DNA of 64,000 nt from Kribbibacterium absianum (GTDB lineage: Bacteria; Actinomycetota; Coriobacteriia; Coriobacteriales; Atopobiaceae), in the NCBI RefSeq assembly GCF_030067705.1, contig NZ_JASJEX010000002.1:1-64000 (forward strand), written 5' to 3'. Numbering within the stretch: the stretch's first letter is position 1; the number at the start of each line of letters is the position of its first letter. This document shows positions 1-64,000 of the stretch, piece after piece. The position numbers and the translations under genes were made by a program. The notes under the pieces are model-generated. The model did no database searches, was not told where the DNA came from, and saw only the letters and a program-made list of their open reading frames with translations.

Positions 1-226
1 TCGTCCCCGGTTCCCCGGGGCGCCGGGTGCGCGGCGCGAGAAAGAACTATAGCCGGGCCCGCCGGGCCCGCGGCCGGGAAAGGCCGCGTTCACATTCTGT
101 TCACAAATCGGCAGGGGCGGGCAATCTATGAGAAGGTCTCTTAAACACTATATCCGCAGGTCAGGTGCCGTCTCGACTGTTCACTGACAGGCAATATTCA
201 GCCCACAAGTCTGTGGAGAGGAAGGC
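1..226. other. non-coding start of window
   Basis: I see no convincing coding frame here. The stretch contains GC-rich palindromes near 50-80 and a more AT-rich part around 90-215. It runs into the strong hairpin at 227-261, so it could be the 3' part of a plus-strand transcript or RNA whose beginning lies outside the window. I could not identify it. Confidence 0.3.
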
Positions 227-261
227 AAAAGGCCGGTCGCTCTCGATGCGACCGGCCTTTT
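227..261. terminator. bidirectional rho-independent terminator
   Basis: A perfect 10-bp stem (GGCCGGTCGC / GCGACCGGCC, loop of 7) is flanked by AAAA on the left and TTTT on the right, so it can end transcripts from both sides. On the minus strand it follows the mutase-like gene stop at 287 by about 25 bases. Confidence 0.85.
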
Positions 262-286
262 CCAGCTCGGTAGTGCTGTCTCTTGC

Positions 287-1687
287 CTAGAGATCGACCA
301 ACACGGACTTCAAGAGCTCAGATGCCCCCGCCAAGAGCGCGTCCCGCTTGTCCTTCGTGGGGCCCTCGGCGTAGATGCGCACGAGTGGCTGCGTCTCGCT
401 CGGGCGCACGAGCACCCACGAGTCGTCGGCGAACTGCGCGCGGATGCCGTCGGCGTGGCTCACGGCCACGGGATCCTCGGGAAAGAGCCCCTCGGCGTTG
501 ATCCCCGGCAACAGGTTGCGCAACACCTGAAAGCTGCCCGGATCCATGCGCACGTTTCGCTGACCGTACTCCATGACGCCGAGCTTCTCGTCGAGGCACG
601 CGACGAGCTGCGACAGCGACTTTCCCTCCATGGCCATGAGTTCCAGGAGCAAGAGCACGGTCACGAAGGCGTTGCGCTCGGGGTCGATGGCGGGAATGCA
701 GAGGCCGCCCAATCCGTCCCCGGAGGTGAGGACGTCCCCCTGGCGCGACTCCTCGAACGCCCAGGTGGGCCCGTTGGCCACCACGGTCAGGGGAAGGCCG
801 AGGCGCTCCGCCTGACGGCGGATCAACGTCGAGGTCGAGCGGGGGACCACGATGCGGCCCGTGAGCCCACGGTTCGCAGCGAGGTGGTAGATAAGCAGCG
901 CATGCAGCTTCGGAGTGGGCACGAGCACCCCCCGCTCGTCCACCGCCACCGCACGGTTGGACGGGCCGTCGATGCAGACGCCGAGGTCCACGTGCGTCTT
1001 GGCGACGGCCATCTCGCAGTCGTCCACCCAGGGCTCCGTCACCTCCGGGTGCAGCCCGCCGAAGTCCTCCCGAGCCTCTCCGTGAATCTCGATCGCGTCC
1101 ACGCCCATCACGCGGAGCAACTGCGCGGCGTACCCGCGCGCCGTACCGTGCATCGGGTCGACGACACAGCGCAGCCCGGCGCCGCCGATGAGCTCTCGGT
1201 CCACGGCGTCGGCGGCGGCATGCATGAACGGGGTGATGAAGTCCTGGCGCGTGAAGGGCGCGGAAGGCTTGGTCGCCTCGTGAGGGACGAGGTCCTCGAT
1301 CCTCTCGGCGACTTCCGGAGTGATGGCGGAGGAGTCGGCGTTGCGCACCCGCACGCCCAGATAGTCCGCGCTCCTATGGTCGCCGGTGAGCATGAGGGCG
1401 CCCACCGCCTTGTCGTCGCGGCGCGTCGCCAAGTTGAGGGCCGGCATGGGGCAGTAAATGTCCGAGACGCGAGCCTGGAGACCCCACCCGCCAAGCACGG
1501 AGCCCACAGCCTCGGCGAGCGACGCGCCGTCGCGCCGGGTGTCGTAGCCCACGTACACGTGGCCGCCCGGTCGCTCGTCGGCCCACATCGCCCCGACGGC
1601 GTCGGCGATTCTCAGCACGTTGGCCTCATTGAGGCCGTCGTCGTAGCGTGCGTACCACCCGTCATTGGTGAAACGTATATAGCGCAC
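287..1687 (-). CDS. phosphohexomutase-like protein, catalytically degenerate
   Basis: A 466-residue protein of the phosphoglucomutase/phosphomannomutase superfamily. The GTG start at 1687 has GGGAG eight bases upstream; open frame continuing upstream of it is antisense to galU. Family landmarks are recognisable but altered. The phosphoserine loop, normally TASHNP, is TGDHRS, which puts Asp103 at the catalytic serine. The metal loop, normally DGDxDR, is DGPSNR (240-245). The sugar-binding GExSGH motif is not evident near 313-326. The phosphate-binding loop is kept as RPSETQP (428-434). It follows galU by about 107 bp in the same direction. It is probably not a working mutase with the usual mechanism; a regulatory or ligand-binding role linked to sugar nucleotides is my inference. 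The fold call is confident, the function is not. Confidence 0.8.
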   Translation of the reverse strand: MRYIRFTNDGWYARYDDGLNEANVLRIADAVGAMWADERPGGHVYVGYDTRRDGASLAEAVGSVLGGWGLQARVSDIYCPMPALNLATRRDDKAVGALMLTGDHRSADYLGVRVRNADSSAITPEVAERIEDLVPHEATKPSAPFTRQDFITPFMHAAADAVDRELIGGAGLRCVVDPMHGTARGYAAQLLRVMGVDAIEIHGEAREDFGGLHPEVTEPWVDDCEMAVAKTHVDLGVCIDGPSNRAVAVDERGVLVPTPKLHALLIYHLAANRGLTGRIVVPRSTSTLIRRQAERLGLPLTVVANGPTWAFEESRQGDVLTSGDGLGGLCIPAIDPERNAFVTVLLLLELMAMEGKSLSQLVACLDEKLGVMEYGQRNVRMDPGSFQVLRNLLPGINAEGLFPEDPVAVSHADGIRAQFADDSWVLVRPSETQPLVRIYAEGPTKDKRDALLAGASELLKSVLVDL

Positions 1688-1794
1688 GGGACTCTCCCGA
1701 AGGGAACTCTCAAGGGTGTGACGCCACGTCGGCGCCCGCTCGCAGGGGCGCACGGACGGGGACACCGGGGCGGCTTGGTCCTTCCTTGAGCGTG

Positions 1795-2694
1795 TCACTG
1801 AACCGTGCAGGTGCCGCCCAGGGCCTCCTCGAAGCCGGCGCGCAGCTCCGGGTCCGCCAGGCACATGCGGGCGTTGGTGCCCGCCCAGGCGGCGGGCGTG
1901 CCGGTGTCGCAGCCCTCGCGGGGGTCGACGACGAGGGCGTACATGGGCTCCTCGGCCAGGAGGCGCTGGAGGGCGTCGGTGAGCTGGATCTCGCCGCCGG
2001 CGCCTGGGCGCTGGGTGCGGAGCAGCCCCATCACGCGCGGGGTGAGCAGGTAGCGGCCGACGATGAACAGGTTGGTGGGCGCCTCGTCGGGGTCCGGCTT
2101 CTCCACGAGGCCGGTGAGCCTGAGCACCGCGCCGGGCTCCTCCTCGCCGCGGGCGGCGCCGTCCGGGGAGGGCACCACGTCGCCGGCCACGATGCCGTAG
2201 CGGGAGACGTCCTCGTGGGGCACGGGCGCCACGGCGATCACCGAGCAGCCGCCGTGGGCGCGGGAGACCTCGGCCATGCGGACGCACATCTGGCGGTCGG
2301 GCACGAAGTAGTCGCCCAGGAGCACCAGGAAGGGCTCGTCGCCCACGGCGTCGGCGGCGCAGAGCACCGCGTGGCCGAGGCCGAGCGCCTCGTCCTGGTA
2401 GGCGAAGGAGACCGGCAGGTCCGCGGCGTCGCGCACCTCGGCGGCCTTGGCCTCCTTGCCGGTGGTGAGCAGGTGGGCCTCCAGGGACGGGTCCGGGGAG
2501 AAGTACTCCTCGATCTGGGGCTTCGCGTGGGAGTTCACGATGACCACGCCGTCCACGCAACCCGGCTCCAGGGCCTCCTCCACCACGTACTGGATCACCG
2601 GCTTGTCCACCACCGGCAGCAGCTCCTTGGGGCTGCACTTGGTGGCGGGGAGGAAGCGGGTGCCGAGGCCGGCGGCGGGGATGACTGCCTTCAT
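1795..2694 (-). CDS. galU: UTP--glucose-1-phosphate uridylyltransferase
   Basis: A 299-residue enzyme making UDP-glucose from UTP and glucose-1-phosphate, at the branch point to cell-surface polysaccharides and galactose use. The N-terminus has the nucleotidyltransferase signature GLGTRFLPATK followed by PKELLPVVDKP, typical of bacterial GalU, and the length is normal. The ATG at 2694 has an AAGGAG ribosome site. It is the first gene of a likely two-gene unit with the mutase-like gene downstream. In a standard pathway a phosphoglucomutase would supply its substrate, but the neighbour seems unable to do this chemistry, so glucose-1-phosphate must come from elsewhere, for example the glycogen phosphorylase in this window. 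Confidence 0.93.
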   Translation of the reverse strand: MKAVIPAAGLGTRFLPATKCSPKELLPVVDKPVIQYVVEEALEPGCVDGVVIVNSHAKPQIEEYFSPDPSLEAHLLTTGKEAKAAEVRDAADLPVSFAYQDEALGLGHAVLCAADAVGDEPFLVLLGDYFVPDRQMCVRMAEVSRAHGGCSVIAVAPVPHEDVSRYGIVAGDVVPSPDGAARGEEEPGAVLRLTGLVEKPDPDEAPTNLFIVGRYLLTPRVMGLLRTQRPGAGGEIQLTDALQRLLAEEPMYALVVDPREGCDTGTPAAWAGTNARMCLADPELRAGFEEALGGTCTVQ

Positions 2695-2856
2695 GGTGAC
2701 GGGCTCCTTACACGCGACAGGAACAGGCAGCCGACCATAGGACGGTTGCCGAACGGTTTCTCCCTCGATGCTAGCGATGGTGCCGAGAGGCCCAAAGGGG
2801 CTTCATTCAAACGACAGCTGTAGATGAGCTGATTGTAAGGTCCGGCGAGCCGCCCA

Positions 2857-3726
2857 TCAGGACGCGTCGCAGGCGTCACGCAGCGCGAGGGAGTGAGCGG
2901 GTGTCACCGGGCCGGACAGCCCTGCGGCCGTGGCGCCGGCGTCGTACAGGCGCCGCAGCGCAACGGCGCACTGCTCGGGCGCGACGGCGGCGACGTCCCC
3001 ACGAACCACCCAGCCGAGCCCGGCGTCGCGCACGCTCGGCGCGTCGCGCTCCGTGATGCCGAGGGCCTCGCTCAGGGGCGCCTCCACGCCGAGCGCGACC
3101 ACGTCCCCCGAGACCCGCCAAGCGCCGGGATCCGGGGCGGCCTCCCAGCCGTCGGTATCCGGCAGCAACACCACCGGGAGGCCGGGAGTCAGGGCCGCCA
3201 CTGCCCGGGCGGCGTCCTTTGGGGTCGCGACCCCGGCGAGCAACACGCCGTTGATGCCCAGGCATGCCGCCTCCGAGCTCAGCCGCCCGAGGCAGGCTGG
3301 GTCCTCGGTGCCAAGCCGCACGGCACCGAGCGAGAAAGGAGCGGCCGCGTGGGCGGCCAGCAAAGCACCCGTGACCAGAAGCCCCTCGGGGTCCACGCCC
3401 TCGTCGGAGACAAGGGCGTCCAGCGGCTCGAGCGTGTTGGCCACCACCACGTCCGCGCCCGATGCCACAGAGAGGGCATGGCACTGGGCCACCGTGTCCG
3501 GCTCGAACAGCGTCCACACGGCCGCCGGCGCATCGCCGGCAAGACCGGCCAGACGTTCTTCGAGCCCTGCAGAGAGCGTGAGGGGCGCCCCGTTGCCGCG
3601 AAGTCGCGCGACGAGCTCCGCCGTTGCCTGGACGCCGGCATCGGAATCGGCGTCCTCGCCATCAAGTTCCAGCCCTTCTATCAGGGCAGCCAGGCTCTCC
3701 TCGGGAGAAAGGGGGTCACTGGGCAT
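2857..3726 (-). CDS. homocysteine S-methyltransferase-like protein, degenerate
   Basis: A 289-residue protein starting at an ATG that overlaps the end of the upstream DtxR-type gene by 11 bases, which suggests translational coupling. The first 45 residues are acidic. Later stretches such as SGADVVVANTL and repeated GIN/GVLLAGV strands resemble the TIM barrel of homocysteine S-methyltransferases. The zinc-binding cysteine motifs of that family (a single Cys, then GGCC near the C-terminus) are absent, so I do not expect methyltransferase activity. Only two or three cysteines are present and none are clustered. The function is unknown. Coupling to a metalloregulator gene hints at a shared condition, not a shared pathway. 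Confidence 0.5.
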   Translation of the reverse strand: MPSDPLSPEESLAALIEGLELDGEDADSDAGVQATAELVARLRGNGAPLTLSAGLEERLAGLAGDAPAAVWTLFEPDTVAQCHALSVASGADVVVANTLEPLDALVSDEGVDPEGLLVTGALLAAHAAAPFSLGAVRLGTEDPACLGRLSSEAACLGINGVLLAGVATPKDAARAVAALTPGLPVVLLPDTDGWEAAPDPGAWRVSGDVVALGVEAPLSEALGITERDAPSVRDAGLGWVVRGDVAAVAPEQCAVALRRLYDAGATAAGLSGPVTPAHSLALRDACDAS

Positions 3727-4135
3727 CGGGCTCTCCGTGCTCGTGGGCCAGGTAGTCGCGCCACCGGGCCATGGTGTCGCGTGAGAGCGCGTGCTCCATG
3801 CGGCAGGCCTCGTCGTCCGCCGTCTCTGGGTCCACACCGAGATCCTCAATCAAAAAGTGCCGGAGCATCCGGTGGCAGTCCCACAGCAGCTGCGCGTACT
3901 CCTGGCCCTCGCGCGTGAGCGTGACGCGGCCGTAGCGGCTCTGCTCCACCAGGCCGCGGTCCTTGAGCGTGGTCAACGCCTTGTTGACGCTGGCCTTGGA
4001 GACACCGAGCAGCTCGGCCACGTCCACAGAGCGGACGGAGCCGGGCTCGGGATGCTGGAGCATGATGCGGTGAATGGCCTCGAGGTAGTCCTCGTTGGCC
4101 ATGGACAGCGTGTGGGTGCCAACGGTCGCTTCCAC
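3716..4135 (-). CDS. DtxR/MntR-family metal-dependent transcriptional regulator
   Basis: A 139-residue winged-helix repressor. The GTG start at 4135 has AAGGAGG five bases upstream; a Met 11 residues in (4102) is a weaker alternative. The helix-turn-helix spans roughly residues 30-65 (DVAELLGVSKASVNKAL), followed by the wing and the dimerisation helix with DEACRMEHALS. This keeps the Cys, Glu and His positions of the DtxR ancillary/primary site, Cys pointing to an iron-type (DtxR/IdeR) rather than an MntR-type site. The position of DtxR Glu83 appears to be Arg, so metal affinity may differ. There is no C-terminal SH3 domain. It lies 24 bp after murA and overlaps the next gene. Confidence 0.82.
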   Translation of the reverse strand: MEATVGTHTLSMANEDYLEAIHRIMLQHPEPGSVRSVDVAELLGVSKASVNKALTTLKDRGLVEQSRYGRVTLTREGQEYAQLLWDCHRMLRHFLIEDLGVDPETADDEACRMEHALSRDTMARWRDYLAHEHGEPDAQ

Positions 4136-4159
4136 AGGCGCCTCCTTGGGTGTGTGCGG

Positions 4160-5428
4160 CTACTCGTCGTCGACGGACACGCGCTCCACGCGCGCGCCGA
4201 GAGAGCACAGCTTGTCGACGAAGCCCTCGTAGCCCCGGTCGATGTGATGGATGCCGGACACTGTGGTGACACCGTCGGCCACAAGGCCGGCCATCACGAG
4301 CGCCGCGCCGCCGCGCAGGTCCGGGCTCATCACCGGCGCGCCCGAGAAGCCCTCGACGCCGTGCACGATGGCGTGGTGTCCCTCGATGACGATATCGGCG
4401 CCCATGCGGTTGAGCTCCGCCGCCAGCATGAAGCGGTTCTCGAACACGTTCTCCGTGATGATGGCGTCGCCGGCCGCGTTGGCGAGTAGCGTCATCGTCT
4501 GCGCCTGCATGTCCGTCGGAAAACCGGGGAACGGCAGCGTCTGGATGTCCGCCGGCTTGATGCGGCCCGGGCGGGAGACGCAGGCCCAGTCCTCGCCGCG
4601 CTCCACATCGAGGCCCATGGTCTCGAACTTCTTGAGCACGATGCCAAGGTGGTTGGGGTCGAACCCTGTCACCTTGACCGGCTCGCCCACGAGGCCGCCC
4701 ATCGCAAGGAACGTCCCCGCCTCGATGCGGTCGCCCACGACCCTGTGCTCCACCGGGTGCAGCTCGCCGACGCCGGTGACCTCGACGGTCGGGGTGCCGG
4801 CGCCCGTGATCGAGGCGCCCATCTCGTTGAGCATGTTCGCGAGGTCCACGATTTCCGGCTCGCGCGCGGCATTGTCGATGACCGTGGTGCCCTCGGCGTG
4901 GACGGAGGCCATGAGCAGGTTCTCCGTGGCGCCGACGCTCGGGAACTCGAGCGTGACCGTCGCGCCCTTGAGGCCGTTCGGGACGCTCGCGTGGATGTTG
5001 CCGTGGTCCACCTCGAAATGCACGCCGAGGGCCTCAAGGCCGAGGATGTGCATGTCGATCTTGCGGGCCCCGATGTTGCAGCCGCCCGGCATGGCAACGA
5101 CGGCCTTGCCGAAGCGCGCCAACAGGGGCCCGAGGACGGCGGTCGAGGCGCGCATCTTCGCCACCAGGTCGTAGGAGGTGACCCAGGAGTCCACGCCGGA
5201 GGTGTCGATCTCCAGCTCATGGGTGCCGAGCACCGTGACCCGGGCGCCGAGGTTCTCGATGACCTTGCCCATCGTGTGCACGTCGGAGATGTTGGGCACG
5301 TTGGTGAGACGGGTGACACCCGGGGCCATAAGGGTCGCGGCCATGAGTTTGAGGGCCGAGTTCTTGGCGCCCTCCACACGCACCTCGCCGGTGATGGGAT
5401 AGCCGCCTTCGATACGGATGACGTCCAA
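4160..5428 (-). CDS. murA: UDP-N-acetylglucosamine 1-carboxyvinyltransferase
   Basis: A 422-residue enzyme of the first committed step of peptidoglycan synthesis, transferring enolpyruvate from PEP to UDP-GlcNAc. I chose the TTG at 5428 (protein begins MDVIRIEGGYPITG) because GGAG sits six bases upstream and the length then matches the family. The longer frame upstream has no family match. The catalytic cysteine is Cys117 in MPGGCNIG, so the enzyme is of the fosfomycin-sensitive Cys type. Lys22 in EGAKNS is the usual substrate-binding residue. It lies downstream of atpC, a neighbourhood seen in other Actinobacteria, but a 276-bp gap with a large stem-loop separates them. Confidence 0.95.
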   Translation of the reverse strand: MDVIRIEGGYPITGEVRVEGAKNSALKLMAATLMAPGVTRLTNVPNISDVHTMGKVIENLGARVTVLGTHELEIDTSGVDSWVTSYDLVAKMRASTAVLGPLLARFGKAVVAMPGGCNIGARKIDMHILGLEALGVHFEVDHGNIHASVPNGLKGATVTLEFPSVGATENLLMASVHAEGTTVIDNAAREPEIVDLANMLNEMGASITGAGTPTVEVTGVGELHPVEHRVVGDRIEAGTFLAMGGLVGEPVKVTGFDPNHLGIVLKKFETMGLDVERGEDWACVSRPGRIKPADIQTLPFPGFPTDMQAQTMTLLANAAGDAIITENVFENRFMLAAELNRMGADIVIEGHHAIVHGVEGFSGAPVMSPDLRGGAALVMAGLVADGVTTVSGIHHIDRGYEGFVDKLCSLGARVERVSVDDE

Positions 5429-5620
5429 TGCACGCTCCAGGAGAAAGCCCGACACGGGCGATTGATTCACAGGTGCCACTGATTCTAGGCCAGCGAGCAC
5501 GGGCTGCAACGCGCCCGCCCGCGTCCGAGAAAAACCACGGCAACGCTGAATTCGGCGGAGGCTCAGAGCGGACGGCACCACCGGGTCGCCCGGCTCGGAT
5601 GCCGGCACGATGGCCAACGA

Positions 5621-5681
5621 CAAGGCGCCCGACGTCCCCGGGGCCGCGCTCTCTGCGGGTCGGGAATCGCCGGGCGCCTTG
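5621..5681 (-). terminator. large stem-loop after atpC
   Basis: An 11-bp perfect stem (CAAGGCGCCCG / CGGGCGCCTTG) with a 39-base loop begins 24 bases past the atpC stop. On the minus strand it has no strong U-run, so it may be a processing or attenuation structure rather than a simple terminator. It separates the ATP synthase operon from murA. Confidence 0.5.
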
Positions 5682-5704
5682 CTCGCACCGTCGATTGGGC
5701 AGCG

Positions 5705-6136
5705 TTACTGCTTGCCCCACTTGTCGTTCTCGGCCAGCAAGAGGTCACACCACGCGATCTTGCTGTCGAAGTACGCACGGCGCGAGTCGCCCTTGGGCAG
5801 CTTATCGAGCTCCACCTGGGCCTCCGCCTTCGTGCGCTCCACGTCGTCCGGGTAGATGTCGTTGATGTCGCGGGCGTGGTCGGCCAGCACGATCACGTTG
5901 TCCCCGGTGATCTCGGCGTACCCGCCGCTGACCACGATGCGCTGCTGGGTCGCACCTTCCTCGTCCGGGTCATGGTTGATGCGCACCACGCCGTCACCGA
6001 GCGCGCACACCTCCCGGGCATGCCCGGGCAGGACGCCCAGCTCGCCGGAATGGGCGATCAGCACGAGCGAGTTGGCCTCGCCCTCGTGCATCAGCCGATC
6101 CGGGCGCACGATCTGGTAGCTGATCTTCCCTGCCAC
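5705..6136 (-). CDS. atpC: ATP synthase epsilon subunit
   Basis: A 143-residue central-stalk subunit of F1. It couples rotor movement to the catalytic head and can inhibit ATP hydrolysis. The N-terminal beta-barrel carries the family pattern of LVLIAHSGELGVLPGHA (about residues 24-40). The C-terminal helical hairpin around 100-143 is rich in Lys and Asp. It is the last gene of the atp operon, 6 bp after atpD. The length is normal. Confidence 0.94.
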   Translation of the reverse strand: MAGKISYQIVRPDRLMHEGEANSLVLIAHSGELGVLPGHAREVCALGDGVVRINHDPDEEGATQQRIVVSGGYAEITGDNVIVLADHARDINDIYPDDVERTKAEAQVELDKLPKGDSRRAYFDSKIAWCDLLLAENDKWGKQ

Positions 6137-6142
6137 GGCGGC

Positions 6143-8558
<2,416 letters not shown>

Positions 8559-8561
8559 GGC

Positions 8562-10247
<1,686 letters not shown>

Positions 10248-10250
10248 TGC

Positions 10251-10715
10251 TCACTCGCCTCCCTTTTCCTTGAGCACCCGTCGAGCGTTCTCGAGCTGGG
10301 TGCGTACCGACGCGTCGCGGCGCTCGCCGCGCGCGTTGAAGATGATCCCACCGATGATGGACGGGTCCACATGCTCCACCACGTACACCGGCTTGTCGTA
10401 CTCGAGCTGCAGAAACTCGGTGACCTCGTCGCGCAGCTCGTCGTCCAGCGGGATCGCGGTGGTCACGTCCACGGCGATCACGTCGGTCTCCGCGTGGAAG
10501 AGGTCCGAGTAGCGTTCCGCGATCTCTGGCAGGAGGCTCTCGTCGCCCTCCTCGAGCATCACCTTGAGCGTGTCCGAGACCTCGCCGAGCACGAAGGCGA
10601 GGCCCTGCAGGGCGCGCAGGTCGCTCTTCTCGCGGCCCTCGGCCTTTGCGGCCTCGAGCAGCGTCCGGGCGTAGGTCTCGACCTTCTGGTCCTGGATGCG
10701 GCTATTGGTTGCCAT
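10251..10715 (-). CDS. atpH: ATP synthase delta subunit
   Basis: A 154-residue peripheral-stalk subunit joining the top of F1 to subunit b, slightly shorter than the usual 170-180. The family features are the N-terminal helical bundle starting YARTLLEAAKAEG and the C-terminal DPSIIGGIIFNARGERRDASVRTQLE, the conserved delta signature. The start overlaps the end of atpF by 14 bases. The ribosome site GGAGACGCC precedes the ATG. Confidence 0.93.
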   Translation of the reverse strand: MATNSRIQDQKVETYARTLLEAAKAEGREKSDLRALQGLAFVLGEVSDTLKVMLEEGDESLLPEIAERYSDLFHAETDVIAVDVTTAIPLDDELRDEVTEFLQLEYDKPVYVVEHVDPSIIGGIIFNARGERRDASVRTQLENARRVLKEKGGE

Positions 10716-11334
10716 TGGCGTCTCCCGCCTTGGGGTCGCCGGCGTTGCCGGCCTCGGCGAGCGCGCGCTCGATGAGGCGCCTTTGCGTTTCCACGTCGAG
10801 GTTCTCGCCGATGATCTTACCGGCGAGGGCGACGGCGAGGTCCGCGGCCTGGTCCGTGAGCTCGGCCATCGCAGCGTGGCTCTCGGCGGCGATGTTCTCG
10901 CGGTTCTTGGCCGCGATGCGCTTGGCCTCGCCGTTGGCCTGCTCGATGATCTGGGCCTTCGACGCCTCGGCCTGCTTCTTGGCGTCGGCGATGATGTCGT
11001 CGGCCTGGGCCTGCGCGTCGTCGATGGTGGCCTCGGCCCGCTTCAGGGCCTTGGCGGCGTCCACCTTGGCCTGCTCGGCCGCGTCCATGTTGTCCTGGAT
11101 CGTCTTCTGGCGCGTGTCGAGGGTCTTGAGCACGCTCGGCCAGATGAACTTGGCCAAGATGACCCAGATCACGATGAACGCGACGAGCGCCGGGACGAAC
11201 TCCGCCGGCTTAGGGATCAAGACATCGAACGCCGAGACCTCTGCCATGGCGGGGGCCGGGGTCATCGCGAGTGCGAACGCCCCTGCTCCGACCAAGGCGA
11301 GAGCGCCGGCGCGCCCCCGAGAGCGTGTGTTCAT
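10702..11334 (-). CDS. atpF: ATP synthase b subunit with signal-peptide-like N-terminus
   Basis: A 210-residue peripheral-stalk subunit. The ATG at 11334 has GGAGG ten bases upstream. The usual b-subunit membrane anchor (FVPALVAFIVIWVILAKFIWP) is preceded by a separate stretch, basic then hydrophobic, ending in PAPAMAEV, which looks like a cleavable signal peptide. The long amphipathic coiled-coil (about residues 75-190) is rich in Ala, Asp, Lys and Glu as expected. It sits between atpE and atpH. The extra N-terminal segment is unusual and is noted as a finding. Confidence 0.93.
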   Translation of the reverse strand: MNTRSRGRAGALALVGAGAFALAMTPAPAMAEVSAFDVLIPKPAEFVPALVAFIVIWVILAKFIWPSVLKTLDTRQKTIQDNMDAAEQAKVDAAKALKRAEATIDDAQAQADDIIADAKKQAEASKAQIIEQANGEAKRIAAKNRENIAAESHAAMAELTDQAADLAVALAGKIIGENLDVETQRRLIERALAEAGNAGDPKAGDANGNQ

Positions 11335-11434
11335 GGCACGAACCTCCAACGTGCGGATGAATAGAACGTGAGCCGGCGACCGACGCCTCCACGGACGTGC
11401 CAGCTCTTAGGTGCCGTGCTCCGGCCGATGGTGC

Positions 11435-11626
11435 CTAGCCGAGCAGGGCGACGACGAAGCCGATGAGCGCCAGGGCCTCGACGAACGCGGACGCCAGAAT
11501 GAAGACCGTGAACAGACGACCCTGGACCTCCGGCTGACGAGCCATGGACGTCGTCGCGCCGTACGCCGCGATGCCAATGCCGAGACCTGCGCCGATGACG
11601 CCGATGCCGTAACCGATGACTCCCAC
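11435..11626 (-). CDS. atpE: ATP synthase c subunit
   Basis: A 63-residue two-helix proteolipid that forms the rotor ring. The GTG start at 11626 has AAGGAGG five bases upstream. The polar loop is ARQPE and the ion-carrying glutamate is in FVEALALIGF. The helix-1 position that is Gln in sodium-dependent c subunits is Ile here, and the residues after the glutamate are Ala-Leu rather than Ser/Thr, so the ring most likely carries protons. The protein is short, lacking the N-terminal residues found in many homologues. Confidence 0.95.
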   Translation of the reverse strand: MGVIGYGIGVIGAGLGIGIAAYGATTSMARQPEVQGRLFTVFILASAFVEALALIGFVVALLG

Positions 11627-11732
11627 GATTCCTCCTTCGTCGCGGCCGTTCCCTTGCTCGGCCGCTTGCTTGCTTATGGGATCCTGCTATGCACAAGGGC
11701 CTGATGCGCCCCGGTGTCCCTTAGTCCCGCAC

Positions 11733-11746
11733 GCGGGTATACCCGC
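11733..11746. repeat. short palindrome before the atpB stop
   Basis: A perfect 14-bp palindrome, GCGGGTATACCCGC, lies 4 bases past the atpB stop codon in the 124-bp atpB-atpE gap. It could form a small mRNA hairpin that sets the high atpE expression often seen in atp operons. This role is inference. Confidence 0.35.
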
Positions 11747-11749
11747 TTC

Positions 11750-12550
11750 TTACTCGTCCTCCTCGGCCAGCTGGATATAGACGGCCGAGAGCAGGGAGAA
11801 GACGTAGGCCTGAATCACGGCCACAAGCATCTCCACCGCGTAGATGGCAATCAGAACGAGCAGCCAGAGCAGCGATATGCCGGCGCCCGTGAAGGCCTCC
11901 AGCGTGACGCCCTGGGCGAAGCGCGAGATGAAGAGCGATGCGAGGATCGCGAACGTGCCCATGACCACGTGCCCGGCGAACATGTTGCAGAACAGACGCA
12001 CGGAGAGCGTGACCAGGCGCAGGAACGTGGAGAAGAGCTCGATGAGCCAGACGACCCAGTCGATGGGGAACGGCACCCCCTTGGGCTTAAGGCTCTTGAT
12101 GTAGCCCCAGCCGCCCTCCTTCTTCACGCCCACGTAAATGAAGTAGATGAACGAGATCAGCGCGAGGGCGACGGTGACGCCCATGGTGCCGGTGCCCGGG
12201 TGCATGCCGGGGATCACGCCCATGAGATTGTTGATGAGGATGAAGAAGAACACCGTGGCGATGAACGGGAAGTGCTGGCGCCAGGTCTTGGGCAGCATGT
12301 CCTCCACGAGGTCCTTGCGGCAGAACTCGATGACGTACTCGACGCCGTTGACGAAGCGGCCCTGCGGCACGAGGCTCGCGGCCTGCTTCTTCTTGAAGAC
12401 GAACAGCACGACGGCCATGATCGCCACGGCGATGAACATGAAGAACGTGTACTGCGTGATGCCGAAGTTCGTGTCACCCACGACCGGGGTGGCGATGAAG
12501 CTCTCGACGAGCTCGTTCACTTCCTCAGGAAGCGCATCAAACTCTGGCAC
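11750..12550 (-). CDS. atpB: ATP synthase a subunit
   Basis: A 266-residue integral membrane Fo subunit forming the ion half-channels against the c ring. The GTG start has AAAGGAGG upstream. The conserved transmembrane helix with the essential arginine is seen in the stretch ending TLSVRLFCNMFAGHVVMG (about residues 175-195), where Arg sits in SVRLFCN. Helices cover most of the protein. An intact Arg together with a c-ring Glu supports a working proton path. Confidence 0.95.
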   Translation of the reverse strand: MPEFDALPEEVNELVESFIATPVVGDTNFGITQYTFFMFIAVAIMAVVLFVFKKKQAASLVPQGRFVNGVEYVIEFCRKDLVEDMLPKTWRQHFPFIATVFFFILINNLMGVIPGMHPGTGTMGVTVALALISFIYFIYVGVKKEGGWGYIKSLKPKGVPFPIDWVVWLIELFSTFLRLVTLSVRLFCNMFAGHVVMGTFAILASLFISRFAQGVTLEAFTGAGISLLWLLVLIAIYAVEMLVAVIQAYVFSLLSAVYIQLAEEDE

Positions 12551-12560
12551 GTCCCCTCCT

Positions 12561-12845
12561 TTAACGATGCCCCCGGGCGATCCACCGCCATGCGACGATC
12601 GTCTCAGCTACCCAAGCCCCGAGGAAGGTCGCCACGCACGCGGCGGCAAAGCCCCCAAAGCCAGAGCCCATGTATAAGTACCCCACCCCGAGCGCGAGAG
12701 AGACCAGGCAGAACGAGCTGAGCGTGAGGCCCAGCCCCAGTGCCACGGTCGGTCGGCGACCCTTGCGGGCGGCTCGGGCGCTCAGCAGGCCGGGCAAAGC
12801 CCCGACCGCTCCCACGACCGCTCCAAGCAGCACCGCCTGCGTCAC
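12561..12845 (-). CDS. AtpI-like small membrane protein
   Basis: A 94-residue protein with about three hydrophobic segments. It is the first gene of the atp operon, 10 bp before atpB. The GTG at 12845 is chosen because AAGGGGAG sits three to four bases upstream; the longer frame to 12893 lacks a ribosome site. The position matches AtpI, thought to assist c-ring assembly or cation uptake, but sequence similarity is weak, as is common for this family. The basic loop ARKGRR lies in the middle. Confidence 0.6.
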   Translation of the reverse strand: MTQAVLLGAVVGAVGALPGLLSARAARKGRRPTVALGLGLTLSSFCLVSLALGVGYLYMGSGFGGFAAACVATFLGAWVAETIVAWRWIARGHR

Positions 12846-12978
12846 CGACTCCCCTTGCGTCCCTGGGCGACATCGAGTCAATCGAGGGCACATAGTACGC
12901 CCTCTGCGACCCGACCATTCCGGTATAACTCGCCTCTGACCTGCGCCTTATGCAGAATCGGTGAAAGCGGCTGCTACC

Positions 12979-13012
12979 GGAGCTGTGCCTTTGTGTCGAC
13001 GCGCACAGCTCC
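12979..13012 (-). terminator. hairpin after upp
   Basis: A perfect 10-bp stem (GGAGCTGTGC / GCACAGCTCC) with a 14-base loop lies 12 bases past the upp stop. On the minus strand there is no clean U-run after it. It may reduce read-through from upp into the atp operon; the atp promoter must lie between here and 12845. Confidence 0.45.
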
Positions 13013-13023
13013 CACATCAGTTG

Positions 13024-13674
13024 CTACTTGGTGCCGAAAATACGGTCTCCGGCGTCTCCGAGCCCCGGCAGGATGTAGGCGCGGTCGTTCAGCTCGCGGT
13101 CCATCTGGCAGGCGTAGACGCGGACCTCCGGGTCGTGCTCGAGCACTGCGGAGACGCCCTCCGGGCACGCCACGAGGACGAGCAGACGGATGTCGGCCAC
13201 GCCCGCCTTGCGCAGGTAGTCGATCGCCGCGATGGCCGAGCCGCCGGTGGCGAGCATCGGGTCCACGATGAGGCAGGTGCGGCTCTCGACGTCGGGCGGG
13301 AGCTTGGCGAAGTACTCGTGCGGCTCGTGGGTCACGGGGTCGCGGTACATGCCCAGGTGCCCGACGCGCGCGGACGGGACGAGCTCCAGAAGGCCGTCCA
13401 CCATGCCGAGACCGGCGCGGAGGATCGGCACGATGGCCACCTTCTTGCCCGCCACGCGATGGGCGGTGCAGGTCTCGAGCGGGGTCTCCACCTCCACCGG
13501 CTCCAGCGGGAAATCGCGGGTGGCCTCGTAGCCCTCGAAGAGCGCGAGCTCGCGCACCAGCTCGCGGAACTGCTTGGTGGTGGTGTCCTTGGAGCGCAGG
13601 ATCGAGATCTTGTGCTGGACCAGCGGGTGGTCCAGCACGGTCAGGCGGCTGTCGTCCCAGTACTGCTCGGTCAC
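13024..13674 (-). CDS. upp: uracil phosphoribosyltransferase
   Basis: A 216-residue salvage enzyme converting uracil and PRPP to UMP. The GTG at 13674 (protein begins [18 protein letters not shown]) has AAAGGGG five bases upstream; the frame continues upstream but without a ribosome site. The PRPP loop [13 protein letters not shown] is intact, as are [12 protein letters not shown] and the C-terminal [13 protein letters not shown]. It lies 28 bp after rpiB on the same strand, which suggests a small unit for ribose and pyrimidine salvage. Confidence 0.95.
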
Positions 13675-13702
13675 GGGTACCCCTTTCTCTTGAGCGCCGT
13701 TG

Positions 13703-14143
13703 TCAGCGCTCATCCTCTGCCATCATCTTGGCGACGCGCTGCTCGTGGCGCCCGCCACCGAACTCCGTCTCCAGGAAGACCTTCACCACTTCCTTGTTGG
13801 TCTCCTCCGAGACGAAGCGCCCCGAGAGGCAGATCACGTTGGCGTTGTTGTGCTCGCGGCAGAGCGCGGCGAAGCCTGGGGTCTGGATCGCGGTGGCGCG
13901 AACGCCCGGCACCTTGTCGGCCGTCATGGCCATACCGAGGCCGGTGCCGCAGATGAGAACGCCGCGGTCGTAGGTGCCGTCGGCGACGCCCACGGCCACC
14001 TTGTCGGCGTAGTCCGGGTAGTCGACGCGGGCGTCGGTCTCCGGGCCGAGGTCCGCGACCTCGTGCCCGAGCGACGCGATGTAGGCCACGATGCAAGCCT
14101 TTTGACAGAAACCGGCATGGTCCGATGCCACCGCTACGCGCAT
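13703..14143 (-). CDS. rpiB: ribose-5-phosphate isomerase B
   Basis: A 146-residue isomerase of the RpiB/LacAB family, interconverting ribulose-5-phosphate and ribose-5-phosphate. The start [12 protein letters not shown] carries the DHAG motif. [23 protein letters not shown] contains the active-site cysteine and the GTG(I/L)G loop, and [11 protein letters not shown] is the third family block. The length is normal. It is the first gene before upp. Confidence 0.94.
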
Positions 14144-14232
14144 GGTGCCTCCTGACAGGCGAGATAAGTCTCGTCCAGTCTAGACGTTTGTGAATCGATG
14201 AACGCACCGGCCCGCAGGAGCGGATTCGAGCC

Positions 14233-14285
14233 AGACACAAGGGGCGGGGACGCGCCCGCGCGTCGGGGACGCGCCCCCGCCTGGC
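14233..14285. repeat. GC-rich repeated palindrome GGGACGCGCCC
   Basis: Two near-copies of GGGACGCGCCC lie in the gap between rpiB and the amidohydrolase stop, each partly self-complementary. They may form a terminator-like structure for the amidohydrolase transcript, but no U-run follows. Nothing else is seen in this 160-bp gap apart from the rpiB upstream region. Confidence 0.35.
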
Positions 14286-14303
14286 AGAAGGACGGGCGGC
14301 AGG

Positions 14304-15593
14304 TCACGCGCTCCAGCGGTTGCGCTCGCCAAAGGAACCGGGCACCACCTCGGCGCCGCCCTTCATGATCACGTCCATGGCCTCGGGCTTGAGGTCGTGG
14401 ACGTTCGTGGCCGGGTCGCCGTCGATCACGAGGAGGTCGGCCTGCTTGCCCGCCTCCAGCGAGCCGGTCTCGTCCTCGATGTGGGCCATCCTGGCGCCGT
14501 TGAGCGTCGCGCAGGTGATGGTGTCGAGCGGCGAGATGCCCACCTTGTCGACGAAGTCGTACATCTCGTCGATGGTGACGTAGCCGTAGGGCGTCACGAA
14601 CGAGAAGGAGTCGGAGCCGATGGTGAAGGTGACGCCGCGCTTCCAGGCCTCGCGCAGGCAGGCGTAGTTGCGCTGCAGCTCCTTCTCCACGAGCGTATCG
14701 CCCTCGTACTGGTCGTGGATCTCGGGCACGTACACGGGCGGGTAGGTGGCGTACCAGGTGGGCAGGAAGCCGATGGTGGGCGTGAAGAAGGTGCCGTTCT
14801 CGGCCATGAGGTCCATGGTGCGCTCGTCGATATCGAAGCCGTGGATGAGCTGCTCGCAGCCGAAGCGCACCGAGTCATAGGCCGCAGAGTGGGAGTTGTA
14901 GGAGTGGCTCCACACCGGGATGCCCACCATGGCCGCCTCGTCGCACACGGCCTTGATCTCCTCGGAGCTGTAGTGCTGGTCGCGGCCGGAGTCCCAGCGC
15001 CAGATGCCGCCGCCGGTGGCCCAGATCTTGATGGCGTCGGGGTTCTCGCGCAGCCGGCGTCGCACGGCCTTGCGAAGGTCCCAGGGGCCGTCCACCTGGT
15101 CGCCCCAGGGGTGGCTGTCCTTGTTCTGCTGCTGCGTGCACAAGTGCGAGTCGCCGTGGCCGGCGGTGCGGCAGAAGCCCAGACCGGTGGCCAGGATCCT
15201 GGGGCCGGGGAACACCCCGTTGTTCACGCAGTCGCGCACCTGGATGCCAAAGCGCCCGATCTCGCACACGGTGGTGAGGCCGTGGGTCAGGCAGTCGTAG
15301 GCCTGCTTGACCGCCACGGCCTGCTTCTCGAGCAGCGGCTGCATGACCCAGTCGGTGTCGTCGTCGGTGAGGTTGCCGGAGAAGTGCAGGTGGGTGTCGA
15401 TGAGACCGGGCATGATGGTCTTGCCCGCGATGGAGCGCACCTCGTAGCCCTCGGGCACCTGCTGGCCGTCCGACGGGCCGGCGTAGGCGATCTTGTCACC
15501 GTCGACGAGGACGAGGGAGTTCTCGATGGGAGCCGTGCCGTCGCCCACGATGAGCTTGCCGCCCAAAAAAGCCGTCTTCTTGGTCTCTGCCAT
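14304..15593 (-). CDS. metal-dependent amidohydrolase (imidazolonepropionase/prolidase-like)
   Basis: A 429-residue cytoplasmic hydrolase. The ATG at 15593 (MAETKKTAFLGG) has AAAGGA seven bases upstream. The N-terminal beta domain leads into the TIM barrel with metal ligands HLHFSG (HxH), a His in WSHSYNS, a His in LIHGFDID, and the Asp in TIGSDSFSF. The C-terminal ETGSLEAGKQADLLVIDGDP is the classic amidohydrolase tail. The substrate cannot be read from sequence; relatives act on cyclic amides or Xaa-Pro peptides. It lies downstream of an APC permease in the same direction, so import and breakdown of one amino-acid derivative or peptide is likely. A LysR gene lies further upstream. Confidence 0.85.
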   Translation of the reverse strand: MAETKKTAFLGGKLIVGDGTAPIENSLVLVDGDKIAYAGPSDGQQVPEGYEVRSIAGKTIMPGLIDTHLHFSGNLTDDDTDWVMQPLLEKQAVAVKQAYDCLTHGLTTVCEIGRFGIQVRDCVNNGVFPGPRILATGLGFCRTAGHGDSHLCTQQQNKDSHPWGDQVDGPWDLRKAVRRRLRENPDAIKIWATGGGIWRWDSGRDQHYSSEEIKAVCDEAAMVGIPVWSHSYNSHSAAYDSVRFGCEQLIHGFDIDERTMDLMAENGTFFTPTIGFLPTWYATYPPVYVPEIHDQYEGDTLVEKELQRNYACLREAWKRGVTFTIGSDSFSFVTPYGYVTIDEMYDFVDKVGISPLDTITCATLNGARMAHIEDETGSLEAGKQADLLVIDGDPATNVHDLKPEAMDVIMKGGAEVVPGSFGERNRWSA

Positions 15594-15699
15594 GTTCTTG
15601 TCCTTTCTCTCTGCGTTCTCTGGGGAACGTTCTTGCAATGCCCGCGCCCCAAAGGCGCGTGAAGCCGAAAAGCGAAGCGGGCGGTGGACACCCGACGGG

Positions 15700-17181
15700 T
15701 CAGCCGGCGCTGGGCTCCCCTTGGGAGGCGCCGCGGGCCCCCTTGCGCCCAAAGAGCACCATCAGCACCGCGCCCACGGCCACCCAGGCGAGGGTGATGG
15801 CCCACTCCACGCCGTTGAGGGCGGCCGGGCTGGCCGGAACGACCATCAACGCGACGATCGCGGCACCGGCCACGACGGCCGCGCAGATGCCGGCCTTGCC
15901 CCCGGCGACGGTGTAGGGACGCGGAAGGTCGGGCTCGGTGGAGCGAAGGCGCAGGCAGGCCACGCCGGCCATGGTGCAGGCGAAGATGAAGCCCAGCGAC
16001 GCCACGTTGGTGAGCGGCACCAGCATGTTCTTGCCGAGGAAGGGACCCACGAGGGTGAGCACGGCCAGCACCATGTTGGCCTTGCGCGGCGCGCCGGAGC
16101 GCGGGTCAATCTGGGCAAAGGATTCGGGCAGCATGCGCTTGCGGCCCATGGCCAGCATCAGGCGCGCCGAGGCGCCGTAGAAGGCGTTCATGGGGCCGAG
16201 AGGGCCGAGCGTGGCGATCACGAGCATCGCGATGTAGAAGAAGATGTTGATGCGCTCGAGCACGGCCAGGGCCGGCACGGAGGACTGCACGAACTCGTGC
16301 CAGGGCACGATGGTGCCAAAGGCATAGATGCACACCAGGTAGAAGGCACCGGACGCGAGCAGCGCGATGGCGGGCACCAGCCCGAACTTCTTCCAGTTGA
16401 TGCCCTCGGAGGCCTCCTCGGCCTGCTGGGGGATGGTGTCAAAGCCGGCATAGAAGAAGGGCGTCATGACCAGCACCGCCACGACGCCGCCCACGAAGCT
16501 GGTGGCCTCGGTGGTCATGCCGTTCGCGGTGTCGCTCACCTGCGAGAAGAAGGGCATGGCGTTGTCGGGGGAGCCGGTGAACAGGGAGACGAGCATCGCG
16601 AGCACCATGCCGGCGAGCAACGCCTTGGTGAGGAAGCTGGAGAGCTTGGCGGCGGCTCCAGCGCCCCGGAAGTTGAGATAGATCACAAGCGTCGCAAAGC
16701 CCAGGGCGATGACCGTGGGCCAAAGGTAGACGTCCGCCCCGAGGATCGTGTAGAGCTTGACCGAGCGCAACCACGCCAGGGCGGGGAACTCGGCAAAACG
16801 GTCGGTGAGCAGCGTCGAGATGGCGATGGCCTCCCAGGGGCACAGGGGCGCGTTGCCCAACAGGAGCATCCACCCGGTGAGGAACCCGAGCTTGCGCCCA
16901 CAGGTGCGGTCCACGTACTCGATGATGCCGCCCGAAATGGGGATTGCAGCGGTGAGCTCGCCAAAGACCATGCCGATGGGAACGAGGAGCACGGCGCCGA
17001 TGGCAAAGGCGACCATGGCCGGAATCGGACCACCGCCGAGGACCATCCAGTCACCCACAAGGAGGACCCAGCCGGTGCCGATGATGGCCCCGAAGCCAAT
17101 GGTGAAGAAGTTGAAGAGCGACAGGGACTTCTGCATGCCCCCTTCCTGTCGCGCCGGTTCCGCGGACGGGTTCCGTGCCAT
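15700..17181 (-). CDS. APC-family amino acid permease
   Basis: A 493-residue transporter with about 12 membrane segments. The ATG at 17181 has AGGAGG six bases upstream. The family signature IGFGAIIGTGWV sits in TM1 (residues about 28-40), and a second block, PFFYAGFDTIPQQAEEA, around TM6-7. The substrate is probably an amino acid or amine. It is followed by the amidohydrolase after 106 bp. The gap upstream to the LysR gene holds the promoter, with a GGCAT/ATGCC dyad near 17346-17357. Confidence 0.88.
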   Translation of the reverse strand: MARNPSAEPARQEGGMQKSLSLFNFFTIGFGAIIGTGWVLLVGDWMVLGGGPIPAMVAFAIGAVLLVPIGMVFGELTAAIPISGGIIEYVDRTCGRKLGFLTGWMLLLGNAPLCPWEAIAISTLLTDRFAEFPALAWLRSVKLYTILGADVYLWPTVIALGFATLVIYLNFRGAGAAAKLSSFLTKALLAGMVLAMLVSLFTGSPDNAMPFFSQVSDTANGMTTEATSFVGGVVAVLVMTPFFYAGFDTIPQQAEEASEGINWKKFGLVPAIALLASGAFYLVCIYAFGTIVPWHEFVQSSVPALAVLERINIFFYIAMLVIATLGPLGPMNAFYGASARLMLAMGRKRMLPESFAQIDPRSGAPRKANMVLAVLTLVGPFLGKNMLVPLTNVASLGFIFACTMAGVACLRLRSTEPDLPRPYTVAGGKAGICAAVVAGAAIVALMVVPASPAALNGVEWAITLAWVAVGAVLMVLFGRKGARGASQGEPSAG

Positions 17182-17381
17182 GAACGACCTCCTTGAGCTG
17201 CTGGTATATGACAGTTGCACCAGGAGGGAGGGGCATTTGGCGACCCTTGTCCTGACGCACGGAAGGAGTGTCAGACGCCACGGGCCCCGACGGCGCGAGC
17301 GCGACGGACGCCCCGGCTCGAGCGGCCGGAATCCCGCCATTAGCGGCATCAATGCCACAGTTAGCTATGCGGATTTGGAAC

Positions 17382-17408
17382 AGCCTCGTGCCATCTCGGC
17401 ACGAGGCT
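17382..17408 (-). terminator. stem-loop at the LysR stop codon
   Basis: A perfect 11-bp stem (AGCCTCGTGCC / GGCACGAGGCT, loop of 5) overlaps the LysR stop codon. The minus-strand sequence after it is TGTTCC, a weak U-tract. It most likely ends the LysR transcript before the permease promoter region. Confidence 0.65.
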
Positions 17409-18291
17409 AAGCTCTGCGCCAATCGATGCCGGCGTCCTTCTCGGCCATAAGGTGGCCGAGAAGGACGCGGCCGATGGCCGTGAGCGCCCCCGCAGGCCGA
17501 TGGGCCAAGTACAAGGAGCGCCTGGCGGCGCCCTGGAGCGGACGCACCGAGAGGTCGAAGGTGTTGCCGCCCAGCACCATCATCGGCACGAGCGAGACCC
17601 CGAGGCCCTGCTCGACCATGGCCAAGAGGCCGCACATGTCGGATGCCGTGAAGCGCATGCGCACGTTGGCCAGACGGTCGAGGAGCAGCGGCGCCGTCTC
17701 GTCGTCGGCGATGAACGCCTCCGAGACAAGCGCGTCCACTGGGATCTCGGAACAGGCCTCGAGCGGATGGCCGTGTGGCATCACCACGACGAGACGGTCG
17801 GTCCAAAAGGGGTGGGCCACCACCTCCGGAACCTCAGGCGGCTCGGGCGTGAAGGCGAAGTCGACGCTCCCCTGCCGCAGCAGCTGCGCCGCGCCCGCAT
17901 AGGTGCCGACGGTGACGGACATGCCAACGCCCGGATGGTCTCGAAGGAACCGGGACACCGGCCCCGGCAGCGCAAAGCTCACGACGCTCGACGGCGCCGC
18001 AATGGCGACGGTGCCCTCCTCGCGGTCCGCCATCGAGCTCACCTGGCGTTCCAGGCGGTCGAAGCCCGCACAGATGGACTCCGCCGTGCGCAGGAGCTCG
18101 TGGGATTCCGGAGTGGGAACGATGCCGCCCGGCCTCCTCTCGACCAGTCGCACGTCCCAGTCCCGCTCAAGGTCGCGCACCATACGGCTCACTGCCGACG
18201 GCGTGTGCCCCAGCTCTTCGGCCGCTCGCGAGAAACTGCCCAGACGCACAGAGGTCAGCAGGGCGCGGTACTTATTGACGTTGGTGTCCAT
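17407..18291 (-). CDS. LysR-family transcriptional regulator
   Basis: A 294-residue regulator. The ATG at 18291 (MDTNVNKYRALLTSVRLGSF) has GAGG five bases upstream; longer upstream frame is discarded. The N-terminal helix-turn-helix contains SFSRAAEELGHTPSAVSRMVRDLE (residues about 18-41), a strong LysR pattern, followed by a substrate-binding domain of about 200 residues. It lies upstream of the permease and amidohydrolase on the same strand rather than divergently, so control of that pair is likely but not certain. It is divergent from the small gene at 18401. Confidence 0.88.
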   Translation of the reverse strand: MDTNVNKYRALLTSVRLGSFSRAAEELGHTPSAVSRMVRDLERDWDVRLVERRPGGIVPTPESHELLRTAESICAGFDRLERQVSSMADREEGTVAIAAPSSVVSFALPGPVSRFLRDHPGVGMSVTVGTYAGAAQLLRQGSVDFAFTPEPPEVPEVVAHPFWTDRLVVVMPHGHPLEACSEIPVDALVSEAFIADDETAPLLLDRLANVRMRFTASDMCGLLAMVEQGLGVSLVPMMVLGGNTFDLSVRPLQGAARRSLYLAHRPAGALTAIGRVLLGHLMAEKDAGIDWRRA

Positions 18292-18400
18292 GGGAGCCTC
18301 GCGCTTCTCGGAGTGGCTGGTTGGCACGTTACCGCACATCCGCTCCACGCACGGAGGGTAGGAGGTGTCTCGATGCGAGCGTCGAGCGAGAGGAACCCCC

Positions 18401-18877
18401 ATGGAGAAGCTGCCTCCTGTTGAGAAGGTCTACGAAGCGTGGACGGCCATCGAGGACGGCCGTGCCCAGCTGGAGGACGACGGCAGCCGGTGCGTGGTGA
18501 CGTCGAGCGACGGCGCCAAACGGTACACGGTGATCCGCGAGGAGACGCCGGACGGCGTGGTGTACAAGAGCAACGACAGCGCCACCTACTGGCAGGGCTA
18601 CGCCGGCTACCCGGTGATCTGCATGCTGATGCTTGAGAAGAGGGTGCCGCTGGACCTGCGCGTGGCCGGCTGGTTCGCCGGCGTCAACTGGAACCAGGTG
18701 AACGCCGAGCACAAGGGCGACTACGCAGCGGCCGTGACGGCCGTGGAGCAGGAGCGCGACCTCAAGAAGGAGCGCGTCGACCACGCGGCCAAGAACGCGC
18801 AGAAGGTGCTCGAGGCGCTCTCGGGGCTGGACGTGCGGGTTGCTCGGAACGGCGCCAAGCCGGAGAAGCTGGGGTAG
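18401..18877 (+). CDS. hypothetical protein
   Basis: A 158-residue protein of unknown function. The ATG at 18401 has GAGAGGA six bases upstream. The first 90 residues look like a compact alpha/beta domain (SRCVVTSSDGAKRYTVIREE, YPVICMLMLEKRVPLD); the last 50 are charged and helical, rich in Lys, Glu and Ala. I see no signal peptide, membrane segment or known motif. Codon use is like its neighbours. It stands alone on the plus strand between LysR and sua5 and is followed by a terminator. Confidence 0.7.
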   Translation: MEKLPPVEKVYEAWTAIEDGRAQLEDDGSRCVVTSSDGAKRYTVIREETPDGVVYKSNDSATYWQGYAGYPVICMLMLEKRVPLDLRVAGWFAGVNWNQVNAEHKGDYAAAVTAVEQERDLKKERVDHAAKNAQKVLEALSGLDVRVARNGAKPEKLG

Positions 18878-18883
18878 GAGCCG

Positions 18884-19027
18884 AGTCCAGATTGCACTTC
18901 GGAGCCGGACTCGCATTGCAACTCTGAAGGGCGCGTGGCATTGGAACCGCCATCTCGACGTTGAGATGGCGGTCTTTTCGGCTTCTGAGTTCAGAACTGC
19001 TTTCTGAGCCAGAGTTGCAATGTGAGT
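18884..19027. repeat. ATTGCA-type repeats forming a nested inverted structure
   Basis: Three loosely similar units spaced 24-25 bp apart contain ATTGCA (18891), ATTGCA (18915) and ATTGGA (18940). An inverted copy of the second unit (CAGAGTTGCAATGTGAGT, 19010-19027) pairs with 18909-18926 at 17 of 18 positions, around the terminator at 18946-18977. The spacing recalls the 23-bp array before the second ATPase gene. Confidence 0.55.
18946..18977 (+). terminator. rho-independent terminator
   Basis: A perfect 11-bp stem (ACCGCCATCTC / GAGATGGCGGT, loop of 6) is followed by CTTTTC on the plus strand. It ends the gene at 18401 and lies between two convergent genes. Confidence 0.85.
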
Positions 19028-19656
19028 CAGCGCGCTTCGGCGATCTGCTCCAACGTGACGCTCCCCTGTCGCAGGATGCGGGGCGCGGGGCCTGTGGCGT
19101 CGACGATGGTGGACGCGAGGCCCACCGGACACGCCCCGCCGTCGATGACGAGGTCCGCCTGCTCGACAATGACCGGCTCCAGCTCCGAGAAGGACGCCGG
19201 ACTGGGCGCGCCGTGCGTGTTCGCGCTGGTCAGGGCGATGGCGCCGACGCGACGGCAGAGCCCGCGGACCACCTCGGAATCCGGGACGCGGAGGGCAACG
19301 GTGCCGTCGGCCTGCGCGTAACCGTCCGGAACGGCGTCGCCGGCCTTGACCACAAACGTGAGCGCCCCCGGCCAGAAGGCCCGAGCCGCAGTGACGGCCC
19401 ACTCGGGGACGTCGGCGCCATAGCGGGCAAGGTCCTCGACGTCCGCGCAGACGAGCGGCAGGGTCTGGGAGCGCTCGCGCTGCTTGATGGCAAAGACCCG
19501 CTCGTGGCCCGGGTTGCCCGGGATGGCCGCCGCCCCGATGCCGTACACGGAGTCCGTGGGCATGACCACCACACCGCCGTCGGCGAGAACCGCAGCCCCG
19601 CGGTCGAGCACCCCCTGCGCCGGTGCCTGTTGATCGGTTGCCAGGACGACACCCAT
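19027..19656 (-). CDS. sua5: threonylcarbamoyl-AMP synthase (Sua5/YciO/YrdC)
   Basis: A 209-residue enzyme making threonylcarbamoyl-AMP, the precursor of t6A37 in ANN-decoding tRNAs. The ATG at 19656 has GGAGGGG upstream, inside the end of the ATPase gene. Family motifs are VVMPTDSVYGIGA, the KQRERSQTLPLVC block and ALTSANTHGAPSP. Actinobacteria commonly carry prfA, prmC and sua5 together. Here the ATPase gene lies between prmC and sua5 and ends 2 bases before the sua5 start, so sua5 expression may now depend on the ATPase transcript. Confidence 0.9.
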   Translation of the reverse strand: MGVVLATDQQAPAQGVLDRGAAVLADGGVVVMPTDSVYGIGAAAIPGNPGHERVFAIKQRERSQTLPLVCADVEDLARYGADVPEWAVTAARAFWPGALTFVVKAGDAVPDGYAQADGTVALRVPDSEVVRGLCRRVGAIALTSANTHGAPSPASFSELEPVIVEQADLVIDGGACPVGLASTIVDATGPAPRILRQGSVTLEQIAEAR

Positions 19657-19658
19657 TG

Positions 19659-21008
19659 CTACCCCTCCTCCCCCAGAAAGCAGGCCATGTACAACGGCCA
19701 GCTGTCGAGTCGATAGAACGCCCGGCCTCGCCCGGGCACCTCCACCTCGACCATCCGAGAGGACGGAGGGTTCAGGTCGAAGCGCCACGCGTGCTCAAGC
19801 CCCCGTTCCTGCATGAACAGGTGAAGCGACCGCATCTTGCCGGCCGCCCCGCTCTTCACCTCAATCGGCAACACCGCACCATGCCGCTGGGTTACGAAGT
19901 CAATCTCCGCCGTGGCCGAGCCTCCGCGCGACCAGTAAAAGAGCCGCTTGTCACGGGGCGTTGCCGCCGCAAGCAAAGACTGCCCGACCATCTGCTCGCC
20001 CAAGGCGCCCTTGTTGGACCAGACGCACCGCTCCAGCTGGGTCGCGTCAATGGGCTCGAGCCTCAAGATCTTCATAGCCAGCCCGTGGTCGAGAAACAGC
20101 ACCTTGAAGTCGCGCTCGTCCACCTCGTCGTCCAATGGCAGCCCCTTGGCGTGCGTGGCGTTGACTTTCTGGCCCAGACGGGCGTCCACCAGCATCTCGA
20201 CCGCCCGTTTAGCCGTTTTATAGGAGATGGCCTCGTCCACGTGGGAGTAGACGAACTTCTCGCCCATCTGTCGGACGATGCCGCGCAGTGTCGCTCGCAG
20301 CGCCTCGGCCGGGACTCGGTCTCGGTACTTGTTGAAGTCGTCCTGGAACGTGACCAACAAGGTCTGCTGCACGTCTTGCACCTCGAACAGGCTGAGCGTC
20401 TCGGCCCAGGTCTCCACGGCCTCGGGCATCCCTCCCACCACCGTGTACGCGCGGAACAGCTCGAGCGCCTTCTCGTGAAGCGCTGCGGGGACCTCGGCCG
20501 TCTCCACGGAAGCCTGCAGGAAGTCCGCCAAAGGCTTCTCGCCCGCTGCCCAGAGGAACTCCTCGAAGGTCATGGGGCAGAGATAAAAGTAAGAGACCCG
20601 CCCCACGGGCATGCTGTGCTTGAATTCCTTGAGCGCGAACTCCAGCAGGGACCCTGCAGCGACCACGGGCAGGTCGGGACGCTCCTCGTAAAAGTAGCGG
20701 AGGCGCGCCAGCACCTCGGGAGCGGCCTGCACCTCGTCGAGGAACAGGAGCGCACCGGTCCAGTCGATTTCCCGACCCAGCGCCGCGCTCAAACGGGGAA
20801 GCACCTCGGCTGGCCCTCCCGGCGAGAAAAGGGTGCCGAGCTCCGGGTCGCGCTCGAAGTTGACCTCCACCAGGTCGAGGCCGTGACGCGCGGCAAGATC
20901 GCGCACGAGCCATGTCTTCCCTGTCTGGCGAGCGCCTCGAATCACCAGCGGCTTACGGCGCGGCGACTCGAGCCAGCTGTCCAAGTCCTTCTCAACGCGT
21001 CGGCGCAT
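19659..21008 (-). CDS. AAA ATPase of the DUF4143 group
   Basis: A 449-residue ATPase. The ATG at 21008 has AGGAGG four bases upstream; a GTG five codons earlier is less likely. The P-loop GARQTGKTW is at about residues 26-34, Walker B is LLFLDEVQAAP, and the sensor-like block is VVAAGSLLEFAL. The C-terminal DUF4143-type nuclease-like region has IDFVTQ and IEVKSG, resembling a PD-(D/E)xK core. Such proteins are common and often strain-variable in gut anaerobes; their role is unknown. It interrupts the prmC-sua5 pair and is preceded by an inverted repeat around a likely promoter. Confidence 0.85.
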   Translation of the reverse strand: MRRRVEKDLDSWLESPRRKPLVIRGARQTGKTWLVRDLAARHGLDLVEVNFERDPELGTLFSPGGPAEVLPRLSAALGREIDWTGALLFLDEVQAAPEVLARLRYFYEERPDLPVVAAGSLLEFALKEFKHSMPVGRVSYFYLCPMTFEEFLWAAGEKPLADFLQASVETAEVPAALHEKALELFRAYTVVGGMPEAVETWAETLSLFEVQDVQQTLLVTFQDDFNKYRDRVPAEALRATLRGIVRQMGEKFVYSHVDEAISYKTAKRAVEMLVDARLGQKVNATHAKGLPLDDEVDERDFKVLFLDHGLAMKILRLEPIDATQLERCVWSNKGALGEQMVGQSLLAAATPRDKRLFYWSRGGSATAEIDFVTQRHGAVLPIEVKSGAAGKMRSLHLFMQERGLEHAWRFDLNPPSSRMVEVEVPGRGRAFYRLDSWPLYMACFLGEEG

Positions 21009-21025
21009 AGCACCTCCTGACACTG

Positions 21026-21071
21026 ATTTACCTGTAATAATAGCCCGGAATAGATAAACATACAGGTAAAT
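21026..21071 (-). promoter_or_regulatory. inverted repeat operator over the ATPase promoter
   Basis: Two perfect 11-bp arms, ATTTACCTGTA (21026-21036) and TACAGGTAAAT (21061-21071), are 24 bp apart. On the minus strand a TATTAT -10-like box (21037-21042) lies between them, next to the gene-proximal arm. This arrangement fits a repressor site controlling the ATPase gene that starts at 21008. It is markedly AT-rich compared with its surroundings. Confidence 0.6.
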
Positions 21072-21103
21072 TCAGCACAGTTGCGGCTGTTTTGCGGGCA
21101 AAC

Positions 21104-22168
21104 CTAGCCCTCCCGCACGGCCAGCAGCATGCGCGGCCGGTGCGTCAGGTCTTCCTTGACCTCCACGCTCGCCCACCCCGGCTGCGAGCGCACAAGCTCG
21201 GCGGCCTGCTCCAGATGGCCCTCGTACAGCTCGCAGGCAAAAAGGCCGCCGGGGCGAAGCGCGACGGGCGCCAGCTCCACCAGCCGACGGAACACGTCCA
21301 GCCCGTCCTCGCCGCCGCAGAGCGCGAGCTTTGGCTCAAAGCCCGCCACCTCCCGGGGCAGCTCCCCCATGACGGCCGTCGGGATGTAGGGCGGGTTGCT
21401 CACGAGCACGTCGAAGGTGCCGAGCAGGTCGCCCGGAACGCCGGCCGCCAGGTCGCACTGGATCACTTCCACGGCCTCGGCAAGCCCTTGCGAGTCGCGG
21501 TTGCGCGTGGCCAGCGCCACGGCCGCCGGGGACAGGTCCGTGGCCCACACGCGCGTGCCGGGGCGCTCGCTTGCGATAGAGAGCGCGATGCAGCCGGTGC
21601 CGGTACCCACCTCCAGCACGCGAAGGCCGTTGTCGGAGAGGTCCCCGCGGTCGGCGACCAGGCTCTCGGCGAGGCCCGGCTCCTCGGCGGCGGGCTGCTC
21701 GGACTCCTCCTCAAGGGGCACGTAGCGCTCGGCGCCGTCCTCCTCCGCCTGCGGCTCGGGATCCTTCGGTTCCTCGGTGGTCGAGGGGTCGGGCTCCTCG
21801 GTGCGGGACACCGCTCGCTCGGGCAGCGCGTCCAGGTAGCCCAACACCTCCTCCACCAGCAGCTCGGTTTCTGGGCGCGGGATGAGCACCTCGCGCTCGC
21901 ACCGGATTACCAGGTGCCGAAAGGCCATCTCGCCGGTCACATACTGCAGGGGCTCGCCTGCGGCGCGGCGCTCGATAGCGGCGTGCATTTGGTCCAGCTC
22001 GGCCTTCTCCAGCGGCTCGTCGTAGGCCAGGTACAACTCGACGCGGGACTTGCCGGTGACGGCGGACAGCATCCACTCGGCCGACAGGCGCGGGTGCTCG
22101 TCTCCGTTGCGCGCCAGATAGCCGCGCGTCCATTCGAGCACGCGCTTGACGGTCCAAGGTTCAGCCAA
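21104..22168 (-). CDS. prmC: peptide chain release factor N5-glutamine methyltransferase with acidic insert
   Basis: A 354-residue enzyme that methylates the GGQ glutamine of release factors. The TTG at 22168 has AAGGGA upstream. The N-terminal domain (about 1-110) includes GEPLQYVTGEMAFRHLVIRCEREVLIPRPETE, a very conserved PrmC block. The SAM domain has LEVGTGTGCIALS and the catalytic NPPYIP. Between them, about residues 115-180, lies an acidic, Pro-rich insert (EEPDPSTTEEPKDPEP...) not found in usual PrmC, which has about 280 residues. The domain order is otherwise complete. It is separated from prfA by about 890 bp holding other genes. Confidence 0.93.
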   Translation of the reverse strand: MAEPWTVKRVLEWTRGYLARNGDEHPRLSAEWMLSAVTGKSRVELYLAYDEPLEKAELDQMHAAIERRAAGEPLQYVTGEMAFRHLVIRCEREVLIPRPETELLVEEVLGYLDALPERAVSRTEEPDPSTTEEPKDPEPQAEEDGAERYVPLEEESEQPAAEEPGLAESLVADRGDLSDNGLRVLEVGTGTGCIALSIASERPGTRVWATDLSPAAVALATRNRDSQGLAEAVEVIQCDLAAGVPGDLLGTFDVLVSNPPYIPTAVMGELPREVAGFEPKLALCGGEDGLDVFRRLVELAPVALRPGGLFACELYEGHLEQAAELVRSQPGWASVEVKEDLTHRPRMLLAVREG

Positions 22169-22210
22169 GGAGGTTCCCTTCTTCGAGGTCAGGCCTGGAC
22201 CATCATAGCC

Positions 22211-22366
22211 TCAGAGCCCCACGCGGGCCTGGAGCACGCAGAGGTCCTCATGGTGCTCGGCGTCGTAATGGGTCGCGTCCAACAGACAGAAGTCGTAGGC
22301 GTCGCCCACCGGCCGCATGCCATGGGCGTCCAGCGCGGCCAGCGAGCACACCTGCACCTGGGACAT
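22211..22366 (-). CDS. small protein, 51 residues
   Basis: A short open frame encoding MSQVQVCSLAALDAHGMRPV... and ending with a stop 42 bases before the prmC start. AAAGGGG sits six bases upstream of the ATG, a strong ribosome site. The product is acidic with His clusters (THYDAEHHED), three cysteines and no membrane segment. Third codon positions are GC-rich as in its neighbours. It has no recognisable relative. It could be a real small protein or a leader for prmC. Confidence 0.5.
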   Translation of the reverse strand: MSQVQVCSLAALDAHGMRPVGDAYDFCLLDATHYDAEHHEDLCVLQARVGL

Positions 22367-22454
22367 GGCACACCCCTTTCCTGACGTCTGGTGCCAGTGT
22401 AGGGGGTGTTGCGGCTATAGGGTCGACCGGGTTCGGCGAGGGCACGAGCCCCTG

Positions 22455-22775
22455 TCATGCAAGCCCGAACAGCTCTGCCAGAGCCTGGCGAACGTGACCC
22501 GTCGCCGCCTCGTCAAGATGGCCGATTCTGCGCTGCAGTTGGGATCGCGACAACGTCATCGGCTTGTCGACCATCACGTAACTGCGAGCCCTCAGGCCGT
22601 TCTCCGGAGTCGGTTCCAGCAAAACCCGCGCCGGCATACCCGAAGAGTCATGCGAGGTTATCAGGCAGACCACCGTGGACTCGTAGGGAAGATCCTGCTC
22701 CTGCACTACGACCACGGGACGAGGCTTGGACGCATAGCCGGAGGCACAGGCGACCCAGACTTCACCAGGCTTCAT
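22455..22775 (-). CDS. MazF/PemK-type mRNA interferase toxin
   Basis: A 106-residue toxin. The start MKPGEVWVACASG and the following KPRPVVVVQ are typical of the MazF/PemK fold, with the later block VMVDKPMTLSRSQL and a C-terminal helix. Proteins of this family cut mRNA at short motifs. The ATG at 22775 lies inside the end of the antitoxin gene (14-base overlap), a usual toxin-antitoxin coupling. It lies downstream of prfA and upstream of the small ORF and prmC. Confidence 0.88.
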   Translation of the reverse strand: MKPGEVWVACASGYASKPRPVVVVQEQDLPYESTVVCLITSHDSSGMPARVLLEPTPENGLRARSYVMVDKPMTLSRSQLQRRIGHLDEAATGHVRQALAELFGLA

Positions 22776-23013
22776 CGAGCATCCTGTCCGCCTGGCGGTA
22801 CACGAACTCGTCGGCCTCCTCCTCGCTGTCGAAAGGAGCCCAGTCGGCGGTCGGCGCGTCATTTATGCGCACGGCGAACGGAAAGCCTTGACGCCTGTTG
22901 AAGGCCAGCACAAAAACACGCAGGGCCTCTTCCGTGGTGAGCCCGAGGCTCTCCGTCAGCTCTCGGAAACGCCGAGCATCCCTGTCCTCTGTGTGGGTGG
23001 CCAGTTCAGCCAT
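22762..23013 (-). CDS. RelB/DinJ-type antitoxin
   Basis: An 83-residue antitoxin. The ATG at 23013 has GAGGAGG four to five bases upstream. The ribbon-helix-helix-like region ARRFRELTESLGLTTEEALRVFVLAF, followed by RQGFPFAVR, is the RelB/DinJ family pattern. The acidic C-terminus (DSEEEADEFVYRQADRM) would bind the toxin. It is paired with a MazF-type toxin instead of a RelE/YafQ-type one. The gap to the prfA stop is only 44 bp, so it may be read from the prfA promoter as well as its own. Confidence 0.85.
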   Translation of the reverse strand: MAELATHTEDRDARRFRELTESLGLTTEEALRVFVLAFNRRQGFPFAVRINDAPTADWAPFDSEEEADEFVYRQADRMLDEAW

Positions 23014-23057
23014 GACGACCTCCTCGGTTGACACCCAGCGTACCGCGAAACCGGCCG

Positions 23058-24125
23058 TCACACCGCCTGCGCGAGCTTCTCCGCGCGGTCCGCTGCCGCC
23101 AGCGCCTCGATCACAGAGCCCAGCGTGTCGCCGAGCAGCACGCCGTTGTACGTGCCGTTGAAGCCGATGCGGTGGTCCGTCACGCGGTCCTGCGGCTGGT
23201 TGTAGGTGCGGATCTTCTCGGAACGGTTGCCGTGCCCGATCTGGCTCTGGCGCTCGGCCCCCAGCTCTGCCTGCTGGCGCTCCAGCTCGGCCTCGTACAG
23301 GCGGGCGCGGAGCATCTGCATGCAGACCTCACGGTTCTGGATCTGGGAGCGCTGGTCCTGGGACTGCACCACGGTGTTGGTGGGCAGGTGCGTGATGCGC
23401 ACGGCGGAGTACGTGGTGTTCACGCACTGGCCGCCCGGGCCGCTTGCGCAGTAGGTGTCGATGCGCAGGTCCTGGGGGTCGATCTGGATGTCGATCTCGT
23501 CGGCCTCGGGCAGCACCGCGACCGTGGCCGTGGAGGTCTGGATGCGCCCCTGGCTCTCGGTCTTGGGCACGCGCTGCACGCGGTGCACGCCGGACTCGAA
23601 CTTGAGCAGCGAGTACACCTTGTCGCCCGTGACCTTGAACTCGATGGTCTTGAAGCCGCCGGCCTCCGACGGGCTCGAGCTCAGCACCTCGATCTTCCAG
23701 CCATGGGCCTCGGCGAAGCGCTGGTACATCTTGAAGAGGTCGCCCGCGAAGATGGCCGCCTCGTCGCCGCCGGCCGCGCCACGGATCTCGACGATGGTGT
23801 CCTTCTCGTCGTTCGGGTCGCCGGGAATTAGCATGACCTTGATCTCGTCCTCCAGGGCCGGCAGCGCCTCCTCGTTCTCGGCGATGTCGGCCTGCAAGAG
23901 CTCCTTGGCCTCGGGGTCGCTCTCCTCGCGGAGCAGCTCCTTGGCGGCGTCGATGTCGTCCAGCGCGGACAGGTAGGCCTCGGCCTTCGCGGCCAGCTCG
24001 GCCTGGGCAGCGTGCTCCTTGGCCAGCCGCGCGTACTCCTTGGGGTCGCTGTAGACGGCCGGGTCGTTGAGCTTGGCCGTCAGCTCCGCATAGGCAGCCA
24101 ACAGGGCCTCGAGCTTGTCCCGCAT
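23058..24125 (-). CDS. prfA: peptide chain release factor 1
   Basis: A 355-residue release factor reading UAA and UAG. The GGQ motif is in CASGPGGQCVNTTYSAVR (about residues 228-245), the site methylated by PrmC. The length and domain order match RF1. The ATG at 24125 has GAGGAG upstream. A plausible minus-strand -10, TAGTAT, lies at 24165-24170. In many Actinobacteria the order is prfA-prmC-sua5; here a toxin-antitoxin pair and a small ORF lie between prfA and prmC. Confidence 0.96.
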   Translation of the reverse strand: MRDKLEALLAAYAELTAKLNDPAVYSDPKEYARLAKEHAAQAELAAKAEAYLSALDDIDAAKELLREESDPEAKELLQADIAENEEALPALEDEIKVMLIPGDPNDEKDTIVEIRGAAGGDEAAIFAGDLFKMYQRFAEAHGWKIEVLSSSPSEAGGFKTIEFKVTGDKVYSLLKFESGVHRVQRVPKTESQGRIQTSTATVAVLPEADEIDIQIDPQDLRIDTYCASGPGGQCVNTTYSAVRITHLPTNTVVQSQDQRSQIQNREVCMQMLRARLYEAELERQQAELGAERQSQIGHGNRSEKIRTYNQPQDRVTDHRIGFNGTYNGVLLGDTLGSVIEALAAADRAEKLAQAV

Positions 24126-24294
24126 GATGGCTCCTCACCTTGCAAATTTCACAGAAGCTTTCCGATACTACCACGCGAGCACTGGGCTTTTGTGGCCCTC
24201 ATATGCGAGGCGCGAGCAACCGAGAACCTCGTCGGCAACGCCGTGCGCTAGGGAACAATTAACCTGTTACCGACACCATGTATCGGGAGGACCC

Positions 24295-25146
24295 ATGGCA
24301 ATCGAGATCAACAAGCCCGAGCCGCTCAAGATCGGCACCCACTACCACTACACGCTCTCCAGCTACGAGCCGGTGAGCATCACCATCACCGTGCCCACGG
24401 TGACCGACGCGGACGTGGAGTTCGCGCTCGAGAGCATCGCCCATGAGCACGGAACCACCGGGGACAAGGTGGACGACGCCTGGGTGCAGGAGAACCTCGG
24501 CGCCCCGAGCCTCGACGCCCTCAAGAAGTCCCTGCACAGCCAGCTGGAGCACATGAACTCCCAGTACGCCGAGGAGTCCAAGGCCCCCTTGGCCGCCCGC
24601 GAGCTGGCGCTGCGCCTGAACCAGTCGGTCCCGGTGGACGAGATCGCCAAGTACCGCAACCAGCTGCAGCAGTCCATGGCGTTCGAGGCCGCGCAACAGG
24701 GCATCGACCTCTCCCACTACCTGGCGCAGCTGGGCGTGAACCAGGCCTCGATGGACGCGATGCTCGACGACCGCGCCGCCCAAACCGCCGGCGAGCAGGC
24801 CGCGCTCTCCGCCTACGCGGAGGAGAAGAAGCTCAAGGTGGTGGAGGACGAGCTGCCGCGCCTGCTGCAGCTGACCAAGGAGGACGCCGAGAAGGTCGTG
24901 GAGCAGGCCCGCGGGCTGGGGCAGCTGGACGACCTCATGAGCGACGCCCGCAACGTCAAGGCCGCCAACGTGGCCGCGAGCGAGGCCACCTGCACCTATG
25001 CGCACGAGACGCCCGAGGAGGCAAAGGTGCGCTCCGAGCAGTACCACGCGATGCTCGAGATGATGCGCCAACAGGCCCAGGCCGATGAGTCCGACGAGGG
25101 CGACAAGCCGTCGCCGGAGGACAAGGGCTTCAAGCTGGTGGACTAG
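24295..25146 (+). CDS. trigger-factor C-terminal-like protein
   Basis: A 283-residue soluble protein. The ATG at 24295 has GGGAGG four bases upstream. After a short N-terminal beta region (ITITVPTVTDADVEFALESIA), the middle helical part (AQQGIDLSHYLAQLGVN... through YAEEKKLKVVEDELPRLL) resembles the arm-forming C-terminal domain of trigger factor. There is no FKBP-type isomerase domain and no complete ribosome-binding signature. I infer a chaperone-like function without isomerase activity. It stands alone on the plus strand, divergent from prfA, and ends at a strong terminator. Confidence 0.6.
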   Translation: MAIEINKPEPLKIGTHYHYTLSSYEPVSITITVPTVTDADVEFALESIAHEHGTTGDKVDDAWVQENLGAPSLDALKKSLHSQLEHMNSQYAEESKAPLAARELALRLNQSVPVDEIAKYRNQLQQSMAFEAAQQGIDLSHYLAQLGVNQASMDAMLDDRAAQTAGEQAALSAYAEEKKLKVVEDELPRLLQLTKEDAEKVVEQARGLGQLDDLMSDARNVKAANVAASEATCTYAHETPEEAKVRSEQYHAMLEMMRQQAQADESDEGDKPSPEDKGFKLVD

Positions 25147-25165
25147 GCACGTCGCCAGAACCGTT

Positions 25166-25206
25166 GCGGGGGCAGGGCCGCTTGGCAGCCCTGCCCCCGC
25201 TTTGTC
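25166..25206 (+). terminator. strong rho-independent terminator
   Basis: A perfect 13-bp stem (GCGGGGGCAGGGC / GCCCTGCCCCCGC, loop of 9) is followed by TTTGTCT. It lies 20 bases past the trigger-factor-like gene and can also separate it from the convergent ABC operon. Confidence 0.85.
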
Positions 25207-25229
25207 TCGCACGAAACGGCGCCACGCCG

Positions 25230-25943
25230 CTAGAACTGGCGGCTCTCGTACAGGCGCGCCGCAACAGCGCCGCCGAGGACCCACAGGGCCACGCCAACGC
25301 CGAGCAGCAGGCAGCCGAGACCCGCGACCCCGCCCAGCGCGTCCATGAGTCGCCCGAACGCCTCCATCGGCGCCGTGCCCCACGGACCGCCCGGGCTCAC
25401 CAGGTACGCGACGAGCGTCACGATGCCCGCGAAGAGCAGCGGCATGGCGCGAAGGCTCTTCTGCACGCCGCTCTTGAACGCCAAGGGCGCCATGAGCGCG
25501 CCGCACGCCAGCGTGCCGCCCACCGTGAGCATCAGGGAGGCCCACACGACGTCCCAGCTCGACATGCCCCTCCCCTCGAGGTTGAGGCCCTCCATGCCGG
25601 CCCACTGCCCGATGGCCATCGACACCAACGCGAGCACCACGGCGAACGCCGCGGACAACGCCACCGCGAGCGTCACAAAGGCCATGCGCCCCCACACGAC
25701 CTCGCGCCGGTCGAGCGGTGTGGTGAGCCGGAACAGCTGCCAGTCGCCGGCCTCGTCCTGGCCGAAGCTCGAGAGGAGCATCGAGAACCCTGTAGAGGCC
25801 GGGATGGCGATCAGCGCAAAGATCGGGCCGTCCTGCAGCAGGTTCACGCCCACGCCGATCAGCACCCACATCCAGGCCACCTGGACAACGTAGCCGCGCG
25901 AGCGCATCGCGTCGCTCGCCACCATCGCACGGATGCCGCTCAT
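25230..25943 (-). CDS. ABC-2 type transporter permease
   Basis: A 237-residue membrane protein with about six hydrophobic segments. The ATG at 25943 overlaps the ATPase stop in an ATGA arrangement. The pattern ASTGFSMLLSSFGQDEAGDWQLFRLTTPLDRREVVWGR resembles small ABC-2 permeases that partner YtrB-type ATPases in YtrA-controlled operons. The cargo is unknown; such systems are often induced by cell-wall-active antibiotics, which is family knowledge rather than something seen here. Confidence 0.8.
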   Translation of the reverse strand: MSGIRAMVASDAMRSRGYVVQVAWMWVLIGVGVNLLQDGPIFALIAIPASTGFSMLLSSFGQDEAGDWQLFRLTTPLDRREVVWGRMAFVTLAVALSAAFAVVLALVSMAIGQWAGMEGLNLEGRGMSSWDVVWASLMLTVGGTLACGALMAPLAFKSGVQKSLRAMPLLFAGIVTLVAYLVSPGGPWGTAPMEAFGRLMDALGGVAGLGCLLLGVGVALWVLGGAVAARLYESRQF

Positions 25944-26827
25944 CGCTTCTCTCCCTTGATCATGAGCACCATGAACTCCTCGAGCGACGGTCGCTCGACC
26001 GGAATGGTCGGCTCGGCCGCACGGAACGCGGCCGCGTCCGGCACGAGCACGTCCGTCTGGTGCGGCTTCACCAACACCCGCAGCGACCCTGCGGGGAACC
26101 GGCCCGCGAGCGCCTGGGCCTGTGCGGCCGTGCACCGTGCGATGCCGTAGCGGTCGCGGATGTCGTCCATTGGCATCTCGAAGACCTTCTGGCCCCGGTC
26201 GATGCAGAGCACCTGGTCGCCGATGTCCTCGATGTCCGTCGTGATGTGCGAGGACATCAAGATGCCGTGGCCGTCCTCGCCCATGAAGGCCCGCAACCTG
26301 TCGAGCGCGTCCTCACGGGCCATCGGGTCCAGGCCCGCCGTGGGCTCGTCCAGGATCAACAGCCGGGGATGGTGCGCCAGCGCGAACGCCAGCTGCAGCC
26401 GCATGCCCATGCCGCGGGAGAGCTCTTTGGTCTTTCGGCTCGGCGCGATGCCGGCGTCGCGCAGCTCCTTCTGGAACAGCGCCGCGTCCCAGCCCTGGTA
26501 CGCGAGCGCGCCGAAGCGCCCGACGTCCTCCACCCGGATGTCCCCAAAGGACAGCGTGTCGAACACGAAGGCGGCGCCCTCCTTGGCCTCGGCCAGCGCC
26601 TTCTCGTTCGCGCTCGGTCCGAAGCCCACCGGCACGCCCATCAGCGTCGCCGTGCCCGCGTCCCGTTTGTACGCGCCGAAGAGCGCGTGGATGGTCGTTG
26701 TCTTTCCCGAGCCGTTGGCGCCGATGAACCCGAGGACCTGTCCCTCGGGCACCGCCAACGACAGCGGCCCCAGGTGGAAGTCGCCGTAGGACTTCTCCAG
26801 GCCGTCGATACGTGCCAGGTCGGCCAT
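25940..26827 (-). CDS. ABC transporter ATP-binding protein
   Basis: A 295-residue ATPase. The ATG at 26827 has AGGAGGG seven bases upstream. Walker A is GANGSGKTTT, the signature region is LSRGMGMRLQLAFAL, and Walker B is LLILDEPTAGLDP, followed by the switch His in MSSHIT. The C-terminal 80 residues form an extra domain. It pairs with the permease gene that overlaps its 3' end and follows the GntR gene by 20 bp. Confidence 0.92.
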   Translation of the reverse strand: MADLARIDGLEKSYGDFHLGPLSLAVPEGQVLGFIGANGSGKTTTIHALFGAYKRDAGTATLMGVPVGFGPSANEKALAEAKEGAAFVFDTLSFGDIRVEDVGRFGALAYQGWDAALFQKELRDAGIAPSRKTKELSRGMGMRLQLAFALAHHPRLLILDEPTAGLDPMAREDALDRLRAFMGEDGHGILMSSHITTDIEDIGDQVLCIDRGQKVFEMPMDDIRDRYGIARCTAAQAQALAGRFPAGSLRVLVKPHQTDVLVPDAAAFRAAEPTIPVERPSLEEFMVLMIKGEKR

Positions 26828-26847
26828 GGCCGAACCCTCCTGTCGCA

Positions 26848-27225
26848 CTAGTCGTCCGTCTCCGCCAGCAGCTCCAGGCGCTCGCGCACCTCTCCGTCCG
26901 AGAAGCCCGCCTCGCGCCCGTAGTCGAGCGCCGCCTGCAGAAGCTCCTCCAGGCGCCGGTTGCGCTCCTCGGTCAGCAGCCCTTCGGCCGCCTGTGCCAC
27001 GAAGCTCCCGCGCCCCGGAACGGTGTCGATGAGCGCTTCCGCCTCGAGTTCCTGGTACGCGCGCTTGGTGGTGATCACCGAGACCCGCAGGTCGTTGGCG
27101 AGCCCTCGGATGGAGGGCAGCGCCTCGCCGGGAGCCAGCTCGCCAGCGAGAATGGCGGCCTTGAGCTGGTCCGCCACCTGCTGGTAGATGGGCTTCGCGC
27201 TGGCATTGGAGACGACGATGTCCAA
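26848..27225 (-). CDS. GntR-family regulator, YtrA subfamily
   Basis: A 125-residue regulator. The TTG at 27225 (MDIVVSNASAKPIYQQVADQLKAAIL) is chosen because AAGGCGG is five bases upstream and the length then fits the subfamily; a longer frame upstream is poor. The N-terminal winged helix includes LPSIRGLANDLRVSVITTKRAYQELEAEALI. The short helical C-terminal part lacks a sugar- or acid-binding domain, as in YtrA. It is the first gene of the ABC operon and likely represses it through the palindrome at 27283-27304. Confidence 0.9.
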   Translation of the reverse strand: MDIVVSNASAKPIYQQVADQLKAAILAGELAPGEALPSIRGLANDLRVSVITTKRAYQELEAEALIDTVPGRGSFVAQAAEGLLTEERNRRLEELLQAALDYGREAGFSDGEVRERLELLAETDD

Positions 27226-27282
27226 ATAATCCGCCTTGTCGTAGTGTTGCCGGCCAGTCGCGGAGGGCGTCCCCGCCGCGAC

Positions 27283-27304
27283 TGTGTATATCGCGATATA
27301 CACA
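27283..27304 (-). promoter_or_regulatory. 22-bp perfect palindromic operator
   Basis: The half-site TGTGTATATCG is followed directly by its exact complement CGATATACACA. On the minus strand it overlaps the downstream edge of a TATAGT -10-like box whose -35 (TTGCGC) is 16 bp upstream. It lies 58 bp before the start of the YtrA-type gene, a fitting place for autorepression. Confidence 0.75.
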
Positions 27305-27375
27305 CTATACACGCAGGCGCCGGGAGCGCAAGGACTTCGTCCAACAAAAGGGGCGCGCCGGCCCTGCCGGGTTTT

Positions 27376-27468
27376 GGTGTCACCTGAGTGACACCAACAC
27401 CGGGGTCTGGCGAGAAAACCCCAGGTGGCGAAGCAAGGGGCCCGGCTGGAGTGTCGCTTCAGTGACAC
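27376..27468. repeat. pair of GTGTCAC/GTGACAC hairpins
   Basis: The first copy, GGTGTCACCTGAGTGACACC (27376-27395), has perfect 8-bp arms. The second, GTGTCGCTTCAGTGACAC (27451-27468), is an imperfect version 75 bp on. They look like small dispersed repeat elements. Together with the repeat at 27481 they form a composite. Confidence 0.55.
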
Positions 27469-27480
27469 CTGGCCCGTGAT

Positions 27481-27509
27481 GTGCATTTGGGGACTGTCCC
27501 TAAATGCAC
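27481..27509. repeat. dispersed palindromic repeat, copy 1
   Basis: Its left arm GTGCATTTGGGGAC and right arm GTCCCTAAATGCAC surround one base. Near-identical copies lie at 57322-57358 and 58650-58686. The form is like REP elements that are moved by REP-associated transposases, but no such transposase gene is in the window. Confidence 0.8.
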
Positions 27510-27511
27510 AT

Positions 27512-27543
27512 GCGAGGGCCCCCGCAGGTGCAGGGGCCCTCGC
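27512..27543 (-). terminator. hairpin after the glycogen operon
   Basis: A perfect 10-bp GC-rich stem (GCGAGGGCCC / GGGCCCTCGC, loop of 12) lies 35 bases past the last gene of the glycogen operon. It has no strong U-run on the minus strand, so it may act as an RNA-stabilising structure or a terminator. Confidence 0.5.
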
Positions 27544-27578
27544 AGCTAGCCGGTTATGCGGTTGTCCGAGGGACGCGC

Positions 27579-30500
27579 CTAGTGCGTCGCGCGCCCGCTC
27601 TCCTCCGTCAGGTGGCGGAGGCCGGCCTTCGCGTAGTCAATGGACTCCCAGTCCGCCTGCCACGTCCAGTTGCCCTCTTCCTGACCCGGCACGTTCATGC
27701 GCGCACCGGAAGCGAGGCCGAGCACGTCCTGCAACGGGACCATGACCAGGTCGTCGGCGCAATGGAGCGCCATCGCCACCACGGACCACGTCAGGTGGCG
27801 CGCGTAGCCCCAGTCGCTGATGGAGAACCGCTCCATCAGCGAGCCCATCAGGGTGTCGGTGTCGTGGGTGGAGGTGTACGCCGCCTTGCCGCGGATGGGC
27901 GTGAAGCCCTGGCGGATGTCGCCGCCCTTGTAGAACGGGATGACGTCCATGCCCGGGAAACCGGTCTGGCTCATGAGCCCGCGCACCACCGGGGTGATGG
28001 TGCCGAGGTCCTCGGCGATCACCGGCAGGGGGCCGAACTTCTTGGCGGCCGTCTCGAACAGGTCGAGGGACGGGCCGGGCAGCCAGCGACCCTCCGAGGC
28101 CTTCTGGCCCTCTTGGATCACGTAGTAGTTCTGGAAGCCCACGAAGTGGTCCAGGCGCACGCGGTCGTAGAGGTCGAACGCACGGCCGAGACGGGCGAGC
28201 CACCAGCCGTAGTCGTCCTTCTTGTGCGCCGGCCAGTTGTAGGTCGGGTTGCCCCAGATTTGACCCTCCGGCGCGAGGTCGTCGCCCGGCACGCCCGCCA
28301 CCTCGGTCTGGTGCCCGGTGGCGTCCAGGTTGAACATCGTGCGGTTGGACCAGACGTCCGAGGACTCCATCGACACGTAGATGGGCATGTCGCCGATGAT
28401 CTGGACGTCGTGCTCGTTGGCGTAGGCCTTGAGGTTGTCCCACTGGATCTGGAACAGGAACTGCTGGAACTGGTGCAGCTTCACGCGGCTCGTGAGCTCC
28501 TTGCGGGTGGCCAGCGCAGGCGACCAGTTCTTGTAGGGCGCCTTCCAGTCGGCCCAGCTCGGCACGTCGCCGGGCTCGACGTCGTCCCACATGGCGGGCA
28601 GCGGCTTGCCCAGCTCCTCCGCGGCGGCCTTCTCGTCGCGGAGCAGGTCGCGGATCGCCATGAACGTGGCGTGCGCCTTGAGCCAGCGACGGTTCTTGCG
28701 CGCGAACGCGGTGTAGGTCGCCGTGGGCACCACCTCGCGGCCGCGACCGGTGGGGATGGGCTTGCCCTCGCACCAGCTGGTGTAGAGCTTCTCCCAGCTG
28801 TCGCCGTCGCGGTCCACGAGGGACGGCTCGCCGGCAAAGGCCGAGAGACCCGCATAGGGGCTGCCGTGCTTGTCCACCGGGTTCACCGGGAGGACCTGCC
28901 AGTAGCGCTGGCCGGCCTCGGAGAGGAAGTCCACGAACCGGTAGGCCTCGGGGCCCAGGGTGCCGGGGCCCGGCTCCTGGCCGTCGGTGCGGGGCACGGA
29001 GGTGATGTGGGCCATCACGCCGGCACCGCGCTCGAAGGGCTTCGCCAGGGCGGAGGGCGCGTGGAAGCGGATCACCGCGGAGCCGAGGTTCGGGAGGTTG
29101 ACCACCACGTGGTTCTCCTCGAGGCGCAGCGGCAGCCCGTCCACCAGCTCGTCGGCCTGCTCGCCGAGGCGCGGGAGCCACACCTCGTGGCCCTGGTCCA
29201 GGTTGCGGTTCACGACGACGCAGAGGACCTCTTCGCCCGGCTTGGGGTTGCCGTTCTCGTCGGCGTAGTAGCGATAGAAGCCGTAGACGTCCGGGCCGGC
29301 CGAGAAGGGCCTGAAGTCGCCGTCCACGAGCACCGGGAACTGTTTGCGCAGGTTGATGGCGTTCGCGTAGAGCGTCTGGACGTCCTCGTCCTCATGACCC
29401 CAGGGGTAGGTGCTGCGGTTGTAGGGGTCGGTGAAGCCCTCGACGCCGGCCTCGTCGCCGTAGTACACGCAGGGCACGCCCGGCGAGCACATCTGCACGA
29501 GCACGGCGAGCCACATGCGGTGCTTGGCCAGGTCGCGCTCGCCCGGGTTCAGGCGGAACCAGTGCTTCTGGTGGTCGGTGAGCGACGCCGGGTCCGGCGC
29601 GCCGCCGAGAATCGTGAACAGGCGCGTGCGGTCGTGGCTGCCCAGGAGATTGAGGGTCTCGTAGAACGCCTGAGCCGGGTAGTTCTCCTTGAGGGTGGCC
29701 ATGCGCTCCACCATCTCCTCCGCCGGCCACGCGCCGGCGAGGTACTCGAGGAGCGCCTCGCGGAAGGGGTAGTTCATCACGGAGTCGAGCTCGTAGCCGT
29801 CCAGGTAGTGGCGCATCTCGCCGTAGGCCACCTTGTTGGAGGCGTCCTCCCAGACCTCGCCGAGGAGCAGGGCGTCGGGCTTGACGCGGTCCTCGGCGGC
29901 CTTGATGCCGGCGATGAACTGGTCGTTGAGCTCGTCGGCCACGTCGAGGCGCCAGCCGCGCGCGCCCATCTTGAGCCAGTGCTCCACGACGCCGTCCTCG
30001 CCGTACACGAACCGCTGCCACTCCGGGTTGTGCTTGTCGAGGTCGGGCATGTTGTCCACGCCCCACCAGCAGGTGTAGGAGCCGTCCTCCTTGATGAGGT
30101 ACCAGGGGTAGTAGGGGCTCTCCTTCCCCTGCCAGGCGCCGGGCTCGGGGTAGGTGCCGAACTTGTTGAAGTACTTGGAGTCGGTGCCCGTGTGGTTGAA
30201 CACGCCGTCCAGGATGATCGAGATGCCCACCTTCTCGGCGTCGGCGCACAGGCGCTTGAACGACTCGTCGTCGCCGAGCATCGGGTCGACCTTGAGGTAG
30301 TCGGCGGTGTCGTAGCGGTGGTTCGACAGCGCCTCGAAGATCGGGTTGAGGTAAATGGCCGTGAAGCCGCGCTCCGCCAGGCGCGGAAGCTCCTCGCGGA
30401 TGCCCTCGAGGGTGCCCCCGTAGAAGTTCCAGTCGTTGACGGCGCCGTTGGCGTCACGGTTGTACCAGACGGGGGTGTCCCAGTCGTCCACGAAGGAGCG

Positions 30501-31001
30501 ACGCTCGGGCGCGTTGCGGTGGAACGCGAACGCGTCGTGCACACGGTCCGCCCAGTCGGCGCCGCGCTTGTAGCGGTCCGGGAAGATCTGGTACACGATG
30601 CCGTTGCGGTACCAATCGGGCCGCACCGCGCGCTCGTGATACACGGTGATCTGGAACGAGGGGGGCATGTGGTTGTACATCTGGCCCACGCCGCCGGTGC
30701 GGCCCTCGCGCGCGCCGTAGTAGCGCACGACGCCGTCGGAGCCCTCGAGCACGAAGCAGTACCACAGAAGGCCGAGCGGCTCCGCGGTCAGCTGACCCGT
30801 GAAGCGCAGGCGGCCGTCGGCCTCCTCCGTCCGCTCCATGGGGATGAATTGCTCGCCAACGCCGTCCGCCCAGGTGCGGATGCTGGCTTTCGCCCCGGGG
30901 TCGTCCCACACGTCCACGCTCAACGTGACGGCGCCGCCCACAGGGGCGGCGCCGTAGGGAGTTCTGTACCCCAGGGCCCGACTGTCGTGCAGGGCCCTCA
31001 T
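27579..31001 (-). CDS. fusion of GH13 alpha-glucosidase/debranching-type enzyme and GH77 4-alpha-glucanotransferase
   Basis: A 1140-residue two-enzyme protein. The ATG at 31001 has GAGAGGA upstream. After an N-terminal beta domain, residues about 125-590 form a GH13 barrel with the nucleophile in GWRLDVADE, the acid/base in LLLGEVWE and the stabiliser in LLGSHDRTR. From about residue 640 a GH77 (MalQ-type) domain has YDRVRLDHFVGF (nucleophile), PVIAEDLG (acid/base) and TSTHDTDT (stabiliser). All six catalytic acids are present, so both halves should work. The protein would trim branches and rearrange maltodextrins released from glycogen. It is the last gene of the glycogen operon. Confidence 0.93.
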   Translation of the reverse strand: MRALHDSRALGYRTPYGAAPVGGAVTLSVDVWDDPGAKASIRTWADGVGEQFIPMERTEEADGRLRFTGQLTAEPLGLLWYCFVLEGSDGVVRYYGAREGRTGGVGQMYNHMPPSFQITVYHERAVRPDWYRNGIVYQIFPDRYKRGADWADRVHDAFAFHRNAPERRSFVDDWDTPVWYNRDANGAVNDWNFYGGTLEGIREELPRLAERGFTAIYLNPIFEALSNHRYDTADYLKVDPMLGDDESFKRLCADAEKVGISIILDGVFNHTGTDSKYFNKFGTYPEPGAWQGKESPYYPWYLIKEDGSYTCWWGVDNMPDLDKHNPEWQRFVYGEDGVVEHWLKMGARGWRLDVADELNDQFIAGIKAAEDRVKPDALLLGEVWEDASNKVAYGEMRHYLDGYELDSVMNYPFREALLEYLAGAWPAEEMVERMATLKENYPAQAFYETLNLLGSHDRTRLFTILGGAPDPASLTDHQKHWFRLNPGERDLAKHRMWLAVLVQMCSPGVPCVYYGDEAGVEGFTDPYNRSTYPWGHEDEDVQTLYANAINLRKQFPVLVDGDFRPFSAGPDVYGFYRYYADENGNPKPGEEVLCVVVNRNLDQGHEVWLPRLGEQADELVDGLPLRLEENHVVVNLPNLGSAVIRFHAPSALAKPFERGAGVMAHITSVPRTDGQEPGPGTLGPEAYRFVDFLSEAGQRYWQVLPVNPVDKHGSPYAGLSAFAGEPSLVDRDGDSWEKLYTSWCEGKPIPTGRGREVVPTATYTAFARKNRRWLKAHATFMAIRDLLRDEKAAAEELGKPLPAMWDDVEPGDVPSWADWKAPYKNWSPALATRKELTSRVKLHQFQQFLFQIQWDNLKAYANEHDVQIIGDMPIYVSMESSDVWSNRTMFNLDATGHQTEVAGVPGDDLAPEGQIWGNPTYNWPAHKKDDYGWWLARLGRAFDLYDRVRLDHFVGFQNYYVIQEGQKASEGRWLPGPSLDLFETAAKKFGPLPVIAEDLGTITPVVRGLMSQTGFPGMDVIPFYKGGDIRQGFTPIRGKAAYTSTHDTDTLMGSLMERFSISDWGYARHLTWSVVAMALHCADDLVMVPLQDVLGLASGARMNVPGQEEGNWTWQADWESIDYAKAGLRHLTEESGRATH

Positions 31002-31031
31002 AGGTGTCCTCTCGGTCGCGGTAGCACCCTC

Positions 31032-32507
31032 CTACACGGGTGTTACCTCAGGATGCAGCCGTCGATACATATCGATGTACTGACTGGCCGCCTTTGTCCA
31101 GCTGAAGTCCACAGACATGGCTTGGCGCTGGAGGTTCTGCCACGCCGCCTGGTCGGTCCAGAAGACCTCGCAGGCGTTCATCAGGCAGTCCACCATTTCG
31201 TCGCCGTTGAAGTTGGCGAACGAGAACCCGGTGCCCTCGCCCGTGAACTTGTTGTACGGGATCACAGAGTCCTTAAGACCGCCTGTTTCACGCACAACCG
31301 GCAACGTACCGTATCGCATGGACATCATCTGCGACAGTCCGCAAGGCTCGAACAGCGACGGCATCAAGAAAAGATCAGCACCTGCATACATCCTCTGCGA
31401 AAGGCCGAGGTCGAAGTCGATCCGCGCGCACATGGAGCCCCGGTACTTCCAGTCGAAGTAGCGCAGGGAGTCCTCGTAGCAGCGGTCGCCCGTGCCGAGG
31501 ACGGCCACCTGCACGGAGCGCCCGAGCACGCGCTCGAGGCCGTACTGGACCAGGTCGAGGCCCTTTTGCTTGGTGAGGCGCGTGACCATCGCGACGAGCG
31601 GCCGGTGCGGGTTCACCTCGAGGCCCAGCTCCTCCTGGAGCCGCGCCTTGCACTCGGCCTTGCCGCTCATGTCGTCCACCGAGAACCGCGCGGGGATGTT
31701 GGGGTCCGTCGCGGGGTTCCAGGCGTCCATGTCGATGCCGTTGAGGATGCCCACCATCGCGCCCTCACGCTGGCGGAAGATGCCGTCCATGCCCTCGCCG
31801 AAGAACGGCGTGCGGAGCTCCTTGGCATAGGTGGGGCTCACGGTGGAGAGCAGGTCGCTGTAGATCAGCGCGCCCTGCATGTAGTTCACGGTCTTGGGGC
31901 CGCAGTAGAGCTGCGCCACGGCCGCCTGCACGCCCGCCAGGCCGCAGGCGTCCTCGAGCACGGTGTCGCCGTACTGGCCCTGGAACTTGGCGTTGTGGAT
32001 GGAGTACACGGTGCGCACGTTGTCGTAGAGCGGGAGCCCCTGGTAGAACTCGCGCAGAAAGACGGGTGCCAGGGCCGTCTGCCAGTCGTTGCAGTGCAGG
32101 ACGTCGCACCGGAAGTCCGGCAGGTACTGCAGCGACTCCGTGACGGCCTTGGAGAAGAACGCGAAGCGCTCGCCGTCGTCGAAGTAGCCGTAGAGGCTGC
32201 CGCGCTTGAAGTACTTCTCGTTGTCGATGAAGTACCACTGCACGCCGTCCTCGACGATGCGCTCAAGGCCGCAGTACTCGTTGCGCCATCCGAGGTTGAG
32301 GTAGAAGTCGGCCACGTGCTCCATGCGGTCGACGTACTCCTGCTTGATGGTGCCGTACTTGGGGAGCATGACCACCACTTGGCAGCCCTGTTTGACCAGG
32401 GCCTTGGGGAGGGAGCCCGCCACGTCACCGAGGCCGCCCGTCTTGCAGAACGGGGCAGCCTCAGCGGAGGCGAACACCACGCGGAGGTCTCGGCGTTGCG
32501 TGGCCAC
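31032..32507 (-). CDS. glgA: glycogen synthase (ADP-glucose type)
   Basis: A 491-residue GT5 glycosyltransferase extending glycogen from ADP-glucose. The N-terminus has the ADP-glucose loop CKTGGLGDVAGSLP, and the C-terminal domain has EPCGLSQMMSMRYGTLPVVRETGGL. The GTG start overlaps the glgD stop by one base (TAGTG). It is followed after 30 bp by the GH13/GH77 fusion. Confidence 0.95.
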   Translation of the reverse strand: MATQRRDLRVVFASAEAAPFCKTGGLGDVAGSLPKALVKQGCQVVVMLPKYGTIKQEYVDRMEHVADFYLNLGWRNEYCGLERIVEDGVQWYFIDNEKYFKRGSLYGYFDDGERFAFFSKAVTESLQYLPDFRCDVLHCNDWQTALAPVFLREFYQGLPLYDNVRTVYSIHNAKFQGQYGDTVLEDACGLAGVQAAVAQLYCGPKTVNYMQGALIYSDLLSTVSPTYAKELRTPFFGEGMDGIFRQREGAMVGILNGIDMDAWNPATDPNIPARFSVDDMSGKAECKARLQEELGLEVNPHRPLVAMVTRLTKQKGLDLVQYGLERVLGRSVQVAVLGTGDRCYEDSLRYFDWKYRGSMCARIDFDLGLSQRMYAGADLFLMPSLFEPCGLSQMMSMRYGTLPVVRETGGLKDSVIPYNKFTGEGTGFSFANFNGDEMVDCLMNACEVFWTDQAAWQNLQRQAMSVDFSWTKAASQYIDMYRRLHPEVTPV

Positions 32508-33604
32508 TAGTCGCGTCCCTTCCCCTTGATGAGAATGTTCTCGCGCGTGCCGCGGAGCTCGGTGCGGGCCGGGATCACGTTGTCGCGGTCCACGATCGCG
32601 CTCTCCACCTTGGCGCCGCTCTCGATGACGCAGGACTGCATCACGATGGCGTCACGCACCGTCGCGCCGGCCTCGACGATGACGTCGCGGCCGATGATGG
32701 AGTTCTCCACGCACCCGGCGATGCGCGTGCCGGCGGCCACCATGGAGTTCACGACCTTGCAGCCCGGCTCGTACTTGGCGGGCGGGTTGTCGTGCGCCTT
32801 GGTGTAGACCGGGCGCTCCTCCTGGAAGATCTGGTCGTCCATCTCGGGGTCCAGGAGCTTCATCGAGTTCTTGTAGAAGCACTTGGACGAGAAGACCGCG
32901 AGCGTGGGGCCGTCGAAGTCGTAGGTCTGCACGTTGACGCGGTCGAGGTCCGGCACCATGGCCTCGAAGAGGTCCAGGTAGTCGATGGACTGGTACCAGG
33001 AGAGCAGCTGCTTCAGGATGTCGATGGACACGACGAAGCAGTCGAGGAACTCGGTGTCGCCGTACTCGACGCCGTTGTGGACGCCCACGACGCGGCCGTT
33101 GTCGGTGCGGAAGCCCATGAGCGAGATGTTGGTCTCCTCGGCCTTGTGCGTGACGACGGTGATGTCGGCGCCGGACTTGGCGTGCTCGTCGACGAGGGCC
33201 TGGTAGTCCATGTTGTAGATGATGTTCGCGGCGCTCACGATCACGTAGGGGCGCGTGGTCTCCTTGTCGAGGAAGACCTTGTTCTGCACCATGTCGCGGA
33301 TCAGGAAGCGGGCGCCCGAGCGGGTGGTCCCGTAGGCGGTGCCGGGCAGCATGAAGAGGCCGCCGTGCTTGCGGTCGAGCGACCAGTCCTTGCCGCTCTC
33401 GAGGTGGTCGAGCAGGGCGCGGTAGTTGCTCGGCAGGATCATGCCCACCGTGCGGAGGCCGGCGTTGACCATGTTGGACAGCACGAAGTCCACCATGCGG
33501 TAACGGCCGGCGACGGGCAGCGCCGCAGGCGGACGGGCAGCGGTGAGGACGCTGGGATTCTTAGTGGAGTAGTTCGTCGTGATGAGGCCGATGGCGCGAT
33601 CCAT
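32507..33604 (-). CDS. glgD: ADP-glucose pyrophosphorylase regulatory-type subunit
   Basis: A 365-residue paralogue of GlgC. It lacks the glycine-rich nucleotide loop; its N-terminus instead reads ITTNYSTKNPSVLTAARP, as in GlgD of Gram-positive bacteria, where GlgD partners GlgC and is itself poorly active. The C-terminal left-handed beta-helix repeats are seen in the last 110 residues (AGATVRDAIVMQSCVIESGAKVESAIVD). The ATG has GGAGGAG upstream and begins 2 bp after glgC. Confidence 0.93.
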   Translation of the reverse strand: MDRAIGLITTNYSTKNPSVLTAARPPAALPVAGRYRMVDFVLSNMVNAGLRTVGMILPSNYRALLDHLESGKDWSLDRKHGGLFMLPGTAYGTTRSGARFLIRDMVQNKVFLDKETTRPYVIVSAANIIYNMDYQALVDEHAKSGADITVVTHKAEETNISLMGFRTDNGRVVGVHNGVEYGDTEFLDCFVVSIDILKQLLSWYQSIDYLDLFEAMVPDLDRVNVQTYDFDGPTLAVFSSKCFYKNSMKLLDPEMDDQIFQEERPVYTKAHDNPPAKYEPGCKVVNSMVAAGTRIAGCVENSIIGRDVIVEAGATVRDAIVMQSCVIESGAKVESAIVDRDNVIPARTELRGTRENILIKGKGRD

Positions 33605-33606
33605 CT

Positions 33607-34755
33607 TTACTCCTCCCCCTTTCCAACCACCACGTCGTCGCCGACGACCACGGTGTCCTTGACCTTGTCAACGGAGCCGAGCTTTGCGTTCTCCTCGACC
33701 ACGGCGCCCTCGCCGAGAATGGCGTTCACCACGTGCGCGCCAGCCTTGACCTTGGCGCCGGGCAGCAGGATGGAGTCCTCGACGATGGCGCGCGGGCCCA
33801 CGTACGAGTCCGTGGAGAGGATGGAGTGCGAGACGGTGCCGAACACGCCGCAGCCGTTGGCGACGAGGCTGTCGTCGACGGAGGCGCTGGCGCCGATCAG
33901 GTGCGGGCGACGCGTGGGGGCGTTGGACATGATCGGGAAGTTCTTGTCGTAGAGGTTGAACTCCGGGTCCGAGCCGAGCAGCAGCATCGCGGTGTCCTTG
34001 TAGGAGGCGATGGTGCCGACGTCGCGCCAGAAGCCGTGGAACTCGTAGCAGAAGATGCGGCGGCCCTCTTCGAGCATCCGCGGGATGATGTTGTTGCCGA
34101 AGTCATGCTCGGACTCGGGGTCGGCGGCGTCCTCCTTGAGGGCCTTGACCAGCACGTCCGTCGAGAAGATGTAGATGCCCATGGACGCGAGGTTGCTGTC
34201 CGGCTGGGCCGGCTTCTCGGTGAACTTGAGGACGGAGTCGTCCTCGTCCTTGGTGATGATGCCGAAGCGCGAGGCCTCGTCCCAGGCCACCGGCATGACC
34301 GAGATCGTGAGGTCCGCGTTGTTCTTGACGTGGACGTCGAGCATCTTGCGGTAGTCCATCGAGTACAAGTGGTCGCCCGAGAGGATCAGCACGTACTCGG
34401 GGTCGTTGGACTCGATGTAGCCGATGTTCTGATAGATGGCGTCCGCCGTGCCGGCGTACCAGGAGCCGCCGGTCTCGGTGGCGTAGGGCGGCAGGATGGA
34501 GATGCCCGCGCCGCGCTCGTCGAGGTTCCATGCCGCGCCGGTGCCGATGTAGCTGTGCAGCAGGTACGGCTTGTACTGGGTCAACACGCCCACCGTGTTG
34601 ATGTCCGAGTTCGCGCAGTTGGACAGCGCGAAGTCGATGATGCGGTACTTGCCGCCGAAGGACACCGCCGGTTTGGCGATGGACCGCGTCAGGGCGCCGA
34701 GGCGCGAGCCCTGACCGCCAGCAAGGAGCATCGCGAGGCACTCCTTCTTGCTCAT
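33607..34755 (-). CDS. glgC: glucose-1-phosphate adenylyltransferase
   Basis: A 382-residue catalytic subunit making ADP-glucose, the controlling step of glycogen synthesis. The nucleotide loop [11 protein letters not shown] and [19 protein letters not shown] are intact, as is the catalytic GDHLYSMDY. The C-terminal beta-helix ([24 protein letters not shown]) is complete. GGAGAGG precedes the ATG. The terminator-like hairpin at 34780-34809 lies directly upstream, between glgP and glgC. Confidence 0.95.
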
Positions 34756-34779
34756 GCGTTTCCCCTCTCCCTAAAACAG

Positions 34780-34809
34780 AAAAAGGGCCGGCGCTCCAGA
34801 CGCCGGCCC
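34780..34809 (-). terminator. terminator or attenuator between glgP and glgC
   Basis: A 9-bp GC stem (GGGCCGGCG / CGCCGGCCC, loop of 7) is followed on the minus strand by a run of five T. It would end part of the glgBP transcripts and lower glgCDA expression, or act with a separate glgC promoter. Confidence 0.8.
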
Positions 34810-34830
34810 CCTTACTTCCTCAATAGGAGC

Positions 34831-37269
34831 TTAAACGTGCCAGATGTCTTCAGCATACTCGCGGATAGTTCGATCCGAGGAGAAGAATCCGGAGTTCGCA
34901 GTGTTTGCAAGAGCCATGCGGTTCCAGGCGCGTTTGTCCGCGTACTTGCCGCAGAGGCACTCGAAGGCGTCCACATAACTCCGGAAATCTTTGAGCACGA
35001 AGTCCGCGTCGTTCTGGTGCATCAAAACGTCATGGATCATCGAGAAGTCGCCGGACAGGCGCGCGTAGGTGCCGTCCACCAGCTGGTCGACGACGCGGCC
35101 GAGGCGCTCGCGGTCGCCGTTGTAGACGTCCCAGGCCAGGTAGTAGCCGTTCTTGAGGGCCTCCACCTCGTCGACCGTGAGGCCGAAGATCTGGATGTTC
35201 TCGGCGCCGGCCATCTGCGCGATCTCGACGTTGGCGCCGTCGAGGGTGCCGAGGGTGATGGCGCCGTTGGCCATGAGCTTCATGTTGGACGTGCCCGAGG
35301 CCTCCATTCCGGCCGTGGAGATCTGCTCGGAGATCTCGGCCGCCGGGTAGATGAGCTCGGCGTTGGACACCGAGAAGTTGGGCACGAAGGCCACCTTGAT
35401 GAGCTCGCTGGCGCGCGGGTCGTTGTTGACGACGTCGGCCACCGCGTTGATGAGGCGGATGACCTCCTTGGCGAAGACGTAGCTCTGGGCCGCCTTGCCC
35501 GCGAAGATGAAGGACGTGGGCACCGGACGGAAGCCAGGGTCCGCGATGATGCGGTTGTAGAGGTCCATCACCTTGAAGATGTTGAGCAGCTGGCGCTTGT
35601 AGGCGTGGAAGCGCTTCACCTGCACGTCGAAGATCGTGTTGGTGTCGAGCACGACGCCGGTGGTGTCCTTGATGTAGGCGGCCAGGCGCTGCTTGTTCTC
35701 CAGCTTGGAGGCGCTCATCGCATCGAGGAAGACCGGGTCGTTGTAGAACGCCTCGAGGCGGCGCAGCTCGGAGGCGTCGTCCAGCCAGCCGTCACCGATG
35801 GCGCTCGTGATGAGGGAGCTGTAGCTGGGGTTCGCGTTGCCGAGGAAGCGGCGGAACGAGATGCCGTTGGTCTTGTTGTTGAACTTCTCGGGCGTGAGCT
35901 GGTAGAAGTCCTTGAGCACCTCGCGCTCGAGGATCTCGGTGTGGATCTTCGCCACGCCGTTCACCGAGTGGGAGCAGATGATCGAGAGGTTCGCCATGCG
36001 CACCTTGCCGTCCCAGAGGATGGCCGTGTCGCGGAGCAGGTCCATGCGGTCGCCGTGCTCCTGGGTGAACTCCTCACGGTAGCGGCGGTCGATCTCCTCG
36101 ACCCACATGTAGATGCGGGGCAGCAGGCGCCGGAACGTGTCGATGGGCCAGGTCTCGAGCGCCTCGGGCAGCACCGTGTGGTTGGTGTAGGAGACCGAGC
36201 GGGTGACGATGTCCCAGGCGGTGTCGTAGTCGAGGCCCTCCTCGTCGACGAGGACGCGGAGCAGCTCGGGGCCGCAGAGCGCCGGGTGCGTGTCGTTGGT
36301 GTGGATGGCGACGCGGTCCGGGAAGGCGGCCCAGTTCACGGTGCCGTCGGCGTTGGTGTTCTCGCGCTTGAAGGTGCGCATGATGGAGGCGATGCCCGCG
36401 GCCACGAACAGGTACTCCTGCTTGAGGCGCAGGATGCGGCCGTGCTCGCCGGCGTCGTTGGGATAGAGGATCGTGGAGATGGCCTCGACGTCCGTGCGGA
36501 ACTTGGACGCCTCGGCGTAGGCGCCGTCGTTGAAGGCGTCGAGGTCAAAGGCCTCCTCCACCGGCTCGGCGGACCAGATGCGCAGCTTGTTGACGGTCTT
36601 GCCGCCGTAGCCCACGACGGGGATGTCGTAGGGCACCGCCTTCACGCGCTCGCCGCCCTCGAGGGTGAACCAGCAGCGGTCGCCCTCCTGGTGGCGCACG
36701 ACGTCGCCGCCAAAGGTGACCTCGACCGCAGACTCCGGCCGGCGCACCTCCCAGGGATAGCCCTTGGCGAGCCAGTTGTCGGTGACCTCCACCTGACGGC
36801 CGTCGACGATCTGTTGCTTGAAGAGGCCGTAGCGGTAGCGCATGCCGTTGCCGTAGCCGGCGATGCCCTCGTGAGCCATGGAGTCGAGGAAGCACGCGGC
36901 GAGACGACCGAGGCCACCGTTGCCGAGGCCCGGGTCCACTTCGCAGGCCGCGAGGGTCTCGAGCGTGGTGCCCATCTCGATGAGGCCGGCGCGCACGGTG
37001 TCGAGCGCACCGAGGTTGAGCAGGTAGTTCTCGAGAAGGGGGCCGATCAGGAACTCGAGGGAGAAGTAGTAGACGCGTTTCTTCTTCTCGGCGAGGATCT
37101 CGGCGTCGTTCTTCACGTGGATGGGGCGCGAGCGGAAGGCCACGAGGTTGCACAGGGTGGCGAGGCGCTCGTTGTCGTCCGCCTCCTCGAAGTCCTTGCC
37201 CACCTCGGACTCCACCATGCGCCGGTACTTGCGCTTGAAGTCCTCCGTGGACGTGAAGATGTTCTCCAT
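34831..37269 (-). CDS. glgP: glycogen phosphorylase
   Basis: An 812-residue PLP enzyme releasing glucose-1-phosphate from glycogen. The ATG at 37269 (MENIFTSTEDFKRKYRRM) has GGAG six bases upstream; a GTG nine codons earlier has no ribosome site. The PLP-lysine region is EASGTSNMKLMANGAITLGTLDGANVE, and RIHTNDTHPAL-like and VKRFHAYKRQLLN blocks are present. Full family length. Confidence 0.96.
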   Translation of the reverse strand: MENIFTSTEDFKRKYRRMVESEVGKDFEEADDNERLATLCNLVAFRSRPIHVKNDAEILAEKKKRVYYFSLEFLIGPLLENYLLNLGALDTVRAGLIEMGTTLETLAACEVDPGLGNGGLGRLAACFLDSMAHEGIAGYGNGMRYRYGLFKQQIVDGRQVEVTDNWLAKGYPWEVRRPESAVEVTFGGDVVRHQEGDRCWFTLEGGERVKAVPYDIPVVGYGGKTVNKLRIWSAEPVEEAFDLDAFNDGAYAEASKFRTDVEAISTILYPNDAGEHGRILRLKQEYLFVAAGIASIMRTFKRENTNADGTVNWAAFPDRVAIHTNDTHPALCGPELLRVLVDEEGLDYDTAWDIVTRSVSYTNHTVLPEALETWPIDTFRRLLPRIYMWVEEIDRRYREEFTQEHGDRMDLLRDTAILWDGKVRMANLSIICSHSVNGVAKIHTEILEREVLKDFYQLTPEKFNNKTNGISFRRFLGNANPSYSSLITSAIGDGWLDDASELRRLEAFYNDPVFLDAMSASKLENKQRLAAYIKDTTGVVLDTNTIFDVQVKRFHAYKRQLLNIFKVMDLYNRIIADPGFRPVPTSFIFAGKAAQSYVFAKEVIRLINAVADVVNNDPRASELIKVAFVPNFSVSNAELIYPAAEISEQISTAGMEASGTSNMKLMANGAITLGTLDGANVEIAQMAGAENIQIFGLTVDEVEALKNGYYLAWDVYNGDRERLGRVVDQLVDGTYARLSGDFSMIHDVLMHQNDADFVLKDFRSYVDAFECLCGKYADKRAWNRMALANTANSGFFSSDRTIREYAEDIWHV

Positions 37270-37335
37270 GTGATTCTCCAATGCGTCGCGGGACACGCCG
37301 GCCCCTGTGGCACGTTACATAAATCCATGAAATAA

Positions 37336-37389
37336 GGGACTCTCGGTCCCAAAGGGTGCCCCCGGATGCGGTGACACCCGGGGGCACCC
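37336..37389 (-). terminator. two hairpins between glgB and glgP
   Basis: A 12-bp stem (GGGTGCCCCCGG / CCGGGGGCACCC, 37354-37389) and a smaller one (GGGAC / GTCCC, 37336-37350) lie in the 141-bp gap after the glgB stop. On the minus strand a short TTT follows the large stem. Partial termination or mRNA protection is plausible. Confidence 0.6.
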
Positions 37390-37410
37390 GAAAGGGCTTG
37401 TGAGGTCGCG

Positions 37411-40149
37411 CTACTTGCGGCGCGGGGCCTTCTTGGCCGGCTTCTTGGCGGCCGCGGCCTTCTTGGGGGCCGCCTTGCTCGGGGCCTTGGCCTCGGTGGC
37501 CTTGGGAGCGGCGACGGGCTTCGCGTCCTCGGCGGCAGCCGGGGTAGCGGCCTTCGCGGCGGCCTTGGGCGCGGCCTTCTTGACCGCGGCCTTGCGGGCC
37601 GGGGCCTTGGCGGCCGGCTTCTTCGCCGGGGCCGGCGTCTCGGCCGTCGTGGCCTTGGGCTCGGCGGCCTCGGCCTTCTTGACCTCGGCGACGGCAGCGG
37701 CGTCCTCCACCGTGGCGGGGTTCGCCGGGGCGGCGACCTTCTTGGCCGGGGCGGCCTTCTTCATCGCCGGGGTGCTCGGGACCTTGGCCTCGGCGGCGAC
37801 GGTCTCGGAGACGGACGCGGCGTCCACCGTGGCGGCCGGGGTGGCGTCAGCGGCGGCCTTCGGAGCGGCCTTGGGGGCCGTCTTCTTGGCGGCAACCTTC
37901 GGGGCGGGCTTCGGGGCGGGCTTCTCGGCCGCAGCCTTCACGGCCGGCTTCTCCGCGGCCGGCTTCTTCGCGGCGGCGGGCTTTGCGGCCTCGGCGGCCT
38001 TGACCTCGGCGACGGCCATCACGTCCTCGACGGCGGCCGCAGTGGTGGTGGCCACCTTTTCGGCAGCGGCGGCCACCTTCTCGGCGGTCTTGGCGGCGAC
38101 GGTCTTCACGTCGGCCGCGGCCTTCTCGACCGTCTTCTTGGCGGCGGCAGTGGTCTTCTTGGCGGCCGTCGTCTTCTTGGCCGCAGGCTTGCGGGCCGGC
38201 TTGGGCGGCACGTAGCTGGACTTGCCGGCGCGCTTGAGCACCACGCCCGCCAGCGGCGGCACGCGCAGCACGATGGAGTTCTCGCAGCCGTCGTAGGGCT
38301 CGGGGGTGGACACGAGCTTGCCCTCGTTGATCACGCCGGAGCCGCCGAACTCGGTGGCGTCGGAGTTGAAGACCTCCACGTAGTCGCCCTCGCGCGGCAC
38401 GCCGATGCGGAACTCCTCGTAGCAGGCCGGGTCCCAGTTGATGAGGACCACGCGGTCGTCCACCGGGCGGTCGCCCTTGCGGGTGTAGACGATGATGGAC
38501 TGCTCGGAGTTGTCGGCGTCGATCCACTCGAAGCCCTCGGGCTCGTAGTTCTTCTGCCAGAGGCCCTTGTTCTCCTTGAAGAAGGCGTTGAGGGTCTCGA
38601 TGTAGTGCTGGTAGTTGCGGTGCGTGTCGTACTGGTCCGTGAGGAACCACTGGATGCCCTCGTAGTAGCGCCACTCGATGAACTGGGCGATCTCGTTGCC
38701 CATGAAGTTGAGCTTGGCGCCGGTGTGGGTCATCTGATAGAGGGCGAGGCAGCGGAGGCCGGCGAATTGGCGCCACCAGTCGCCCGGCTGGCGCTGGACC
38801 AGCGAGGCCTTGCCGTGCACGACCTCGTCGTGGGACAGCGGCAGCACGTAGTTCTCGGCGAACGCGTACATCATCGAGAAGGTCAGCAGGCGGTGGTTGC
38901 CCGGGCGCCAGGGGAAGTCCGTCCGGCAGTAGTTGAGGGTGTCGTTCATCCACCCCATGTCCCACTTGTAGTCGAAGCCGAGGGCCTTCTCGTCAACGTC
39001 GGTGGGGCGCGTGACGTACGGCCACGCGGTGGACTCCTCGGCCACCATCATGACGTCCGAGTGGTACTCGTGGATGGTGTCGTTGGTGTGTCGGATGAAG
39101 TCGATCGCGACGAAGTCCTCCTCGGTGCCGCGGTCGTTGAACTTCTTCTGCGCCGGGTCGTCGACGCCGAAGTTCAGGTAGAGCATCGAGGTCACGCCGT
39201 CCATGCGGATGCCGTCGGCGTGGTACTTCTCGAGCCAGAAGAGCGCGTTGGAGATCAGGAACGTGCGCACCTCGCCGCGGGAGAAGTCGAACTTGTAGGT
39301 GCCCCAGTTGGGGTGCTCCTCCTTCTCGTAGAGCTTCTGGCCGTTGAAGTGCACGAGGCCCTGGATGTCACGGCAGAAGCCGCCCGGCACCCAGTCGAGG
39401 ATGACGCCGATGCCGGCCTGGTGGCAGCGGTCCATGAAGGCCATGAACTGCTGGGGGTCGCCGTAGCGCGCGGTGGGCGCGTAGTAGCCGGTGGTCTGGT
39501 AGCCCCAGGAGCCGTCGAAGGGGTGCTCCATCACGGGCATCAGCTCGATGTGGGTGTAGCCCATCTTGGCCACATAGTCGACGAGCTCGTGGGACAGCTC
39601 CTCGTAGGAGAGGTAGGAGCCGCCGCCCTCACCGAAGCCGAGGCCGTCGAGGCCGTCGTCGTGGCGCTTCCAGGAGCCCAGGTGCACCTCGTAGATGTTG
39701 AGCGGGCGCTTGCGGTGGTCGGTGTGCGCGCGACGGCCCATGTAGAGGCCGTCGTGCCAGGTGTAGGAGTCGAGGTCCGCAAGGCGGCTCGCGGTCCCCG
39801 GGGGGCACTCGCTGTAGAAGGCGTAGGGGTCGGCCTTGTACTGCTCGGAACCGTCGTTGCACAGGATGTAGAACTTGTACAGGTCGCCGTCCTGGGCGCC
39901 GGGCACGAAGCCCTCCCAGACGCCGCCGTGGTCGGCGGCCGTCAGGAGGTTCGCGTCGATGTTCCAATCGTTGAAGGAACCGATGACGGACACCTTGCGG
40001 ACGTCCGGGGCCCACACGGCGAAATGGTAGCCGGGCACGCCGTCGACGACGTCCTTGTGGGCGCCCATCTTCTCGTAGCTGCGGTGCCAGTCGCCCTTGG
40101 CGAACAAGTACAGGTCATCGTTGGTGATGGTCAGCTGGTCGGAGCTCAT
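37411..40149 (-). CDS. glgB: 1,4-alpha-glucan branching enzyme with long histone H1-like tail
   Basis: A 912-residue protein. The ATG at 40149 (MSSDQLTITNDDLYLFAKGDWH) has GGAGGG eight bases upstream; the longer frame upstream is non-coding. Residues about 20-140 are the CBM48-type N-terminal domain and about 150-560 the GH13 barrel, with nucleophile in GIRMDGV, acid/base in VAEESTAWP and PLSHDEVVHGK. The beta C-terminal domain ends near 643. Residues 644-912 are an extension of almost only Ala, Lys, Pro, Thr, Val and Glu, with repeated AAKKPA/KAAPKAA units and two copies of a VEDxxAVAEVKxAEAA stretch, ending KKAPRRK. It is the first gene of the glycogen operon. Confidence 0.95.
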   Translation of the reverse strand: MSSDQLTITNDDLYLFAKGDWHRSYEKMGAHKDVVDGVPGYHFAVWAPDVRKVSVIGSFNDWNIDANLLTAADHGGVWEGFVPGAQDGDLYKFYILCNDGSEQYKADPYAFYSECPPGTASRLADLDSYTWHDGLYMGRRAHTDHRKRPLNIYEVHLGSWKRHDDGLDGLGFGEGGGSYLSYEELSHELVDYVAKMGYTHIELMPVMEHPFDGSWGYQTTGYYAPTARYGDPQQFMAFMDRCHQAGIGVILDWVPGGFCRDIQGLVHFNGQKLYEKEEHPNWGTYKFDFSRGEVRTFLISNALFWLEKYHADGIRMDGVTSMLYLNFGVDDPAQKKFNDRGTEEDFVAIDFIRHTNDTIHEYHSDVMMVAEESTAWPYVTRPTDVDEKALGFDYKWDMGWMNDTLNYCRTDFPWRPGNHRLLTFSMMYAFAENYVLPLSHDEVVHGKASLVQRQPGDWWRQFAGLRCLALYQMTHTGAKLNFMGNEIAQFIEWRYYEGIQWFLTDQYDTHRNYQHYIETLNAFFKENKGLWQKNYEPEGFEWIDADNSEQSIIVYTRKGDRPVDDRVVLINWDPACYEEFRIGVPREGDYVEVFNSDATEFGGSGVINEGKLVSTPEPYDGCENSIVLRVPPLAGVVLKRAGKSSYVPPKPARKPAAKKTTAAKKTTAAAKKTVEKAAADVKTVAAKTAEKVAAAAEKVATTTAAAVEDVMAVAEVKAAEAAKPAAAKKPAAEKPAVKAAAEKPAPKPAPKVAAKKTAPKAAPKAAADATPAATVDAASVSETVAAEAKVPSTPAMKKAAPAKKVAAPANPATVEDAAAVAEVKKAEAAEPKATTAETPAPAKKPAAKAPARKAAVKKAAPKAAAKAATPAAAEDAKPVAAPKATEAKAPSKAAPKKAAAAKKPAKKAPRRK

Positions 40150-40608
40150 GAATGACTCCCTCCTCTGCGCCGCTGCGTCGGCGCCTTGCAGCGCCCTTGG
40201 GAAATGCGGCGCCCTCCTGCCAGTCTTGTGCCCGCGAAGCGGGGTCTGTTGACATCCTTCGATGTGTTCAGGAAAGGTGCAACAGGCGCCTACACGGTAA
40301 CTGGTTCTCAAGGGACCTTCAAGAGAAAAGCGCCCGTCCAATCGAATTCTTGTGGGAAAAAGGCGCCGCAGAGAGCGTTTTCCCAGCTCACGTCCACTGT
40401 GAGTTTTCTTGGGCACAAGAGGTCGAGAGCGGTTCACAAGGTGAATCAAGTACTTCGGGCGCAACTGTGTTGGCTTTCATGCGAACGTTTTTGCGACATT
40501 GGGGGCGGGTGATTGCCGAACGGCGCCCATCAGTGCACATGCGTTCGCGCCACAGACGCGACCCACCGCCGTTCCTGTGGCCGACGGTCCATCGGGGACG
40601 AGCGGCAC
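40150..40608. other. gene-free region upstream of the glycogen operon
   Basis: This 459-bp stretch is less GC-rich than the rest of the window, has no convincing coding frame on either strand, and should hold the promoter and any operators for the glg operon on the minus strand. I see AT-rich parts around 40250-40480 but no clear -35/-10 pair that I would defend. Confidence 0.5.
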
Positions 40609-40633
40609 AAAAAAAGCCCCGCCGAAGCGGGGC
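40609..40633 (-). terminator. rho-independent terminator of rubrerythrin
   Basis: On the minus strand the GC stem AGCCCCGC / GCGGGGCT with a small loop is followed by seven T. It lies 25 bases past the rubrerythrin stop. Confidence 0.92.
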
Positions 40634-40657
40634 TCCTGTGCGAGCTGCGGCCAACTC

Positions 40658-41206
40658 TTAGTAGTTGGTCTCCTGCTGCTGGAAGTACGCCTGCGGGTGG
40701 CCGCAGATCGGGCAGACCTGCGGGGCGGAGGGGCCGACGTGCAGGTAGCCGCACTTGAGGCACTGCCACACCTTGACGCCCTCGCGCTCGAAGACCTCGC
40801 CGTTCTCGATGCGCTCGATCAGCATGTTGTAGCGCTCCTCGTGGGCCTTCTCGACGCCGCCGACCAGGTCGAACTTGGCCGCGATCTCGGTGAAGCCCTC
40901 CTCGCGGGCGACCTTGGCGAACTCGGAGTACATCTCGGTCCACTCGTAGTTCTCGCCGGCGGCGGCGTCCTTGAGGTTGGTCAGGGTGTCGGGCACGTGG
41001 CCACCGTGCAGGTACTTGAACCACACCTTCGCGTGGATGGCCTCGTTGCCGGAGGTCTCCTCGAAGATGTCGCCGATCTGCACATAGCCGTCCTTGACGG
41101 CCTGCTTGGCGTAGTACTCGTACTTGGTGTGCGCCTGGGACTCGCCGACGAAAGCGGTCTCGAGGTTCTTCTTGGTCTGGGACTCGTTGAAGTCGACCTT
41201 GGCCAT
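40658..41206 (-). CDS. rubrerythrin
   Basis: A 182-residue peroxide-detoxifying diiron protein. The N-terminal four-helix domain has the ligand patterns [19 protein letters not shown] and, further on, SGNEAIHAK. The C-terminal rubredoxin domain has [10 protein letters not shown] and [11 protein letters not shown] (two CxxC pairs). It is complete and of normal length, protecting an anaerobe from oxygen. It is a single gene with its own terminator. Confidence 0.96.
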
Positions 41207-41338
41207 GTTCTCCTCCTACGTGAATACGATTTCCGTCCGAACTGTCGGGGTTGTGCCCAAAGGCACGGCCTCCGTAAACCCAACAGCTCACATCATACCC
41301 ATCGAGCACAGGGAATTCGTGGGCGCGTCAGCTCCTGC

Positions 41339-42196
41339 TCAGCAGGCCCAAAAGAGGCCGGTGCGCTGGCAGAATCCCTCTGCCGCCAGCTCGTCGAGCA
41401 GCCCCTCGACGTCCGCTGGCGCGGGCTCCGGGCGCCCGGCGCCCGTCTCCTGGGCCCCGAGCGCGGCCACGGCATCGTCGAGCGACAGTCCAGGGAGCCC
41501 CGCCTCGCGCGCCTCGAGCAGCAGGCGCACGAGCGCGGCGCGCTTTTGTCGGCGGGAGCCCTCGAAGCGCGACTGCCTCGCGTGGGTGCGCGAGCGGCGC
41601 GACGGGTTGGGCACGGTCCTCTTGAGCCAGGCCCCGTAATCGAGCAGCGCGTAGTACCAGCCGCGCACGTCGCGGTCCGGCACGCACGCCTCCACGAGCG
41701 GGCGCACGGCGGAGTCCGGCACGTCCTCGGCCTCGGGGAACAGCTCGTGGAGGAAGACCGTGCGCACGTTGGTCTCGAGGTAGACGGCGGGCAGGTCGAA
41801 CGCGAACGCGCGGATGCCGGCCGCGGTCGCAGGGCCGATCCCAGGGAGCTTGACGAGGGCGTCCACGCTGCTCGGGACCTCGCCTCCCTGGTCGGCCACG
41901 GCCTCGGCGGCCCGTTTGAGCGCCAGGGCCCGACGGTTGTAGCCGAGGCCCTGCCACTCCGCGAGAACGTCCGCCTGGTCCGCGGCGGCGAGCGCCTCCA
42001 CGGACGGGAACCGCGCCAGCCATCGCTGCCAACGACCGTCGACACGGGAGACCTGCGTCTGCTGGAGCATGGCCTCGCTCACCCACACGGCGTAGGGGTC
42101 GCGCGTGCGGCGCCACGGCAGGTCCCGGTAGAGGCGCTCCCCCTCCCTGCGCACCTTGTCGATGAACCGCGCGAGCTCGTCGCTTTCGGACGCCAC
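41339..42196 (-). CDS. MutY-like adenine DNA glycosylase lacking the iron-sulfur cluster
   Basis: A 285-residue base-excision repair protein. The catalytic Glu41 lies in SEAMLQQTQV and the helix-hairpin-helix in KLPGIGPATAAGIRAFAF. The residue at the place of the catalytic Asp is Glu141 (YLETNVRTV). The four-cysteine [4Fe-4S] loop that normally follows is replaced by a basic Ser/Arg-rich stretch (about 195-218, PNPSRRSRTHARQSR), and the C-terminal NUDIX-like domain is missing. This fits clusterless MutY-like glycosylases. The GTG start lies at the HAD gene stop. Confidence 0.8.
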   Translation of the reverse strand: MASESDELARFIDKVRREGERLYRDLPWRRTRDPYAVWVSEAMLQQTQVSRVDGRWQRWLARFPSVEALAAADQADVLAEWQGLGYNRRALALKRAAEAVADQGGEVPSSVDALVKLPGIGPATAAGIRAFAFDLPAVYLETNVRTVFLHELFPEAEDVPDSAVRPLVEACVPDRDVRGWYYALLDYGAWLKRTVPNPSRRSRTHARQSRFEGSRRQKRAALVRLLLEAREAGLPGLSLDDAVAALGAQETGAGRPEPAPADVEGLLDELAAEGFCQRTGLFWAC

Positions 42197-42197
42197 G

Positions 42198-42929
42198 CTA
42201 CCGCCACTCCAAGATGGGCCAGCCGCGCCGCTTCGCGATGGAGCGCATCGTGCGGCCGGGGTTCACCGCGCTCGGGCAGCGGGCGCACTCGAGCAGCTCC
42301 TCGTCGGAGTGATGGTCGCCGAAGGCGTACTCGACGACCCAGTTGCCCGGCCCGTAGGTGGCGTCGGCCCACGCGGCGAGGGCCTTGGGCTTCTCGGGGC
42401 CCTCCATCACGGCGCCCTCCACGTTCCCGGTGAAGCTGCCATTGGCGTCGCAGGCCATCTTCGTGGCGAGGAACGCGTCGAGGCCGGCGTACTCGCAGGC
42501 CCTGCGCGCGATGCCCCAGAAGGTCGCGGAGACCAGGACGCAGACGCAGCCCTCCTCGCGGCAGCGCTCGATCTGGCGCAGGCCGCTCGGTCGGTAATAT
42601 CTGGTGAGCACCTGGTCGTGGAAGTCCGTCATGATCTGGAGGATCTCCTCGCGAGAGAAGTGCCCGAGGTCGTCCACCAGGTAACGCCGCACGGCGGCCT
42701 GGTCGTGCGGCAGGTGCAGCACGTAGCGGGCGCCCCACCACACGACCTTGGCGGTGTTCCAGGGGCTGATGATGCCCCGGGCGAGCAGGTAGCGGGTGAA
42801 CTGCGAGCCGCTCTGGGTGTTGATGAGGGTGCCGTCGTAATCGAAGACGGCGATCTTCACGAGACGCCGCGGCTCGTTGAGCGTCGGCAGGGAGGGCTCG
42901 ACCTGAGTCGACGCCTCTGGATTGCCCAT
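42198..42929 (-). CDS. HAD-superfamily phosphatase (HAD-IB type)
   Basis: A 243-residue phosphatase. The ATG at 42929 has GAGAGGGG upstream. Motif I is FDYDGTLINTQS, motif II lies in CVLVSATFWG, and motif IV in EYAFGDHHSDEEL. The overall pattern resembles SerB-like/HAD-IB hydrolases; the substrate is unknown. The gene just upstream of the mutY-like gene, with which it shares close spacing. Confidence 0.83.
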   Translation of the reverse strand: MGNPEASTQVEPSLPTLNEPRRLVKIAVFDYDGTLINTQSGSQFTRYLLARGIISPWNTAKVVWWGARYVLHLPHDQAAVRRYLVDDLGHFSREEILQIMTDFHDQVLTRYYRPSGLRQIERCREEGCVCVLVSATFWGIARRACEYAGLDAFLATKMACDANGSFTGNVEGAVMEGPEKPKALAAWADATYGPGNWVVEYAFGDHHSDEELLECARCPSAVNPGRTMRSIAKRRGWPILEWR

Positions 42930-43061
42930 GCTTCCCCTCTCCGATTGCTCCTGTGCGGTCACAGTACCCCACGCGAGTGCTTATGCCCACTGCGATGACG
43001 TAACCGGCACGGGCAGCGACCCAACCTGAAGCCACATCTGGGCGAGCGGAACGCGTGAAAC

Positions 43062-43088
43062 AAAAAAAGGAGCCCCGTGCGGGACTCC
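43062..43088 (-). terminator. terminator after tRNA-Asp
   Basis: On the minus strand the stem GGAGTCCCGCACGGGGCTCC is followed by seven T, 13 bases past the tRNA 3' end. Confidence 0.9.
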
Positions 43089-43100
43089 CGGAGGATGCAA

Positions 43101-43177
43101 TGGCGGGATGTAAGGGACTTGAACCCTCGACCTCCGACGTGACAGGCCGGCGCTCTAACCAGCTGAGCTAACACCCC
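43101..43177 (-). tRNA. tRNA-Asp (GTC)
   Basis: A 77-base tRNA with encoded CCA. The acceptor stem is GGGGTGT with ACATCCC, the D-arm TAGCTCAGCTGGTTAGAGC, the anticodon loop CTGTCAC (anticodon GTC), and the T-arm GAGGGTTCAAGTCCCTT. A terminator follows. It lies between the Hpt gene and the HAD gene. Confidence 0.97.
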
Positions 43178-43268
43178 GTTGCGCGAATGCGAGGGCTACT
43201 ATAACCAAACCGCCGCGACCTTGGCAAGGGGTCAACCCAAAATCGGCGCGACTCCCCTCACACTTTGG

Positions 43269-43619
43269 CTACAAATGGCGCCCGGCGGCCTCGACAACGC
43301 GCATATACGCTGCATCAACGGGTTGCGACAGCTCGGCGCCGCGGGCAAAGTCCCCGGCGCGGAAGGCCTCGCAGGCCTCGGAGGCCGTCGCCGCCAGTGC
43401 GCCGAACCCCATGTCCCCCGCAATGCCCTTGAGCGTGTGCGTCGCACGGAACGCGGCGTCCACGTCGCCCGTCGCGAGGGCGCCCATCAGCCTCTCGTGG
43501 TTGTCGTCCGCCAGGAAGAGGCGCACGAACTTCGCGACGCGCTCCTCGGAGCGCAGGCGCGCGAGCACCTCGTCCAGGTCGCCGTCCGCCTCCGTGTAGA
43601 ACGCTCGCAGGTCCGCCAT
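43269..43619 (-). CDS. Hpt-domain phosphotransfer protein
   Basis: A 116-residue helical protein with the phosphorylatable histidine in ATHTLKGIAGDMGF (about residues 58-72), the classic Hpt motif. GAGGAG precedes the ATG. It follows the HD-GYP response regulator by 12 bp and probably passes phosphate to or from its receiver domain. No histidine kinase is encoded nearby. Confidence 0.9.
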   Translation of the reverse strand: MADLRAFYTEADGDLDEVLARLRSEERVAKFVRLFLADDNHERLMGALATGDVDAAFRATHTLKGIAGDMGFGALAATASEACEAFRAGDFARGAELSQPVDAAYMRVVEAAGRHL

Positions 43620-43631
43620 CGGCGCTCCTCG

Positions 43632-44828
43632 TCACTCGTCCAGCATGCTGTGAATGTCCCGGATCATCTCGGCCTTGTCGGCCTTGGTGAGGCTGTCGTT
43701 CTCCTCGATCTCGGCGATGATGCCGGCCAGCTCCCGGCGGGACATGCCCGAGAAGGACTCCACCTTGAGCTGCTCGCGGATCGTGTCGCCGGCCGAGAGG
43801 AGGCACTGGAGCAGCACCGGGTTGAACGCGCCGCACTCCCCGTTCGCGATCATCTCGAGCGCGCGCTCGTGGGAGAAGGCCGGCTTGTACACGCGCACGC
43901 TCGTGAGGGCGTCGTACACGCCCGCCAGGGCCACCACTTGGGCACCGATGGGGATCTCGTCGCCCACGAGGCCGTCCGGGTAGCCGCCGCCGTCGTAGCG
44001 CTCGTGGTGCCATCGGCAGATCTCCTCGGCCACCTGGAGCAGCCGGTCGTCCTTGTTCTCGGTCAGCTGTTTGAGCATGTCGGCGCCGATGGCGGAGTGG
44101 GTCTTGATGACCTCGTACTCCTCGGGCGTGAGGCGTCCCGGCTTGTTGAGGATCTCGCTCGGGATCGCGATCTTGCCGATGTCGTGCAGCGCGCTCGCCG
44201 TCGCGATCGTGGAGATCTCGGCCTCGGTGAGCTCGGGGTGCGTGTCCGTGTGCCGCACCAGCTCGTGCAGCAGGATGTCCGTCATCACGCCGATGTGCAG
44301 CACGTGCAGGCCGCTCTCGCCGTTACGGAACTCCACGATCTGCGAGAGGATCGTGACCATCAGGTTGTTCCTGCGCTCGCGCTCGTACATCTCGCGGGAC
44401 ACCATGCGCATGAGGTCGTGCTGCTTCTGGTACAGCGCGATGGTGTTGGCCACGCGGTTGCGCACCACGAGCTCGTCGAAGGGGCGCGTGATGAAGTCCG
44501 TGACGCCCAGCTCGTAGGCCCGCTCGATGTAGCTGGGGCTCGTCTCGGCGGAGATGGTCACCACAGGGGTGCGCTCGATCCAGCCCTCGCGGTTCATCTT
44601 CGCGAGCACCTCGAAGCCGTCCATGCGCGGCATCACGATGTCGAGGATCACGAGCGAGATGTCGCCCTCGTCGGCCTCGAGGGCCCGGACGGCCTCCACG
44701 CCGTCATGGGCCTCGATGATCGAGTACTCGCCGCAGAGGATCTCTTCCAATATCGCGCGATTGAGGGGCGAGTCATCCACCACCAGGAGCGTTCGACGTG
44801 CCTGCTCCTCAGCCTCTATGGCGATCAC
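43632..44828 (-). CDS. response regulator with HD-GYP domain
   Basis: A 398-residue protein. The receiver domain spans about residues 12-130, with acidic pair VVDDSPLN, phospho-acceptor in ILDIVMPRMDG and the conserved Thr/Ser and Lys-type positions. The HD-GYP domain follows with LHDIGKIAIPSEILNKPG and WHHERYDGGGYPDGL, which points to cyclic-dinucleotide hydrolysis or binding. The last 60 residues are helical and charged. It is translated from GTG at 44828. It may control a second-messenger pool; the downstream Hpt gene is its likely partner. Confidence 0.9.
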   Translation of the reverse strand: MIAIEAEEQARRTLLVVDDSPLNRAILEEILCGEYSIIEAHDGVEAVRALEADEGDISLVILDIVMPRMDGFEVLAKMNREGWIERTPVVTISAETSPSYIERAYELGVTDFITRPFDELVVRNRVANTIALYQKQHDLMRMVSREMYERERRNNLMVTILSQIVEFRNGESGLHVLHIGVMTDILLHELVRHTDTHPELTEAEISTIATASALHDIGKIAIPSEILNKPGRLTPEEYEVIKTHSAIGADMLKQLTENKDDRLLQVAEEICRWHHERYDGGGYPDGLVGDEIPIGAQVVALAGVYDALTSVRVYKPAFSHERALEMIANGECGAFNPVLLQCLLSAGDTIREQLKVESFSGMSRRELAGIIAEIEENDSLTKADKAEMIRDIHSMLDE

Positions 44829-44936
44829 CCCCGATGTCGTTGGGCGCCCCGCTCGAGCACCGAGCGCTGTCTGAACACAACCTTACACTGTATTTGGATG
44901 ACGTGAAAGGAGGGAGGGCCGCGCCCTGGGGGCTCC

Positions 44937-45884
44937 TCAGTACACGTAGCGGTCCTCGTAGCCCGTGCCCGAGCCCACCGTGTCGAGCGAACCCGAGGCG
45001 GCGAACGTGGTGTCGACGCGGGCCCAGGTGTCCGCCTCCACGGTGAAGCGCACCGAGTGCCAGGTGCCGTCGATGTAGACCATGTTCCACGCGTGGTAGA
45101 GGTCGCCGGGGTCCACGTAGCCGGTCACGAGCTGGCACGGGATGCCGAGCGAGCGGAGCATCGCGGAGGTGAGGCTCGCGTAGTCGAAGCAGATGCCCGT
45201 CCTCGAGGAGAGCGTCTCGTCCGGGTCCGGCACGTAGCCGGTCGCGTCGGCGAGCGCCCGGGCCTTGTCCTCGTCGTACGTGACGTTGTCCACCACCCAG
45301 GTCACGACGGCCGCGAGCGCGTCGCCGGAGTTCTCGGCGCCCGCCGCCAGCTCCCGGGCCTTGGCGACGCAGGCGCTGTCCGCGTCGTAGTCGCAGAAGA
45401 CGCCGGGCTGCAGGTACGGGAGCAGCCCGTCCGTGAGCTCCACCGTCTGCTCCACGCGCATGAGCTCCACGTAGCTCGTGCCCTCGACGTTATGCATCAC
45501 GCGGAACCGGTACTCGCCGCTGCCGAGGTTGAGGGGCACGCAGATCGGCGTGCCGTCCGAGGGGATGTCGTAGTTGTAGCCCTCGTCGCCCCGCGCCACC
45601 TGGAACTTGCAGCGCGCCGAGCTGGTGACCGTGGCGAAGACAACCCCCTCCGGGGCGCGCGAGACGTCGATGGTGGCGCCGTTTTGGGTCTGCGCGGAGG
45701 AGGCGTCGTAGACAGGGGCGCACACCTGCTCGGGGAGGGTGTAGGCGGGGCCCGACGTCTCGCTCGAGGCCTCGGCGTGAGGAGGCGAGCCAGAGCCAGA
45801 GCTCGAGGCCGAGCCACAGCCGGCGAGCAGCGCGGCGACGAGCAAGAGGCACAGCCAGGGCCGCAGACGCGGGCGGTTCGCCAT
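44937..45884 (-). CDS. transglutaminase-like lipoprotein
   Basis: A 315-residue secreted lipoprotein. The signal peptide ends in the lipobox LLAGC, followed by a Ser/Gly-rich linker. The transglutaminase-like domain (about 190-300) has the catalytic Cys in SSRTGICFDYASLTSAMLRSLG, the His in DLYHAWNMVYI and the Asp in TWARVDTTF. It could act on the cell envelope or proteins outside the cell. AAGGAGG precedes the ATG. Cys residues elsewhere may form disulfides. Confidence 0.85.
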   Translation of the reverse strand: MANRPRLRPWLCLLLVAALLAGCGSASSSGSGSPPHAEASSETSGPAYTLPEQVCAPVYDASSAQTQNGATIDVSRAPEGVVFATVTSSARCKFQVARGDEGYNYDIPSDGTPICVPLNLGSGEYRFRVMHNVEGTSYVELMRVEQTVELTDGLLPYLQPGVFCDYDADSACVAKARELAAGAENSGDALAAVVTWVVDNVTYDEDKARALADATGYVPDPDETLSSRTGICFDYASLTSAMLRSLGIPCQLVTGYVDPGDLYHAWNMVYIDGTWHSVRFTVEADTWARVDTTFAASGSLDTVGSGTGYEDRYVY

Positions 45885-45977
45885 GAGGCCTCCTTCGCGC
45901 CGGCTCCGACCGTCACCTACCAGAACGTGCGACTGATTGTAGCCTGAAGACCGCAGCGGCGCGCCGGGGCGCCGCTG

Positions 45978-48186
45978 TCAGACGCGCTCGCCTCGCGGTC
46001 GCGCGGCCGGAGCCACGATGGTCAGCGTGCCGGGGAGCACCTCGACGTCGTAGTTGGGATTCTCGACGTAGCGAGCGCCGATGGCGCCCTCGTAAACGCC
46101 GGGCAGGGTCGTGTCGACGACCCGGCGGAACGACACGCGCCCCAGGTGCGCGCGGTCGAGCAGGCCGCGCTGCTCGGCGCTACCCCATCGCGCCATCTCC
46201 ACGGAGCCCGTGTAGGCCGGCTCCGGCTCCCCGGCGACCCACGTGGCATCGTCCACCGCGATGCGCACCGGACGGGGACGAACCGTCAGGAGCGCCGTCG
46301 CCTCGGCGTCGTCCGCGAAGCCTTGGTTGGACACCGTGACCGAGACGGACGTCGCGCCGGCATCGCAGCGCGACGGGGGCTCCGTCGAGACGCGCGCCCG
46401 CGCCGGGACCGGCCCCGAGACATGGCGGAGCGAGGCGTACGAGGCCACATCGCCCGAGAGCAGCCCATCGACAGCCACCGAATGGCCCTGGCCGTCGTAG
46501 ACGCCTTCGTGGCCCGCCAGGGCGACTGCAGCCTCTGCCGGGCGTGCTGGGACGGACCAGGCCCACGAGCCCTCTAGCGCCATGTCGCCAGAGACGGTGG
46601 CGGCCGGCTCGTCCCCGTCGACCGTCCAGCCACAGAACCGCCAGGTGCCGTCCTTGAGGACGCCGCGGTCGGTCAAGCGGGTCTCGGGCACCGGGTCCAG
46701 TTGCGGCAGCGCGACGGCATCGCCAGCGTAGGCCCGCACCGTCGCCGGAGGCGCGACCGCGGGGGCGTCGCCCGAGAAGCCGTACGTGACCGAGTGGCGC
46801 GGGGCCGGCGCAAAGGCCCAGGAGCCCTGAAAGACGAGCCCCTCGTCGCGCATCGGCACAGACGCGCCCACCGGCTCGCCGTCGAGCGTCCAGCCCCGGA
46901 AGGACCAGGTGCCCTCGCGAAGCGCCACGCTCGTGACCTCGGGCTGCATAACGGCCACGGTGTCGCCGGGCCAGTGGACGGCCCGGTCGCGGGGAGCCGT
47001 CAGGCCCTGCGGGACCGGTGCCGCGTCGGTGGTCGGGGCATCCCAGACGAATCGGTAGGTGACCCCATGGGGCGATGAGAGGGGCGCGGAGGCCACGAGC
47101 GACGCAGCCACAGCGGCCCGCGAGCGCAGGGGCGCGCCGTTGGGTACTGCGAGCACGCCCTCATAGGTGGCGCGCACGTCGAGGGCCGCCTCCACCGCAC
47201 CGAGGGCGGCGTCCTGCTCGGAGACGCGGTGCGACACCGTGTAGACGCCCGGGCCCTCCCCCGCTACAAGGCTGTCTGGCTGCACAGGCGCGCCGTTGAT
47301 GGAGACCGCGAGGTCAGCGTCGGCGAGCCGGGCGTCCAGGGAGTCCTCGAGCCCCGCCCCGTCGAGAAACGAGCCCACGGACACGCGGAACGCCACGTCG
47401 TCACCGGGGCGCACCGCAGCGGTGCCGTCCACACGTTCGAGCGATGCGACCAGGCGCACCGGCCGCGCCTCGGCCGACGCCGAGACGACCGCGCCCTGCG
47501 CAGGCACGTCCCACAGGATGCCGGCCGTGAAGCCCTGCTCGGCCGCTTGGCGCGCGACCGAGGGGGGGCAGGGTCGCCGGCGCGGCGTCAACGGAGAAGA
47601 CGGCACCGGTAGGGCTTTCCGGGGCGCTCACCCACAGGCTGTCGTCCTCCGGGGCGACGAAGAGCGCCAGCAGCGCGGAGGCCTCGCCGTCCTCGGCCCC
47701 GAGCCCGGAGGCATAGGCCCGGGACCCGAAGTTCTCGCGCACCGGCGACCAGCCGCCGCCGGGAAGGGTGTGGGCGTAGGCGGCCCGAACGCAGGGAAGG
47801 TCGAGCAGGATCCGGGCGTTCGCGCCTCCGGGCACGCTCTCGAAGGCCGTCTCCAGCTCGGGCAGCGTGACGTCGGCGGGCGCCTCGTCGGCCTCAGCCG
47901 TCGCCGGCGCCAGAACGCCCGCGAGGGCCTCCTCCAGCGCGTCGAGACCCGACCCCGCAGCCGTGAGCAGCGGGTCGAGCACCGAGACGTGCTCGTCCAC
48001 CTCGTGGGCGGAGAGCTCGGGCGCCCCCGCCGCCGATGCCGTTCGCGGCGCCGCCTCCGCCCACGCCGCAGGCGTCACCACATTGAGAGCCATGAGCGTG
48101 GCCAAGGAGAACGCGGCAGCACGGGGCAGCGCCGCGCCGCACGGGGCGACGGCCCCTGCGCGATGGGTCTCCTTGGCTGCTGGCAT
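45978..48186 (-). pseudogene. secreted SHIRT/MBG surface protein with frameshift at a G7 tract
   Basis: Two overlapping frames encode one protein. The first (48186 down to about 47563) begins with a signal peptide (MPAAKETHRA... to AAWAEA). The second continues to 45978. Leaving out one base of the G7 run at 47562-47568 joins them into about 735 residues (ATLPP then SVARQAAEQG). The second half has two SHIRT-like domains (HGVTYRFVWDAP..., HSVTYGFSGDAP..., each ending in GW-type WSFRGWTLDG or WRFCGWTVDG) and a C-terminal MBG-type domain ending PNYDVEVLPGTLTIV. No LPxTG or membrane anchor is seen at the end. It could be a phase-variable gene, a decayed adhesin or a sequencing error. Confidence 0.75.
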
Positions 48187-48357
48187 GCGCTCTCGTTTCT
48201 GGCCGGAGGGGATGACGGCGGCTCCCAAGCGCCGACCGCACCGCCCGCGAACGGCGGGGCGCCCGTCGGTGTTGCTTCCGCTACCGGCATTCTTCGAGGC
48301 TTTTAAGGTGCTGTCAAGGAACTGTCCCCCTGATATGCACCTGTACCCGTGCGGGGA

Positions 48358-49656
48358 TCAAACGGCCTGGAAGATCAGGAAGTCGAGGTAATGGGTCTCG
48401 GGCACGTCCAGGAGGATCGGGTGGTCCGGGGCCTGCTGGCGCTCCTCCACTTGCCGCAGCGTGACGCGGGCGTCGTGGGCGGCCTCGGCGACGGCCTGCT
48501 TGAGCAGCTCGGCGGGCATGTGCTGGGAGCACGAGCACGTGGCCAGGTAGCCGCCCCGGGGAAGGAGCCGGAGGGCCTGGTTGTTGATCTCGCGATAGCC
48601 CCGGAGGGCGCGGCCCTGCGTGGAGCGGCTCTTGGTGAAGGCGGGCGGGTCGAGGACGATGAGGTCGAACGGCCCTCCGTCCTCGCGGAGGCGGCGCTTG
48701 TCGGCGATGAGGGCGTCCAGGTACTCGAAGACGTTGGCGCAGGTGAAGGCCATCGTGCCGACGAGCCCGTTGGTCTGAGCGTTGGCGAGGGCGAGGTCGC
48801 AGGCCGTCTGAGAGATGTCGACGCAGCGCACGAACTCAGCGCCGCCCTTGGCCGCGTTGAGGCCGAAGGGGCCCACATGGGAGAAGCAGTCGAGCACACG
48901 GCGCCCTGGCGCGAGACGACCCACCGCCCGGCGGTTGTACTTTTGGTCCAAGAAGAAGCCCGTCTTCTGGGAGCGGGCCAGGTCCACGGTGTAGGTGATG
49001 CCGTTCTCTTGGACGCGCACCTGGGTTGCGGTCGTGTGCGACGGGAGCAGCCCGTCCGCCGGAGAGCCGGACTCCGGAAGCCACCAGCCCTGGTGACGGT
49101 CGAGGCCCTCCTTCTCGCGGACCGTGCCGTCGGCGCGCTCGTAGAGGCCGCGGATGGCGGGGCCCGACGGGTCCTCGGCGAGGGCCTTGAGCACGGCGGC
49201 ATAGACCTGCGGGCGCAGGCGGTCCATGCCCGCCGTGGTGGGCTGGGCCACCAGGACGTCGCCGTAGCGGTCGACGGTCATGCCGGGGAAGCCGTCCGCC
49301 TCCGAGAAGAGCACGCGACAGCAGGCGGTGTCCGGCTCGCATCCGGGAAGAGAGCGGGGGCCGAGCACCGTGCGCCGGTAGCCCCAGGCCCAGGCGGCCT
49401 TGCGGTCCCAGAAGGCCTGGTCGAAGCGGTCGTTCGCGTTGCGGGAGACGATGCGGGCGCGGATCTTGCTCTCGTGGGAGAGCAGGCCCGTGCCGAGGTA
49501 GGCGCCACCGGGGCCGAGCACGTCGACGATGGCGCCGTTCTCGGCCGGGGGCTGCTCGGCGACGTCGCTCTCAAAGACCCACAGGTGACCCGAGGAGAGC
49601 CAGCGCTCGCCCTTCTTGGTGACCGTCAGGCGCGGGTACGGGCGCGGCTGCTTCAC
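48358..49656 (-). CDS. RlmI-type 23S rRNA (cytosine-C5) methyltransferase
   Basis: A 432-residue SAM-dependent methyltransferase. The N-terminal PUA-like domain starts PRLTVTKKGERWLSSGHLWVFESDV. The SAM domain has RVLDCFSHVGPFGLNAAKGGAEFVRCVDIS and the catalytic-region DLIVLDPPAFTKSR, with the second cysteine in YLATCSCSQHM. This order matches the RlmI/RlmO family. The GTG start has AAGGAGA upstream. Assignment of the exact target base is by family. Confidence 0.88.
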   Translation of the reverse strand: MKQPRPYPRLTVTKKGERWLSSGHLWVFESDVAEQPPAENGAIVDVLGPGGAYLGTGLLSHESKIRARIVSRNANDRFDQAFWDRKAAWAWGYRRTVLGPRSLPGCEPDTACCRVLFSEADGFPGMTVDRYGDVLVAQPTTAGMDRLRPQVYAAVLKALAEDPSGPAIRGLYERADGTVREKEGLDRHQGWWLPESGSPADGLLPSHTTATQVRVQENGITYTVDLARSQKTGFFLDQKYNRRAVGRLAPGRRVLDCFSHVGPFGLNAAKGGAEFVRCVDISQTACDLALANAQTNGLVGTMAFTCANVFEYLDALIADKRRLREDGGPFDLIVLDPPAFTKSRSTQGRALRGYREINNQALRLLPRGGYLATCSCSQHMPAELLKQAVAEAAHDARVTLRQVEERQQAPDHPILLDVPETHYLDFLIFQAV

Positions 49657-49672
49657 GAATCCGTCTCCTTCG

Positions 49673-49701
49673 ATAAGTCAGAACCCGACGGGCGGTGTCT
49701 C
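49673..49701. repeat. short dispersed repeat, copy 1
   Basis: About 28 bp (core ACCCGACGGGCGGTG) match the copy at 61096-61124 at nearly all positions. It lies between the helicase stop and the RlmI start. Confidence 0.5.
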
Positions 49702-49711
49702 GTTGTCGGTT

Positions 49712-51094
49712 CTACGAGTGGCGCCCATAGCGGCCGCCGGAGGGGCCGCGCCCACGGGACCGGCTGCCGGAGAACATCGTGCGGCGCGGCTTCACGGTGG
49801 AGCGCCGGTCGTTGGGCACGATGCGCCCCTGCGCGTACGTGAAGCCGTCGAGGTCGCGCACGGGGACCAGCTTCTTGGTGAAGTACTCGATCTCGCGCAG
49901 GGGGGTGATCTCGTCCGGCGCCACGAACGTGTAGGCGTGGCCCTCGTGGCCGGCGCGGCCCGTGCGGCCGATGCGGTGCACGTAGTCCTCGGGGTCGCTC
50001 GGCACGTCGAAGTTGACCACCGCGTCGATGCCGGAGACGTCGATGCCGCGGCTCATCACGTCCGTCGCCACGAGGACGCGGACACCCCCCTCGCGGAAGC
50101 TCTCGAGGGCGCGCTCGCGGGCCTTCTGCGGGCGGTCGGAGTGCATCACGTCCACCGAGAGCCCGGCGCCCTGCAGGGACTTCTCCAGCTGGTCCGCGCG
50201 CACCTTGGTGCGGACGAAGACGAGCACGCGCTCGAAGTCGTGACGGTCGATGAGGGCCTGGAGCAGCTCGATCTTCTGCCCCTGCACCACGGGCATGAGG
50301 GCCTCCTCCACGGTCTCGGCCGTCTCGCCCACATGGGCGATCTCCACGAGCGCGGGGTCGTGGAGCAGCGCGTCGATGGTGCCCTTGATGGAGGGCGGGA
50401 TCGTGGCCGAGAAGAGCAGGGTCTGCTTGGACTCCGGCAGCGCGTTGATGATGCGGCGCACGCTGGGCCAGAAGCCCATGTCGAGCATGCGGTCCGCCTC
50501 GTCCAGCACGAAGACCTGAACGGACGAGAGGTCCACCGCGTCGCGCTCCATGAGGTCCAGCAAGCGGCCGGGCGTGGCCACGAGCAGGTCGCAGCCCTTC
50601 TCCAGGGCCTTGAGCTGGCGGTCGAAGCGGGCCCCGCCCATGAGGATCACGGCGCGCTGGCCCGTCTTGTCGCAGACCGTGGTCGCGACCTCCTCGATCT
50701 GGGCGGCGAGCTCGCGGGTGGGCGTCACGACGAGCGCTGACGGGCGTGCCGGGCGCACGACGCGCAGCGGCTCCTCCGGCTTCTGCGGCCGGCGGCCGCG
50801 GCGGTTGCGCCCGCGCGCGGACGGCTTCTTCTCGGCGCCCTTGCCGCCCTTCTCGGGGGCGGCGACCACCAGGGCGGTCTGGTCGGCGGTCGCAGCGCCG
50901 ACCAGCTGCAGCACCGGGAGCACGAAGGCCGCGGTCTTGCCCGTGCCGGTCTGGGCGGAGGCCACGAGGTCGTGGCCCTGCAGCACCTCGGGGATGGCGT
51001 CCGCCTGCACAGGGGTGGGGTGCGTGAAGCCGAGGGCGTCCACGCCGGACAGGATCTGCTCGTTGAGCCCGAGCTCGGCAAATGAAGTAACCAT
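49712..51094 (-). CDS. DEAD-box RNA helicase with basic insert
   Basis: A 460-residue helicase. The ATG at 51094 has GGGAG close upstream. The motifs run in order: Q motif (FTHPTPVQADAIP), AQTGTGKT, PTRELA, GG, TPGR, DEAD (VLDEADRM), SAT, and the second-domain HRIGRTGRAG. A basic insert of about 50 residues (residues 67-118, rich in Lys, Arg and Pro) separates motif I from motif Ia. The C-terminus has an Arg/Gly-rich tail (GSRSRGRGPSGGRYGRHS) that likely binds RNA. It probably works on rRNA or mRNA structure at low temperature or in ribosome assembly, by family. Confidence 0.93.
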   Translation of the reverse strand: MVTSFAELGLNEQILSGVDALGFTHPTPVQADAIPEVLQGHDLVASAQTGTGKTAAFVLPVLQLVGAATADQTALVVAAPEKGGKGAEKKPSARGRNRRGRRPQKPEEPLRVVRPARPSALVVTPTRELAAQIEEVATTVCDKTGQRAVILMGGARFDRQLKALEKGCDLLVATPGRLLDLMERDAVDLSSVQVFVLDEADRMLDMGFWPSVRRIINALPESKQTLLFSATIPPSIKGTIDALLHDPALVEIAHVGETAETVEEALMPVVQGQKIELLQALIDRHDFERVLVFVRTKVRADQLEKSLQGAGLSVDVMHSDRPQKARERALESFREGGVRVLVATDVMSRGIDVSGIDAVVNFDVPSDPEDYVHRIGRTGRAGHEGHAYTFVAPDEITPLREIEYFTKKLVPVRDLDGFTYAQGRIVPNDRRSTVKPRRTMFSGSRSRGRGPSGGRYGRHS

Positions 51095-51413
51095 GGCTCC
51101 CAGTATGCGCCGACAGCGCCGCGACCTGCGGCGAGACCGGTGCCGCCGGCCGGTTCCGCCCCAAAACCTGTACACGCGGGCGGCATCCGAGGGGCCGCGC
51201 GGCGGGGAGAAGACGTCGGGCGATGGCCGGCCTAACGCCGTTCACCGACCGCAGGGCACCGTTGCCGCCGCGGCGTGCGATACTCTCCCCCAAACTTTGA
51301 GCGGCTCCGCCCTTTTTGGTTGGCCGGGCTGCGACCTTGCGCGACGTCAGTAATCCTGTTGTTCCGAGGCGCACAGGGCCCCGCCCAGGGGGCTGTGCCG
51401 AAAGGGGATTGCC
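51095..51413. other. divergent intergenic region before the VWA cassette
   Basis: This 319-bp stretch separates the minus-strand helicase from the plus-strand VWA gene and must hold both promoters. I see a GAGCGGCTCCGCC-type small dyad followed by TTTTT near 51299-51320, which could be a weak plus-strand terminator. I saw no clear -35/-10 pair and no coding frame I would support. Confidence 0.45.
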
Positions 51414-52130
51414 ATGGCGCGCTTTGAAGAACGCCCCCGCATCGAGGCCATGAACCGCGAGCATATGAGCGTGGTCCTTGCGGTGGACACCTCGGGCTCC
51501 GTGGCCGGGGAGCCGCTCCGCCAGATCAACGCCAACCTCAACCGCTTCAAGGAGTGCGTCTGCGAGGACCCGGTGGCCGCCAGCTGTGTGGACGTGTGCG
51601 TGATCGCCTTCGACGACGAGCCGCGCGTGATCCAGGACTGGGTCCCCGTGAGCCAGATGCAGCCCATCGAGCTCACGAGCGGCGGCCTCACGGACCTCAA
51701 CGGCGCCGTGCTGCTCGCCGTCGAGAAGCTCCGCGAGCGCAGTCGCGAGTACGCGGCCAACGGCGTGCTCGAGAAGAAGCCGTACCTGATCGTGATGACC
51801 GACGGGCAGGACAACGTCACCGGCGCGGTGTCGGAGGCCGCGGCGCTCGTCACCCGCCGCACGAACGAGGGCAAGCTCAAGCTGTTCTTCCTCGGCTACG
51901 GCGCGTACGACCGCACGGCGGCCGCCCAGCTCACCGAGGCCAACGGCCGCTGGTGCTTCCAGGTGCGGGACGGCTGCTTCGACTTCCACGACTTCTTCGA
52001 CTTCGTGGGCAACTCGGTCAAGGCCGTGAGCGTCTCGGCCCCCGGCGAGCGGGTGAGCGTCCCGACGAACATCAACAGCGACATCTCCAACGTCCAGACC
52101 GTGGACCTCGACTCCTGGCTGTCCGATTAA
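51414..52130 (+). CDS. TerY-like VWA-domain protein
   Basis: A 238-residue VWA protein and first gene of the plus-strand cassette. GAAAGGGG sits six bases upstream of the ATG. The MIDAS motif DTSGS is at 25-29, the Thr in LTSGGLTDLNGA, and the Asp in VMTDGQDN, so metal binding is intact. There is no signal peptide, which fits the cytoplasmic TerY-type VWA proteins. In TerY-P triads such a protein is coded with a PP2C phosphatase and a kinase, as here. Role in the triad (scaffold or target) is not known. Confidence 0.9.
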   Translation: MARFEERPRIEAMNREHMSVVLAVDTSGSVAGEPLRQINANLNRFKECVCEDPVAASCVDVCVIAFDDEPRVIQDWVPVSQMQPIELTSGGLTDLNGAVLLAVEKLRERSREYAANGVLEKKPYLIVMTDGQDNVTGAVSEAAALVTRRTNEGKLKLFFLGYGAYDRTAAAQLTEANGRWCFQVRDGCFDFHDFFDFVGNSVKAVSVSAPGERVSVPTNINSDISNVQTVDLDSWLSD

Positions 52131-52206
52131 CGCAACCCCGGAGGGGTCGTGCCGGCGCGCGAGCGGTGCCGGCGCGGCCTCCCGCCAACGCGCGAAAGGG
52201 GCAGCC

Positions 52207-53040
52207 ATGCTGCACTTCTATGCCGTGAACGAGGCCGGTGCCTCGCACCGGGATGCCGGCCTCCCCTGTCAGGACGCCTTCTGTGCCCTGCGGCTGGCCG
52301 CGGGGCCCCTCGTGGCCTGTGTGGCCGACGGGCTCGGGAGCGCCCGCCTGTCGCAGGTGGGCAGCGCCGTCGCGAGCCACAGCTGCGCGCACGCGGTGGC
52401 CCGGGAGCTGGCCGATGACGCCGTCCCAGCCCGCTGGCGGCCGGCCATCGAGCGGGCGTTCGCATCGGCCGAGCAGGCCGTTCTCGCCGCTGCGGCCGAG
52501 CGGTGCGTCGACCCTGGAGAGCTGGACACCACGCTCTGCTGCGCGGTCTTCGACGGGTCCTCGGCGGCCTGGGGCAACGCGGGCGACTCGGGCGCCCTCT
52601 GTGCGCTCGAGGACGGCACCTACGTGCCGCTGACGGCCCAGGACCGCGACGACGAGGGGCGCGTGTACCCCTTGTGCTTTGACGACCGCTGGACCTTCGG
52701 CGGCCAGGGGCGGGCGGCGTCCGTGCTGCTCGCCACCGACGGGGTGCTCGAGTGCCTCGCCCCGCCGGCGCTGGCGGCCCAGGGGCTCGACCCCATCGAC
52801 ACGCGCATCGCCCGGATGTTCCTGCACCCGCAGCCCGGAGACGGCGAGCGCCTGCCCGAGGTGGAACGCGAGGCGAGCGCCTACTTCGCCGACTACCCGC
52901 GGTCGCTTTTGGACGACGACATGACGCTCGTGGCCCTCTTTGACGACGAGCGCGCGCCCGGCGAGCGCGAGGCCGGCTACTGCGACGGCCCGGACTGGGA
53001 GCAGGTGCGGGCGCGGGCCATCGCCGCCCTGTACCGATGA
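52207..53040 (+). CDS. PP2C-family serine/threonine phosphatase
   Basis: A 277-residue phosphatase. AAAGGGG precedes the ATG. PP2C motifs are in order: GLPCQDAF, CVADGLGSARLSQVG (metal-binding Asp-Gly), NAGDSGALC, LLATDGVLE and the final DDDMTLVAL. The metal-binding aspartates are present. It ends overlapping the kinase gene (ATGA), so both are made together. It probably removes phosphate added by the kinase. Confidence 0.92.
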   Translation: MLHFYAVNEAGASHRDAGLPCQDAFCALRLAAGPLVACVADGLGSARLSQVGSAVASHSCAHAVARELADDAVPARWRPAIERAFASAEQAVLAAAAERCVDPGELDTTLCCAVFDGSSAAWGNAGDSGALCALEDGTYVPLTAQDRDDEGRVYPLCFDDRWTFGGQGRAASVLLATDGVLECLAPPALAAQGLDPIDTRIARMFLHPQPGDGERLPEVEREASAYFADYPRSLLDDDMTLVALFDDERAPGEREAGYCDGPDWEQVRARAIAALYR

Positions 53041-54689
53041 AGGTCTACACGGCCGCCGGCTCGACGCTAGAGCTGGACGGCAAACTGGGACAGGGCGGCG
53101 AAGGCCAGGTGCTCGGCATGGTCGGCTTCCCGAACCGCGTCGCCAAGGTGTACCTCTCGGACGCGCCCGCCCACCAGCGCAAGGTGGAGGCCATGGCGTC
53201 CATCTGGCCGCGCGTGGAGCAGCTCCCGGACCTCGAGGGCGTCGCCTGGCCCATGGCGGCCCTCTACTCGGACCCCGGGCGCCGGCAGTTGGTGGGCTTC
53301 GGCATGCGGCGGATGGAGGTGCGGGGCACCTTTGCCCAGCTGTACCAGTATCCGCCGGGCGCCGGCGCGACCCTCTCCCACCGCGAGAAGGCCCTGGCCG
53401 TGGCGGACCTGTGCCGCACCGTCGAGGCGCTGCACGACCTGGGGCAGGTGGTGGGCGACCTCAACGACAGCAACGTGGTCCTCCTCACGAACGGGCGCGT
53501 GGGGCTCGTGGACGTGGACTCGTTCCACGCCTGCGTGACGGGCGTCACCTACCGGTGCGACGTCTGCATGAGCGGCTACATGGCGCCGGAGCTGATCGGT
53601 GCCGTGCGCGGGACGGACTTCGCCCACTGCCCGAACAAGACGTTCACGCCCGAGACGGACAACTTCTCGCTGGCGGTCCATGCCTTCCGCATGCTGATGA
53701 ACGGCGCGCACCCGTTCCACTGCGCCGCGCTGCCCACCGCGCACGGCTCGGTGCCCGCGCCGCTGCCGCTGGAGAAGCGCGTGGAGCGGGGCGAGACGCC
53801 ATTCCTCAAGCACGTGGCTGGGGCGACGACCGCGCCCTTCGCGCCCAGCTACGACGCGCTCCCGGGCTACCTGCGCGCGGCGTTCCAGCGGGCCTTCGTG
53901 GACGGGGCGAGAAAGCCGAGCGCCCGACCCACCGGCGCGGAATGGGCGGCGTTGTTGGAGCGCTACAGCCACGAGCTGGTGACCTGTCGCGTCGACAAGA
54001 CCCACGCCTACCACCAGGGTCTGCGCGCCTGCCCCTACTGCAAGGCAGACCATGCGGCCATGTCGCGGGCACTCGCGCCAGCGGGCGCATGGAGCGGCAG
54101 CGGCGGGGGCGCGCCGCGTGTCGCACCGAGCCTCCGGAAGCCGGTGGCCACGCCGATGCCAGCCGGCACCGCCGTGGCGGCAGTGGCGTCCGCGACGGGC
54201 GGGGCGCCCACCGTGCTCACGGGTCAGTCCAAACTGGGGTACTGGCTCGGGCTGCTCGTCGGCGCGGCGGCGCTCGCCCTCTGGCTCGCGGGGCCGTCCG
54301 GACCTGCGATGACGTGGCTCCAGGACCTGTGGGGCGAGGTGCCGGACTTCGTGGGCCCGACGCTGGGGATCGCGCTCGGGCTCGGCGCGCTCTGCGGAGG
54401 CTGGTTCTGGAACGACGACCGCACCCTCGAAAGCCAGCTCAAGGCGGCCGCCCTCGGCGTCGTCTGCTGCGGGGTCGTGCTCGCGTTTCTCGCCCTCGGC
54501 GCGGCGGCCCTCGACGATCCGGACGCGCTCGTCCTGATGGCGGCGATGGGCTTTTTCATCTGGTGCCTGGTGCGGCATCCCCGGCTCGCAATCGCGCTCA
54601 TCGTCCTGGGGCTTCTGACGGCGTTCTTGGACGCGCTGAAACGGGAGCGGCGACATGTCCCCAGCGCTGCGTCGGCACACGTACTATGA
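53037..54689 (+). CDS. membrane protein kinase of a TerY-P-like triad
   Basis: A 550-residue protein. The kinase domain has a glycine loop (GQGGEGQV, 19-26), Lys37 in RVAKVYL, a catalytic loop VVGDLNDSNVVLL with Asp141 and Asn146, and a DFG-like VDVDSF (158-163). The Arg and Lys of the usual HRDLK are changed (VGDLN), as in kinases of this type. A CPYC pair at about 330-345, with upstream Cys and His, may be a small zinc-ribbon. Four to five hydrophobic segments follow (from about 400 on), so it is anchored in the membrane with the kinase inside. It overlaps the phosphatase gene by four bases. Confidence 0.88.
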   Translation: MKVYTAAGSTLELDGKLGQGGEGQVLGMVGFPNRVAKVYLSDAPAHQRKVEAMASIWPRVEQLPDLEGVAWPMAALYSDPGRRQLVGFGMRRMEVRGTFAQLYQYPPGAGATLSHREKALAVADLCRTVEALHDLGQVVGDLNDSNVVLLTNGRVGLVDVDSFHACVTGVTYRCDVCMSGYMAPELIGAVRGTDFAHCPNKTFTPETDNFSLAVHAFRMLMNGAHPFHCAALPTAHGSVPAPLPLEKRVERGETPFLKHVAGATTAPFAPSYDALPGYLRAAFQRAFVDGARKPSARPTGAEWAALLERYSHELVTCRVDKTHAYHQGLRACPYCKADHAAMSRALAPAGAWSGSGGGAPRVAPSLRKPVATPMPAGTAVAAVASATGGAPTVLTGQSKLGYWLGLLVGAAALALWLAGPSGPAMTWLQDLWGEVPDFVGPTLGIALGLGALCGGWFWNDDRTLESQLKAAALGVVCCGVVLAFLALGAAALDDPDALVLMAAMGFFIWCLVRHPRLAIALIVLGLLTAFLDALKRERRHVPSAASAHVL

Positions 54690-54716
54690 AAGCCCACTGA
54701 ATGACAAGGAGACCCC

Positions 54717-56009
54717 ATGGTCGAGACCGCCCGATCGGTGACGCCGCGCTCCCTGGCCGAGCATGCGGCCGGCAGCGCCGACTATCTCAAGGCGCCGGTG
54801 CCCTCCGACGTGCTCGCGCGCCTGCCCGAGGACTTCGCCCGTCTCGTGAACGTGCCGGACAAGCCGCGGGCGCAGCTCGAAGGCGCGGGCGTCGTCGACG
54901 TGGCGGAATCGCTCGCCGAGGCGTGGACGCTCGCCCGCGAGGCCGGGGCGCTCCGCCTGTTCGAGGACAAGGTGGTCTTCCCCGTGGTCATGGGCGGCGC
55001 CGGCGGCGAGGTGTCCCTGCGCGAGGGCGACCCCGCACGGTCCCACGGAAAGCCGTGGTTCGTCTGCTACGTGTTCCTGCCGACGCGGCGGGAGCCGCAC
55101 CCCTCGTTGGCACTGCTGGACTGGGCGTGGCTCGGGCACGGGCGCCTCGAGGGCTTCCTGAGCGAGCTGGCAGACCTGGCGCTCAAGGAGTCCTGGGACT
55201 TCGCGGGGGCCGACGATGGCCACCCCTACGAGATCCTCCGCAGCTTCATCACGACGACGTTCTATCGGCTGCAGTCCCAGGGGAAGGTGCGCGTGAGCGC
55301 GGACGGGTCCTTCGCGGCGTTCAACACCGGGCTGGTGGACCGGCACTACGACGACATCTTCGCGTGCTTCGAGCCCAATCCGCGCGGCCCCCAGCCGTGG
55401 GTGTGGGTGGGCTTCGCCGGCGCGGGCAACCGGCGCCTCACCAAACGTGTGAACGGCTGCTTCATGCCCCGGCCCGAGCGCGCCACCTACGTGGACCGGC
55501 TCGAGGACCTGCTGTTCCACCCGGACCGCGAGCTGTTCCCCGACTACGAGCACATCCTGCTGGAGCATCCGGAGCGACTGCCGCTCGGGTTCGTGTCGGA
55601 CGAGCTCAGGGTCGACGAGGAGGCGACCGAGCTGGTGGACAGGATCGCGGCCGCGGCCGACGAGGACCGGCCGGCGCTCTACCGCGACCTCTGCGAGGTG
55701 CTCGAGGACGAGCTCCGGCTCTTCAACCGGCTCAAGAGCCGGGTGGACGCGGCCATCGACATCGCCAAGAAGCGCGTGAGCTGGAACTTCAAGACGGCAA
55801 TCCCGTGCTACTACCCCAAGGCGGACGCGATGAGCCTGCTGTTGCCGCTGTGCCTGACGGACGACGACCACGCGGACGCCGCGCTGGTGGTGCAGCTGTT
55901 GGAGAGCGGCAACTACCAAGGGCAGACGGTGCTGACGATGGAGATGGCGTACAAGAACGCGCGGCTGATCTGCCGGCCCGATTCCGACTGGCTGACGCCC
56001 AACCGATAA
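54717..56009 (+). CDS. DUF3825-like protein
   Basis: A 430-residue soluble protein, fourth gene of the cassette. AAGGAGA sits upstream of the ATG, 27 bp after the kinase. The middle block (HPYEILRSFITTTFYRLQSQGKV, FNTGLVDRHYDDIFACF) and the last part (SWNFKTAIPCYYPKADAMSLLLPLCL) resemble DUF3825. Members of that family are linked by domain associations to RNA handling; this is family knowledge with low certainty. It is not a usual part of TerY-P triads, so it could be the effector or substrate of this one. Confidence 0.7.
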   Translation: MVETARSVTPRSLAEHAAGSADYLKAPVPSDVLARLPEDFARLVNVPDKPRAQLEGAGVVDVAESLAEAWTLAREAGALRLFEDKVVFPVVMGGAGGEVSLREGDPARSHGKPWFVCYVFLPTRREPHPSLALLDWAWLGHGRLEGFLSELADLALKESWDFAGADDGHPYEILRSFITTTFYRLQSQGKVRVSADGSFAAFNTGLVDRHYDDIFACFEPNPRGPQPWVWVGFAGAGNRRLTKRVNGCFMPRPERATYVDRLEDLLFHPDRELFPDYEHILLEHPERLPLGFVSDELRVDEEATELVDRIAAAADEDRPALYRDLCEVLEDELRLFNRLKSRVDAAIDIAKKRVSWNFKTAIPCYYPKADAMSLLLPLCLTDDDHADAALVVQLLESGNYQGQTVLTMEMAYKNARLICRPDSDWLTPNR

Positions 56010-56033
56010 GGGGCCGGCGGACCGGCAGGTGGT

Positions 56034-56588
56034 TTAGAACTTGACCGTGGGCGTCTGCCGCACGGACTCGTCGCTCACCGTGAAGCCGTCCTTGGCCGTG
56101 AAGCCGCCGGCGCCGGCCAGCAGGTTGCCCGGGAACGACTGGATCGCGTTGTTGTACATGAGCACGCAGTCGTTGTAGGACTGGCGGGCGTAGGTGAGGC
56201 GGTTCTCGGTGTCGGCCAACTGGTCCTGCAGGTTGATGAAGGAGGTGTTGGCCTTGAGGTCCGGGTAGGCCTCGGCCACGGCCATGAGCTGGCGCAGCGC
56301 GCCGGTGAGCTGCTCGGAGCCCTCCATGGCCTCCTGCGGGGTCTTGGCGCCGGCAACGGCCGCGCGGGCCTCGGTCACGGCCTGAAGCACGCCCTGCTCG
56401 TGAGCGGCGTAGCCCTTGACGGTCTCGACAAGGTTGGGGACGAGGTCGTTCCGACGCTGGAGGTTCGCGTCGATGTTCTGCCAGGCGTTGTCCACGCGGT
56501 TGCGCTTCTGCACCATGCCGTTGTAGGTGGACACGAGCGCGACGATGATCATGACACTGATGACGAGGATGACGATGACGAAGGCCAT
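56034..56588 (-). CDS. LemA family protein
   Basis: A 184-residue protein with one N-terminal membrane helix (AFVIVILVISVMIIVALVS) and a long helical domain containing YNGMVQKRNRVDNAWQNIDANLQRRNDLVPNLVETVKGYAAHEQ, the LemA signature. AAGGAGA precedes the ATG. LemA proteins are membrane-bound with an outer domain; the function is unknown. It is convergent with the DUF3825-like gene. Confidence 0.93.
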   Translation of the reverse strand: MAFVIVILVISVMIIVALVSTYNGMVQKRNRVDNAWQNIDANLQRRNDLVPNLVETVKGYAAHEQGVLQAVTEARAAVAGAKTPQEAMEGSEQLTGALRQLMAVAEAYPDLKANTSFINLQDQLADTENRLTYARQSYNDCVLMYNNAIQSFPGNLLAGAGGFTAKDGFTVSDESVRQTPTVKF

Positions 56589-56620
56589 GGGTCTCTCCTT
56601 GGGTTGGCCGAAGGACAGGC

Positions 56621-56710
56621 TGGCGGGGAGAGAGGGATTCGAACCCTCGAGACGCAGGCGCGCCTAACGGTTTTCAAGACCGCCGCATTCAACCGCTCTG
56701 CCATCTCCCC
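56621..56710 (-). tRNA. tRNA-Ser (TGA)
   Basis: A 90-base class II tRNA with encoded CCA. The acceptor stem is GGGGAGA with TCTCCCC; the anticodon loop is CTTGAAA (anticodon TGA), and a long variable arm follows. The T-arm has GAGGGTTCGAATCCCTC. It reads UCA-type codons. Confidence 0.97.
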
Positions 56711-56767
56711 GCATGTTGGATATCCTACCGCAAGAGCCACCGGGCATTTCAACCTTGGAAGGAAGCG

Positions 56768-57280
56768 ATGGGCGCCGAGACCGACGAGCAGCGCATGAAC
56801 GACGAGCGTTTCATGGCGCTGGCGCTGGACGAGGCGCGGGCGGCCGCCGACGAGGGCGAGGTGCCCATCGGCGCAGTGGTGGTGCATGACGGCGAGGTGA
56901 TCGCCCGGGCGCACAACCGGCGCGAGACGGACGCGGACCCGAGCGCCCACGCGGAGTTCTCGGCCATGCTGGCCGCGAGCCGGGCGCTCGGACGCTGGCG
57001 GCTGACCGGCTGCACGGTGTACGTGACGCTGGAGCCGTGCTTGATGTGCGCGGGGCTCATGGTCAACGGGCGCGTCGACCGCTGCGTGTACGGAGCGCCG
57101 GACCCCAAGGGCGGGGCGCTCGGGACGCTCTACGACGTGAGCCACGACGCGCGCCTCAACCACGAGTTCGAGGTCACGAGCGGCGTGCTGGCCGACGAGT
57201 GCGCCGGGGAGCTGCGGTCGTTCTTCCGACGGCGCCGGGCCGAGCGCAAGGCGGCACGAGCCTCGTCCCACCAGGAGTGA
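56768..57280 (+). CDS. tadA: tRNA-specific adenosine deaminase
   Basis: A 170-residue enzyme converting A34 to inosine in tRNA-Arg(ACG). The zinc motif is SAHAEFSAM and TLEPCLMCAG, with GAPDPKGGALGTLYDV typical of TadA. The ATG has GGAAGG upstream. It is divergent from tRNA-Ser and ends just before the palindrome at 57322. Confidence 0.93.
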   Translation: MGAETDEQRMNDERFMALALDEARAAADEGEVPIGAVVVHDGEVIARAHNRRETDADPSAHAEFSAMLAASRALGRWRLTGCTVYVTLEPCLMCAGLMVNGRVDRCVYGAPDPKGGALGTLYDVSHDARLNHEFEVTSGVLADECAGELRSFFRRRRAERKAARASSHQE

Positions 57281-57321
57281 GACAATCTAAAGAGACGACT
57301 TTGTCTCACGCAGCGCCGGGC

Positions 57322-57358
57322 GTGTGCATTTAGGGACAGTCCCTAAATGCACACGGGG
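57322..57358. repeat. dispersed palindromic repeat, copy 2
   Basis: Perfect 16-bp arms GTGTGCATTTAGGGAC and GTCCCTAAATGCACAC around a single A, then GGGG. It matches the copy at 58650-58686 except for two or three bases and lies just past the ATPase stop codon at 57363. Confidence 0.9.
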
Positions 57359-57362
57359 ATAG

Positions 57363-58532
57363 TCACAGCTCGAGCATCTCCAGGTCTCGGTACGAGACCC
57401 AGCTGCCCTGGTCGCTGAGGCTAGTCTCAGCACCGCCGTTCACCACAGCACAGCCGGCAGGGCTCAGGCCCAGCTGACCCACAGCCTGGCGCTCCAGCGG
57501 TTGGAAGTACTTCTGACGGAACGTGGTCCCACTCTTGATCTCTATGGCGGCGATCGCTCTCAGGCCCTTCTCGACCACTAGGTCAATCTCGTTGCCTTTG
57601 GCGTCGCGCCAAAAGCTCATCTCCGGACGGCGCCCCCGGGCATATTCCGCCTTGCGCAGGTCAGAGATCACGGCGGTCTCGAACAGATGCCCACGCAGCC
57701 CTGATGCCTCGAGACCCTCCAGCGAGTCCACACCCGCGAGATGCGCTGCCAACCCGGCGTCACAGAAATAGAGCTTTGGCCTCTTGGTCAGGCGCTTGCC
57801 ACGGCTTCGGGTCCAAGGCTGCAGCTGGAACAGAATGCCGGAGGCCTCGAGGAGCGAGAGCCACTCCCCCACGGTGCCCACGCTGACACCAGCATCTGTT
57901 GCCAGGTCCGTCTTGTTGAGTTGCTGGCCAGTGCGAAGCGCACAGAGCTGGAGAAACACGCTGAACTGAGCCAGCTTGCGGACGCCCAGCTCCGCACGGA
58001 CGTCTCGCTCGAGGTACGTGTTGACGTACAGCCCGTAGTAGTCCGCAGGATCGATGTTGCGGTCGTACAGGGCCGGATAGCCCCCTTGCAGAAGCCACTG
58101 GTCGCGGTCTTGCGGCGCCTCGCCCGCTCCATTCAGCTCACGAAACGACAACGGCAGCAGCTTGAACAACGCCACGCGCCCGGCAAGCGACTGCGTGATG
58201 CCGCGCATCATCAGAAAGTCCTGTGAGCCAGTGAGCACAAAGCGGCCGTAGTCGGGGCGATCGTCCACTGCGGCCTGGAGATACGAGAAGAGCTCTGGCG
58301 CCCGTTGGGCCTCGTCGAAAATGACGCGCCCGTCGTGGGCCCCCAGAAACGCCCGCGGGTCGTGGTCGAAGCGCTCGCGCGTGTCCGGGTCCTCAAAGCT
58401 GAGGTACTCATAATCCGAGAAGAGATGCCGCGCAAGCGTGGTCTTGCCACTCTGGCGAGGGCCGGAGAGGGAGACGACCGGCATCTTTTGACTCAGCTCG
58501 AGAACTTTGGGCGCGATGGCTCGGAGTATCAC
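57363..58532 (-). CDS. AAA ATPase of the DUF4143 group, second copy
   Basis: A 389-residue ATPase. The GTG at 58532 has AAGGAGG four bases upstream. P-loop is GPRQSGKTTL (about 25-34), Walker B VIFDEAQRAP, and sensor FVLTGSQDFLMM. The C-terminal part contains FETAVISDL and WRDAKGNEIDLVVE with IEIKSG, the PD-(D/E)xK-like core. It is more divergent from the copy at 19659 than a recent duplication would be. It is bracketed by palindromes and preceded by a 23-bp repeat array. Confidence 0.86.
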   Translation of the reverse strand: MILRAIAPKVLELSQKMPVVSLSGPRQSGKTTLARHLFSDYEYLSFEDPDTRERFDHDPRAFLGAHDGRVIFDEAQRAPELFSYLQAAVDDRPDYGRFVLTGSQDFLMMRGITQSLAGRVALFKLLPLSFRELNGAGEAPQDRDQWLLQGGYPALYDRNIDPADYYGLYVNTYLERDVRAELGVRKLAQFSVFLQLCALRTGQQLNKTDLATDAGVSVGTVGEWLSLLEASGILFQLQPWTRSRGKRLTKRPKLYFCDAGLAAHLAGVDSLEGLEASGLRGHLFETAVISDLRKAEYARGRRPEMSFWRDAKGNEIDLVVEKGLRAIAAIEIKSGTTFRQKYFQPLERQAVGQLGLSPAGCAVVNGGAETSLSDQGSWVSYRDLEMLEL

Positions 58533-58554
58533 GGGGCCTCCTTGATCCCAGGGC

Positions 58555-58640
58555 TACTGGTGTTTTTGCACTATCACTACTGTGCGTTTTGCACCTATCC
58601 TACTAGTGGTTTTGCACTTTCTCTACTGGTGGTTTTGCAC
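58555..58640. repeat. tandem 23-bp repeats upstream of the second ATPase
   Basis: Three full units and one of 17 bp begin at 58555, 58578, 58601 and 58624, with consensus TACTRGTGGTTTTGCAC then a variable six bases. The units are contiguous with no spacers. On the minus strand the first full unit ends about 22 bases before the ATPase start. They look like operator or iteron sites. Confidence 0.85.
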
Positions 58641-58649
58641 GCGGGCGGC

Positions 58650-58686
58650 GTGTGCATTTGGGGACTGTCCCTAAATGCACACGGGG
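58650..58686. repeat. dispersed palindromic repeat, copy 3
   Basis: Arms GTGTGCATTTGGGGAC and GTCCCTAAATGCACAC around a single T, then GGGG, matching the 57322 copy. It lies directly next to the HPr terminator. Confidence 0.9.
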
Positions 58687-58690
58687 CACG

Positions 58691-58724
58691 AAAAAGGGCC
58701 TGCCCCGCGGACGGGACAGGCCCT
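58691..58724 (-). terminator. terminator of the PTS operon
   Basis: On the minus strand the 8-bp stem AGGGCCTG / CAGGCCCT is followed by TTTTTC. It lies 22 bases past the HPr stop. Confidence 0.9.
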
Positions 58725-58746
58725 GCATGCTCAACCCCGCGCAGAG

Positions 58747-59022
58747 TTACTCGCCAAAGCCGGAGTCCACGAGCTCGATCAGGCCGTCAACGGCCGCCTG
58801 CTCGTCGGGGCCCTCGGCGGCGACCTCGATCTCGGTGCCGCAGGAGAGCCCCTGCGCCATCACCGACATGATGGAGACCGCGCTCACATAGGCGCCGTCC
58901 TTGGTCACGTTCCGGACGAGCACCTCGCTCTCGTACTCCCGCGCCTTCATCACGAACGTGGAGGCCGGGCGCGCATGGATGCCGGTGGGGTTCACCACGA
59001 TGGTCTTCTTGGAATACACCAT
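58747..59022 (-). CDS. ptsH: phosphocarrier protein HPr
   Basis: A 91-residue PTS phosphocarrier. His16 in PTGIHARPA is the phosphorylation site by enzyme I; Ser50 in AVSIMSVMAQG is the regulatory serine position. AGGGAG precedes the ATG. It is the last gene of the beta-glucoside PTS operon, unlike the usual ptsH-ptsI arrangement. It may be the general HPr or a dedicated paralogue; no enzyme I gene is in the window. Confidence 0.93.
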   Translation of the reverse strand: MVYSKKTIVVNPTGIHARPASTFVMKAREYESEVLVRNVTKDGAYVSAVSIMSVMAQGLSCGTEIEVAAEGPDEQAAVDGLIELVDSGFGE

Positions 59023-59031
59023 GGTTGCTCC

Positions 59032-60588
<1,557 letters not shown>

Positions 60589-60652
60589 TCAGGATGACTG
60601 TTTGAGTGGAGGGTCGTCGCTTGCTGTCACGCATTTCGCGACAGTAGGAACG

Positions 60653-60982
60653 CTAGGCTCTGAGGGTCTCGATTTGCGCGCTCATGGCCTCGAACACGTT
60701 GAGCAGGTTCTTCGCGATGCGGTGCTCGCTAGTGATGGTCATGAGGGTGTCTTGCGCGTGGGTGAAGAGCAGCGAGTACTCGGTGTTCTCGCCGGCGGCC
60801 TGCGCCTGGATGGTCTCGGTTTGCGCGTTGTGGGCCTGCAGCAGATCCTTGTCGGCCTCTTCGAGCAGGGCGCGGGCGGCGTCAAAGTCTAACTGCCCCA
60901 TGGCGTCGAAGGCCTTGTCGATCTTGTCGCGGCCGTTGCAGGCGTTGATGATCACGCCCATGGCGACTTCGTTGATGTCCAT
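60653..60982 (-). CDS. PTS lactose/cellobiose-type IIA
   Basis: A 109-residue helical protein. The phosphorylated histidine is His75 in SLLFTHAQDTLMT, the family signature. CGGAG precedes the ATG. It accepts phosphate from HPr and passes it to IIB. It lies between IIC and GH1. Confidence 0.92.
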   Translation of the reverse strand: MDINEVAMGVIINACNGRDKIDKAFDAMGQLDFDAARALLEEADKDLLQAHNAQTETIQAQAAGENTEYSLLFTHAQDTLMTITSEHRIAKNLLNVFEAMSAQIETLRA

Positions 60983-61095
60983 TGATTTCTCCGTTGGTGG
61001 TTATGAGGGAGGGGCTCCGGTCGGAAAGGAGGCAAAGGCGGGGTGCCCGAGGGTAGGGACATACTTGAGACGATCTCATCTCTTTGATCTGTCAC

Positions 61096-61124
61096 ATCAG
61101 CCAAAACCCGACGGGCGGTGACTC
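61096..61124. repeat. short dispersed repeat, copy 2
   Basis: Matches 49673-49701 over about 28 bp (core ACCCGACGGGCGGTG). It lies just past the IIC stop codon in the 143-bp gap before IIA. Confidence 0.5.
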
Positions 61125-61125
61125 A

Positions 61126-62439
61126 TTAGCCCATCGCGGGAGTAGCGCCGGAGGTGTCGGCGGACCGGCTCATCTGAGCCTCCATCTCGGCCTCAACCTC
61201 ACACTGGTGCTTGTCGTAGGCGCGCCAGAAGGGGAACCAGATCAGAGTCGCCAACACGATGTTGACGAGCACGATCATCACGTTGCCCAGGTTGCCGCCG
61301 GAGAGAACGAAGGCGGAGACCGCGTTGGGCAGGTTGTTCATCGCAAACATCACGTAGTGGGTGCTGGCCAAGCCAAAGTGAATCATCAACCAAGCGACCG
61401 TGGGGCACACGACGGCCTGGAGCATCATCGGCATGAACATGTAGGGGTTGGCCACGACGGTGGAGAAGAACAGCGGTTCGTTGATGTTGAAGAGCGAGGG
61501 CACGATGGTGGCCTGGCCCATGGCCTTGTTCTTCTTGGACTTGGAGAAGAGCATCATGATCGCGAGCGGGAGCGTGGAGCCCTCACCACCAATCATCGTG
61601 TAGCGGCTGAAGCCGTAGGCGTTGATGTTGGTCGCGACGCCCCCTGCCGCGACGGCGGCGGCGTTCTCGGCGATGGCGGAGCTGGTAATCGTGGACGTGA
61701 CCGGCGTGAAGACCCAGCCGGAAACGCCGAAGAAGTAGAAGAAGTCCATCACGACGGTCATGAAGATGACACCGGGCAGCGTCTGAGCGAAGCCGGTGAG
61801 CGGGCTCATCACGTAGGTGACCAGCGAGAAGATGTCGATGGACGCGACGTAGGCCACGAGCCAGCCGATGAGCAGACAGCTCAGGATGCCGATGATGTTG
61901 TCGAACCAGTTCTTGACGAAGTCTGGGATCAGGGAGTCTTCGGAGAAGAACGAGCGCTTGGCGGTCTGGTGGAAGATTGCGGCGCACATGAGGCCGAGGA
62001 AGATGGCGGTGAACATGCCGCCGGCGCCGAAGCGGGCCATCGTGAAGGCGGTCTCGCCGGTGTCCAGGGTCGGGGCGCACATGCAGAGCAGGTAGGTGCC
62101 GACGCCGGTGAAGCCGGCGAGGACGCCGTGCTCCTTCTTCTCGTCCTTGACCATGCAGTTATAGGGGATGAGGAAGGCGATGAAGAGGCCGATAAGACCG
62201 AACGAGTAAGTGCTGATGGGGCTCAGGTCGGGCACGCCCTCGACGAAGTTGCCGATGACGGCCACGAGGCTCGGAATCGCGGCCACCATCGTGAAGGGCA
62301 CGATGACGAGGACCGCGTCGGCCACGAGGGAGAACCAGAAGTTGCTGGTGATCTTGTTGAGGGGCGGCACGACGCTCTGCTCCACCCACTGCTGGACCTT
62401 TTCCATGAAGCCCAGTTTTTGGGCCGTGGCTTCTGCCAT
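61126..62439 (-). CDS. PTS lactose/cellobiose-type IIC permease
   Basis: A 437-residue membrane protein with about ten hydrophobic segments. The pattern of FMEKVQQWVEQSVVPPLNKI at the start and FNINEPLFFSTVVANPYMFMPM in the middle is typical of the CelB/LacE-type IIC family (the latter holds the sugar-binding Glu in NEP). It phosphorylates and imports a beta-linked disaccharide with IIB and IIA. Confidence 0.93.
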   Translation of the reverse strand: MAEATAQKLGFMEKVQQWVEQSVVPPLNKITSNFWFSLVADAVLVIVPFTMVAAIPSLVAVIGNFVEGVPDLSPISTYSFGLIGLFIAFLIPYNCMVKDEKKEHGVLAGFTGVGTYLLCMCAPTLDTGETAFTMARFGAGGMFTAIFLGLMCAAIFHQTAKRSFFSEDSLIPDFVKNWFDNIIGILSCLLIGWLVAYVASIDIFSLVTYVMSPLTGFAQTLPGVIFMTVVMDFFYFFGVSGWVFTPVTSTITSSAIAENAAAVAAGGVATNINAYGFSRYTMIGGEGSTLPLAIMMLFSKSKKNKAMGQATIVPSLFNINEPLFFSTVVANPYMFMPMMLQAVVCPTVAWLMIHFGLASTHYVMFAMNNLPNAVSAFVLSGGNLGNVMIVLVNIVLATLIWFPFWRAYDKHQCEVEAEMEAQMSRSADTSGATPAMG

Positions 62440-62460
62440 GAGAGTCTCTTTTCTACGCAG

Positions 62461-62534
62461 ATGTGGAAAGGGGGACAGCCCCTCTCCGAATGCGACTGAA
62501 GATTTATGTGGAAAGGGGACAGACCCTTCTCCAC
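62461..62534. repeat. pair of related hairpin repeats in the IIB-IIC gap
   Basis: Two copies of ATGTGGAAAGGGGACAG followed by CCCYTCTCC (62461-62487 and 62506-62534) lie 45 bp apart; the second can fold by pairing GTGGA with TCCAC. The core GGGACAG also occurs in the repeats at 57322 and 27481, so they may belong to one family. Confidence 0.6.
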
Positions 62535-62538
62535 GTTG

Positions 62539-62859
62539 TTACGCGTTGTACAGCGCCAGGGCGTCGTTGATGATCCCTTCGCTGTTGAAGCTGGCGTAGT
62601 AGGTGGGGTTGATGGACATGACCTTGACGCCGTGGGGCTCAAGCTTCTCGGCGTACGTGGGGACCTCGCCGGCGAAGTGGGGGCCCAAGAGAAGGACGTC
62701 AATCTTGTCGGCGTAGTCCATGACCTGGGACCTGCTGACCGCGTGGATGTCGGCGGAGATGCCCTTGGCCTTGGCGCACTTGCGCATGTTGGCGGCCATG
62801 AAGCCGGTGGAGGCGCCGATGCCGCAGGCGAGCAGGATGCGGATGGTGTTGTCAGCCAT
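62539..62859 (-). CDS. PTS lactose/cellobiose-type IIB
   Basis: A 106-residue protein. The phosphorylated cysteine is Cys12 in RILLACGIGASTGFMA. GAP-type PHFAGEVPTY and the remaining fold match the family. AAGGAGG precedes the ATG. First gene of the operon, read away from the PRD regulator. Confidence 0.93.
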   Translation of the reverse strand: MADNTIRILLACGIGASTGFMAANMRKCAKAKGISADIHAVSRSQVMDYADKIDVLLLGPHFAGEVPTYAEKLEPHGVKVMSINPTYYASFNSEGIINDALALYNA

Positions 62860-63191
62860 GGTTCCTCCTTAGGGAACGGGCGAAGCAGGTGGGGGCGTGT
62901 CAGTCGGGGTGGATAGATGCGGGTGGTGCTTGAGGGGTGGCGTCATGCGGTTTTCAAGGTGCGGAGCTGGGAATTCCCGAGGCTTGGACTCCGCTTGGAG
63001 TCCCTTCCTTTGCTCGCTTACGAGTCTCTGAAATCCGGCAACTCCGACCAAACTCACTTCTTGCCGCGACCCGGCAAACACGGCAGTTTTGCCGCCTTCC
63101 GGCAAAAGCGCAGTGGCGGCAACTATCGACTGTCGCTAATCTGAAAGCCATGTTAACGGGGGACAATGCGAGCTATCACCGGGAGGCGCCT
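62860..63191. other. divergent control region of the PTS operon and regulator
   Basis: This 332-bp region has no coding frame I support. It holds the CGGCAA/TTGCCG cluster (63036-63122), a GGACTCC/GGAGTCC hairpin with 7-bp arms (62986-63003) in the leader of the PTS transcript, and a possible plus-strand -10 (TAATCT, 63137-63142). Confidence 0.6.
63036..63122. promoter_or_regulatory. cluster of CGGCAA/TTGCCG operator-like sites
   Basis: Five copies of CGGCAA or its complement occur within 87 bp (63036, 63061, 63072, 63089, 63100 and 63117 start sites, with one degenerate CGGCAG at 63081). Two pairs form dyads: TTGCCG-N5-CGGCAA (63061-63077) and TTTTGCCG-N5-CGGCAAAA (63087-63107). They lie between the divergent PTS operon and regulator and suit binding by the regulator. 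Confidence 0.7.
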
Positions 63192-64000
63192 GTGAAGACG
63201 GACCGCGCGGCCAAGTTGAGGAGCGTGCTCGAAGCCTCACAGGACTGGTGCAGCACCGCGACGCTGGCTCAGGCCGTCGGAGTCTCCGAGCGCACCGTAC
63301 GCAACTACGTCGCGCGGCTCATGGGCGAGGGCGTGGCGATCGAGTCATCGCGGGCCGGCTACCGCATCCGGCGAGAAGCGCCCGCTCCCCTACTCGCGGT
63401 GCCCGAGCCCGTCATCGAGACCGACCAGACGCGCGCGGAGGCCGTGCTCATTCGCCTGCTGGACTCCACGGAATCGGTGTCGCTGTACGAGCTGTCCGAT
63501 TCGCTGGCGCTCTCCGAGAGCACCGTGTCCAACACTGTGCTGCCGCGGTGGCGCGCGATGCTCGCGTCCTTTGAGATGCGCCTCGTGAGCCACGACTTCA
63601 CGCTAGCCATCGAGGGCACCGAGCAGGACAAGCGGCGCCTCATGGGCAGCCTCGCGAGCCGCTCGGACGGCGCGTTCTTCACGTCGGAACCGGCGATCGC
63701 GCTCATGTTCCCCGGCATCAACGTGGCCGAGCTTCGCGCCGAGCTGGCCCGCACCTGCGAGAAGTGCGGCCTCGCCGCGAGCGACTATGCCATCAACAAC
63801 CTGCTCGTGCACCTGCTCGTAATCATGGAGCGCCTCGCTTCCGGGCACCGGCTGGACGACATCGAGGACCCGGTGAACGCGAGCGCCCTGCTGGCCTCCC
63901 TGCACCGTCGCGAGGAGGTGCTGCGCGGGGCTGGCGCCATCGTGCGCCTGCTCCAGGAGCGCTTTGGCGTGGAGGTGCCGGAGCGCGACTTCCGCCAGGT
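63192..64000 (+). CDS. PRD-type PTS transcriptional regulator, cut off by window end
   Basis: The first 269 residues of a multi-domain regulator. The GTG at 63192 has GGGAGG five bases upstream; an in-frame ATG 14 codons earlier (63150) lacks one. There are two helix-turn-helix regions (TLAQAVGVSERTVRNYVARLMGEG near residues 25-48 and SLYELSDSLALSESTVSNTVL near 95-115), then the beginning of a PRD domain with NNLLVHLLVIMERLASGH, whose His residues are the usual phosphorylation sites. This is the BglG/LicR/MtlR-like family. It likely activates the divergent PTS operon depending on its phosphorylation. Confidence 0.9.
   Translation, partial: MKTDRAAKLRSVLEASQDWCSTATLAQAVGVSERTVRNYVARLMGEGVAIESSRAGYRIRREAPAPLLAVPEPVIETDQTRAEAVLIRLLDSTESVSLYELSDSLALSESTVSNTVLPRWRAMLASFEMRLVSHDFTLAIEGTEQDKRRLMGSLASRSDGAFFTSEPAIALMFPGINVAELRAELARTCEKCGLAASDYAINNLLVHLLVIMERLASGHRLDDIEDPVNASALLASLHRREEVLRGAGAIVRLLQERFGVEVPERDFRQ

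Follow-up and report, generated by a model that had tools for sequence, protein, structure and literature searches.

A histone H1-like basic tail on the glycogen branching enzyme GlgB of two Coriobacteriales families, and its possible role in tethering glycogen

Results

The glycogen operon and the branching enzyme core

The window, a stretch of 64,000 nucleotides from Kribbibacterium absianum, carries on its minus strand a glycogen operon in the order glgB-glgP-glgC-glgD-glgA-glgX/malQ (Table 1), a layout that is conserved in relatives. The glgX-malQ fusion, the last gene of the operon, encodes one protein of 1140 aa. A GC-rich, strong hairpin lies between glgB and glgP (37345-37395, minus strand; GGGTGCCCCCGG...CCGGGGGCACCC, followed by TTT) and resembles a terminator or processing site. 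The sequence AGGAGG is found just upstream of the glgB start codon, and the core and tail of the encoded protein are read as a single open frame, with no stop before the terminal TAG.

Table 1. Positions in the window of the glycogen operon genes and of the features of GlgB
Feature	Position	Strand	Basis or remarks
glgX-malQ type fusion, without tail	27579..31001	minus	debranching enzyme + 4-alpha-glucanotransferase
glgA, glycogen synthase, tailless in the window	31032..32507	minus	
glgD, without tail	32507..33604	minus	
glgC, without tail	33607..34755	minus	
glgP, glycogen phosphorylase, without tail	34831..37296	minus	
glgB, complete gene, 912 aa	37411..40149	minus	ATG start 40149, TAG stop 37411-37413
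GlgB core, residues 1-643: CBM48, GH13 catalytic domain, alpha-amylase C domain	38221..40149	minus	Pfam and NCBIfam matches, fold match
Region I DWVPGGFC, Gly257 where solved GlgBs have His (DWVPGHF)	39374..39396	minus	
H1-like basic tail, residues 644-912, 269 aa, net +34	37414..38220	minus	composition, motif count
Predicted single long helix in tail, residues 667-720	37990..38151	minus	AlphaFold2, block-mean pLDDT mostly 70-79
Stretch with both VEDxxAVAEVKxAEAA copies, VEDVMAVAEVKAAEAA and VEDAAAVAEVKKAEAA	37660..38030	minus	

The original prediction, that the branching enzyme is complete to about residue 643, agrees with the NCBIfam GlgB models, which span residues 7-641. The equivalog models PRK12313 (804.9 bits, cut-off 577) and TIGR01515 (713.4 bits, cut-off 464) were matched over their full length, and the only Pfam matches on the protein were CBM48, alpha-amylase and GlgB_N. 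The catalytic residues of GH13 regions II to IV are present (GIRMDGV, VAEEST and LSHDE), and the catalytic R, D, E, H and D are invariant across the alignment of the order. The predicted core matches solved branching enzyme structures in fold; AlphaFold2, supplied with 27 orthologues, modelled it with mixed, mostly good confidence. The protein thus shares fold, domains and catalytic carboxylate motifs with canonical GlgB such as that of E. coli or Cyanothece, whereas canonical GlgB has no H1-like tail and carries His instead of Gly in region I. To our knowledge, the sequence and solved structures of E. coli GlgB include no such tail.

The C-terminal tail

A histone H1-like tail of about 270 residues, ending in KKAPRRK, had been predicted at 37411-38220. 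The tail is real and in-frame, its length and terminal residues were given accurately, and the interval located it correctly except that it takes in the stop codon. Its composition is dominated by A (104 residues, 39%), K (53, 20%) and P (32, 12%), with V 22, T 21, E 17 and R 4; the K:R ratio is thus 53:4, compared with 26:32 in the core. By its codon usage the tail is coding-like, since its GC3 (0.948) is near that of the core (0.978) and every lysine codon (53 of 53) is AAG, the same as in the core. H1-type motifs (AAKK, PAKK, KAAP, KPAA, KKAA and others) occur 25 times in the tail and not at all in the core; shuffled tails contained 9.3 on average, and 25 was reached in one of 500 shuffles. 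The internal duplication of VEDxxAVAEVKxAEAA that had been noticed earlier was also borne out, with 13 of 16 positions identical, a value equalled in one of 200 shuffles.

The AlphaFold2 model places residues from about 721 to 912 below a pLDDT of 50, that is, as predicted disorder. Two parts of the tail, residues 689-733 and 779-823, have a near-neutral net charge. Taken together, the composition, the motif count and the predicted disorder of residues 721-912 describe a disordered, basic C-terminal domain of Lys/Ala/Pro repeats, and no C-terminus of this kind was found among the other ORFs of the window (51 ORFs selected). Because the tail, used as a protein query against its own genome, matched only itself, DNA patterns were used for the own-genome search, and besides GlgB only the tail of ribosomal protein bL31 contained the K[AT][AP]x repeat. 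The bL31 gene (G000:C3 around 36137, L119) specifies a long Ala/Lys/Glu-rich C-terminal extension. A match to KK[AP]xKK[AP] at C1:227604 (L114) was a chance match within an unrelated ORF.

Distribution of the tail among branching enzymes

GlgB orthologues were sought in 60 related genomes and in a set of named genomes. A tail was scored when it had at least 20 aa, a net charge of at least +5, at least 15% Lys, and K, A, P and T making up at least half of its residues. Whole tails were scored because a test on the last 30 residues depends on the stretch chosen; in its strict form, whose result hinges on that choice, it flagged 10 of 20 GlgBs and none of 143 other ORFs. In the window's family and the Collinsella family (so called for f10 because named Collinsella loci group with f10 rows in the tree), 28 of 30 full-length orthologues passed the threshold. 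These counts exclude L015, whose tail runs off its contig, as well as L019, a near-copy of L016; L027 (a 23-aa tail, +4) and L029 (a 17-aa basic tail) were scored as tailless. All full-length orthologues of the order that were examined end in a net basic stretch, mostly rich in Lys, Ala, Pro and Thr and 17 to 270 aa long, the tail of the window's GlgB being the longest among them. Relatives are therefore not tailless, and the earlier statement that such tails do not occur on GlgB fails for these two families as well as for several unrelated GlgB lineages (see below).

Members of both families share the junction (K/P)SSYxPPKP, which suggests that their tails have one origin. Because this junction occurs in members of both families and 28 of 30 orthologues are tailed although core identity to the window's GlgB drops to 62%, the tail is probably old in the order and has been retained. 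Past the junction the tail sequence is only weakly alignable and its composition is kept; alignments between tails of the closest genera are a little better than those of shuffled tails. All 10 copies of a second GlgB paralogue in these genomes, at about 40% identity, are tailless. The copy in the window's own genome (G000:C1:66014-67711) is divergent (42% identity, region I LLDFAAVHF), likewise ends without a tail and has counterparts in about ten relatives.

Outside the order most GlgBs have no tail, and 11 of 76 carry one, among them some from Oscillospiraceae, Lachnospiraceae, Eubacteriaceae, Paenibacillus, Chloroflexota and Bacteroidota. Tail presence on the GlgB tree needs 11 state changes, a number that depends on the threshold and does not separate gain from loss. 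Judged from this distribution, tails arose repeatedly in unrelated GlgB lineages outside the order.

The glycine in region I

The His in region I of GH13 GlgB is widely conserved and is not, by itself, decisive for membership. The Cyanothece branching enzyme structures in the alignment have it, as do GlgBs of the named set from outside the order, and the position of Gly257 is Gly in 29 of 29 aligned orthologues of the order. Among 396 genomes sampled from the phylum, 20 have the DWVPGG pattern, and these belong without exception to the two families; RxDGV replaces RxDAV in the tailed Coriobacteriales clade. Because some genomes (for example, G020 and G022) have no other detected full-length GH13 GlgB, the Gly257-type enzyme is probably active; the model scores are far above the cut-offs. 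The tail and the region-I Gly coincide in the order but are not linked in general, since tailed GlgBs elsewhere have His.

Tails on glycogen synthase and on proteins outside the operon

The comparison of operons covered 28 stretches of the order, plus two loci of Collinsella. A GlgA with an H1-like tail, of 117 to 329 aa, was found in all nine Collinsella-family genomes (L178-L186), and the window's family contributes one genome, G011 (L192), where the tail is a KPAA-type repeat array like that of AlgP, 286 aa long and with a net charge of +61. Many GlgA tails end near SVSAARKTTTRKR. No such tail was found in the operons of the order on GlgP (0/25), GlgC (0/30), GlgD (0/29) or GlgX-MalQ (0/17). 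Because GlgB and GlgA are tailed and these other enzymes are not, the tail, in the genomes compared, is found within the operon only on the two enzymes that build the polymer. Outside the order, where 11 of 76 GlgBs are tailed, none of 108 operon neighbours was (27 GlgA, 30 GlgD, 35 GlgC and 16 GlgP); these rows are related to one another, so that Fisher values serve only as a description of the contrast.

This pattern bears on a rival explanation, that the tail is a near-neutral, low-complexity growth at a 3' end whose GC-rich sequence is prone to slippage and whose length changes by drift. The spread of lengths from 17 to 270 aa and the overlapping tandem repeats are as such drift would produce. 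We nevertheless consider it quite improbable: in this GC-rich genome Lys outnumbers Arg strongly in the tail but not in the core, every full-length orthologue of the order has kept a net basic end, the operon restricts the tail to GlgB and GlgA, and the tail has originated repeatedly.

Some of the Collinsella-family GlgA tails are acidic and of Pro-Glu type over their first third, and basic and of Lys/Ala/Thr type over the rest, with charges of, for example, -21/+32 and -25/+32. Such blocks are expected of coacervating partners, and one could envision that the basic arm binds the acidic cores of other GlgB molecules, or the acidic stretches of GlgA, and so forms enzyme clusters and a glycogen-making condensate without involving the nucleoid. 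The computed net charges of the window's protein, -39 for the core and +34 for the tail, are opposite within one polypeptide, and the predicted helix in the first part of its tail would also fit. Self-association alone, however, does not explain the H1-type repeat motifs, and the core charge was computed for the window's protein only. We regard this as a rather unlikely alternative, if one to be taken seriously.

In relatives, the K[AT][AP]x repeat is also present on topoisomerase I, IF-2, trigger factor and some membrane or esterase-like proteins, so that the tail module itself, as traced by this repeat, is not confined to glycogen enzymes. Four proteins of relatives were seen to carry H1-like Lys/Ala/Pro tails: a multi-pass membrane protein, one that resembles an esterase, an unidentified one and topoisomerase I (L162, L167, L169 and L173). 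Lys/Ala-rich extensions on bL31 and IF-2 in the order raise another scenario, in which the arm binds not DNA but polyphosphate or RNA and ribosomes, and links glycogen to polyphosphate granules or polysomes. A polyphosphate kinase gene (PPK1, PF02503) is present in the window's own genome, for which polyphosphate thus stays a candidate ligand, and in 38 of the 60 genomes searched, and AlgP, a protein with a comparable tail, localises to polyphosphate granules (PMC9239181). Several near-complete genomes with a tailed GlgB (for example, G013, G025 and G028), however, have no PPK1 match, so that polyphosphate made by PPK1 is not the general ligand. We think that this scenario, too, is rather unlikely, although with self-association it is the foremost competitor of DNA binding.

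Discussion

The closest parallels to a tailed GlgB are PhaF, PhaM and AlgP, which join a polymer-binding N-terminal part to a Lys/Ala/Pro-rich, DNA-binding C-terminal part and position storage granules (PMC9239181, PMC13052382, PMC3574117). PhaF and PhaM, of polyhydroxyalkanoate (PHA) granules, resemble GlgB in combining the two parts in one protein (PMC13052382, PMC3574117), and bind DNA via their histone-like domains (PMC13052382). They are, however, phasin-type proteins that do not build the polymer, PhaM being an activator of the synthase PhaC, whereas the GlgB and GlgA tails sit on the synthesising enzymes. AlgP of Pseudomonas aeruginosa likewise has a disordered, KPAA-type, H1-like C-terminal domain; it is associated with polyphosphate granules and needs this domain for their even spacing (PMC9239181). 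Unlike GlgB, AlgP is a dedicated helical protein and not an enzyme, its polymer is polyphosphate, and its tail is far more regular and more basic. Membership by descent in the phasin or AlgP family is ruled out for the window's protein, the N-terminal part of which is a GH13 GlgB by Pfam.

The AKKA/PAKK-type Lys-Ala-Pro tails of mycobacterial HupB and HbhA are also similar; theirs confer sequence-independent DNA binding, and binding to DNA or association with the nucleoid depends on them (PMC10665949, PMC5676037). In contrast to GlgB, both are nucleoid proteins with no polymer enzyme. An HU protein with an actinobacterial tail is ruled out for GlgB, which has no PF00216 (HU/IHF) match. Actinobacterial HU, to which the tail had been compared, is in any case a poor reference here: PF00216 had no match in the window's own genome or its relatives (40 Coriobacteriales genomes), while 9 of 14 control genomes matched. 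Because HbhA, whose tail has a similar Lys-Pro-Ala composition, is a surface adhesin that binds sulfated glycans, one might also take the GlgB tail for that of a moonlighting adhesin, and the cell surface was among the sites originally proposed. This we find very hard to credit, given that the protein has no secretion signal (N-terminus MSSDQLTITNDD), that the enzyme and its operon use cytosolic ADP-glucose, and that the tail recurs on GlgA.

The interpretation that we favour, with a probability of roughly 0.45, is that GlgB binds glucan with its enzyme part and a polyanion with its disordered arm, and so tethers glycogen in the manner of PhaF, PhaM and AlgP. The CBM48 and GH13 part would sit on glycogen, and the lysine-rich arm would attach to a polyanion of the cell irrespective of sequence, nucleoid DNA being the most likely one. 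In this way nascent glycogen particles would be anchored to the nucleoid, remain dispersed and be divided among the daughter cells, and the GlgA of the Collinsella family would supply a further arm of this type. Tethering would matter because glycogen condensates and the nucleoid of E. coli are mutually exclusive: the condensates exclude nucleoid, ribosomes and proteins, and phase-separated glycogen displaces the nucleoid, which leads to asymmetric division (PMC12706056). The arm may keep glycogen from coalescing and from excluding the nucleoid, as it does in E. coli. Both DNA as the ligand and tethering as the function we infer by analogy. Tethering of glycogen granules, part of the original prediction, thus stands as the function class best supported by that analogy; of the partners listed there, the nucleoid is the most likely, while on sequence alone RNA, polyphosphate and other GlgB molecules are serious competitors.

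Several observations speak against a nucleoid tether. Basic tails also bind RNA, polyphosphate, ribosomes and acidic protein surfaces, and the Lys/Ala-rich stretches of the order are found on IF-2, trigger factor, bL31 and membrane proteins as well. The tails vary from 17 to 270 aa, and those of 17 to 32 aa seem weak for tethering. The tail in the window is near neutral over the two parts given above and could fold onto the acidic core of GlgB, and the GlgA of the same genome is tailless.

Positioning systems have been described for PHA, polyphosphate, carboxysomes and magnetosomes, and glycogen is absent from a 2025 review of bacterial organelle positioning. In the open-access literature searched we found no description of tails on GlgB or GlgA or of tethers between glycogen and nucleoid, and an earlier account elsewhere is possible. 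We propose, a little more tentatively than the tether itself, that glycogen has a positioning device of its own, in which histone-like arms on the granule-building enzymes hold it on the nucleoid and the enzyme is the tether. The device would be carried by GlgB in two Coriobacteriales families, within the Collinsella family also by GlgA, and independently by GlgB in gut Bacillota and Bacteroidota. If this is true, many gut bacteria would control the location of their glycogen by means of a repeatedly evolved tail on the enzymes that build it.
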